From a virus, in IMG/VR virus record IMGVR_UViG_3300030114_000027, positions 1 to 35,660 of that record: a stretch of 35,660 bases of DNA, one strand, 5' to 3'. How positions within the stretch are numbered: the first letter of the stretch is position 1; each line of letters starts with the position of its first letter. This document shows, in pieces, positions 1 to 35,660 of the stretch. The position numbers and the translations under genes are program-made. The notes under the pieces are model-generated. The model was not told the DNA's origin and did not search any database. It saw only the letters and a list, made by a program, of their open reading frames with translations.

Positions 1-18
1 TTTTAAATCTTTGGGCAC

Positions 19-57
19 AAAAAAAGAGGCAAACCGTTTCGCAACGCCCTACCTCTT
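19..57 (-). terminator. Rho-independent terminator at the end of the minus-strand transcript
   Basis: Read on the minus strand, AAGAGG (57-52) pairs with CCTCTT (29-24). A run of T follows directly, opposite the A-tract at 19-25. Inside the stem is a second small helix, CGTT/AACG, closed by a GCGA (GNRA-type) loop. The signal sits downstream of the tRNA-like element and probably ends the long minus-strand operon. The outer stem is only 6 bp, so efficiency is uncertain. Confidence 0.6.
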
Positions 58-133
58 ATAAATTAATGCGAGCCGTAATTCACCAACCCGCTTTTAAAAC
101 CAAATGAAATTAAACAATAACATATAGAGTTTG

Positions 134-256
134 CTCCCCATACGGGCATCGAACCCGCTCAATCCTTACATTGGACTGCCGATATGCTTTACACGAGATG
201 CACCCCGCAGCTTGTTTATCTGGTCCCAGATTATGCACCCATACACCAATGGGGAG
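134..256 (-). tRNA. tRNA-like element (atypical, 123 nt)
   Basis: On the minus strand an acceptor-like helix CTCCCCAT (256-249) pairs with ATGGGGAG (141-134). It is immediately preceded by a textbook T-arm, GCGGG-TTCGATG-CCCGT (158-142), with no gap between T-stem and acceptor, which is tRNA geometry. Just after the 5' acceptor strand a D-arm can be drawn, GTGT-ATGGGT-GCAT. The middle is abnormal: the total is 123 nt instead of 75-95. The first hairpin after the D-arm has only a 4-nt loop (ATCTG-GGAC-CAGAT), and about 60 extra nt with further helices fill the space before the T-arm. An anticodon cannot be assigned with confidence; a GGG reading gives a poor stem. It could be a tRNA with an intron or insertion, a decayed tRNA, or a tRNA-mimicking RNA. 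A 63-codon open frame overlapping it (110-301) is probably spurious. Confidence 0.4.
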
Positions 257-424
257 TTTCATTGACGGATAATTTCGCTTTAATATACCGTCATCAAGCA
301 TTTCAAAAGCACATGTGTCAAATACCTAATACTTACACAAAGCATTATACTCACTAACAAAAACAAACCACCGTTCTCATTATGCCTTTGCAGTTATCCA
401 ATTTGCTCCACATGCGCTGATATC
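257..424 (-). other. Gap without a recognisable gene; two tiny frames
   Basis: No recognisable gene lies between the tRNA-like element and the CDS at 425. Two tiny minus-strand ATG frames tile it, 354-413 (19 codons) and 280-345 (21 codons, hydrophobic and Cys-containing). Neither has the close coupling seen at the better-supported small genes further on. The palindrome CACATGTG occurs near 310. I see no second tRNA with a T-arm here. Confidence 0.25.
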
Positions 425-790
425 TTAAATTTCTTTGTTTGACAACATCTTGTTAAACTCAGCAGCTTGTTCTGTTATGGAGGCAAGCTCTTCCGGAGTA
501 GTATCTTGAGCTTTGATAAGTTCGAACGTTACGTCGTTTAATACGCGGCTCGTACAAAATACTACGTTGTATTGCTTTTTTAATTCTTCTGTCACTCGAC
601 TGCTCGCCATAGAAGCACATTGCGCCATAGACATTGTATCTGGTGTGTAGACTACCAATATATCTTTTGGCTTAGCTTCCAACGCGTCTTGCAGTTCGTT
701 TACGCGATTCACTAACTTATTTATTTTATTCTCCATCAGCAGAATCAAACGTTCGCCTGAAGCTACTTCTAATTTTTCAATCTTGTCCAT
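425..790 (-). CDS. Hypothetical protein, coiled-coil N-terminus (121 aa)
   Basis: I do not recognise this protein. Its first 40 residues (starting MDKIEKLE) are Lys/Glu/Leu/Asn-rich with a heptad-like pattern and probably form a helix or short coiled coil. A mixed alpha/beta stretch follows, then an acidic helical tail. No membrane segment or catalytic motif is visible. The start is one base after the stop of the upstream gene at 792, so the two are probably translationally coupled. The upstream protein also begins MDKIE and has a similar Asn/Val-rich helix, so the pair may be diverged duplicates, though the similarity is short. Role unknown. Confidence 0.7.
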   Translation of the reverse strand: MDKIEKLEVASGERLILLMENKINKLVNRVNELQDALEAKPKDILVVYTPDTMSMAQCASMASSRVTEELKKQYNVVFCTSRVLNDVTFELIKAQDTTPEELASITEQAAEFNKMLSNKEI

Positions 791-791
791 T

Positions 792-1124
792 TTAGCACTT
801 TTTTAGATTTTTAGCTTCTTGATACGTGTGACTTTTTTGATATAAAGTCTCCAACTCAAATTTACCGAGTATGTTTCTTGAATCAATATTTATGACTTTG
901 TACGGTTCGTCGCGATATCGAATCGGGTTGCCTAATAAGTCCCATTGACAAGCGATCAATGCTTCATCTCCGACGGCTATGTCTTCTTTATCCATTGACA
1001 ACTTCAAATAGTTTATCACCGCAACTATGTCATTAACCTTATGGACGATCTCATTAACTTTGCCCTGAATATCATCAGGACATAAACAACCTTCTTGAAT
1101 GTTCATTTCTTCAATTTTGTCCAT
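792..1124 (-). CDS. Hypothetical protein (110 aa)
   Basis: No family is recognised. The frame is open to 1151, but I choose the ATG at 1124. It lies one base after the upstream gene's stop (TAA-T-ATG, the junction used repeatedly in this region) and gives a MDKIE start like the neighbour at 790. Residues 15-45 form a probable helix with repeated Val/Asn. The C-terminal half looks beta-rich, with a possible small barrel around an acidic, Tyr-containing segment. No Cys cluster or signal peptide is seen. It is probably an accessory early-gene product; function unknown. Confidence 0.65.
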   Translation of the reverse strand: MDKIEEMNIQEGCLCPDDIQGKVNEIVHKVNDIVAVINYLKLSMDKEDIAVGDEALIACQWDLLGNPIRYRDEPYKVINIDSRNILGKFELETLYQKSHTYQEAKNLKKC

Positions 1125-1125
1125 A

Positions 1126-1368
1126 TTACCGCTTATTAGCTTTCTCCACAAATTCGAAGCTCACCGTCTTACCGTTACTGAGTGTGTACGTACTTGTCAA
1201 TAAACTGTAATCGAGCACGACTGCAGCTTCCCCGCGTACTACTACGCACGTACCAATTTGTTCTTTAGCTTTGCTGTTCATCTCGGCTAATTTCCAAAGA
1301 CCCAAATTAACCACTACGATTAATACAACTAGCCAAATACCTGTGATGATAACGATTTTTCTTTTCAT
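1126..1368 (-). CDS. Small membrane-anchored protein (80 aa)
   Basis: I start at the ATG at 1368, the twelfth codon of a longer open frame. This gives the classic start MKRK followed by about 19 strongly hydrophobic residues (roughly 5-23), a single N-terminal membrane helix or uncleaved signal anchor. A short linker follows, then a beta-rich domain of about 50 residues. The positive N-terminus suggests the C-terminal domain faces the periplasm. The preceding 16-codon frame stops 5 bases upstream. It might be a small envelope-modifying or lysis-related phage protein, but nothing in the sequence identifies a function. Confidence 0.6.
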   Translation of the reverse strand: MKRKIVIITGIWLVVLIVVVNLGLWKLAEMNSKAKEQIGTCVVVRGEAAVVLDYSLLTSTYTLSNGKTVSFEFVEKANKR

Positions 1369-1373
1369 ACTAT

Positions 1374-1424
1374 CTATTTTGTTAATACTGTTTTCTGCCA
1401 ATCTGGATTATAATCTAAACTCAT
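1374..1424 (-). CDS. Possible micro-ORF (16 aa)
   Basis: This 16-codon frame runs ATG to TAG and encodes MSLDYNPDWQKTVLTK. The support is positional. It begins one base after the stop of the 23-codon frame upstream (TAG-T-ATG) and ends 5 bases before the start of the membrane-protein gene, so the two micro-ORFs fill the gap between two genes. The peptide has no recognisable domain. It could be a real microprotein or a leader that only carries ribosomes across the gap. Confidence 0.35.
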   Translation of the reverse strand: MSLDYNPDWQKTVLTK

Positions 1425-1425
1425 A

Positions 1426-1497
1426 CTATTTCTTTTTAAATTGGAATATGCGCTTTTCAAAGTTGTAAGTTGCCCCGAGGAGTTGTTTCTTTTTCAT
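1426..1497 (-). CDS. Possible small basic peptide (23 aa)
   Basis: A 23-codon frame starts MKKKQLLG and ends in FKKK; it is strongly basic with a few aromatic residues. It starts 8 bases after the stop of the upstream gene at 1508 and ends one base before the next micro-ORF. Such peptides can bind nucleic acid or membranes, but no function can be read from it. It is supported by tight packing and by the absence of any alternative gene in 1369-1507. Confidence 0.35.
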   Translation of the reverse strand: MKKKQLLGATYNFEKRIFQFKKK

Positions 1498-1507
1498 GTC
1501 AAGTTAT

Positions 1508-1726
1508 TTATAGTTCCAAAACCCAGCACAAAGAGCCGTCCATTTTACGACCTTTGACAAATGTAACCGTAACATTTTGCTCTACCAGCTGTTCCAAAGT
1601 AAGTTCCGGATCGCCAATTCTTGGTTGCTCTGCAGTTCCTAACATTACCATAACCCAAGGAATGTCTTTTGAATTGGGGTCGGGCAAGCGACTATACGCG
1701 CCCTTTATTTTATCTAATAGATTCAT
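1508..1726 (-). CDS. Hypothetical protein (72 aa)
   Basis: A small, unrecognised, mixed alpha/beta protein. It starts with a probable helix (MNLLDKIKGAY), followed by Pro/Asp-rich turns and a C-terminal beta hairpin rich in Val and Thr. Its ATG overlaps the TGA of the upstream gene (ATGA), a typical coupled arrangement. There are no cysteine clusters, membrane segment or catalytic motif. Confidence 0.6.
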   Translation of the reverse strand: MNLLDKIKGAYSRLPDPNSKDIPWVMVMLGTAEQPRIGDPELTLEQLVEQNVTVTFVKGRKMDGSLCWVLEL

Positions 1727-2034
1727 ACTATCTGTCGTTTAAAGTAAACTTCTATGTAAAATTTCCCATGATAAGCGTGAATAAGCTCCCAACCCTCATC
1801 GCTTAATTTTTTCAATTCATCCAAATCCATCATATCCCAACGATGTTTTTGAAATTCAAACTTGGGAAGTTCGGTTGTCAAATTTTGACATTCTTGCTCC
1901 AATGACCATAATACAAGATCAGCTGCATCTCTAGTAGCTCTACTCCCGCTTTCGGCGTGGAATATTTCAAACGGGCTTTCGCATTCAACTGTCCAGCCGT
2001 TATCTATTAACAATCTTTCGTCTTTGTCTGTCAT
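1723..2034 (-). CDS. DUF4177-like small protein (103 aa)
   Basis: The frame is open further upstream from a GTG at 2115, but I prefer the ATG at 2034 because a separate 23-codon frame occupies the sequence in between. The C-terminal 35 residues have the pattern of the small DUF4177-type fold: a hydrophobic strand, a Leu-rich turn helix, the DEGWELI segment, then a strand ending FKRQ. The N-terminal 60 residues are acidic and unrecognised. DUF4177 proteins are common in phages and their function is unknown. The TGA overlaps the ATG of the next gene. Confidence 0.6.
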   Translation of the reverse strand: MTDKDERLLIDNGWTVECESPFEIFHAESGSRATRDAADLVLWSLEQECQNLTTELPKFEFQKHRWDMMDLDELKKLSDEGWELIHAYHGKFYIEVYFKRQIV

Positions 2035-2047
2035 ACTATTTGTTGTT

Positions 2048-2119
2048 TTATTTTGTTGCAAAATTATCGTCTTTCCGATACGCCAACCATACTGCGTAAT
2101 TCTGAGGTCTTTCACTCAT
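2048..2119 (-). CDS. Possible microprotein (23 aa)
   Basis: A 23-codon ATG-to-TAA frame begins MSERPQNYAVWLAYRKDDN. An in-frame ATG three codons upstream (2128) would make it 26 residues. It sits between the 35-codon frame upstream and the DUF4177-like gene downstream, with gaps of about 13-25 bases. The aromatic, charged composition is protein-like rather than low-complexity. An overlapping GTG-initiated extension of the downstream gene competes for this stretch, so support is moderate to weak. Confidence 0.35.
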   Translation of the reverse strand: MSERPQNYAVWLAYRKDDNFATK

Positions 2120-2142
2120 GGGTCGCATTTCCGGATTTCTTT

Positions 2143-2250
2143 TTAGTTTAAGCAAAACATAAAATTCCAATCCCCGTACTTAATTCCTTGGTAAATTGTC
2201 AATCTTTCTATCTTGAAAGGATATATGGAATCGTTGCGGATAAATTGCAT
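2143..2250 (-). CDS. Small protein (35 aa), coupled to the upstream gene
   Basis: This 35-codon frame starts exactly one base after the stop of the 415-aa gene (TAA-T-ATG), the same junction used by several larger genes in this region, and ends in TAA. The peptide begins MQFIRNDSIYPF and is rich in Ile, Tyr and Phe with scattered charges. No transmembrane segment or motif is apparent. Function unknown. Confidence 0.45.
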   Translation of the reverse strand: MQFIRNDSIYPFKIERLTIYQGIKYGDWNFMFCLN

Positions 2251-2251
2251 A

Positions 2252-3499
2252 TTATTTATTCTTTTTGAGCACCGCTCCTGTGAAATAATCCTTTTTGGTT
2301 TTCTGAGTTGTAATAACTTTGGTCTGCGATTTTAGTAGTTCGTCGTGCTGTCTACCCTGCCCTCTAGCAATTGGAGTTTCGTCAGCGGTAGTTTCCCTCC
2401 TCTTTAATTGTTCCTCTGCAGCAAAGGCAGCAGCGCGCTTTTCCAACTCAACCTTTTGGGCTTGTATCTTGGCTAGGAATATGTTTCTTATGCTTTCGCC
2501 CTTTTCTTTTTCAACGTCGGTTACGTCTTCCGCCTCAATATCCTCAATGTCGTCTTTAGCATTCTTTTGTATTACATTGAAGTCATAATTCTCTTGGCTT
2601 GGGTAACTCATTTCCGCTTCTGGGTCAAAGTCCCCACTCACATTTACAAACTTAGCATAATAGCTATTGTGCAACCCCGCTACTAATTTCTTCAAGTCCC
2701 AATTCATACGAGCTGCAACGCGCCCCAATATGATTTCTTTCAAGTTGATTGTTTTGAGGATTTCCTTTTGGATATGGTTTTGTATTTCAACTTCTATATT
2801 AATGTCCAAAACCCCATTGATGTTTAATATGTCCCCCTCTGACTCTTTCCTGATTTGCTCCAATACCCGTAACATTGCATTGAAAGCATCCATTGTATTG
2901 AGGCTTGTGTATCTCGTTCTCATTTGGGAATACATCCAAGCCAATTCGTCCAGCCTTGGGCGCTTATTGTACAACCTGACATCTACCACTTTGTTCCGGA
3001 ACTCTTCCCGTTGCCGCTCAATATTGACTATATTCTTTTTCAGCACCCGCCTTACATCTCCCTCGTCCATAGCAATCCCATTATCCTCCCCCATAATACG
3101 AACTACTTCCGGAACCGTAAACATCTTACCCAATAGCTCTGTTACATCATCCTCAAACGGGATACTAGCTATACGGTTTTTCTTATCCATTCCAGCGTAC
3201 CGTCCTTTCCGATTATAGGCCATAGCCTTTGCGGTATTTGCTTTGGCATTCAAACTATTCCACTTACTCTTTATCTCCAAAAGGTATTCCTGTTCTTTGG
3301 GGCTCAAGTGTTCAATACATTTCTTGAGCCTATGGGGAAGCATAGCTATATTAATATCCTCCCCTGTAGAGACGGGGATATGCGTCTGTGTTAGAACTTT
3401 ATTTTGTTTATACGCTACCCACTTCAAATACTCCTTGGGATTTGTTACGTCCTCAGGGATATTAATTATTTTTCTTTCATCAAAATCTTCTTCGCTCAT
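2252..3499 (-). CDS. Large hypothetical protein, possibly DNA-packaging (terminase small subunit)-like (415 aa)
   Basis: An acidic N-terminus (1-20) precedes a mostly helical protein. Residues about 125-155 contain MFTVPEVVRIMGEDNG, reminiscent of a helix-turn-helix. Residues about 180-230 are a charged helical segment with a LDELAWMYSQMR core and a long helix ending QIRKESEGD. The last 90 residues are highly charged and probably disordered, ending in Lys-rich sequence. An N-terminal DNA-binding region, central helices and a flexible charged tail resemble some terminase small subunits and phage DNA-binding adaptors. I see no diagnostic motif, and no large terminase lies in the window, so this is a weak inference. 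The next small gene begins one base after its stop. Confidence 0.6.
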   Translation of the reverse strand: MSEEDFDERKIINIPEDVTNPKEYLKWVAYKQNKVLTQTHIPVSTGEDINIAMLPHRLKKCIEHLSPKEQEYLLEIKSKWNSLNAKANTAKAMAYNRKGRYAGMDKKNRIASIPFEDDVTELLGKMFTVPEVVRIMGEDNGIAMDEGDVRRVLKKNIVNIERQREEFRNKVVDVRLYNKRPRLDELAWMYSQMRTRYTSLNTMDAFNAMLRVLEQIRKESEGDILNINGVLDINIEVEIQNHIQKEILKTINLKEIILGRVAARMNWDLKKLVAGLHNSYYAKFVNVSGDFDPEAEMSYPSQENYDFNVIQKNAKDDIEDIEAEDVTDVEKEKGESIRNIFLAKIQAQKVELEKRAAAFAAEEQLKRRETTADETPIARGQGRQHDELLKSQTKVITTQKTKKDYFTGAVLKKNK

Positions 3500-3510
3500 T
3501 ACGTTGCTTT

Positions 3511-3819
3511 TTATTTCTTTTGACTTTTTATAATTGCTTCACTTTTATTCTTTGCGTTTCTTTTGCGTTTCTTATCATCCTGAAAGCACAAACGGTCTAC
3601 ATATAAAATGCAAACCGTCTCGTCAATCTTTATGTCAGGTTCTACTACTTTAACAACCTTATACCTTCCTGACGACTCCAATGCTTTCTCCACTATCCTT
3701 CGCTTTAATAAGCGGGTCAATAGTACCCTACATTTATTCGGTTCGTACCTTACTACTTTTGTCGGATACTTTTCAACCGCTTTTATTATTTCCCTGAGTT
3801 CTTTCTCTAATAAGTCCAT
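3511..3819 (-). CDS. Hypothetical basic protein (102 aa)
   Basis: A small unrecognised protein. The first 70 residues are alternating helices and strands, with a hydrophobic strand (VCILYVDRLCF) near residue 70. The last 25 residues are almost entirely Lys/Arg/Asn/Ser and probably disordered and nucleic-acid-contacting. The start overlaps the end of the two-helix membrane protein gene by 13 bases, which implies coupled expression. Ten or so bases separate it from the 415-aa gene. Confidence 0.65.
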   Translation of the reverse strand: MDLLEKELREIIKAVEKYPTKVVRYEPNKCRVLLTRLLKRRIVEKALESSGRYKVVKVVEPDIKIDETVCILYVDRLCFQDDKKRKRNAKNKSEAIIKSQKK

Positions 3820-3980
3820 AACAATATATATACGGCTACCGCCAAAGCCGCTGAAAATACAGACAAAAATACGTTCGTTCTGAATTTACCCCACTTTACT
3901 TTTTTCATCAACTGAAATGTCAAAGTGTACACGACCAAATACGCTATAAAGTCCAAAGCCATAAATGCTAATATTTTCAT
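3807..3980 (-). CDS. Small two-helix membrane protein (57 aa), holin-like
   Basis: This gene is too short for routine ORF calling but well supported. The ATG overlaps the TGA of the upstream gene (ATGA), and the end overlaps the next gene by 13 bases. The 57-residue product has two hydrophobic segments, about residues 4-23 (ILAFMALDFIAYLVVYTLTF) and about 37-55. A basic loop containing KKVKWGKFR lies between them. Short hydrophobic hairpins of this size are typical of class II holins and of phage inner-membrane accessory proteins. No endolysin is visible next to it, so holin is only one possibility. Confidence 0.65.
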   Translation of the reverse strand: MKILAFMALDFIAYLVVYTLTFQLMKKVKWGKFRTNVFLSVFSAALAVAVYILLWTY

Positions 3981-4270
3981 ACTGTTTTATTTTTGTCGGC
4001 AATAATCATTTTTACTCCCCCACTGACATTCTTCAAATCTCCCAATATAAACGATAGCCCGCGGTCTAAATATTGCTTGCGTTGCTTTAAATCTTTTAAT
4101 GTCTTTTGGCAATTTTTTATACCTGATTTATAAACTAATCCCGTTTTATCTTGCATTGCTTCATACCATGCTAAACTAGATTTGTAAGTTTCAATGCTTT
4201 GACTATTACCCGTTATCAACGCTATTTGAGCTTGTAGTTGAACTGCGCGCTTCTTTGTTAAGATTTTCAT
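3977..4270 (-). CDS. Hypothetical helical basic protein (97 aa)
   Basis: Almost entirely helical by composition: many Lys, Gln, Leu and Ala, with a possible coiled coil over residues 45-70 (KTLKDLKQRKQYLD). No known family. Both ends use ATGA overlaps, with the gene upstream at 4267 and the small membrane protein downstream. The three are therefore very likely translated as a unit and may act together, perhaps at the membrane. Confidence 0.65.
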   Translation of the reverse strand: MKILTKKRAVQLQAQIALITGNSQSIETYKSSLAWYEAMQDKTGLVYKSGIKNCQKTLKDLKQRKQYLDRGLSFILGDLKNVSGGVKMIIADKNKTV

Positions 4271-4809
4271 ACGGGTATCAAATTTATTCCCGCTCTTAAT
4301 GCACTTAATACTCCAGCTATGTCTAGCACAACCTGCGGCAAAACAAAGAACAATTTCAAAGCGGCTTGCAATAAATCAATCAACACTTTAGACACTGAAT
4401 CCAACATTGTAAGCAATGTATTCTTCTTTATCTTACTTTCTAATAGAATAGACGCTGGGTTTGGAGCAGCCGTCCCTATAACGGTTGGAACTAATATAGA
4501 AGCGACGGTTGTTTGTAACCCCTCTTGAATTTGTTTAACCCCGCTAACCACATTCTTGTACGCTACTTTTATTTCTATTATTTTATCATCCACAAACGAA
4601 CGCCCTGCGTTATGAAAATAATCTACCAATTCTTTTGTTAACGTATCACGTTGTTCTTTTGTTTTGCACTGTTCGAACATCGGTTTATAATCGGGAATCA
4701 GCCCAACCATATTGTTAACGATAGAATCAAAATCTAATCCTGGTAATGTTATCGAACTGTCGGAACTCAAAGCGGTTACTGCCGCTTGCATATCTGCTAT
4801 TGTTGCCAT
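4267..4809 (-). CDS. Hypothetical protein with hydrophobic C-terminal helices (180 aa)
   Basis: Not recognised. Residues 1-60 are Ala/Ser/Asp-rich. Residues 60-110 are helical and end in a Val/Ile/Pro-rich strand with small residues. Residues about 130-180 are strongly hydrophobic and helical (SVSKVLIDLLQAALKLFF, then VLDIAGVLSALRAG) and could be one or two membrane-associating helices. It begins one base after the upstream stop (TAA-T-ATG). With the helical and two-TM proteins downstream it forms a tight three-gene cluster. A membrane-linked or particle-associated role is a guess. Confidence 0.65.
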   Translation of the reverse strand: MATIADMQAAVTALSSDSSITLPGLDFDSIVNNMVGLIPDYKPMFEQCKTKEQRDTLTKELVDYFHNAGRSFVDDKIIEIKVAYKNVVSGVKQIQEGLQTTVASILVPTVIGTAAPNPASILLESKIKKNTLLTMLDSVSKVLIDLLQAALKLFFVLPQVVLDIAGVLSALRAGINLIPV

Positions 4810-4810
4810 A

Positions 4811-5146
4811 TTACTTTTGTGTCGCTGATATTATTACTAATTTTTCTACGGGAACATTCATACGCAAAGCAATTTCTTCCAAAGTGAATGTTGATATGCC
4901 CGATTCTGTTTGAAAATCTTTTCCCGATTCGTCCAAATAAATATCAAACGTATTATACATTGGTGCTCTTTGTATAAGAGCCGTATATCTACCTTGGTTA
5001 TCTTCTTTTAGCTCTACATCAAAAACTTCATTGTCTTTATCCCCAAAAGCCAAACTTCCAATAGTTTCGAATATTTTGTAATGTTTCAATACCTTACCCA
5101 TTGATACGAGAACTAATTTGTCCCCCGCTTTTAATTGCTTAGTCAT
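4811..5146 (-). CDS. Hypothetical beta-rich protein (111 aa)
   Basis: The N-terminal half reads as a small beta-barrel-like domain: a KAGDKLVLVSMGK strand-turn-strand opening, then alternating hydrophobic strands. The C-terminal segment ends with a helix and strand containing LRMNVPVEKLVII. No known family. The 5' end overlaps the upstream gene by 8 bases. There are no Cys clusters and no signal peptide. Function unknown. Confidence 0.65.
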   Translation of the reverse strand: MTKQLKAGDKLVLVSMGKVLKHYKIFETIGSLAFGDKDNEVFDVELKEDNQGRYTALIQRAPMYNTFDIYLDESGKDFQTESGISTFTLEEIALRMNVPVEKLVIISATQK

Positions 5147-5516
5147 TGTATTGTGCCTCCAAATTTCTTTTATAAAGTTCTAATTCTTGAGAAATTTTTT
5201 CATCTATTGGAGTCGGTGTGTAAACATCAACCCAATTTGCCTTTTCTTTAGGTTCGTTGCAAGCGTACTGCTCCAGTGGCATCTCATATTCGACAACTTC
5301 CCAAGGATATTTGTTCATAAAGTTATCAAACACTTCAATCAATACCCGTAATTTTAAAGTGTCTATCAAATTCAAAGAACGATAGCATATTTCAGCCCAA
5401 TGAGAAATACTCAAAGAATCACGCACTATACCGTTATTCCAATTCTGAGCATAAATGTCCTTGCCGTTTTCATCTACGGATTTCAATAAATAAAAATTTC
5501 CCTTTGGAGTTTCCAT
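5139..5516 (-). CDS. Hypothetical protein (125 aa)
   Basis: An unrecognised soluble protein rich in Trp, Tyr and Glu. The first 35 residues look like a short beta meander. The middle is helical (LRVLIEVFDNFMNKYPWE) and the C-terminus is an acidic helix. It starts one base after the stop of the 185-aa gene (TAA-T-ATG) and overlaps the next gene. It is part of a run of small accessory genes downstream of the UvrD-like helicase. Confidence 0.65.
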   Translation of the reverse strand: METPKGNFYLLKSVDENGKDIYAQNWNNGIVRDSLSISHWAEICYRSLNLIDTLKLRVLIEVFDNFMNKYPWEVVEYEMPLEQYACNEPKEKANWVDVYTPTPIDEKISQELELYKRNLEAQYND

Positions 5517-5517
5517 A

Positions 5518-6075
5518 TTATATTTTTGGTTTTATTATTAGTTTACCTTTTGGATAAGCAGTTGTGCGTTCTAGTCTATTTTTCTCTGATACTAGGAAGG
5601 CATACGGTTTATCGTTCATATTTGGTAACGTTGTTTCAATATTCCCTTCTTTTAATACCAATCTCCAACCCTCAACTTTCGGTTTAACGTACTTGGTTTT
5701 TGATTCTGTTATGCCATATTTCATATGTAACCCAAACGCCCTCTTTTCTTCATACGTCGGTTCGATTACTGTTCGCTGCCATTCTTCAAGAGCTTCTTCA
5801 TTTTTTTCGAAAAACCCTTTTGGCATTAAATCTGATTCACACACAACTTTTTCAGGGCAGATAAATTTCTCAAGTGCTTGCTGAACAGTCTCGTCAATTT
5901 CCGGAGTACAAATTTCCCCGTCTGAATTAGCCGATCCGAATATTTGGTCATGCCAACGTTCAAGGGCATCTTCATAAGATTCTTCTCCTCCCTCTATTTT
6001 CCACCCACTTTCTTCACCTGCATCAAATTTACTCATATAGTCAAACCCGTAATCTTCAGGTCTTGGTTTATTCAT
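5518..6075 (-). CDS. Hypothetical acidic protein (185 aa)
   Basis: An acidic protein with the N-terminal third rich in Glu, Gly and Trp. The middle holds a helix with EEWQRTVIEPTYEEKRAFG. The last 60 residues look beta-rich and end KGKLIIKPKI. Repeated acidic EExxEDALERW and EEALEEWQR segments suggest two similar amphipathic helices. No family recognised. It is seven bases downstream of the helicase gene and so probably co-transcribed with it. Confidence 0.65.
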   Translation of the reverse strand: MNKPRPEDYGFDYMSKFDAGEESGWKIEGGEESYEDALERWHDQIFGSANSDGEICTPEIDETVQQALEKFICPEKVVCESDLMPKGFFEKNEEALEEWQRTVIEPTYEEKRAFGLHMKYGITESKTKYVKPKVEGWRLVLKEGNIETTLPNMNDKPYAFLVSEKNRLERTTAYPKGKLIIKPKI

Positions 6076-6081
6076 AACGTT

Positions 6082-7569
6082 CTATTTTTGTATAATAACG
6101 TTGGATGTAATGTCGTCTAAAAACATACTTCCATTAACATAAATCAAATTCTCACGCGCTCTAGTAATCCCCACATATTTAAGATTTTGCTCTTGTTCAA
6201 GTTGCCAAGGTAACGTTGCAAACTTCGACGGGATAAGCTCAGGGCAAAGAAAGAATATTGTATCATTCTCCAAACCTTTTGCTTTATGGATAGTGCTTAG
6301 CAATATGCCTTTTACCTCATCTGAAAATATGTCCTCAATCAGCGCTGTCAATTGTTTCACGTTATCAACTTCTCCGCACAAATACCCAATAACTTCTATG
6401 CGTTGCATTAACGCTTCCATCTTTGGATGCATTAAAGGGTTTCGGAACCCCCGAGATTCAAGTTTTCTATACAACTTATCTTGTTCAATATCCATCATCC
6501 TAAGCAATGCCCCGATGCTCTTAGCACCAGTTTTAGATATAAGAAGCAATATACCTTCACCGATATCTTTACCCCTCACCTTGCTCTTTATTTTGTTCTT
6601 CATCAACCAAAGATAAGTTTGTATCAACGGCTTCAAATTACGACAGAGTATCCAATCGCCATATTCTAATTCAGTAAGGCTTCCGTCACGAACCGAACCT
6701 TCTTTTGCATTCGGAGCCCAACTTATCTCTGGAACTATTTTTTGAGCTTCTTTAACCACATTTATAGCACAGCGGTATGAAACGGAAAGGGGGAGTTTGA
6801 TAGCGGCACCGTTTAAAGCCGATAGTTTACTGTAGCTTCCTGCGTCTGCCCCCGCGAAGCCGTAAATTGCTTGACGTTCATCTCCCACCGTTATCAATCT
6901 CCCCCTTCTATTTAAACAATTTTTTATAATAGCATGTTGAGCCAATGAGAAGTCTTGGCTTTCATCGCAAAATACATAATCAAATTTACGGAACCTCAAT
7001 GTTGCGTCAACGGCTGGTTGATATATCATATCCATAAAATCGAATTGGTTCTTATCCTTATTCATTAATTCAAATACTTCTATCGCTACGTTAACTTCAG
7101 TTTCGCCAACGTTCAGGTCATACTGTTCACATAATGCAGTTACAACTTCAATGTTACTTTCTACCAAGTTGCAACGCATCAAATCAACAATCTTTGGTAT
7201 TATATAAAAGTAATACCCCTTCTTGTTTTCACGTATTTCCTCAAATTTTTTAATTACCTTCTCAATCTTAGATATTGCTTTATTTGGGTTCATTTTCACT
7301 TTCCCCCCATATCTGGATAATATCATACGCCAACCGTAACTATGCAAGGTCATAATGTCAACATCTTTCCTTTCAGAACGCTCTTTTAATTCGTTTATGA
7401 TTGAATTATTGAACGCTAAAAATATCGCAGACTTATGTTCAGGAACAAACTTTAACAATTCCAGCAGCACAGTGGTTTTACCCGAACCTGCAACTGCTGA
7501 AATGTTTATGTTAGCATCAGTGTCTTGGAATGCCTTATAAATTGTTATTTGATTTTTGCTCGGTGTCAT
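6082..7569 (-). CDS. UvrD/Rep-like superfamily 1 DNA helicase (495 aa)
   Basis: ATP-dependent 3'-5' DNA helicase of the UvrD/Rep/PcrA type. The motifs are in order: Walker A AVAGSGKTT (25-33), Ia-type LAFNN, Walker B CDESQD (201-206), motif III VGDERQAIYGF (228-238), motif IV SYRC (264-267), motif V STIHKAKGLE (425-434) and motif VI YVGITRARE (465-473). At 495 residues it is compact compared with cellular UvrD (about 720), with reduced 1B/2B insertions. It lies at the end of the recombination block (RecA, SbcCD, RuvC-like). A role in fork restart, branch processing or clearing proteins from DNA is likely, comparable to accessory helicases in other large phages. The start lies one base after the upstream stop. 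Confidence 0.9.
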   Translation of the reverse strand: MTPSKNQITIYKAFQDTDANINISAVAGSGKTTVLLELLKFVPEHKSAIFLAFNNSIINELKERSERKDVDIMTLHSYGWRMILSRYGGKVKMNPNKAISKIEKVIKKFEEIRENKKGYYFYIIPKIVDLMRCNLVESNIEVVTALCEQYDLNVGETEVNVAIEVFELMNKDKNQFDFMDMIYQPAVDATLRFRKFDYVFCDESQDFSLAQHAIIKNCLNRRGRLITVGDERQAIYGFAGADAGSYSKLSALNGAAIKLPLSVSYRCAINVVKEAQKIVPEISWAPNAKEGSVRDGSLTELEYGDWILCRNLKPLIQTYLWLMKNKIKSKVRGKDIGEGILLLISKTGAKSIGALLRMMDIEQDKLYRKLESRGFRNPLMHPKMEALMQRIEVIGYLCGEVDNVKQLTALIEDIFSDEVKGILLSTIHKAKGLENDTIFFLCPELIPSKFATLPWQLEQEQNLKYVGITRARENLIYVNGSMFLDDITSNVIIQK

Positions 7570-7570
7570 A

Positions 7571-7891
7571 TTAAATTTTCGACGCGGACGACCATTTTAC
7601 CCATTTAGTATTTTTAGAGAACTGCAACCTCATAACCGCGCTATCCGTAACTATTTGGTTTAAATTTGATAAGAAGTTAGTTAGATTTGGATTAATCGAA
7701 TTTCTAACCAAAAATGAAGTAATGTCTATACCGTCAGCAACGCAATATTCAACCGATTCTACATTGTTTTGTGTTGATTCTGTAAACTTATGGCATAACA
7801 AATAAATGTATTCGTTATTGTTAAGTACTTGCGCTTGCAATACTACATAACCTTCATTTGTTAATCGATTTATCGCTTCAATATTTTTCAT
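7571..7891 (-). CDS. Hypothetical protein (106 aa)
   Basis: A small alpha/beta protein I do not recognise. Residues 1-35 read as helix-strand-strand (GYVVLQAQVLNNNEYIYLLC), and the middle is Asn/Ser-rich. The C-terminus carries a basic, Trp-containing tail. It overlaps the sigma-like gene upstream by ATGA and is followed one base later by the helicase gene. Confidence 0.65.
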   Translation of the reverse strand: MKNIEAINRLTNEGYVVLQAQVLNNNEYIYLLCHKFTESTQNNVESVEYCVADGIDITSFLVRNSINPNLTNFLSNLNQIVTDSAVMRLQFSKNTKWVKWSSASKI

Positions 7892-8508
7892 AATTCCCCC
7901 GTTTCTTTATAATAATTTAATGTCTCTTTTATTTTTTGTAAGCTTCTCGAATATTGATTGCAAGTAACGTCTGCATTTTCTTTAAGAAATTCAGATATCT
8001 TTTTATCTTGTAACCTTGAGCGAGTAATTCGCTTATCTATTTCGGTAAAATGGAAGTGATGCATAAGAGCCTCAATTAAGTCAGGTTCTGAGTTGCAGTG
8101 TAATTTTGGGTGTGTTGTAGAAATAGCATCTGTCAACTCAACCGATAGGCTTTGACATTCTCGTTGGTAGTATTTGAAGAAGTGTCGAGATATTGATTTA
8201 TTGTAATAAAAATAAAAGTTATTACCTTTTTCAATATTGTATTTTGATAAGCACTTGTCGAAGATTATGTAACATTCCGATATCAACTCATCACGTTCCG
8301 GCATATCTTGCTTACCTGCCCCGTTTAACAGATTTAAGCAATTGCTGATATTCTTCTTAACAATGTCCTTCATCATTTTGAAGACTACGATTTTGAAAGC
8401 CTCTTCCCGCTTTTGGCATTCGGTTGTTTTAATAATTCGTATCCAATCATTTACTAACTTAACACGATAATCAAATGTTGCTTTAAAAATAGTATTTTCT
8501 AAATTCAT
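7888..8508 (-). CDS. Sigma-70-like transcription factor (206 aa)
   Basis: Residues about 70-118 match sigma-70 region 2 in layout: DELISECYIIF, then KYNIEKGNNFYFYYNKSISRH followed by an aromatic/basic stretch (FFKYYQRE) typical of the core-binding and -10-recognition helices. Residues about 165-200 form a possible region-4 helix-turn-helix (KKISEFLKENADVTCNQYS, then a basic recognition-like helix). At 206 residues it is the size of ECF or phage late sigma factors (T4 gp55-like). It probably redirects host RNA polymerase to phage promoters. The neighbouring zinc-ribbon gene shares a base with it and may be a partner. A second sigma-like gene lies at 22213-22842. Confidence 0.7.
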   Translation of the reverse strand: MNLENTIFKATFDYRVKLVNDWIRIIKTTECQKREEAFKIVVFKMMKDIVKKNISNCLNLLNGAGKQDMPERDELISECYIIFDKCLSKYNIEKGNNFYFYYNKSISRHFFKYYQRECQSLSVELTDAISTTHPKLHCNSEPDLIEALMHHFHFTEIDKRITRSRLQDKKISEFLKENADVTCNQYSRSLQKIKETLNYYKETGEL

Positions 8509-8831
8509 TATTTAACCCCCCTTTTCATTTCTTTGATAGCTTGCCCCATTAATCCTTCCTTTCGGTCACGTATCTCTTTGTTGAAATGGTTATGGGTTCG
8601 CTTTCTTAAGACTTTTACCTTATCTTCTTTAGACATTGATGCGATAGCCCCAAACTGAATATTTTTGTCTGAGAGAGGCAGGATTTCAGTTATATTTGTC
8701 ATCCTTTTGCCGCACTTATAACAAAATAATTTCGGCAATGATTCGATACCAACGTACACGAAAACCACTTTCACTTCTTCTACCACATTGCCTAATCTTT
8801 CACAATCAGGGTTTGAACATTCAAATTTCAT
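8508..8831 (-). CDS. Zinc-ribbon protein (107 aa)
   Basis: A two-knuckle zinc ribbon is visible: C5-x4-C10 and C37-x2-C40 separated by beta-strand residues. A highly basic helical half follows (EDKVKVLRKRTHNHFNKEI). The combination suggests a small nucleic-acid-binding or polymerase-associated protein. It sits between the RuvC-like resolvase and the sigma-like gene, sharing one base with the latter. It could assist transcription or bind Holliday or flap DNA; the sequence does not decide. Confidence 0.7.
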   Translation of the reverse strand: MKFECSNPDCERLGNVVEEVKVVFVYVGIESLPKLFCYKCGKRMTNITEILPLSDKNIQFGAIASMSKEDKVKVLRKRTHNHFNKEIRDRKEGLMGQAIKEMKRGVK

Positions 8832-8833
8832 AT

Positions 8834-9325
8834 CTATTTATTTTGAAGGATTGTCACTCTCGCATATTCCATTATTAGGACTGCGTCTGAAGTGTCTAGG
8901 GTTATTTTTTGAGATGGGAATAATTGTTGCGCTCTGGACTTTAATTTATTCTTCCACTGGCTTGTAGATGAATGTCCTTTGACGCCGAATTGGTAGTGTT
9001 TTTGCCATTTTTGTGGGGTAACTTCCACGGTAGGAATTTTGCGTGACATAAGAGCCATTTCAATATGTCCGAAGTTTTGACCGAAGTTGAACATCTGCAT
9101 TCCACCCATTCCTGGCATCCCGCCAACTCGTTCCAAAAAACAAACTGAATTTTGACAATAAAGTTTAAAAAATAGGTATAAATCTTGCATCGTTTCAGGC
9201 ATCTTAGCAACCTCAATAATGCTGTTTCGGGTCAATGAAAATATAGCAATTCCACCTGATTTGCCAGGATCTATTGCTATGATTTTATCATCATTAAAGT
9301 ACTTAGCTCGGTCTTTGTTTTCCAT
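8834..9325 (-). CDS. ruvC: RuvC-like Holliday-junction resolvase (163 aa)
   Basis: An RNase H-fold endonuclease that cuts four-way junctions. It shows IIAIDPGKSGGIAIF (catalytic D19), CFLERVGG (E65), VTPQKWQK and DTSDAVLIMEYAR (D144, D147), the four-acidic-residue set of RuvC. Its length (163) matches RuvC (about 170). The Met/Gly-rich MPGMGGMQMFNFG loop after the second motif is characteristic of phage RuvC-like proteins. It follows SbcCD and RecA, so the block encodes strand exchange, end processing and junction resolution. The last step probably debranches replicated DNA before packaging, the role of endonuclease VII in T4. Confidence 0.88.
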   Translation of the reverse strand: MENKDRAKYFNDDKIIAIDPGKSGGIAIFSLTRNSIIEVAKMPETMQDLYLFFKLYCQNSVCFLERVGGMPGMGGMQMFNFGQNFGHIEMALMSRKIPTVEVTPQKWQKHYQFGVKGHSSTSQWKNKLKSRAQQLFPSQKITLDTSDAVLIMEYARVTILQNK

Positions 9326-9343
9326 TTTATTAGTTTTACTTAC

Positions 9344-11182
9344 TTAAACTAATAACTTTGGTAACTCCGTGTAGTAACTGTTTCCGTCAACTTTTTTTAC
9401 ATACAGAGCGTTCTCATTATTGAAACCTTCAGAGACCGTCTGGGTTATCATCAAAATAGTAATTCCCATTTTTTCTAAGATTTTTATAATGTTCTCTTGA
9501 CCCATAGAATCCACCCCAGGAAATACTTCATCGAGCAATAAAAGATTTAACCCAAGACCATTGGTCGAAAGGTTAATCAAATGTTGTATTCCTAAAATAC
9601 CCGCTACTTGAACACGCCCGCGTTCACCGCCCGACTTGCCCTTAAATACTTGGGGAGTGATTCCGTCGTTTTGAACAAACACGTCTATCTTCTCCCGCAC
9701 CGAGCCGTCCTTCAATATCTTGAACCCATTGATTAGAACCGACGTGTCAACCCCGAACTTCTTTAGGAAGCTATTTGTCATCCCCTCGATTATCTTTATG
9801 CTCTTGTTTGCTAAATAAGTAAGGAACCCTGATTTGCCCATATTGTACTGCCAAAAGCTTATCATCTCCAACTCATCGCTATATCCTGCGGCTTCCTTGG
9901 ACTTTAATTTCAATTCAGCATTTATTTCGGACAGCTTTTCGTTTAGCAACTTCAACGCTTTATTGTCTTTCTTTGAAGCTTTGAGCGCGTTAATCTTTTG
10001 TTGAATCTTATAAACTTCTTTCGCTTCGTAATCAATTTCCTCAGTATTTCGCTTGTTTTTTCGCTGGATGACACGTATTTCTTCAGTTATGTCGTCGGCT
10101 GTTTCTTGACGTTCTTGAATAGCTTTTTCTTTTTTAGTTATGGCAAGAAAGTCAGCCTCAATAGCAAGCTTCAATTTTTCTGTTAGCGCAAGAAGCTCTT
10201 TAGCTTCCGGAATTGTTAACTGGTATTCCGAATTGAGTATGAAATCTTTTTTGCAATGAGGGCAAGTTATTATTTCCTCAAGCTCGTTTTTGAGTGTACG
10301 AATTATTTTTACCGTATCGCTCAATTCTTTTACTTTGTCACTGCTTTCTTTTTTGAGCTTAGTTTTTTCTTCTATGCTTACCTTTTTAGTTTCAAAATCT
10401 TTTTGCTTCGACTTAACATCTTCATCAAGACGCCCGTTTTCTTCCATGCGTAAACGCATTGATTCTTGCTTAGTTTTTTTATCGGTTTCAAGTTCCTTTA
10501 TATCTTCAGCAGTAGTGTCCTCTAATTCCAGCTCCGCTTTTTGCTCATCAATTAAATCCACCTTAGCAATAAGTTTATCCGTCTCTAAATTTACACCGTC
10601 TAGCAATGCTTTATATTCCTTGTTCCGTTTAACAAGTTCTTCAATTGCTGGGTTAATCATATCAGCTGATGTAATACGGTTCATGATTTCTTTTTTGTCT
10701 AAATCATTAGCCGTAAAAAATGAGAACTTTGAGTCTTGGTCTATTATGAAGTACCTCAACAAATCTTCTTTGGTTATCCCTAAAAGCTCAAATATTCGCT
10801 TGTTGGCTTCGTTGGTTGAAACCACCTTCTTGTTTATTTCGCCGTTTTCCCATAACGTCAACAATGTGGTTTTACCGCGTATAAATTTGCGATATATCCT
10901 CAATGTGGAGTTCAGGAATTTATTTTCCAATTCCAAGTCAACCTCACAGGTTTCAGATTCATAGTTTATGAACGCGTCTTTACCCAAGTTTCTCAAATCG
11001 TCCCCAGTCAAAGCAATGCCAATACCCTCGAACAATGTCGATTTTCCGGAGCCGTTATTTTCCATGGCTCGGTCCGTTTCATTGTGACCGAATATAACAG
11101 TGCAAACCCCATTACGAAATACATATGTACTGTCTCTGTGCGAAAATAAATTTCTTATTTCAATTTTGATAGGACTCCACAT
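9344..11182 (-). CDS. sbcC: SbcC/Rad50/gp46-like recombination ATPase (612 aa)
   Basis: ATPase subunit of an Mre11-Rad50-type nuclease that processes DNA ends for recombination. The split ABC-ATPase has its N-terminal Walker A NGSGKST (43-49). A short insertion of about 8 residues separates the usual Gly/Asn of the loop from the NGSGKS core. Coiled-coil arms (about 185-305 and 330-430) flank a zinc hook CPHC (307-310). The C-terminal lobe carries the ABC signature KSGGERGR (516-523), Walker B LLLLDE (547-552) and a following D-loop. Arms are short, as in T4 gp46 (560 aa), compared with cellular SbcC (about 1050 aa). It starts 2 bases after the SbcD stop. Confidence 0.92.
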   Translation of the reverse strand: MWSPIKIEIRNLFSHRDSTYVFRNGVCTVIFGHNETDRAMENNGSGKSTLFEGIGIALTGDDLRNLGKDAFINYESETCEVDLELENKFLNSTLRIYRKFIRGKTTLLTLWENGEINKKVVSTNEANKRIFELLGITKEDLLRYFIIDQDSKFSFFTANDLDKKEIMNRITSADMINPAIEELVKRNKEYKALLDGVNLETDKLIAKVDLIDEQKAELELEDTTAEDIKELETDKKTKQESMRLRMEENGRLDEDVKSKQKDFETKKVSIEEKTKLKKESSDKVKELSDTVKIIRTLKNELEEIITCPHCKKDFILNSEYQLTIPEAKELLALTEKLKLAIEADFLAITKKEKAIQERQETADDITEEIRVIQRKNKRNTEEIDYEAKEVYKIQQKINALKASKKDNKALKLLNEKLSEINAELKLKSKEAAGYSDELEMISFWQYNMGKSGFLTYLANKSIKIIEGMTNSFLKKFGVDTSVLINGFKILKDGSVREKIDVFVQNDGITPQVFKGKSGGERGRVQVAGILGIQHLINLSTNGLGLNLLLLDEVFPGVDSMGQENIIKILEKMGITILMITQTVSEGFNNENALYVKKVDGNSYYTELPKLLV

Positions 11183-11184
11183 GA

Positions 11185-12213
11185 TTATAAAGTTTTGATT
11201 AATTTCATGCCGTAAACTAATTGCTTACCGCTTATTGATTGTTGTTTGGAGAACGCTATGAAATCCTTCATAACGCTTTGTTTGTCATACAATAATACGC
11301 TTTCTGACTCAGACATTTCAATCGCTTCTGTTTCTTCTGTTGACTCAAATTTTATATCAATTCCAAGCTTGTGTATTTCGCTTGTATTAATATTAGCAAA
11401 ATCAACCTTACTACCTTTAAACAAAAACCTGACGTGGTCATAATTTTCTCCGTCATATTTCTCCATAAGGTTTCGGGTTGACTCTTTGTCCTTGACTTCG
11501 ATTACTTCTTTGATATACTTAGGGAACTTAGAAGGAACGAACTTAATTGAACCATCGCTATACAAGACGGTGAACCCCTTGTCAGTTATGTTTTCTCCGA
11601 AGTTATTTTGATATGCCGAACCCGTATAAATGACATTTTCAGAGAGCTTTGAAGCGTCATGGTAGTGGCCAATTAAAACCTTGTCAAACATTTTGAACAT
11701 TGATGGTTTAATCGATGACTCTACTAGTGAACCGTCGTTGTTACGAACGCCGTCAAACCCTATATGAGTTATCAAAAAGTTTGTTTCTTCAACATCTATA
11801 TTTAACGTTTCAAATTCTTCAAGCCATTTCTCTTCTCCGAAATACGGCACAAAATAAACGCATACCCCGCCTACCAATATGCCGTCGGCTCGGTCGTAAA
11901 CTTTTGTTCCGCTGCGTCGGTATAAATCTAAATAGCTTTTTCGAGAATTTGGGTCTGTTTTATCGTGGTTTCCTGGTATAATGTGCATAGTTAACCCGTC
12001 TTCTTCTACCATGTCTATAATGTCTTGAAAATCGGTAAGAGTCGATAACGGTTGACCTGAACGGTTGGTAAAGTTATCTCCCCCATCGAAGATGTGCTTT
12101 ACCCCGTATTGATGACAAACGTTAATAAGTTGCCCGATTATGTCTTTAACTAATTCACCATTATCCTTTGTCAAATGCAGGTCGGTTGCAAAAACTCCTA
12201 TCGCTTTTTTCAT
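11185..12213 (-). CDS. sbcD: SbcD/Mre11/gp47-like nuclease (342 aa)
   Basis: Calcineurin-like metallophosphoesterase, the nuclease partner of SbcC. Phosphoesterase motifs are present in order: D11-L-H13, FDGGDNF (GD at 45-46), PGNHD (80-84), LITH (H150) and GHYH (182-185). These supply the two-metal centre. The C-terminal third is the usual capping and coiled-coil-binding region. Length matches T4 gp47 (339 aa). It is placed between recA and sbcC with 2-5 base gaps. With SbcC it should resect phage DNA ends to load the recombinase. Confidence 0.92.
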   Translation of the reverse strand: MKKAIGVFATDLHLTKDNGELVKDIIGQLINVCHQYGVKHIFDGGDNFTNRSGQPLSTLTDFQDIIDMVEEDGLTMHIIPGNHDKTDPNSRKSYLDLYRRSGTKVYDRADGILVGGVCVYFVPYFGEEKWLEEFETLNIDVEETNFLITHIGFDGVRNNDGSLVESSIKPSMFKMFDKVLIGHYHDASKLSENVIYTGSAYQNNFGENITDKGFTVLYSDGSIKFVPSKFPKYIKEVIEVKDKESTRNLMEKYDGENYDHVRFLFKGSKVDFANINTSEIHKLGIDIKFESTEETEAIEMSESESVLLYDKQSVMKDFIAFSKQQSISGKQLVYGMKLIKTL

Positions 12214-12218
12214 ATCAA

Positions 12219-13337
12219 TTATTTTTTCTCAAAATCTTCTTCTATTTTAGCTTTCAACGCCAAAAGTTCTTTGTTCCTTGCTTTCCTTATTTGAGCGTGC
12301 AGTACTGGAATCATTTTGTTGTTTGTGTCGTAAAGAGCAAACAATTCGCGAACCGAAGTCCACTTCATTTTATCTCCTAAATAAGTAATTTTTTTAGCGC
12401 CTTCTTTTTTCAATATACCGTTGTCCAATGCGAACTCAATGTCTTCTTCTGAAAGAATTATACCATAACCGAGCAATATTCTTATGGCAGTTTCTTGCCT
12501 GCTGCCAAAATCATTTTTGACTACTTTCACATAAGTAACTTGAGCTACTTCTGTATCGTCAATTTTCTCGTGCTTCCCTATTGTAGTGCTTAAACGTAAT
12601 GTTGATAAAAGTTCAACCCATTCGCCGCCCGTACTTTTTTTCTTAGAATGTTGTCCAAACCCAGCGATAGTGTCGTATTGATGGTTTAACATAACAAAAT
12701 GAATTGTCCTAGTGTACATTTCACCCATCAAAAATTTAGCAAACATTTTCGCTGGTTTAGCAAACGCCCCTATCTTTTCGTGCTTCATTTCAGTTATATC
12801 GTCGCCCTTAATAAATTTCTTTGATAAAGTGTCGGTATTTTCTTCCATAGTGTCTAACTCAGATTTACTCAATGTAGCTCCTAAACTGTCCCACAGAAAG
12901 TAAAACTTTGGTTCTCCCATTTTATATTCTTTGAATAACGCATCAACATCATCCAATAATTTCTTAACCATCATAAACATTTTTTCAACATACCGTATCT
13001 TCATAACGATAATCTTGCTCGGGTTAATTCCAAGCTGAACTGCGTATTCTTTACTATCTCGGTTTTCACTTGATAATATAACAGCAACCCCAAGCTCAGG
13101 ATTTTCTTTTAAAAAATGTTTCATACCTGTCAAACCAAGTGTGGTCTTTCCAGAACGACTCGGTCCGGCAATTTCGATTATACCTGTGGGGAATCCCATT
13201 ATCCTTAGATTATAGTCCAGCTCTGAACTACCAGTGTGAGCCCAACTCTTCATCTCCTTGAAGCCATCTTTATCAGATAGCTTAATAACGTCTTCGTTAT
13301 TAAATCTTTTGATTATATCGTCTGTTATGTTAGCCAT
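12219..13337 (-). CDS. recA: RecA/UvsX-type recombinase (372 aa)
   Basis: ATP-dependent strand-exchange protein. Walker A GPSRSGKTT is at residues 58-66, a catalytic-Glu region SSENRD at about 89-94 and the Walker B strand FYFLWDS ending near 151. A Gly-containing loop-2 region (GFGQHSKKKSTGGEW) and a long C-terminal domain follow. The divergent N-terminus (no bacterial RecA polymerisation signature) and its company (SbcCD, gp32-like, UvsW-like) make it closer in role to T4 UvsX. It is preceded by a terminator-like hairpin whose U-tract ends only about 14 bases before the ATG, so its expression may depend on read-through or on an internal promoter. Confidence 0.9.
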   Translation of the reverse strand: MANITDDIIKRFNNEDVIKLSDKDGFKEMKSWAHTGSSELDYNLRIMGFPTGIIEIAGPSRSGKTTLGLTGMKHFLKENPELGVAVILSSENRDSKEYAVQLGINPSKIIVMKIRYVEKMFMMVKKLLDDVDALFKEYKMGEPKFYFLWDSLGATLSKSELDTMEENTDTLSKKFIKGDDITEMKHEKIGAFAKPAKMFAKFLMGEMYTRTIHFVMLNHQYDTIAGFGQHSKKKSTGGEWVELLSTLRLSTTIGKHEKIDDTEVAQVTYVKVVKNDFGSRQETAIRILLGYGIILSEEDIEFALDNGILKKEGAKKITYLGDKMKWTSVRELFALYDTNNKMIPVLHAQIRKARNKELLALKAKIEEDFEKK

Positions 13338-13350
13338 ATATTTTTTTATA

Positions 13351-13377
13351 AAAAAGGGTTGCTATTTCTAACAACCC
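13351..13377 (-). terminator. Terminator or attenuator between the SSB and recA genes
   Basis: On the minus strand GGGTTG (13377-13372) pairs with CAACCC (13361-13356) around a 10-nt loop, followed by T5 and an AT tract. It has the form of an intrinsic terminator directly after the single-strand-binding-protein gene. Because recA starts immediately downstream with no room for a separate promoter, the hairpin may reduce rather than stop recombination-gene expression. Confidence 0.75.
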
Positions 13378-13399
13378 TCAATTTTTAGAATGTTACAAA

Positions 13400-14779
13400 T
13401 TATTTGCTTTTTGCCAATTTGTCTTGAATATCCTTCAAAGACATTTTTGCTTTTGGCTTAACTTCTTCTGGTTCTTCAACATCAGGTTCCGGAGCGTCGC
13501 CCTCACCGCCAATTGCTTCACGGATAGCTTCACGAATTTCTTCGTCCACCATAGATTTCTTAACCCGAACATCTAAATCGTTTTCGGCGATATATTCTTT
13601 CAGAGTTTCTCTGTCCATGTCATCAAACTCATCGTTAGTTGTTTCAGGTGCGTTATCAGAGGCAGTGGCAATAATAGCTTCGCGGATGAGCTCGCGAATT
13701 TCATCGTCCTCAAAGGATTTTTTTACCCGAACATCAAGTTCGTTTTCGGCAATATATTCCTTCAATTCTTCCCTATCCATGTCATCAAATTCGTCACCCG
13801 CTTTTTTCTTAACAGATTTTTTCACAGGAGCTTCTTCTTCTTCGTCATCAACAACTTTCTTTTTAGCGGCAGGTTTTGCAGTTTCCTTTTCAACCGTTTT
13901 CTTTACCAATTTTTTTGCAGGAGCTTTGTCTTCTTCGGCTTCTTCAACTGCGTCGTATTGAGAACGAATTTCTTCAAGTTTTTCAATCCAAGCTTCATTT
14001 TCAAATAAGCCAATTTCGTTTGTTTCATCGAAATTTTGAAGACCTTCTACAGCACGGTCAAAATCACGCATATTGTATTTTCCGATAATTTCATCCAATG
14101 GTTTTAAAGCCATAAATGCTTCCAACACTTCGTCGGTCAACGGATACGCAATATTCTTTTTAGGGAACGAAGTTTCGTAATAGTTTTCCCCCTTTTTTCG
14201 GTTTGGACTTTTCAAATACTTAACCAAAATTGGTAGACCTTCGTCTGGGTCTGTGAATGGGTCGATTTCAATAGCATCATCGTCTTCTTCAGAAAACGCC
14301 AATTTGTTCATTGCATCACGTACCATTTTCTTAAATTCCCATAGCATAGGATGTAATTCTTCGTCGGACGATACTTTTGAAGCATAAGCCATCCAACTGT
14401 AAGTAGGCTTCAAAGAATCTTTATCTCCAGAGATTGCGTCAAGCTTATCGCTATCTTTAGCGCAAAATTTAGTTGCCATTTTTGAATATTCTTCAACAAC
14501 ATCCATTTTTGTTCCGCCGTGCAATCTTGAATCGTTAATAGCGCCGCGCCCCATATCGCCATCTCTCTTAGCGAAGCTCAGCCAGTAACATTTTTTAGCT
14601 ACGTAAAAATTTTCCTTGCCAGGATGTGGTGGAAATATACGTATTTTTACAGACTTGCCATCTTCAAGATTCAAATACTCGTTATTGCTTGCGCCAATAA
14701 GAGTGTTGTCATCTTCGACATGCTTCTTCAATTTTTTAATAGGAGTAGCTTTGAATTGGCTACGAAAATCTTTTTCCAT
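13400..14779 (-). CDS. gp32-like single-stranded DNA-binding protein with tandem C-terminal repeats (459 aa)
   Basis: Likely the phage SSB. Residues 1-280 resemble phage gp32-type proteins: a basic N-terminus, an OB-like strand with VKIRIFPPHPGKENFY followed by CYWLSF, and a DPDEGLPILVKYL strand. Residues about 285-328 are a Lys/Ala/Glu linker. Two near-identical 41-residue units follow at 329-369 and 383-423, each running from DEFDDMDRE to IREAI. They resemble small helix-extended-loop-helix (HeH/LEM/SAP-like) modules, and the tail is acidic then basic. T4 gp32 is 301 residues, so the extra mass is the linker and repeats. It is directly upstream of recA and ends at a terminator, fitting a highly expressed coating protein. 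No clear gp32-type zinc site was seen. Confidence 0.65.
   Translation of the reverse strand: MEKDFRSQFKATPIKKLKKHVEDDNTLIGASNNEYLNLEDGKSVKIRIFPPHPGKENFYVAKKCYWLSFAKRDGDMGRGAINDSRLHGGTKMDVVEEYSKMATKFCAKDSDKLDAISGDKDSLKPTYSWMAYASKVSSDEELHPMLWEFKKMVRDAMNKLAFSEEDDDAIEIDPFTDPDEGLPILVKYLKSPNRKKGENYYETSFPKKNIAYPLTDEVLEAFMALKPLDEIIGKYNMRDFDRAVEGLQNFDETNEIGLFENEAWIEKLEEIRSQYDAVEEAEEDKAPAKKLVKKTVEKETAKPAAKKKVVDDEEEEAPVKKSVKKKAGDEFDDMDREELKEYIAENELDVRVKKSFEDDEIRELIREAIIATASDNAPETTNDEFDDMDRETLKEYIAENDLDVRVKKSMVDEEIREAIREAIGGEGDAPEPDVEEPEEVKPKAKMSLKDIQDKLAKSK
13511..13795 (-). repeat. In-gene tandem repeat coding two 41-aa modules
   Basis: The units at 13673-13795 and 13511-13633 encode almost the same 41 residues (differences are mainly E/T, E/D, F/M, ED/VD and L/A substitutions) and are separated by a 13-codon Ala/Thr/Asn-rich spacer. 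The nucleotide sequences are also visibly related (e.g. TCTGTCCATGTCATCAAA versus TATCCATGTCATCAAA on the plus strand). This indicates a fairly recent domain duplication inside the single-strand-binding-protein gene. Confidence 0.85.
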
Positions 14780-14795
14780 CTTTTGTTTGTTTTAA

Positions 14796-15314
14796 TTAAC
14801 CGATTAATTTCTTAGTTTTCTTAATAGTAATGTTATTAACTTTGCCCTGAATCATATCATCAGTAATGTCCCCCGTTTGCATACTCATAGACAATTTATC
14901 AAGCTTGCCCGATTTGTCTTTAGAGCTCCAAAATACGCTTTGGATATAGTCGCGATTCTTTTGAGTTTCGATAAAAGATTTCTTCATTGCTTGAAAACCT
15001 TTATCTAACATTATGGCTGAATTTAATTCGTCCACCGTCGCCGCCTTACCTCCTTTTTGATTGGTTATCTCAACCCTAAGACGTTCTTTCACTTTAGCTT
15101 CAAATATGTCCACGTTCAGTTTCTTTTCTGAAACTTGTGCTTCCATGTCAGCCAACAATTTACCAAACCGATTAACAATGACTGGGAACGTGATTATTTC
15201 GCCAATCAAATTTGAATAATCAATTTTCAACAAAGAATCAATATCGACTTCTTCATTAAACTCGTCGAATACCAATTTATAATCAGTACCTCCAACAGTT
15301 ATTAATTTAATCAT
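14796..15314 (-). CDS. Hypothetical protein, possible recombination mediator (172 aa)
   Basis: An N-terminal beta-rich segment (1-45) is followed by a mostly helical protein. The helix around residues 110-145 contains KGFQAMKKSFIETQKNRDYI and then the SVFWSS turn. This layout of a dense amphipathic helix with an F/YW motif and Lys/Asp-rich loops recalls phage mediator-type proteins of the UvsY group. Position next to the SSB and near recA supports the idea, but I cannot see a decisive signature, so function is tentative. It overlaps the Nmad1 gene by 8 bases. Confidence 0.6.
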   Translation of the reverse strand: MIKLITVGGTDYKLVFDEFNEEVDIDSLLKIDYSNLIGEIITFPVIVNRFGKLLADMEAQVSEKKLNVDIFEAKVKERLRVEITNQKGGKAATVDELNSAIMLDKGFQAMKKSFIETQKNRDYIQSVFWSSKDKSGKLDKLSMSMQTGDITDDMIQGKVNNITIKKTKKLIG

Positions 15315-15633
15315 CGTTGCTTGTTTTTAATATCGGTTTATCTTCCACAATATCAGATTTAAGGATATGCAACCCGATAACCGCGTATCCCATTATATCT
15401 TTAAGAGTGTCTTCCAGACTTTCAAAATTAGCGGGGATTCCCCTCATTTGTTTTTCCACCAAACTCCTGTACCTTCGAGCCTTGTCCCAAATATGTACCA
15501 TATTCCCATTAACTCCTAAATCAAACGAAGCCCCACCGTAATCTAAATTCTTTTTTACGAGAATAACCGTAACCGCCGCGAATATTTCTTCGATAGTTTC
15601 CTTTGTCATTCTTTCTTTTTCTTCCTTGCCCAT
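15307..15633 (-). CDS. Nmad1 / DUF1599 family protein (108 aa)
   Basis: Matches the small Nmad1 (nucleotide-modification-associated domain 1, formerly DUF1599) layout: a helical N-terminus, KKNLDYGGASFDLG, HIWDKARRYRSLV, and the C-terminal helix FESLEDTLKDIMGYAVIGL. Family proteins are about 90-110 residues and recur beside thymidylate-synthase-like genes in phages predicted to make modified bases; their reaction is not established. Here a 406-aa ThyA-family gene and an HD nucleotidase lie in the same operon, which agrees with that association. An alternative start at codon 9 is possible. Confidence 0.75.
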   Translation of the reverse strand: MGKEEKERMTKETIEEIFAAVTVILVKKNLDYGGASFDLGVNGNMVHIWDKARRYRSLVEKQMRGIPANFESLEDTLKDIMGYAVIGLHILKSDIVEDKPILKTSNDD

Positions 15634-15653
15634 TCTTTATAAATTTTTTATGT

Positions 15654-16292
15654 TTAAAATTCCATTATTTTTTCAAAGTTCAACATTTCAGCGGGAAATT
15701 TACTCGCCAATACTTCAATCAATTCAGCTTTAGCTTCAAATTGACTGTTGTGAACATATTCAATCCTATTTAAGAAGTCATCATTCCCCAATGCTATTTC
15801 ACGAACTACGTAAAATTCGACTGCAAGCCAGTCGCACCACTTTACAAACTTTTTTACACCACACACTGGATTTTGTATATAATCTTTCAACATTTTCGAA
15901 GCTGAAGTTATTTCCGGAAATTCAGATACATCCCCAATATGTTTTTTCTCGGTGAAATGTTTGTTTGCTAAATGCCCCGACAGCCTATCGAGTTCAGACC
16001 TTAATGCGTTGCCGTTAAAATCGTTGTACTTTGTTTCGTGCGATATATCCCTACGTAATAAACACTCATCCCAATCGTGTAAAGCTGACTGTCGAATAAC
16101 ATCTAATTTGTACTTCAATACTTCAACATTATCGGAATTACCAAATATATCTTCCAGCGCGATAGTGGCAAAAACTAAAACTTTGTAAGAATGTTGAGAA
16201 ACGCTTTCGTGCTTGATTACGTCAACTTCTTGCCATTGGATTATATTATCCAACCTCTTTAAATAATCCCCTTCGAAAATTCTTTTTAGCAT
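15654..16292 (-). CDS. YfbR-like HD-domain nucleotide phosphohydrolase (212 aa)
   Basis: An HD-fold metal-dependent phosphohydrolase, closest in pattern to bacterial YfbR (5'-deoxynucleotidase). First-shell residues read SVSQHSY (H34), LHDWDE (H72, D73, with E76), RRDISHETKY (D82 in the conserved D...KY segment) and KWCDWL (D154). Length (212) is close to YfbR (199). It probably hydrolyses dNMPs or other deoxynucleotides in the cytoplasm. It lies immediately downstream of the polymerase gene and upstream of Nmad1, so a role in reshaping the nucleotide pool is likely. The HD dATPase DatZ of aminoadenine phages is a related fold, but no PurZ is present here to suggest that chemistry. Confidence 0.8.
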   Translation of the reverse strand: MLKRIFEGDYLKRLDNIIQWQEVDVIKHESVSQHSYKVLVFATIALEDIFGNSDNVEVLKYKLDVIRQSALHDWDECLLRRDISHETKYNDFNGNALRSELDRLSGHLANKHFTEKKHIGDVSEFPEITSASKMLKDYIQNPVCGVKKFVKWCDWLAVEFYVVREIALGNDDFLNRIEYVHNSQFEAKAELIEVLASKFPAEMLNFEKIMEF

Positions 16293-16295
16293 GAT

Positions 16296-19200
16296 TTATG
16301 ATATTATATATATTTTTGTTTTGTCCCAAGAAAATACCCCTTTTTGACCTCGGTATGTATCCATCTTAACTCTACCGTTGATTACTATAACCTTGCCGTT
16401 CAGATCAGATACTTCTTCCGACATATCAGCCCATGTATCTGGCCATACCGTAACCCCTATCATAAAGTTGTTACTTTCTAAATTTATTGAAAGCATATTC
16501 CCGTTTTTAGTTTTACGCTCGTTAACCGCTATAACCTTGCCTGCTACAGCAACTTCGCTGCCCTCCTTCGCTTTATTGAACTCATCGCCCGCAATGTACA
16601 ACCCCGCTATTCTTTTGCTTGGTATGGCGTCTTTAATCATTGTTTCATAATCTACATCTCCAAACCCTGTCAAACGCTTTTGCTCGAATACCCAAAATGT
16701 ATTTTTATCGGCTTCTGGAGAATTATAGATATCAGGTAGTGGAACTCTTTTTAGATTAAAATACCAAACTAACAATATTTTCCTTTGCAACGGCATAGTA
16801 AAATCTTCAATTAAATCAAAAGCCCCCGCCAATATTAAATTAGTTATGACTCCTTTATTCACCTTACTCGGAACTCTACTGACAAATTCTTCCAAATCAA
16901 AGAATTTTCCCCCCTTGTTTCGTGTCTCCATTATGTTAGTAACAGCAACTTCCCCCACGCCTTTTATTTTTGTCAAACTAAAAAATATTCGTCTGTTTTT
17001 ATGGTCACAAGTAAAGTTTTGATCCGAGAAGTTCACATCTGGCGGTCGTATTTCAATTTCTTCGCCAATCTTTTTTATTTCCGCTAATCTGAAAGGTATA
17101 TCGACCTCACTTGCGTGTTGCAAAGAAGTTGTCCAAAATTCCAGCGGATAGTTTACTTTGAACCATTGACTCCAATATGACATTATTGAATAAGCGGCAG
17201 CGTGACTTCTATTGAAACCGTATCCAGAGAACTTGTCTAACTTTTCCCAAATTTCCCCTGCCTCAACTTCAGGGCACCCGCGAGATATAGCTCCGGCAAT
17301 AAACTTTTCAGACATAGCAGCCATGGCTTTCTTGTCTTTCTTTTTCATTATGGTTCTCAATATATCGGCTTCGACTAATGACAATCCGCCTAAAACGTGA
17401 ACCGCCTTCATAATTTGTTCTTGATAAATATATAACCCAGAAGTCCCTTCTGTTACCTCTTTTAATCCAAAATCGTAATGAGGTTTCTTTTTACCGTTTT
17501 TTATATCGGAATAATCTTGATGAGCGTTACTTTCCATTGGACCAGGACGAAATACAGCTGTCATTGCTATTAAATGCTCCAAGTTATCTGGTTTTACGCT
17601 CCGGCAATAACTCATCAGTCCTGTGGTACCGAATTGAAATACGTCCTCGTTCCATCCTCGCTTAAACATCTTAAAAACATTTTCATCGTCAAAAGGTATT
17701 TCGTTGGTATCAACCGTAATATTATAATTCGCTTTTATGAGCTTAATTATTTTTTGAAATTTGTCTAGTTGCGTTAACCCCAATATATCTTCTTTCAAAA
17801 ATCCGGACTTGTCCATGTACTTACCTTCCCATTCAGATACTAATAATCCGTCAATCATCTTAACGGGAAGCCACTCAAATAAGTCTATATCTCTTCCATC
17901 CGAAGCTTGCTTCGGTACAATTACAACAGCCGACGGGTGAACGGACGAAGCTCGGCACTGAAATACGGCGAACTTAATCATGTGGACCAGTTCTGGATAT
18001 GTCTGGACGAACTTAAACAATCGCTTTGATTTAGAAGCATATTCTATTAGGTCTCCCCAAGATTCTTGTTGCCAATCATCAATATCTTTAGTAAGCATAT
18101 TCATGTCGTCGAAATTTAGACCCTTTATTTTGCCAAAATCTTTTATGCAAGTCTTTAGTTTCATCCTTGTGTACGTTCCAATAACACAAGTATATGAATG
18201 ACCATATTTTTCTTTTATGTAATTTTTTACGCTATCTCTATATTCTGTAGGAAAATCCACATCAATATCGGGCATACTGTCAGCGCTTTTAGCGCGCTCG
18301 CCCGACACACGAGTTTCATTCAAGAAACGTTCAAACAATAAATCATATTTAATAGGGTCTACGTCGGTAATTCTCAGTAAAAAAGCAACCAAAGAACCGC
18401 ACACTGAACCACGTCCCGAGCCAACCATTATGTCGTTTTCACGGCACCAATGACAAATGTCCCAGTGAATCATAAAATAGTCGCAAAGACCGTTTGGTAC
18501 TATTACATTACATTCTGTCGCTAAGCGCTCCATATACAATTTCATTTCATCTTTGCTTAAATGCGATAGCCGAGTTTCGATGCCAACTTGCAACTGCTCA
18601 AAGAAAGAAGATTTAACATCAGATACTTCAAATAACGGCAATTTTCGTTCGCTTGTATTAATCTTCATTTCCACTGACTCGGACAATGAAACAGAGTTTT
18701 CTACGCCAGATACTATTACTTCTACTAAATCGTCAACATCTTCCAACCATTCCGAGTAAGACTCAACCGTATCTTGAAAACTTTTGTAAAATTGAGATTC
18801 GCTTTCTGCGTCGGCTCTGCCGTCTATTTTGTTCAGAGCTGACTTTAAACCGCCATTTTCTTTATCTAAATAGTAACTATCGTTTATCAATATGGGGTCT
18901 AAATATTTTCTGTATTTACAAATATACGTGTCTATATTGGACAAATGTTTTTTAAATAATGTAGAAGACGAATATTCAACCGTATCTATTTGGTAAAATA
19001 AAGAATCAAAAGACTTCTTATAAATGTTTATTAGATTGAAACAATGTTTCTTATCGTCTTTAAAGTAGTTGAATTCACTTTCTTTAGGTATTACCAAACA
19101 TAACCCGTCCCCGTATGTATAAAGTAACGTATCAGGAATAAAACCGTTGTAGTCGACGTTTATAGCCTTATTAATCAAAAGTAAATTTTTCCAGCCAGCG

Positions 19201-19814
19201 TAATTTAACACAAACAATTTTAATTCAAAAGTTTCTTGTATGTCCGCTTCAATATCGTATCCTATAGACACTGTGACGGTTTCTCCAAGAATACATTTTA
19301 TTTTGTTCTTTTCACACGCAGTTTGAAATGACAACGCTCCCGCTAATGTATTTTTATCGCATATGCCTAAAAATTTATGTCCTAAGAATTTTGCTTTATC
19401 AGCCCAAAGTTGACACCCCCCGCTCCCGTTTAATATTTCATATTCCGAATGAACCCCCAAATGTGAGAACTCCATGACTGTCGGTTCAGAAGTTAACCCA
19501 CGAAACTTAAAATCATTAAAGCTCGGTTTGAAAATTAATTCATTGTATTTGTTTTTACCTCTTGCTAAATTAGAATAATAAAACCTTCCTCCGAACTCAA
19601 AAAGTATGTTGTCTACTTCTTTATCATCTAATAAGTCATACTCTTCATCCGACAGAATAAAGCTGAAATCATCATCTATTATTTTCCCATCAAAAGATTT
19701 AAGGTAAAGATATTTACTCTCCCCCTCAATAGTAATAATGTCGGAACCATTATTATCTGATTCCGACACTACTAGTTTGTTTTCTTTAACCCAATTTAAT
19801 AAACTTTCAGTCAT
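16296..19814 (-). CDS. dnaE: DNA polymerase III alpha subunit, C-family replicase (1172 aa)
   Basis: The phage's own replicative DNA polymerase, of the bacterial DnaE type. A PHP domain begins at about residue 117 (SHLGVHSEYEILNG), preceded by roughly 110 extra residues that DnaE normally lacks. The PHP motif usually written TDHGN reads CDKNT (152-156), so a metal ligand His is missing and proofreading by PHP is doubtful. The palm contains VGSGRGSVCGSL (464-475) and the catalytic PDIDVDF (515-521, D518 and D520). Then come CRASSVHPSAVVI, fingers and beta-binding regions (VFRPGPMESN, FNRSHAAAYS), and a C-terminal OB fold around residues 1085-1170. Total length is similar to E. coli DnaE (1160). 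The start overlaps the thymidylate-synthase stop by one base. Confidence 0.95.
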   Translation of the reverse strand: MTESLLNWVKENKLVVSESDNNGSDIITIEGESKYLYLKSFDGKIIDDDFSFILSDEEYDLLDDKEVDNILFEFGGRFYYSNLARGKNKYNELIFKPSFNDFKFRGLTSEPTVMEFSHLGVHSEYEILNGSGGCQLWADKAKFLGHKFLGICDKNTLAGALSFQTACEKNKIKCILGETVTVSIGYDIEADIQETFELKLFVLNYAGWKNLLLINKAINVDYNGFIPDTLLYTYGDGLCLVIPKESEFNYFKDDKKHCFNLINIYKKSFDSLFYQIDTVEYSSSTLFKKHLSNIDTYICKYRKYLDPILINDSYYLDKENGGLKSALNKIDGRADAESESQFYKSFQDTVESYSEWLEDVDDLVEVIVSGVENSVSLSESVEMKINTSERKLPLFEVSDVKSSFFEQLQVGIETRLSHLSKDEMKLYMERLATECNVIVPNGLCDYFMIHWDICHWCRENDIMVGSGRGSVCGSLVAFLLRITDVDPIKYDLLFERFLNETRVSGERAKSADSMPDIDVDFPTEYRDSVKNYIKEKYGHSYTCVIGTYTRMKLKTCIKDFGKIKGLNFDDMNMLTKDIDDWQQESWGDLIEYASKSKRLFKFVQTYPELVHMIKFAVFQCRASSVHPSAVVIVPKQASDGRDIDLFEWLPVKMIDGLLVSEWEGKYMDKSGFLKEDILGLTQLDKFQKIIKLIKANYNITVDTNEIPFDDENVFKMFKRGWNEDVFQFGTTGLMSYCRSVKPDNLEHLIAMTAVFRPGPMESNAHQDYSDIKNGKKKPHYDFGLKEVTEGTSGLYIYQEQIMKAVHVLGGLSLVEADILRTIMKKKDKKAMAAMSEKFIAGAISRGCPEVEAGEIWEKLDKFSGYGFNRSHAAAYSIMSYWSQWFKVNYPLEFWTTSLQHASEVDIPFRLAEIKKIGEEIEIRPPDVNFSDQNFTCDHKNRRIFFSLTKIKGVGEVAVTNIMETRNKGGKFFDLEEFVSRVPSKVNKGVITNLILAGAFDLIEDFTMPLQRKILLVWYFNLKRVPLPDIYNSPEADKNTFWVFEQKRLTGFGDVDYETMIKDAIPSKRIAGLYIAGDEFNKAKEGSEVAVAGKVIAVNERKTKNGNMLSINLESNNFMIGVTVWPDTWADMSEEVSDLNGKVIVINGRVKMDTYRGQKGVFSWDKTKIYIIS

Positions 19815-21034
19815 TATAATTTACCTAAGTATTCGTGTGTGTAATTAGTTAACCTTGATGCAAAAAAGTTCTTAGCAAGCACTACAATGTCTAGAGTATC
19901 TGAATTTCCCCCCGCTATGTAACTGAAAGACTCGATTTGTTTTATCGCCCTTATCCTTAATGAATCTTTGTCAACCATACCGTCAGACATATTACTTTTG
20001 TATTGCAAATAAATTGCGCAAAGATTATACGCTAAATACAAATACTTAGAAAATTTCAATACTGATTGTAGCTCGGTTAATGAAGCAGTTTCGCCCGCTG
20101 CTAATTTAGTTAGATTATCTATAATCAAATTCAAATGTATGTCCACTTCCCTGAGTCGATTTCCAGGAACTTCGTGCTCAAAGTTGAAATCCATTTTTTG
20201 CGAATGAGACACTTCGTACAATTCAGGATGGGTAGATTCCTTAGCATGGTCTTCTTCAAATAACCTATCTTCAAAAGCATCTTTCATTTTTTCAGCCGTA
20301 TCGTTCCATTCATAGATATGCAAACTTTGCGAATTATGAGTTTGAGTACCTAATTCAACGCCTATGCAATTTGCGAATAACTCGGTCAAAAAGCTGAATT
20401 GAAAAATGTTCGTTGGCAACCCCCAATGCAAATCATTGCTTCGATTTTGTATCGTTGTTATCAACTTGCCTTTTCTTACTTTCAACATCACCGTATCATT
20501 ACAAGGAGTATCTTTTGTTTTTGCCCCTAAATCAAAATCTGGGTTCCAAATCTGTAATACAACTTGTCGACTATCTGAATTTTCATTCAATATCTTTACC
20601 GCATCGGCAATTTGGTCATGCCCTTGGGCCACATTCATATTTTCTTCCAAAAATGTATCTTCGGCTCTTACTCCCCAATGTCTTAATCTAAAACCGTATG
20701 GCGCATGAAATGTTTTGCCGTCGTCTGAAAAATCCGACATCTTTTTATTGAATAACGCTAAGAAGTGTACATCCTTCTTACCATTAAATATCCACATTGC
20801 TTCGGCAAGTAAAAAGAAAATGTTTATATCTCTACCGAATCCACCCACGCAGCGATTATACGGGTTTGTAAGCATCGTTTTGAAATCAAGAAGCTCTTTT
20901 GTTTTGCCAACTCGACTGTCTTGAATATCCAAATTATCTAACATCCATTTATTCAGTATCGGGTACACCGCTGAAAATTTAGTAGTTTTTGCTACCCCTA
21001 ACTCGGGACTTAATACATTATCAATGTCTTTCAT
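19814..21034 (-). CDS. Thymidylate synthase-family protein, extended (406 aa)
   Basis: A pyrimidine C5-methylating or hydroxymethylating enzyme of the ThyA superfamily. It has the catalytic Cys in DTPCND (C178), the phosphate-binding NRSND (197-201) and PTNIF, whose Asn (N209) aligns with the ThyA dUMP-reading Asn rather than the Asp of dCMP hydroxymethylases. The HNSQSLHIY motif (about 233-241) contacts the sugar. At 406 residues it is about 140 longer than typical ThyA, with a long C-terminal helical extension. It may make dTMP or a modified dUMP derivative. Start: an in-frame TTG precedes, but I choose ATG 21034 (TAAT-ATG context). A terminator ends the preceding transcript about 50 bases upstream, so a promoter probably lies at 21035-21085. 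Confidence 0.8.
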   Translation of the reverse strand: MKDIDNVLSPELGVAKTTKFSAVYPILNKWMLDNLDIQDSRVGKTKELLDFKTMLTNPYNRCVGGFGRDINIFFLLAEAMWIFNGKKDVHFLALFNKKMSDFSDDGKTFHAPYGFRLRHWGVRAEDTFLEENMNVAQGHDQIADAVKILNENSDSRQVVLQIWNPDFDLGAKTKDTPCNDTVMLKVRKGKLITTIQNRSNDLHWGLPTNIFQFSFLTELFANCIGVELGTQTHNSQSLHIYEWNDTAEKMKDAFEDRLFEEDHAKESTHPELYEVSHSQKMDFNFEHEVPGNRLREVDIHLNLIIDNLTKLAAGETASLTELQSVLKFSKYLYLAYNLCAIYLQYKSNMSDGMVDKDSLRIRAIKQIESFSYIAGGNSDTLDIVVLAKNFFASRLTNYTHEYLGKL

Positions 21035-21085
21035 ATTACACAATTTTATAATTTATACTTTATACTATTAGTAACGTTGGGGCAT

Positions 21086-21112
21086 AAAAAAAGAGCGCTG
21101 TAAAGCGCTCTT
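21086..21112 (-). terminator. Strong rho-independent terminator after the Lys/Ala-rich gene
   Basis: A perfect 9-bp stem, AAGAGCGCT with AGCGCTCTT, with a 4-nt loop is followed on the minus strand by seven T. It lies 26 bases past the stop of the 342-aa gene and separates it from the thymidylate-synthase/polymerase transcript. It is the cleanest terminator in the window. Confidence 0.92.
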
Positions 21113-21137
21113 CTCATTATATAAAGTCCAATTTACT

Positions 21138-22166
21138 TTATTCTTCTTCCTCAACTACAACCTTTTTTGTTTTTGATTTTGCTTCTGCTATTTTTGCTTT
21201 AGCGGCTGCAACCTTATCTACCACGGGAGCAGCTGTCTTGGCTACGGCAGGTTTTACGGTTTCTTTGGCAGATGCTTTTGCAGCAGGCGCTTCTGACTTC
21301 GCAGACTTTTTCAAATTTTCTTCCATTTTAGTTCTGTTTTCACCTAACTTTTTGTCAAGTTTATTTACAGATGTTTCGATGCTTGGAAGCAAAGCTGTCA
21401 ATATTTCCGTAAGTTCGTCAATATCCAATGCTTTGATAAAAGGAACTCCAGACCAGCAAATTTCGTGGTCGATTCCGTTCTCGGTTAACCCGTCAACATG
21501 ACCGTTGAATGTTGGTAAGTACAATGTTGCTACAAAAGTGTCATCTGCTTTTACTGAGCCATTTTCCAAAGACAATACGGCACGGTTTGAGTTTTTGCCT
21601 TTATATTTAACAGTAACTCCAGCGTTGCTAATCCAAGCGTACAAGTAATCTTCATCAGGGAATAACGCTTTCAAGAACTCAAAATGTACGCGGTCTTCTT
21701 CTACATCTTTAGGATTCAGTTTGGTTGCTTTGGCAGTTTTTACTACTTCTTCCTTTTTTGGGATAGATTTTGCAACTTCTTTAACCGCTGCTTTTGCGAC
21801 TGGTTTTGTGGCTGCTTTCGCTACTGCCTTTTTTGCCGGAATTTCTTCTTCTTCTTCTTCAACAACTACTGTTTTTTTAGCAGGTGTTTTAGAAACAGGT
21901 TTCTTCGCTGGAATTTCTTCTTCAGCAGCAAGTTCTTCTAATTCTTCTTCTGTTTCTGTTTTAGGTTCTTCTGCGGCTGGATTCTCATCCAAGTCAACAA
22001 ATGATTCAGCTAAGTCAATAAGAGTTTCAAGCTCTTCATCTTCCATACCTTCGATGCCATTTTTGATAAGAAAGGCGTTCACAACTGTTTTTGCTTCTTC
22101 TTCGCTTTTTTCTTTGAATCCCAATGCAGTCAATTTCTTGCTAGTGGGTGCGGTTAATTTTGTCAT
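21138..22166 (-). CDS. Lys/Ala/Glu-rich protein with a globular core (342 aa)
   Basis: A mosaic protein I cannot assign. Residues 1-60 form an acidic helical domain. Residues 60-150 are low-complexity, with repeated EEIPAKK blocks (about 83-89 and 107-113), runs of Glu, and Lys/Ala/Pro segments resembling histone H1 or bacterial histone-like tails. Residues about 155-265 look globular, with strands such as GVTVKYKGKNSNRAVLSL and a FNGHVDGL segment. Residues 280-342 are again Lys/Ala-rich and end in four Glu. The same linker style occurs in the gp32-like SSB. It is expressed just after a sigma-like gene and ends at a strong terminator, which suits an abundant DNA-associated protein. DNA compaction or replication-factor roles are guesses. 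Confidence 0.75.
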   Translation of the reverse strand: MTKLTAPTSKKLTALGFKEKSEEEAKTVVNAFLIKNGIEGMEDEELETLIDLAESFVDLDENPAAEEPKTETEEELEELAAEEEIPAKKPVSKTPAKKTVVVEEEEEEIPAKKAVAKAATKPVAKAAVKEVAKSIPKKEEVVKTAKATKLNPKDVEEDRVHFEFLKALFPDEDYLYAWISNAGVTVKYKGKNSNRAVLSLENGSVKADDTFVATLYLPTFNGHVDGLTENGIDHEICWSGVPFIKALDIDELTEILTALLPSIETSVNKLDKKLGENRTKMEENLKKSAKSEAPAAKASAKETVKPAVAKTAAPVVDKVAAAKAKIAEAKSKTKKVVVEEEE

Positions 22167-22212
22167 TTTGTTCGATTTTTTATTTGTTAAAACTATTTTG
22201 TTAAATACATTT

Positions 22213-22842
22213 TCAATCTTCGTGGCTATATGTTCTATATATTTCTCTTTCTCGGTGCAATTCAGAGCCGTACTTAGTAAGTAAAAACTCTTTGTGCATT
22301 TCTATTATTTCGTCTGGGGTGAATGGGTCGTCGTCGTTATACATTACTCCCTTTATTGGTTCACTATTATTATAAACTTTGGAGATAATTTTGTTGGTGC
22401 AACCTTTCAGATATAATGAGAATACAACTCTGTTCATTCCAGTCAATCCTTCCAATAAATTTATACCGTTTAAAATAAATTTGTTTTCTTCCGGAACTAT
22501 GCAAGTATCAATGTCTGAACCAAAATCGTATTCTATATCGTCCATGCGAACTTTATAATTTTCACGGGCGATGTACTTCATAAAATCTTTGGATTTATTT
22601 GAACACGCGGCTTCTAAATAATACTTTAATGGTACTGGTTTTGCATAACCCTCAAGTTTGTATTTTCTCCAACGCTTCCCGTAAGATTTAATCGAGGTGA
22701 AAATTTTAATTTTAAATTCTTGTAATAAATCTTCGTATTGATACGACAGTTCAGAGTAGGAGTAAATTTTGTTGGCATATTTTTTAGCCAAATGTTCATA
22801 TCTGTCGTAGAGCACTTCAGACATTTGTTTTTTGATTTCCAT
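22213..22842 (-). CDS. Sigma-70-like transcription factor (209 aa)
   Basis: Residues 16-95 have sigma region-2-like character: HLAKKYANKIYS, YQYEDLLQEFKIKIFTSIKSYG and then a Tyr/Lys-rich helix toward ARENYKVR. Residues about 125-165 form a possible region-4-like helix-turn-helix (MNRVVFSLYLKGCTNKIISKVY). This pattern is seen in short phage sigma factors and late regulators. It is the first gene after a promoter-like TATCTTTG box (22877-22884), and an inverted repeat lies upstream of that box, so it may be made early and be autoregulated. It has no obvious sequence identity to the other sigma-like gene at 7888-8508, so the two may act at different times or promoters. Confidence 0.65.
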   Translation of the reverse strand: MEIKKQMSEVLYDRYEHLAKKYANKIYSYSELSYQYEDLLQEFKIKIFTSIKSYGKRWRKYKLEGYAKPVPLKYYLEAACSNKSKDFMKYIARENYKVRMDDIEYDFGSDIDTCIVPEENKFILNGINLLEGLTGMNRVVFSLYLKGCTNKIISKVYNNSEPIKGVMYNDDDPFTPDEIIEMHKEFLLTKYGSELHREREIYRTYSHED

Positions 22843-22876
22843 TTTAAATTTACGATTTAGTATTACAATTATGGTA

Positions 22877-22884
22877 CAAAGATA
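22877..22884 (-). promoter_or_regulatory. Bacteroidota-type promoter -7 box
   Basis: On the minus strand the sequence TATCTTTG followed by TACC fits the TAnnTTTG -7 consensus of the primary Bacteroidota sigma factor. It is 35 bases upstream of the sigma-like gene's ATG, a typical distance. No clear -33 TTG was seen at the usual spacing. This is also the best host-range clue in the window. Confidence 0.6.
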
Positions 22885-22891
22885 ATATATT

Positions 22892-22908
22892 TTAGGACTA
22901 GAACCTAA
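22892..22908. promoter_or_regulatory. Inverted repeat overlapping the upstream promoter region (possible operator)
   Basis: TTAGG and CCTAA form a 5-bp inverted repeat with a 7-nt centre (plus strand TTAGGACTAGAACCTAA), beginning 7 bases upstream of the TATCTTTG box. It occupies the place where a -33 element would lie, so a bound dimer could block or replace sigma contact there. Short and unproven. Confidence 0.35.
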
Positions 22909-22985
22909 TGTTTTTGTATTTATTTTTAAATTTAGCCAAAGATTTAACTAATTTTAAAAATATAACGCGAATCGTCAACTAAACA

Positions 22986-23420
22986 TTATAATATTCGGCA
23001 TATTTTGTCGCTGTCTAAAACGACTGAAGAACCCGTTTTCTTGCAGGTTAATTCGAAAGTATGATAATCGATTTGACTATGTAAAATCCAAACTGAACCT
23101 GAATAGGAAAATTCACTGCCTAACGAATAATAATTGACAAAGTCAAGCTCCGACATTCTAAATGTAGGATTCCCCATGTCATCAAATAATTCTTTATGGA
23201 ATTTATCTCTCGTGAGTTTATCGTTAATAACGCTATTCAAGTTATTTCTTTCGGCAATATTATTAATCTTATCTGCTTTGAAAGCCATCACCTTTTGGTA
23301 ATATTGCTTATCTTTTACATTATAATATATCTTCCTTTTAAAATCAGCAATCAAATATTCTTTTTGAACCACTTCAAAATATCCCGCTACTGATAAATTC
23401 CTCGATTTAACTTCGTCCAT
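22986..23420 (-). CDS. Hypothetical protein downstream of primase (144 aa)
   Basis: No family is recognised. I start at the ATG at 23420, which overlaps the primase stop (TGATG); a GTG one codon upstream is less likely. The first 60 residues are mixed helical and strand and basic; the middle (about 60-90) contains a helical KLTRDKFHKELFDDMG segment. The C-terminal 55 residues look beta-rich with Tyr, Ser and one paired-Cys-like stretch (ELTCKKTGSS). Coupling to primase suggests a replication accessory, but no motif supports a specific job. Confidence 0.65.
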   Translation of the reverse strand: MDEVKSRNLSVAGYFEVVQKEYLIADFKRKIYYNVKDKQYYQKVMAFKADKINNIAERNNLNSVINDKLTRDKFHKELFDDMGNPTFRMSELDFVNYYSLGSEFSYSGSVWILHSQIDYHTFELTCKKTGSSVVLDSDKICRIL

Positions 23421-24367
23421 CACATTTTTACTTTTGAAATAATATTTTCACTAAACTCTCTTGGTCTGCGCAATCTTGTGAAAACTTCTAACGCTTCCTC
23501 GTCGCTGCATTCATCTATATCTTTCTTCAACGTAAATGTTATATTTGTAAAAAAGTTTTTTTCTAGTTCAAACCCATATTTTTTTATTTCTTTTAGCGCG
23601 TCAAAGTCATAAAGCAATATTACATTAATGATTCCTTTGCTTTTTAGTTTTTCAATTTGCCAAGGACTTATTTTTTTGCCAAATGTGCAACAACATTTAA
23701 CAGTTGGACAATTATCAAGTTCTAAAACTCTGTCTACTGCCACCTTATCAAATCTTCCTTCGACTAATATAGCCGTTGCCGTAATGTCTTTTATTATTTC
23801 ATCAAAGCCGTCTAATAATTTAGAAAAATCAGTTCCAGCGCTATTATTATATCTTAATCTGTCTTTTGGCACTTTTTTGTTTGCGTATCTACCGACGAAC
23901 CCTCTTATTTTTAAATTGTCGTAAATGGGGAATAAAACATACCCCTTATATTTAGAAATAATATTTGCTTCTCCAAACTGGTATCTTATAAAATGTTTTT
24001 TGTTTAACCCTCGGCTAGACAAATAATCGCTTTTGTCAAAAACTTTCCATCCCGCTGGCATCTTAACAATAGGCAAATCTTCAAGAGTTATTTTTTCATC
24101 TTCTTCCACAAAACCAACTCCATTGATTGAATCTCTAAATTCTATTGTCGCTCCTTCTAATAAGTATGACTTGTTCAGGAAACGTAACAATTTATATATA
24201 GAACCTGATTCTCCGCACTTTTTACAGTCCCAGCGCTGTGTTACCTTCGATATATAAAAATGTTGGCTTTTACCGCAAAAAGGACAGTCACAAATGTACT
24301 GTCCTCTGGTGTTTAACTTACTATTTACAAGTAACACATTTAAATCTGAATCGTCTATTTTATTCAT
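23420..24367 (-). CDS. dnaG: DnaG-like TOPRIM primase (315 aa)
   Basis: An RNA primase for lagging-strand and origin priming. A zinc-binding head is at the N-terminus (C28-PF-C31 and C48-KK-C51, part of a CHC2-like knuckle set). A TOPRIM domain follows with ILVEGRFDKVAVDR (E203) and LLYDFDA (D254, D256), the metal-binding acidic triad. Length 315 is shorter than bacterial DnaG (about 580), because the helicase-binding C-terminal domain is absent or replaced by the short tail after residue 270. The ATG overlaps the stop region of the helicase gene by 8 bases, so helicase and primase are made together. Confidence 0.9.
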   Translation of the reverse strand: MNKIDDSDLNVLLVNSKLNTRGQYICDCPFCGKSQHFYISKVTQRWDCKKCGESGSIYKLLRFLNKSYLLEGATIEFRDSINGVGFVEEDEKITLEDLPIVKMPAGWKVFDKSDYLSSRGLNKKHFIRYQFGEANIISKYKGYVLFPIYDNLKIRGFVGRYANKKVPKDRLRYNNSAGTDFSKLLDGFDEIIKDITATAILVEGRFDKVAVDRVLELDNCPTVKCCCTFGKKISPWQIEKLKSKGIINVILLYDFDALKEIKKYGFELEKNFFTNITFTLKKDIDECSDEEALEVFTRLRRPREFSENIISKVKM

Positions 24368-25709
24368 CCCAAGTGGCGTTCATGGTTTTCTTTCTGTCAT
24401 AAAATCTCGAGAAAGCAAAATTGTTGTATATAAATATCGGGTCTCCATTTTGATAATCCCTCAACTTGTCGGTGTGGAGTCGCATTATTTCTTCTTTCAT
24501 TTCGTCACGCGTTTGATTTATTGTAACGAAAATATCAAATGGGCGAATCTTGCCCTTGTCTTCTGATAAATTAGCGCGGGTGATTACAAATGCTGGGTCG
24601 TTTCGTTGTTCTTCAGGTATGGAATTACTTTGAGTTGCCGTGTGTACAACAGCATTAAATTCCATCGCTAATTGCTTCATGCCTTTTGCTAATTTAGCTT
24701 GACGGAAACGTTCTTCGCTCGGTGAGTAATTATGCCCGTCTCCAACTTCTACCAATTCTAAATAGTCAATAACTATTACATCAATCTTGCCGTGAGCCTT
24801 CTCCATTTCCTTCAACTCACGATGAATATCAACGAGCGTCTTTCCTCCCCAATTTTCTTCTGACGAAACAAATATATCAGACTTGCGTAATTTCTTAATT
24901 ATCCTTTTGGAAATTTCCATGCGCTTGTCTGTAATATTCCCCATCTTTACGTCAGAATATAATGTACCAGTCCAAGCAGCATCGTACCTATTTAAGCATT
25001 GCTCCCTCGTGCCTTCAAGTTGAAAATGTGCTACTCTGTGACCATTACGCGCAGCGGCAACTCCAACGTGTACCAGACATTGAGATTTACCAGAGCCTGA
25101 ATCTCCCAACCAAAGCACACATTCACCCGTTTCCGGACCTCCAAATTGTCCGCCTAACCTATAATCAAGTTCATCAATATTAGTCGGAACTTTAAAACGG
25201 AAATTATAATCTTCGGATTTACGCTTAGTTTGTCGTTCTTCAAAATCATTAAAAACGCTTTCAAACTTCGCATTTTGAATACTGAACTTAGATATATCGT
25301 CAGCGTACTTTATCAATAAATCATATGAGGCATCCTTTTCTCCTCTATTATAGGCTTCAACTATCTTATCATTAGCCTCAAGGAATTTCATTTGCTTGAT
25401 GTAACGCTCAAAAGTTTCGACTATTAATTCAGCTTCATTTTCGTTGGTTGGCTCAAAATCTTTTATTTCTTTTATTTTGTCAAGAATGTCCTCGTCATCA
25501 ATAAATTCTTGTTGCATTTGTCCGATAGTCGGAACCACCCCCGTTTTATCATAACGCTTGGTTATCCATTGCCACATTCTTTTTTCTGATTCTTCTTGCA
25601 GGTAGGAAAATTTCAGATACTGCTTAGCAATATCCATTATAGTACGTTTCTGAAGTGCAACAGCCAATAACTCCACAATAAAATTCTCAGCCAGTTTGTT
25701 ATTCGCCAT
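24360..25709 (-). CDS. dnaB: DnaB-like replicative helicase (449 aa)
   Basis: A hexameric 5'-3' replicative helicase of the RecA-fold DnaB/SF4 family. Residues 1-145 form the all-helical N-terminal domain. The ATPase core has Walker A GDSGSGKS (202-209), FQLEGTREQCLNRYDAA (about 229-245) in the H1a position, Walker B VIVIDYLELV (311-320, D315) and the later HTATQSNS (about 355-362), which fits the DnaB H3 Gln. Length matches DnaB (about 450-470). It sits between the possible helicase loader and primase, overlapping both by 8-11 bases, so these genes probably make one priming-helicase complex. Confidence 0.9.
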   Translation of the reverse strand: MANNKLAENFIVELLAVALQKRTIMDIAKQYLKFSYLQEESEKRMWQWITKRYDKTGVVPTIGQMQQEFIDDEDILDKIKEIKDFEPTNENEAELIVETFERYIKQMKFLEANDKIVEAYNRGEKDASYDLLIKYADDISKFSIQNAKFESVFNDFEERQTKRKSEDYNFRFKVPTNIDELDYRLGGQFGGPETGECVLWLGDSGSGKSQCLVHVGVAAARNGHRVAHFQLEGTREQCLNRYDAAWTGTLYSDVKMGNITDKRMEISKRIIKKLRKSDIFVSSEENWGGKTLVDIHRELKEMEKAHGKIDVIVIDYLELVEVGDGHNYSPSEERFRQAKLAKGMKQLAMEFNAVVHTATQSNSIPEEQRNDPAFVITRANLSEDKGKIRPFDIFVTINQTRDEMKEEIMRLHTDKLRDYQNGDPIFIYNNFAFSRFYDRKKTMNATWDE

Positions 25710-26286
25710 ATCCTCTTTTTAAATATATTTTATTGTATTCTTGTTTCAATAATAATTTGCATTCATTTTTGTTAGAACACATCACACAAAAGGAACTTTT
25801 ATGGAAGTACAACGTTGTAGTTGCTATGCACCATAAAAATCCTCGGTCGGTGTTTAAATGTAAAGCTTTTTGTTTTTCTTCCCTTTGAATTAGGGTAACG
25901 ACTATTTCATTAATCTTAGAATTACGTTTAATAACGTTGATGTTATGTCGGATTTTTAGTCCAGCCCGCGTCATAAAAACATTCATTTCCATAGAGCACA
26001 TATTCCAACGCTTTATCGCTGCTGCACCGAATATCCAACTAATTCGTACACGACGGGAGTAATCAATGTCAGAACCTTCATTAAACCAACTCTGCATGCC
26101 GTATTCTAAGAACTTCCTTATAAAGTCTTCGCCTATCGCGTCACCGAAATAATCCATGAAAGCATCAAAACTTTTTACGTCAGTGTCGTTGCACTTCAAT
26201 GGGTGTTTTTTCTTAGTAATTTGCTCAAGCAACTCAATTAAAGTGTCTACCGCGTATCTGAATAATCTTTGTCTTTTCTTGTTCAT
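25699..26286 (-). CDS. Hypothetical protein beside the replicative helicase, possible helicase loader (195 aa)
   Basis: A mostly helical protein. Residues about 40-75 hold FDAFMDYFGDAIGEDFIRKF and then a Trp/Asn-containing helix; residues about 80-105 contain RVRISWIFGAAAIKRW. Near the C-terminus a Cys set (FCVMCSNKNEC, about 167-177) may bind zinc. There is no AAA+ motif, so it is not a DnaC-type ATPase loader. Position immediately upstream of the DnaB-like gene (11-base overlap) is the only argument for a loader role, comparable to T4 gp59, and similarity to gp59 was not established. It could instead be a regulator or endonuclease subunit. Confidence 0.65.
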   Translation of the reverse strand: MNKKRQRLFRYAVDTLIELLEQITKKKHPLKCNDTDVKSFDAFMDYFGDAIGEDFIRKFLEYGMQSWFNEGSDIDYSRRVRISWIFGAAAIKRWNMCSMEMNVFMTRAGLKIRHNINVIKRNSKINEIVVTLIQREEKQKALHLNTDRGFLWCIATTTLYFHKSSFCVMCSNKNECKLLLKQEYNKIYLKRGYGE

Positions 26287-27786
26287 TTATTTTCGAAACC
26301 ATTTAGATATCCAGCGTTCAAGAGTGGGAAAACAATCGTCAACTGAAGTGTCTAAAATTCCGACTTCATCTTCCCCGATTGCATTTATATAAGCGTTTAA
26401 CCTTGCTTCGGAATGTTCGCTAAAATACAAAGAATACACATCAAAAAAATCAATAATCAAACTTCTATCCTTTGAAGCGGTTGTTCCTAAAACACGCCCC
26501 TTCTTCTGAATAGTGTTGGCATCTTCAAGACCACCATCGACATTTATCAATACTTCAACCTCGCTTACCGTAACCCCCTTCTTGAATATCCCCGACGCCA
26601 ATAAAAATCCTCCGCTTTCTTTCAAGAAGTTATTCTTTGCTTCTTCACGTTCTTCGCTTTTAGTGCCACCGTGTATGAACTTAATGCCGCTCGCTTTAGA
26701 AATATTTTTGCCATGGTCTATATTCTGAAATAAAATCAATGTTTTCAGGTTTAACCTTTTCAAAATGTCAATAACGTGAAACAACGTGTTATTGCGTATC
26801 ACATTCTCAAATATTATCTTTTTGCGGTATTCATTATAATCTGTATTATCTTCCATCTCCGACCCGTAATCCACTTGATTGTGGTCCAATAAAAGCATAA
26901 ACACCTTATAATCGCTCAATACCTTTCGGTCTCTTAAAGTGGATTCTTTAATGGTATACACAACTCCGCCAGACCAAGCTTGAAGTTTTAAATTTTGAAT
27001 AAATGAATTGGTTCTGTACGGAGTAGCTGAAAGACAAAGTAAATAATCAATCTTATGGCATTTCTTATAAATAGATAATCTTGTGTCTGAGCAGTTGTCA
27101 TGTATCTCGTCCACGCAAAGAAATTTCAAATACTTTAAATACTCCAACATCTTTTTCTTTTTTGCCTTATCTCGGCATCTAGGCGATACGGCTTGTTGGA
27201 TAGTTTGTATCATGGCCACTGTAACCAAATAGTTTGTGTCGACCTTTCCTGAACGTATCTCTCCAATTTCTATGCCCCCATACGGTTCAAAAAATTCCTT
27301 TATATCTCCAACCGCTTGACTGAACAAAACATCGGTGTCAACCACAAATAAAAACTTGTCTGTTGGGTTATTTGCGTTGAATATACGTATTATTTCGGAA
27401 GCAATGAATGTTTTACCACCTCTTGTTGGAACTACAATTATACCGAAATGTTTTTCAAAGAATGCCTTAACAGCTTCGGATTGATGGTCATATTTCCCAA
27501 ACATACGAGAATCAATAATTGTATCCGCTGGAAGTTCAAATTCATAATTGTATAAAACATACGTTATATCATTTTCGTTCAAATAAGCTTCCAATACGCT
27601 TAGCATACCAATCTTGAATGTATAAATACGCTTATCAAACATTTCGCTGTACTTCTTAGCGGCGTATGGGTCTGGGTTCTTAAACGATAGTGCTTTCCCC
27701 ACATGCTTCAACCCAATCTTAGTAGATTTAGCAAAACTGAACTCAAAATTATTTATTCTCTCAATAGATACAACAGGTTGTTTCAT
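26287..27786 (-). CDS. uvsW: UvsW-like superfamily 2 DNA helicase (499 aa)
   Basis: An ATP-dependent branch-specific helicase. After an N-terminal domain (about 1-95), the SF2 motifs follow: Q-motif YDHQSEAV (Q102), Walker A VPTRGGKT (119-126), Walker B CVDEIHD (224-230), motif III LSATPYR (252-258), motif V-like ASGIFKKGVTVSEVEVLI, and motif VI TIQKKGRVLG. T4 UvsW is 503 residues with the same motif order. It unwinds D-loops, R-loops and Holliday-type branches, converting recombination intermediates or removing R-loops as replication changes mode. It is the first gene after the leader and terminator at 27787-28074. Confidence 0.88.
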   Translation of the reverse strand: MKQPVVSIERINNFEFSFAKSTKIGLKHVGKALSFKNPDPYAAKKYSEMFDKRIYTFKIGMLSVLEAYLNENDITYVLYNYEFELPADTIIDSRMFGKYDHQSEAVKAFFEKHFGIIVVPTRGGKTFIASEIIRIFNANNPTDKFLFVVDTDVLFSQAVGDIKEFFEPYGGIEIGEIRSGKVDTNYLVTVAMIQTIQQAVSPRCRDKAKKKKMLEYLKYLKFLCVDEIHDNCSDTRLSIYKKCHKIDYLLCLSATPYRTNSFIQNLKLQAWSGGVVYTIKESTLRDRKVLSDYKVFMLLLDHNQVDYGSEMEDNTDYNEYRKKIIFENVIRNNTLFHVIDILKRLNLKTLILFQNIDHGKNISKASGIKFIHGGTKSEEREEAKNNFLKESGGFLLASGIFKKGVTVSEVEVLINVDGGLEDANTIQKKGRVLGTTASKDRSLIIDFFDVYSLYFSEHSEARLNAYINAIGEDEVGILDTSVDDCFPTLERWISKWFRK

Positions 27787-27821
27787 TTCTTAATATTTTA
27801 CAGGAGAAAGGATAAAGAAGA

Positions 27822-27891
27822 AGACCACCCCCTCTCCCCTCTTTGGGTTACTTTACAGTATGAAAGTCGTGAGTTGTTAATAGACCACCCC
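27822..27891 (-). repeat. Direct repeat GGGGTGGTCT, two copies
   Basis: AGACCACCCC on the plus strand occurs at 27822-27831 and 27882-27891, 60 bp apart (about six helical turns), in the leader before the UvsW-like gene. A match of ten bases in a 288-bp leader would be unusual by chance. It may mark a binding site for a regulator or for the phage's own sigma-like factors. Confidence 0.45.
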
Positions 27892-28023
27892 TTGTTCAGA
27901 CCGAAACAGAGCTCACACGTTAGTCTTAAACTTTGAACGGAAAATGCCGATTTAAAAGCATTCTAAGCAATCTTGAAAGCTCTTTCATATAAGTAATTGA
28001 ACCCATATAGAAAGTTTATTAAC

Positions 28024-28054
28024 AAAAAGAGCGGGCATAAATAGCTCGCTCTTT
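28024..28054 (-). terminator. Terminator of the tail gene block
   Basis: On the minus strand AAAGAGCG plus three more pairs (with one G.U) forms an 11-bp stem around a 7-nt loop, then T5-GTT. It lies 20 bases past the stop of the last tail gene and separates late-type structural genes from replication genes. Confidence 0.88.
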
Positions 28055-28074
28055 AGATGCATTAAGTAATCAAG

Positions 28075-28890
28075 TTATACGAGGTTGGTGCCGTCCCAAA
28101 TGTAACTTGCATTATTATAAATATAAATTGTTCCTTCAGATGGAGTTACACCTGAATCAAAAACATAATCTCCATCAGGTTGTATTATTGTGTGAATCTT
28201 ACTGTCTGTCGTTGAAAAATATTTATCACCTAGAACCAACAAGCGAGGATCGGGCAAATCTCCATTTATTGATAAAAGTCTAACCGAAGGATTTGAATAA
28301 CCTAAAAATGGCTGTGTTTCCCAACCTTGAAAAATTCTTGAATAAAATCCGTTATTTGAAAAGTTTGGATCTCCTTTTACCGAAACTATTTCTCCTAATG
28401 AAATGGATAACCCGTCAATTCCAATAGGTGCGGCAGAATCGGCATTCATTACAGATTTTAAGTTATAGGTCTTTCGTACATTCAAAACTCTTGTGTAATT
28501 GTTAGTTTGATTAACAACCGTAACGCTTGTCGCGAATACCTTTGATTCCCAATATTTAGTATTCCACATTAATATTACAATCGCTCCAGAAGTATCTGTA
28601 GTTGTTACAGTTATCTTTGATCCGTTGGCGTCATAAAAATTAGCAAATTCAACTGAACTTCCTTTGTCGACTCCGGATATATAACTAACACGTGAATTAT
28701 CGGGTTGTATTGGAACCGTACTAGCTGTAGCGAAACCAGTCAAAGCTGATTGTGTGGCTAACTCTAATCCCCTTACATAATCCAGCAAACTCAATGCATA
28801 AGCTTGTTCACTTGCCGGAGTTATTTCAGTTCCAACCGCTCTTCCTAAAAGAGCAGATATTATCAAATCTTTAGTATCGTTATATCCCAT
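28075..28890 (-). CDS. Putative tail/baseplate structural protein (271 aa)
   Basis: I start at ATG 28890 (MGYNDTKDLI), because the longer open frame up to 28953 overlaps the upstream gene's end for no reason. Residues 1-60 are a helical stretch rich in Ala, Leu and Thr. The rest is beta-rich with many Asn, Thr, Ser and Gly, and no Cys is evident. The last 50 residues (KYFSTTDSKIHTI to YIYNNASYIWDGT) have the strand-and-turn pattern common to C-terminal domains of phage fibre and baseplate proteins. It is the last gene before the strong terminator. Function within the virion is inferred only from location and composition. Confidence 0.7.
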   Translation of the reverse strand: MGYNDTKDLIISALLGRAVGTEITPASEQAYALSLLDYVRGLELATQSALTGFATASTVPIQPDNSRVSYISGVDKGSSVEFANFYDANGSKITVTTTDTSGAIVILMWNTKYWESKVFATSVTVVNQTNNYTRVLNVRKTYNLKSVMNADSAAPIGIDGLSISLGEIVSVKGDPNFSNNGFYSRIFQGWETQPFLGYSNPSVRLLSINGDLPDPRLLVLGDKYFSTTDSKIHTIIQPDGDYVFDSGVTPSEGTIYIYNNASYIWDGTNLV

Positions 28891-28903
28891 GATTATTTTT
28901 TGT

Positions 28904-29803
28904 TTAAGAATAAGATTCTTGTTGGTAATCTTTATTAAAATTTTCAGTTTCAATCAAATCGTATTCTAAAACGAATTCAACTTCTTCGGAAGTGTTATTT
29001 ATCGTTTTAGCCTTATATTCAGCAAACAAAGTTTCATCGGTTTTGTTGCTGCTTTTTTTAATTATACGTTGTATCCAAAGACCAATAGCGCTTCCTGACA
29101 AAAATGGCTCATCTTCGTTAGTTAAAGCAACAGTATTATCGGCTTTGTTTTGATACGTACCGTCAAACTGCAGTACTAACTCACCGTCTGTTATAAAAGA
29201 GCACACCTCGGGCACTGATACTACCGCTTCGTCAGTTCTTTCTATCCTAAGAGTATCATCGGTTAGACGCTTAACCGTATATTCGGTATCTTCAAGAGCC
29301 GAATCAATTGCGCTATATGTTCCGTATAATCCTTCAAAAGATACTTCGCACATTATATCAAATGGGTATAATACAAATGTTTCTCCAACAGCTGCTGGTT
29401 TTTCTATCTTTATATTTACCCCCGCTCTAAAAAATGAAGCTGAACAAAACTCGGCTTGGATAGGCTCTTGATATCTATTTGCTATTTTCTCCATGAATAA
29501 ATCAGGTCCAACCGAAACGGCTGCCACTCTAAACTCGGCCAAGTTTGTATCGTCTCCAATAATTTTTAAAGTAACATTTTTTACAGGAAATTCAAACTTA
29601 TTTATCAAACAAATTCCAACGACTTCTTTTTGTCTTTTCTCTAAAGTCAAAGAAGATATCAAATCAAATATCCCATTAACCGCGGCATTTGGAACTGGCG
29701 AAGAAGAAACAAATCCGCCCAAGCTTCTCATAGGATCATTTTGAAGAAAATCACCTCCTGATTTTACGAGTGAAGAGGATGAACCTGTTAAGTATATCAT
29801 CAT
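28904..29803 (-). CDS. Putative virion structural protein (299 aa)
   Basis: Starts MMIYLTGSSSSLVKS, followed by GGFVSSSPVPNAAVNGIFD. This Gly/Ser-rich opening and the later beta-strand repeats are typical of tail or baseplate proteins in phages of Bacteroidota, although I cannot name a family. The middle has alternating hydrophobic strands (KNVTLKIIGDD, FVLYPFDIMCEV). The C-terminal part carries a helical IQRIIKKSSNKTDE segment. It is four bases from the next gene upstream and closely spaced from the last tail gene. Likely part of the distal tail. Confidence 0.7.
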   Translation of the reverse strand: MMIYLTGSSSSLVKSGGDFLQNDPMRSLGGFVSSSPVPNAAVNGIFDLISSLTLEKRQKEVVGICLINKFEFPVKNVTLKIIGDDTNLAEFRVAAVSVGPDLFMEKIANRYQEPIQAEFCSASFFRAGVNIKIEKPAAVGETFVLYPFDIMCEVSFEGLYGTYSAIDSALEDTEYTVKRLTDDTLRIERTDEAVVSVPEVCSFITDGELVLQFDGTYQNKADNTVALTNEDEPFLSGSAIGLWIQRIIKKSSNKTDETLFAEYKAKTINNTSEEVEFVLEYDLIETENFNKDYQQESYS

Positions 29804-29807
29804 AATA

Positions 29808-31160
29808 TTAAGAGTATTGACGAGTTGTTATTATCTTGTTTACAGATATATTAAAAGAAGAGTTGGATAATAATTCATTATCACTCAATAAGTTTTTAAA
29901 GTTAGCAACGCAAAATTTTTGCAGTATTGTTCTTACATCGCCAATTAATCTATACCGTAATGATATTTCGCTTTGTCCGTAATTTACTGGTATTAGAATA
30001 CGATTGTAAATGTTATCAATATTCATTTTGAAATACATTGGACATATTTGATCTGAAACTAAGACCTCAACTTCAATCTCATTGAAATTTGGTATAATAA
30101 CGAAATCGTTTTCCAAATCAGATATAAACGAATTATCCATATCCGGAACCGACAGATCTTTATTAGAATTTGAAGTTATTGCCGCTCTTTCCATATTGGA
30201 TCGGTTTAACAAAGTCCAACCTGAAAACAAATTATCGGGGATGTCTCCTGTTCCTAAAAAGTTACAACTGCCTGTTATTCTGAAAGTATTGTTTGTTGAA
30301 AGCGGAAAGAAAGAAAAGGAAGAAATCTTATACCCATGTTCAATTGATATAGATAATTGTTGATCATGATATAAAGAAGTTGAAAGCAAACTTACTATCG
30401 GGTTAATGGTTGAATTTGAAGAAACAACTTTGTCAAATACGGATAACCATCTCAAATCATTTATTTCCAAAACTCCATTTTGGTATTCTGTTTTTGTTAG
30501 AAAGTATTGGTTTTCAGCTAATATAGGTTCAACTTCAGAAATTAATTCTATTATGTCGCATGAGTCATATTCGTATATCAAATCATCGTCATTCACTGGT
30601 TGTGCTCCTGGAGTAAAAGTGCCGACAACGCCGTAATTCAGATTATTTTCAGGAGCAAAAGATCCACTCAATATCGCTGAAGTGTCTGATATTACCTTCA
30701 AAACTTCATAATCGCTTACATTTAAGTTGGACGATAAACGCACTTTGTTGGGGAAATTATTTCCACCGCGAAGCACTTCAGTGAATTTTGTTCCAACGCC
30801 TGTCAAAGAGCCATTTGTTGTAACGCCGACCGAACCGACCTCAAAGTTTGTTGTTTTATATTGTGCAACGAACCAATGTTTGAACCCGTCTTCAGGTATG
30901 GTTACATCTAATGGATTTGATAACGTTATTACATTCAATTTGGAATCTATAGCTATACCAGGATTAAATGTTATGGAGTTCAGGCTTCCAGTTTTTTTAG
31001 AAGCTTTTAGATAAGTGTTTTTAGCGTCTTTTACTACGCCGAAAGATTTTACTATTGCTCCTATAATTTTCAAGTACCCTTCTTCTTTCATAAAACTTTG
31101 AAGCTTGTTTAATTCACAAACTTCAAGGAACAAATCAGGGCTTATTTTTATTCTTGACAT
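29808..31160 (-). CDS. Putative tail/baseplate protein (450 aa)
   Basis: A beta-rich structural protein. Residues about 105-165 hold SVGVTTNGSLTGVGTKFTEV and then YEVLKVISDTSAILSGSF. This GTGT-F-T and SDT-A pattern is common to phage tail and baseplate modules that form small beta-barrels. A helical N-terminus (KLQSFMKEEGYLKIIG) precedes it. The second half contains many Asn and Ser and long strands. No enzyme motif is visible. Placed between other tail-type genes with gaps of 4-28 bases. Confidence 0.75.
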   Translation of the reverse strand: MSRIKISPDLFLEVCELNKLQSFMKEEGYLKIIGAIVKSFGVVKDAKNTYLKASKKTGSLNSITFNPGIAIDSKLNVITLSNPLDVTIPEDGFKHWFVAQYKTTNFEVGSVGVTTNGSLTGVGTKFTEVLRGGNNFPNKVRLSSNLNVSDYEVLKVISDTSAILSGSFAPENNLNYGVVGTFTPGAQPVNDDDLIYEYDSCDIIELISEVEPILAENQYFLTKTEYQNGVLEINDLRWLSVFDKVVSSNSTINPIVSLLSTSLYHDQQLSISIEHGYKISSFSFFPLSTNNTFRITGSCNFLGTGDIPDNLFSGWTLLNRSNMERAAITSNSNKDLSVPDMDNSFISDLENDFVIIPNFNEIEVEVLVSDQICPMYFKMNIDNIYNRILIPVNYGQSEISLRYRLIGDVRTILQKFCVANFKNLLSDNELLSNSSFNISVNKIITTRQYS

Positions 31161-31188
31161 ATCTTCAAATCTTTCTTATTAATACTTG

Positions 31189-32535
31189 TTAAATGTATAT
31201 TGTTATGTTGTTCAAATTATATGGCAACAGATATTTGTTTGCTAAATACGTTATTTGCTCATTGGTTTTGCCTTTATTGTTATTCTTAGCATATATGTAG
31301 AACAAATTATAAGATTGCACGAACCCATCGCTTTTAGCATTGGTGTCGCCGCCTTTAAGCGGAAGTATATTAGTACCTAAAACTAGCGGTCTAACTTTGT
31401 AATTCCATATAGAGACAGCACCTCCGTCATTACTTCGCATTTGTATAATAGGGTAAATAAATTTAACAAATTTGTTATTGAAATATAAATTATTACCAAT
31501 ATTAAGATTGTTAACGTAATTATCTTTGTTTTCACTCGAGTAACAATGAATGATACCCCTTACATTATACCAAACGTCATTTCTGAAATTAGTTAAAGGA
31601 GTTTCAAAAAACAAATCTGTTATAGCGTCACCGTTAGGAGTTATAAACGCATCCACTAATTTGTTTTTCAAATTATCAAATCCCTCAACTCCAAAAATTA
31701 ATTTACTATCAGCGGAAGCATTTATCAATTTGAAGCTGAATGTGATCTCATAATCTATGGAGCTACTTGCTTTCATTAAATGATCTGAAGCATCGTCTGA
31801 ATCTAAAGATCTTCCTATGCCGCAGCTTCCTGGGTTTGATGATAATAATAATACTTTTCTATCATCAACTGTTATTATGTTAGAATAACTAACTTCTGAA
31901 ATAAAATAATTATTAAAATCTACAAAATCTTTTGTATTTTCTTTTGTTTTGTTTAAAGAATTAATTCCATTGACTCCTCGGTACATTGGAGAACTATTAC
32001 CCACGCACCACCCCATTTTAGTTTTTGGAATTTTTGAATTCAACAGTTCATCATTTGGTTTTGAATTCAACAACCTTCTAAACTCTCCGTCAACTGGCAT
32101 AACCTTTGAAACTCCATACGGTTCCCCGACGCCCTTAAAGATCAAAGAAGTTCCCCGTTTTCGTATTTCGTCGTATAAATGAGAAGACAAATATTGAAGA
32201 TTTTCCAAATTAGCGTTAGACTCATCAATAAACAAATTATTTTGCCTAACATTTTCTTTCATCAATTCAAAATCAGTATTGAAATTTTCGAACCTTTTAG
32301 AAAATCGTATAATCAATGCAAAAAATTTAGCGACTGAATAAAACAAGGCGAGATAATCAGAGTCTTCCTCTTCGTCTCGATTATCTCCCCTTGTAATGTA
32401 GTTAGGTATTATTCCTCTAAAATATAACTTCTTCAAAAGATTAGAACTTATAACTTCTGTCAATGGATCATTGAGTATATCTTTAAATATACTGTAATTT
32501 GTTACATTAAACTCATCAACTTTAGGTACAGCCAT
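31189..32535 (-). CDS. Putative tail protein with a jelly-roll-like domain (448 aa)
   Basis: The first 130 residues are helical and acidic (LALFYSVAKFFALIIRF, then a coiled FENFNTDFELMKENV segment), which would suit attachment to a baseplate. Residues about 270-390 are beta-rich with a pattern (YEITFSFKL, FGVEGFDNL, WYNVRGIIHCY) that resembles concanavalin/jelly-roll carbohydrate-binding folds found in phage tail and receptor-recognition proteins. No catalytic residues are apparent. The order and spacing (about 6-28 bases) place it in the tail operon. The lectin-like reading is tentative. Confidence 0.7.
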   Translation of the reverse strand: MAVPKVDEFNVTNYSIFKDILNDPLTEVISSNLLKKLYFRGIIPNYITRGDNRDEEEDSDYLALFYSVAKFFALIIRFSKRFENFNTDFELMKENVRQNNLFIDESNANLENLQYLSSHLYDEIRKRGTSLIFKGVGEPYGVSKVMPVDGEFRRLLNSKPNDELLNSKIPKTKMGWCVGNSSPMYRGVNGINSLNKTKENTKDFVDFNNYFISEVSYSNIITVDDRKVLLLSSNPGSCGIGRSLDSDDASDHLMKASSSIDYEITFSFKLINASADSKLIFGVEGFDNLKNKLVDAFITPNGDAITDLFFETPLTNFRNDVWYNVRGIIHCYSSENKDNYVNNLNIGNNLYFNNKFVKFIYPIIQMRSNDGGAVSIWNYKVRPLVLGTNILPLKGGDTNAKSDGFVQSYNLFYIYAKNNNKGKTNEQITYLANKYLLPYNLNNITIYI

Positions 32536-32540
32536 GATTT

Positions 32541-33053
32541 TTATTTTTTTCTCTTCGGTTTATCTATTTTTGATTCAGTCTTGTTGGGTTCTTTTTTGGC
32601 CCAATTTTTTGCGTTAAAAAAGAATGATAATACCGCTGATTCATCAACACCAAATTCAATTGGGATAATGTGTTGTTTGTCACCAACTGTAATGGCTTGA
32701 ACTAACTGCGTTTTGTCAATTACTTCAAGAACAATGTCACGATTTTCATGCATTGATTCATCATACACTAATCGCAATTTTTCATGCGCTTCTTTTTCCT
32801 CTTTTGAAAGCAAAGATAAAGCAAGTTTCAAATCGTAGTTTTCTTTCCCTTCGGCTAATTTAAAAGCTTTTTCTTCTAATTCAACTAGTTCGGGGTCTGT
32901 ACATTTATCTATCAGTGATACCTCTCGAGATAATATCTCGAAATTTGATAAAAGACCCAGATTAAGATGAACATTCTTAATTTTGTTCGTCTTGCAATAA
33001 TTGAGAAGGCTTTGTACATTTTGTTGTACGATTTTAATTTCTATTAGTTCCAT
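32541..33053 (-). CDS. Hypothetical tail-operon protein (170 aa)
   Basis: A soluble protein with no recognised family. Residues 1-35 form strands and a helix, residues 40-105 are an acidic/basic helical coil (ELEEKAFKLAEGKENYD), and the C-terminal 25 residues are a highly basic tail (EPNKTESKIDKPKRKK). The design is like phage tail-assembly chaperones or small baseplate adaptors, but no specific match is visible. It sits between two tail genes. Confidence 0.65.
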   Translation of the reverse strand: MELIEIKIVQQNVQSLLNYCKTNKIKNVHLNLGLLSNFEILSREVSLIDKCTDPELVELEEKAFKLAEGKENYDLKLALSLLSKEEKEAHEKLRLVYDESMHENRDIVLEVIDKTQLVQAITVGDKQHIIPIEFGVDESAVLSFFFNAKNWAKKEPNKTESKIDKPKRKK

Positions 33054-33058
33054 TTTTC

Positions 33059-33400
33059 TTATTCAGCGATGATTGTACAATCGCTATACTCCGGTAATGT
33101 TAATAAATATGTTTCGCAATTTGTTTTTAAATCCCCAGAAGCAAAGTAAGTTTCAAACGGATTAATCTGTTCAGGGGTTGGCATAGGTGGGATAGTATAA
33201 TTCATTCCTTGACCTACTGAATAGTATTTGTCTGGGAGAATCGTTCCTAATCCCGCATCTTTAACTTCCTTATTTAAGTAAGTTTTTACATTGAAATTTA
33301 CCGTCTTATTCGTGAAGTCGATATTAGCGTTACTTACTTCAATGTAAGCTGCATCGGTGATGACTCCGTTCTTGAAGTCAATTGCTTTTTTGAGTGACAT
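33059..33400 (-). CDS. Hypothetical structural protein (113 aa)
   Basis: The frame is open to 33457 and overlaps the upstream gene; I choose ATG 33400 (MSLKKAIDFKNG), which leaves a 19-base gap. The product is Asn-, Thr- and Tyr-rich with strands (VNFNVKTYLNKEV) and a Pro-rich IPPMPTPEQINPF stretch. Two Cys occur near the end. It looks like a small fibre- or tail-associated protein. No function assigned. Confidence 0.65.
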   Translation of the reverse strand: MSLKKAIDFKNGVITDAAYIEVSNANIDFTNKTVNFNVKTYLNKEVKDAGLGTILPDKYYSVGQGMNYTIPPMPTPEQINPFETYFASGDLKTNCETYLLTLPEYSDCTIIAE

Positions 33401-33419
33401 AATTTTTTTATTTATTAAA

Positions 33420-34478
33420 TTAGTATTGCATTGTATAAACAAATCTGTAAAAGTCACCCCCTGTTAGCGATGGTAAGGACGGTGAGTTGTATGTAGTATT
33501 GAATGAAATGTTTTCATTAATTAAGTTTCCTGCTTCCAAGTATGAAGGCTCACTATTTATGTCTGTTGCATAGGTATTTGTAAAGGCAATCGAATTATCG
33601 CTATTTTTATAAACTGTTAATTTAATATTAACTAAGTTATAAGAATAAGTTAATACACCTGTTAGTTTTGCAGCCTGATAAACTTGCCCAGCATTTAAAA
33701 CGGCTGTTCCAGTTTTACTTATTTTTTTAGAATCAACAGACTGTAAACCACTAAATGCAAATGAGTAAGTATTTACACCTGCTGCTGCAATTACTACATA
33801 TTTCGTTGCAACATTTTCATCACAATTTAAAGAATACATCATTTGAGTAACTGAACTATTCCAAGCATTTATAATTGTACCTGTTATAAATGCTGTAATA
33901 ACTACTGACCCCGAAGAAGTAACTAAATCACAGTCGCCAATTCCTACCACATTGCCACCTGCTACGATTGTAGTTGTTGCTGTTTTGAATTGCATTTGTG
34001 TACCTAAGTCTGTGGTTTTTTGAATACAGACACCTAAATATTTTACACCAAATAAATCAGTTAAAGATACATTATCACTTGCCACATTTGAATCAATAAT
34101 CTTAACCTGTAGTCCGCCTTGCCCTGTTGTTATTGATACTGGTATTTGTAAAGAATAAGGCTGTATTGCCTGATGATTATATCCTCTAAAATCCCCCAGT
34201 CGGTAAGGGCTTGTAGCACCGCCAAAAGGCTTATTATAAATAAATGTTGAGAGTAATAAGCCATCTGAATTGCTATCTGTTGATGGTATTGTTAACCCAT
34301 AATTCACAGATTGAATTTGAGCTAATGTAATACCTGTGATTGTAGGGTATGAAACAGGCTTATATTTAGCCCATTTGTTTACATTTTCACTGATACACAA
34401 TAGCCCTATATTGTGACTTCCTAACCCAATTGCCTGACCTACTACAGTAGTACTAATATTTGTTGTTCCTATACTCAT
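33420..34478 (-). CDS. Putative tail fibre / adhesin protein (352 aa)
   Basis: Starts MSIGTTNISTTVVGQAIGLG, then GSHNIGLLCISENVNKW. It is rich in Asn, Ser, Thr and Gly with long beta repeats and few charged residues, typical of receptor-binding fibres. There are Cys pairs in the middle (GVCIQK, GDCDLV). It begins one base after the stop of the S74 fibre gene (TAA-A-ATG), so the two are coupled and probably form the same tail fibre or a fibre and its tip. The exact receptor is unknown. Confidence 0.75.
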   Translation of the reverse strand: MSIGTTNISTTVVGQAIGLGSHNIGLLCISENVNKWAKYKPVSYPTITGITLAQIQSVNYGLTIPSTDSNSDGLLLSTFIYNKPFGGATSPYRLGDFRGYNHQAIQPYSLQIPVSITTGQGGLQVKIIDSNVASDNVSLTDLFGVKYLGVCIQKTTDLGTQMQFKTATTTIVAGGNVVGIGDCDLVTSSGSVVITAFITGTIINAWNSSVTQMMYSLNCDENVATKYVVIAAAGVNTYSFAFSGLQSVDSKKISKTGTAVLNAGQVYQAAKLTGVLTYSYNLVNIKLTVYKNSDNSIAFTNTYATDINSEPSYLEAGNLINENISFNTTYNSPSLPSLTGGDFYRFVYTMQY

Positions 34479-34479
34479 T

Positions 34480-35660
34480 TTATTTACTTTCTAATTTTTT
34501 TATTTTTTCTGTTAGTTCTTGAATTGATGCAATTAAATAAGGTATTAATTTAATATAATCAACACTTAAATATTCATCATTATAAATTGTATGAACCAGT
34601 TCAGGAAGTACTTCTTTTAATTCCTGTGCTATTAAACCAACATCTTTTTTATCTGTTTTATTTGAATTTAATTCTTTTGCTTTATCATTCCAATTATAAC
34701 TAACTGGATTTAATAGATTGATAATATCTAATGAATTACCTATTGATTTAATATTAGTTTTTAATCTTTTATCTGATGCAGAATGAGCATTAATTTCACC
34801 TGTTGCTGTAATATTTCCAGTTACTTGTAATCTTGCACCGTTGTCACTTGTTGAACCAATCATTAAATTACCACTTTTCAACAACATTCTTGATGAATTA
34901 TTTTCAGCAAAATACATTGCATCTCCCGAATTACAATTAAATTCAACAATACCAAACCCACCCAAAAAAGACATATTTGATAATGAGGGTGTTGGTTGAT
35001 TAAACCATATACCGCCATAAATATCCATTGTACCTATTTTTGCACTTGTTGCACCTACTGAACCTACACCATTTATTTTTATTAAATTAGTATCTACCAA
35101 ACTATTAAATGCAACACTACCATTTACAGTTAAATTATTAGCATTCCAATCAACTGATGATAGATTTGAATTTCCATCATGCCAAATTCTTTTAACTGTA
35201 CCAAATGAGGCTGTACCCTCTCTTAAATACCATTCACCCTGTGCTCCTGTTGTACTTCCACCTATTAATTGCCAACTGTTATAAGAACCAGCATCCCATC
35301 CAGCAACATTAATACCTGAACGCCAATCAGCACTAAGACCAGCAATGGAATTATTAAAAAATGTTGATATTGCATGACCTGCATAATATGTTGGTTGTCT
35401 ATCTTCTCCCCTTGTATCAGTTACTGTCAATATATTTGCACTATTAGAACCAGTTGCATAATTTACATTTAATCCACTTGCTGTACCTGTTAATCCTGCA
35501 CCACTTCCATTAAATGACGTTGCTGTTACTCCACCATTAAACAACCCACTTCCATTCACCGCCAACTTATTATTAGTTATTTCAGCTCCTGTGGAATATC
35601 CTATACCGACGTTGCCATCGTCTCTAAATAATATACTATTTGCTGCTGTATTTCCTGATT
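34480..35660 (-). CDS. Tail fibre with C-terminal peptidase S74 chaperone (partial, 5' end off window)
   Basis: The C-terminal part of a trimeric tail fibre; the frame stays open to the window edge, so the N-terminus is missing and an internal TTG is not the true start. Visible N-terminal repeats resemble fibre-shaft units (NSILFRDDGNVGIG; LFNGGVTATSFNGSG; RLQVTGNITATGEIN). The last 98 residues form a peptidase S74 / intramolecular chaperone domain: SDKRLKTNI with the Ser-Lys dyad (codon near 34776), then LNPVSYNWND, KKDVGLIAQELKEVLPELV, and a coiled-coil tail (YLIASIQELTEKIKKLE). The chaperone trimerises the fibre, then cuts itself off at the conserved Ser. It belongs with the fibre gene downstream. 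Confidence 0.88.
   Translation of the reverse strand, partial: SGNTAANSILFRDDGNVGIGYSTGAEITNNKLAVNGSGLFNGGVTATSFNGSGAGLTGTASGLNVNYATGSNSANILTVTDTRGEDRQPTYYAGHAISTFFNNSIAGLSADWRSGINVAGWDAGSYNSWQLIGGSTTGAQGEWYLREGTASFGTVKRIWHDGNSNLSSVDWNANNLTVNGSVAFNSLVDTNLIKINGVGSVGATSAKIGTMDIYGGIWFNQPTPSLSNMSFLGGFGIVEFNCNSGDAMYFAENNSSRMLLKSGNLMIGSTSDNGARLQVTGNITATGEINAHSASDKRLKTNIKSIGNSLDIINLLNPVSYNWNDKAKELNSNKTDKKDVGLIAQELKEVLPELVHTIYNDEYLSVDYIKLIPYLIASIQELTEKIKKLESK

Follow-up and report, generated by a model that had tools for sequence, protein, structure and literature searches.

A viral operon with a very probable dUMP hydroxymethylase, an HD phosphohydrolase and a DUF1599 protein: a putative 5-hydroxymethyl-deoxyuridine precursor cassette

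In this work we analysed a 35,660-nt stretch of viral DNA (the window), for which a DNA-level similarity search against phage records gave no match. Five of its genes, all on the minus strand, form the cassette described here. The first (19814..21034) encodes a ThyA-family enzyme of 406 aa (PF00303, E=2.4e-26; PHROG 5131, E=7.6e-70), which resembles dUMP hydroxymethylases and is called HMase below. It is followed by the gene for a DnaE-type DNA polymerase III alpha of 1172 aa (16296..19814; PF07733, PF17657 and PF02811), which is likely to be the replicase and has its nearest annotated relatives in Bacteroidota phages, then by the genes for a YfbR/DatZ-like HD phosphohydrolase of 212 aa (15654..16292; PF12917, E=1.2e-7, above the curated cut-off) and for a DUF1599/Nmad1 protein of 108 aa (15307..15633), a candidate 5-hydroxymethyl-dUMP (5hm-dUMP) kinase. 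The latter ORF scores 27.2 bits against PF07659 (cut-off 25, E=5.1e-6), matches PHROG 1485 (E=1.5e-14), and has annotated Nmad1 models among its Foldseek matches. The last gene (14796..15314; PHROG 20212) encodes a conserved 172-aa protein of unassigned function, and it also comes after the candidate kinase gene in those window-clade relatives whose contigs are long enough. The ThyA and DnaE genes overlap by 1 nt, DnaE is separated from HD by 3 nt and HD from DUF1599 by 20 nt, and the DUF1599 gene overlaps the next one by 8 nt. Such small gaps and overlaps on a shared strand make a single operon very likely, and the coordinates, strand and spacings confirm the initial annotation on this point, as it had placed the ThyA-family, Nmad1/DUF1599 and YfbR-like genes in one operon.

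The ThyA-family enzyme is very probably a phage dUMP hydroxymethylase of the SPO1 gp29 type and not a thymidylate synthase (TS). Its top phage matches are the SPO1/SP8-type gp29 proteins (41-43% identity over 206 aa of the core), with which it has in common the Cys-Asn pair and the equivalent of Asn177; SPO1 gp29 is annotated as a dUMP hydroxymethylase, and in SP8 DNA all T is replaced by 5-hydroxymethyl-deoxyuridine (5hmdU; PMC7653180). A canonical ThyA has Cys-His at positions 146-147 together with Trp80, whereas in the window enzyme the catalytic Cys178 (E. coli Cys146) is followed by Asn179 at the position of TS His147 (20498..20503, minus strand) and Trp80 is lost, two features also found in the enzymes of SPO1, M6, ViI and PhiW-14. 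Of 81 HMase-like proteins, 79 carry Asn at position 147, which was left out of the patterns that collected the two sets of sequences, whereas all 80 phage TS carry His; Trp80 is present in 79 of the 80 TS, and Trp is not among the most frequent residues at this position in HMases. In a tree, the window enzyme falls in a clade with the enzymes of SPO1, M6, ViI and PhiW-14, apart from TS, which are split off together by a branch with 98% SH-aLRT (quick search). M6, ViI and PhiW-14 are thought to have a 5hmdU intermediate in common (PMC6449724). An ordinary, diverged phage TS, accompanied by HD and DUF1599 proteins that would be general nucleotide-pool functions with no modified base, would account for the membership of PF00303 and for the equivalents of Cys146, Arg166, Asp169, Asn177, His207 and Tyr209, all of which are retained; the change of His147 to Asn, the loss of Trp80 and the clade shared with enzymes of 5hmdU phages nevertheless make this reading improbable, and the folate and neighbourhood data given below also argue against it. 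The initial annotation had in addition drawn attention to the size of the enzyme. The 406 aa are correct, but about 140 extra residues are not unusual in this family, as SPO1 gp29 has 383 aa and the median is 350 aa for 81 HMase-like ORFs, versus 288 aa for 80 phage TS; a long C-terminus is typical of HMases, and length was discarded as a sign of novelty.

The residue expected to read the uracil ring is Asn209 according to the alignment (E. coli Asn177; 20408..20410, minus strand), which agrees with the earlier remark that the dUMP-reading Asn is kept, and the equivalent residue is Asn in all HMase-like sequences that cover the position (79 of 81). This bears on the idea that the enzyme acts on cytosine nucleotides, making 5hmC as in T4 or acting like MilA. 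The CMP 5-hydroxymethylase MilA is indeed the second-best PDB match, but it aligns an Asp where the window enzyme retains Asn209; T4 gp42, for its part, forms a very long separate branch far off on the tree and is matched by phmmer at only 5.7e-4. We consider action on cytosine the least probable of the readings discussed here.

Phages that use an HMase are expected to do without DHFR, because the HMase leaves the folate unoxidised (PMC4528723). Of 25 HMase contigs none contained DHFR, versus 15 of 25 TS contigs, a comparison weakened by the shorter average length of the HMase contigs; nor was DHFR detected in any of seven annotated reference phages that carry HMase-type genes. The pattern across these sets also speaks against an ordinary TS. 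None was seen in the window, which represents an incomplete genome.

The HD gene is found downstream of the HMase gene in 42/63 viral-contig clusters and downstream of TS in 0/38 (Fisher p=8e-13), with the reservation that cluster counts ignore some shared ancestry and that members of the HMase set served to train the HMMs. Profiles were required to identify the protein, as tblastn against phage records and phmmer against the PDB gave nothing. Its two-metal ligands (H34, H72, D73, E76, D82 and D154) are invariant in 59/59 relatives, and in its HD fold and these ligands it resembles DatZ of cyanophage S-2L, the proposed parallel being the removal of the normal precursor. DatZ is specific for dATP, while the window protein has neither its base-reading residues nor its Arg19: the base contacts I22 and P79 of DatZ are replaced by Glu22 and Glu86 (PMC8065100 for DatZ), and position 19, an intermediate-stabilising Arg in DatZ, is Gln in the window clade (13/59) and Arg in the other 46 relatives. 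A dTTPase activity is known to appear on PhiW-14 infection (PMC5977210). We favour, with some reserve, the view that the HD protein is a thymine-nucleotide (dTMP/dTTP) hydrolase. A DatZ-type dATP triphosphohydrolase, with 2-aminoadenine as the modified base, would fit the match to PHROG 7076 (dATP triphosphohydrolase, E=3.3e-10) and the DatZ-like catalytic residues (PMC8065100), but not the Glu residues at the base contacts, nor the fact that the HD gene tracks the HMase; moreover, general Pfam scans of the window and of ten flank proteins detected no adenylosuccinate-synthetase-like PurZ. 2-aminoadenine thus appears very improbable.

The position occupied by the DUF1599 gene holds a DUF3310 protein or a P-loop dNMP kinase in related phages, which points to a role for the DUF1599 protein in the phosphorylation of 5hm-dUMP, as the kinase itself or as a helper. 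Among HMase clusters, a DUF1599-like domain is present in 20/63 and DUF3310 in 34/63, the two never occurring together (0/63, p=7e-10), and nine switches between them were mapped on the HMase tree. Neither is a neighbour of TS in any of the 38 TS clusters which, together with the absence of HD genes at the same loci, is not what would be expected of general nucleotide-pool genes accompanying an ordinary TS. Most clusters with neither neighbour are cut by a contig end, and two, L101 and L125, have neither despite long flanks. In four clusters (L080/L085/L100, L089, L128 and L143) the DUF1599-like domain is fused to the HMase; PHROG 1485 gives independent matches to it in SPO1 gp30 and in the fused L089 protein. 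The domains were called with single-pass and trimmed profiles, since fused ORFs carried an iterated HMM over into the HMase. Next to the HMase on its downstream side, ViI (E=3e-48) and PhiW-14 (E=3e-29), the only two with strong matches to PHROG 139, encode a P-loop dNMP kinase, and L082 a thymidylate-kinase-like protein (E=9e-14); the authors of the CBA120 study had already tied the adjacent dNMP kinase to 5hm-dUMP (PMC3184105). DUF3310 is carried by T7 gp1.7, which phosphorylates dTMP and dGMP (PMC7693777; PMC9339283), and since either domain can take the place of the other at this position we propose that gp1.7 is a functional equivalent of the DUF1599 protein, although profile comparison detected no homology between them (hhalign 0.1%). 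A search within a limited collection of papers found nothing on the naming of Nmad1 or on the biochemistry of SPO1 gene 30. In conclusion, we tentatively suggest that the DUF1599 protein is the kinase for 5hm-dUMP, the odds being slightly against, and yet more tentatively that DUF1599 is a P-loop-less 5hm-dUMP kinase (probably a dTMP kinase in ThyX phages), interchangeable with DUF3310 or a P-loop dNMP kinase and sometimes fused to the HMase.

A different function that may be considered for DUF1599 is that of an all-alpha MazG-type pyrophosphohydrolase, converting dUTP or dTTP to monophosphates and so feeding or protecting the pathway. The predicted fold of DUF1599 has three helices, as this proposal would have it, and, whereas fold searches against the PDB gave no significant match for either DUF1599 or DUF3310, the weak ones for DUF1599 include MazG-like YpjD and RS21-C6 (E=0.57 and 3.3); in a Gordonia phage, DUF1599 lies near a gene annotated as a nucleotide pyrophosphohydrolase. 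However, its invariant residues (Tyr32, Gly40, Lys51, Arg54, Asp75, Asp79 and Tyr83) include no EExxE-type acidic motif, and DUF1599 swaps with kinase-type proteins without ever sharing a cluster with them, so that we regard a MazG-type activity as unlikely and a kinase role as the preferred reading. The domain is not confined to HMase loci: some phages carry DUF1599 although the region displayed contains no HMase. In crAss-like phages, for instance, it lies close to ThyX, an observation that would suit the reading of an ordinary TS. The link between Nmad1 and TS-like genes claimed in the initial annotation exists, at HMase loci, but is not exclusive, and DUF1599 alone was rejected as a marker of a modified base.

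The window cassette can be compared with several known systems. SPO1 encodes a DUF1599-like domain a few genes downstream of its HMase, at the C-terminus of gp30, a longer protein than that of the window; it has no YfbR-like HD gene, and its polymerase gene does not lie between the HMase and its partners as DnaE does here. In the Pseudomonas phages M6 and PaMx11 and in Rhodoferax P26218, the HMase gene precedes, as in the window, a YfbR-like HD gene, after which comes a small gene of the nucleotide-kinase type; the latter encodes DUF3310 and not DUF1599. ViI, PhiW-14 and CBA120 resemble the window in having a kinase gene directly downstream of the dUMP hydroxymethylase, but this is the P-loop dNMP kinase (PHROG 139), and ViI and PhiW-14 have no YfbR-like HD gene. 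M6, P26218, PaMx11 and ViI possess genes for a 5-hmdU DNA kinase and/or an amino acid:DNA transferase (both in M6, PaMx11 and P26218), and the Maribacter phage Molly_5 has an HMase-like gene together with sugar genes, which raises the question of whether 5hmdU is only an intermediate here, to which genes beyond the available sequence would lead to the addition of an amino acid, an amine or a sugar. The genome of the window phage is incomplete, which leaves room for such genes. Nevertheless, no match to PF18748 (5-hmdU DNA kinase) or PF18724 (amino acid:DNA transferase) was found in the window, in overlapping contigs (about 62 kb in total, still an incomplete genome) or in relatives of up to 90 kb, and SPO1, which has plain 5hmdU, likewise lacks both. 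Further decoration is thus a minority possibility, and plain 5hmdU the one that we retain.

Taken together, these observations suggest that the operon is a 5hmdU precursor cassette, a full model that we hold to be probable; that 5hmdU is present in the phage DNA, most likely replacing thymine as in Bacillus phage SPO1, is more probable still. We infer the enzymatic activities and the base in DNA from sequence, that is from family identity, residues, gene linkage, fusion and complementary distribution. The initial annotation had proposed a modified uracil or thymine, an idea that the HMase residues, the tree and the linkage of HD and DUF1599 support and narrow to 5-hydroxymethyluracil. In this model, the HMase would use Cys178 to attach the methylene group from CH2-tetrahydrofolate at C5 of dUMP, and water, not hydride, would end the reaction, yielding 5hm-dUMP and tetrahydrofolate. 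The DUF1599 protein would phosphorylate 5hm-dUMP, or assist that step, a nucleoside-diphosphate kinase, assumed to be the host's, would produce 5hm-dUTP, and the phage DnaE polymerase would put it into DNA, while the HD phosphohydrolase would clear the competing dTMP or dTTP, as DatZ clears dATP in the 2-aminoadenine phage S-2L.

Phages that replace thymine are better protected against restriction. They are hard to spot from sequence, since the routine annotation of a dUMP hydroxymethylase is thymidylate synthase. The present work offers a sequence rule for recognizing such phages: a catalytic Cys followed by Asn and not by His, the absence of both Trp80 and DHFR, and an HD gene with a kinase-type neighbour. 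DUF1599/Nmad1 gains a suggested function, which would explain part of SPO1 gp30, annotated as a DNA-replication protein, and, if the kinase reading is true, DUF1599 would be a second type of unusual nucleotide kinase alongside T7 gp1.7.

The 406-aa ThyA-like enzyme encoded at 19814–21034 (minus strand) is predicted to be a dUMP hydroxymethylase (HMase). Its top phage matches are gp29 enzymes of the SPO1/SP8 type, then those of Rhodoferax phage P26218, PaMx11 and the Maribacter Molly phages. When 80 loci found with a hydroxymethylase profile were compared with 80 found with an ordinary thymidylate synthase (TS) profile, position 147 (E. coli numbering) was Asn in 79 of 81 HMase-like proteins and His in 80/80 TS; Trp80, present in 79/80 TS, was lost in the HMase set, and Asn177 was retained by every HMase-like sequence covering it. 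The Cys–Asn pair is common to the enzymes of SPO1, M6, ViI and PhiW-14, phages in which 5-hydroxymethyl-deoxyuridine (5hmdU) is found in the DNA or is a presumed intermediate (PMC7653180; PMC6449724; PMC5977210; PMC3184105). In a quick-search tree one branch (98% support) separates TS, and the window enzyme groups with those of 5hmdU phages; T4 gp42 lies in this tree on a very long branch. TS consumes tetrahydrofolate and needs DHFR, whereas HMase does not (PMC4528723). DHFR was present in 15/25 TS records and in none of 25 HMase records or seven annotated reference phages, a contrast that is supporting evidence only, because TS contigs are longer than HMase contigs.

The HMase-like gene heads a row of five minus-strand genes separated by at most 20 nt: it is followed by a DnaE polymerase (16296–19814), a YfbR-like HD gene (15654–16292), a DUF1599 gene (15307–15633) and a conserved gene with no assigned role (14796–15314). 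Pfam backs the assignments of the first four (ThyA family, polymerase, HD and DUF1599). The window, a single linear IMG/VR virus contig, was extended by ~12.6 kb and ~13.4 kb, to ~62 kb in total, via contigs of other samples with HMase and polymerase proteins identical to its own. The host is probably a member of the Bacteroidota, since the nearest relatives of the polymerase are encoded by the Bacteroidota phages Chryseobacterium MA9V-3 and Cellulophaga phiST. By eye, GIY-YIG-like homing endonuclease ORFs split dnaE in three relatives (L033, 14878–15447; L078, 10832–11593; L073, 7489–8301), which suggests introns or insertions there; the window copy is uninterrupted. The window also encodes an SbcC/Rad50-type ATPase and metallophosphatase pair (9344–12213; compare T4 gp46/gp47); a RecA-like recombinase comes next (12219–13337). 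The left extension (L028) encodes a 422-aa protein with N-terminal sigma-70 regions 2 and 4, possibly a phage sigma factor (6369–7637), and an HU-type DNA-binding protein (316–597); site-specific hmU DNA binding by SPO1 TF1, annotated as a transcription factor, is cited in PMC6449724.

Plain 5hmdU is the default expectation for the DNA of this phage, judging from its gene content. The window, the overlapping contigs and relatives of up to 90 kb yielded neither a 5-hmdU DNA kinase nor an amino acid:DNA transferase; M6, PaMx11, P26218 and ViI differ in carrying such genes, while SPO1, with plain 5hmdU, is likewise devoid of them. The base may nevertheless be decorated further, as the genome is incomplete. 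Maribacter phage Molly_5 (MT732455; L023 6210–10969, L050, L059) has an HMase-like gene (Cys–Thr, Asn177 kept) adjoining UDP-glucose dehydrogenase, epimerase and beta-glucosyltransferase genes; its DUF1599 and YfbR-like HD genes lie at other genomic positions. Its DNA is a candidate for glycosylated 5hmU, of which there is no report in a phage according to PMC6449724. MA9V-3 and phiST carry the 7-deazaguanine genes QueE and GTP cyclohydrolase I (L035 22172–25158; L036 9204–11319), with QueD also in phiST, and have no HMase match, so phages related by DnaE may use different modified bases.

The HD gene appears to belong to the HMase pathway. It directly follows HMase in PaMx11, P26218 and M6. 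Over dereplicated viral contigs, 42/63 HMase clusters and 0/38 TS clusters have it in the same orientation no more than 5 kb downstream. DatZ, the dATP-specific HD phosphohydrolase of cyanophage S-2L, clears dATP so that 2-aminoadenine is used; with residue roles taken from PMC8065100, the six metal ligands are unchanged in 59/59 HD proteins and the two triphosphate-binding Lys mostly retained (55/59 and 48/59), and the Arg19 position is Gln in 13, which form the window clade. From the DatZ precedent and the dTTPase activity that appears with PhiW-14 infection (PMC5977210), we infer dTMP or dTTP as the putative substrate.

The gene after HD is in most relatives a DUF3310 protein, a domain carried by T7 gp1.7 (PF11753, E=4.5e-23), which is a nucleotide kinase for dTMP and dGMP (PMC7693777; PMC9339283). 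In other lineages a DUF1599-like protein fills this slot. A profile trained on six such proteins matches the Pfam-positive DUF1599 protein of Molly_5 and the C-termini of SPO1 gp30 and of long HMase ORFs; by inspection, HMase–DUF1599 fusions occur at six loci in four clusters. The independent profile PHROG 1485 matches the window protein (1.5e-14), the L089 fusion (3.8e-4) and SPO1 gp30 (8e-4). Among 63 HMase clusters, which are not fully independent and have some neighbours hidden by contig ends, 20 have DUF1599-like and 34 DUF3310 genes, and the two never occur together within 10 kb (Fisher p=7e-10). The TS control clusters, kept out of the training of the profile HMMs (made on sequences of the HMase set), stayed at zero for both. 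The slot state switches at least nine times on the HMase tree, four to five of these forced by well-supported branches. A P-loop dNMP kinase adjoins HMase in ViI and PhiW-14, the only two of 33 records to match PHROG 139 strongly, and a thymidylate-kinase-like gene does so at L082, a locus with neither DUF1599-like nor DUF3310 genes. Because DUF1599, DUF3310 and dNMP kinases exchange, the slot is most simply read as supplying a putative 5hm-dUMP to 5hm-dUDP step. A polynucleotide-kinase-type P-loop kinase lying away from HMase (L028 8857–9360; PHROG 505, PF13671) is a possible alternative nucleotide kinase of the window phage.

The kinase reading of DUF1599 calls for caution: the domain shares no detectable homology with DUF3310, and its predicted model (three helices, pLDDT 77) is significantly like only other viral Nmad1-type proteins. 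DUF1599 also occurs with no HMase nearby, for example near ThyX in crAss-like phages, a pattern compatible with a dTMP-type kinase of broader role. SPO1 gp30 (L022 7713–8468), with its DUF1599-like C-terminus, is annotated as a DNA-replication protein, and old SPO1 mutants exist for its gene.
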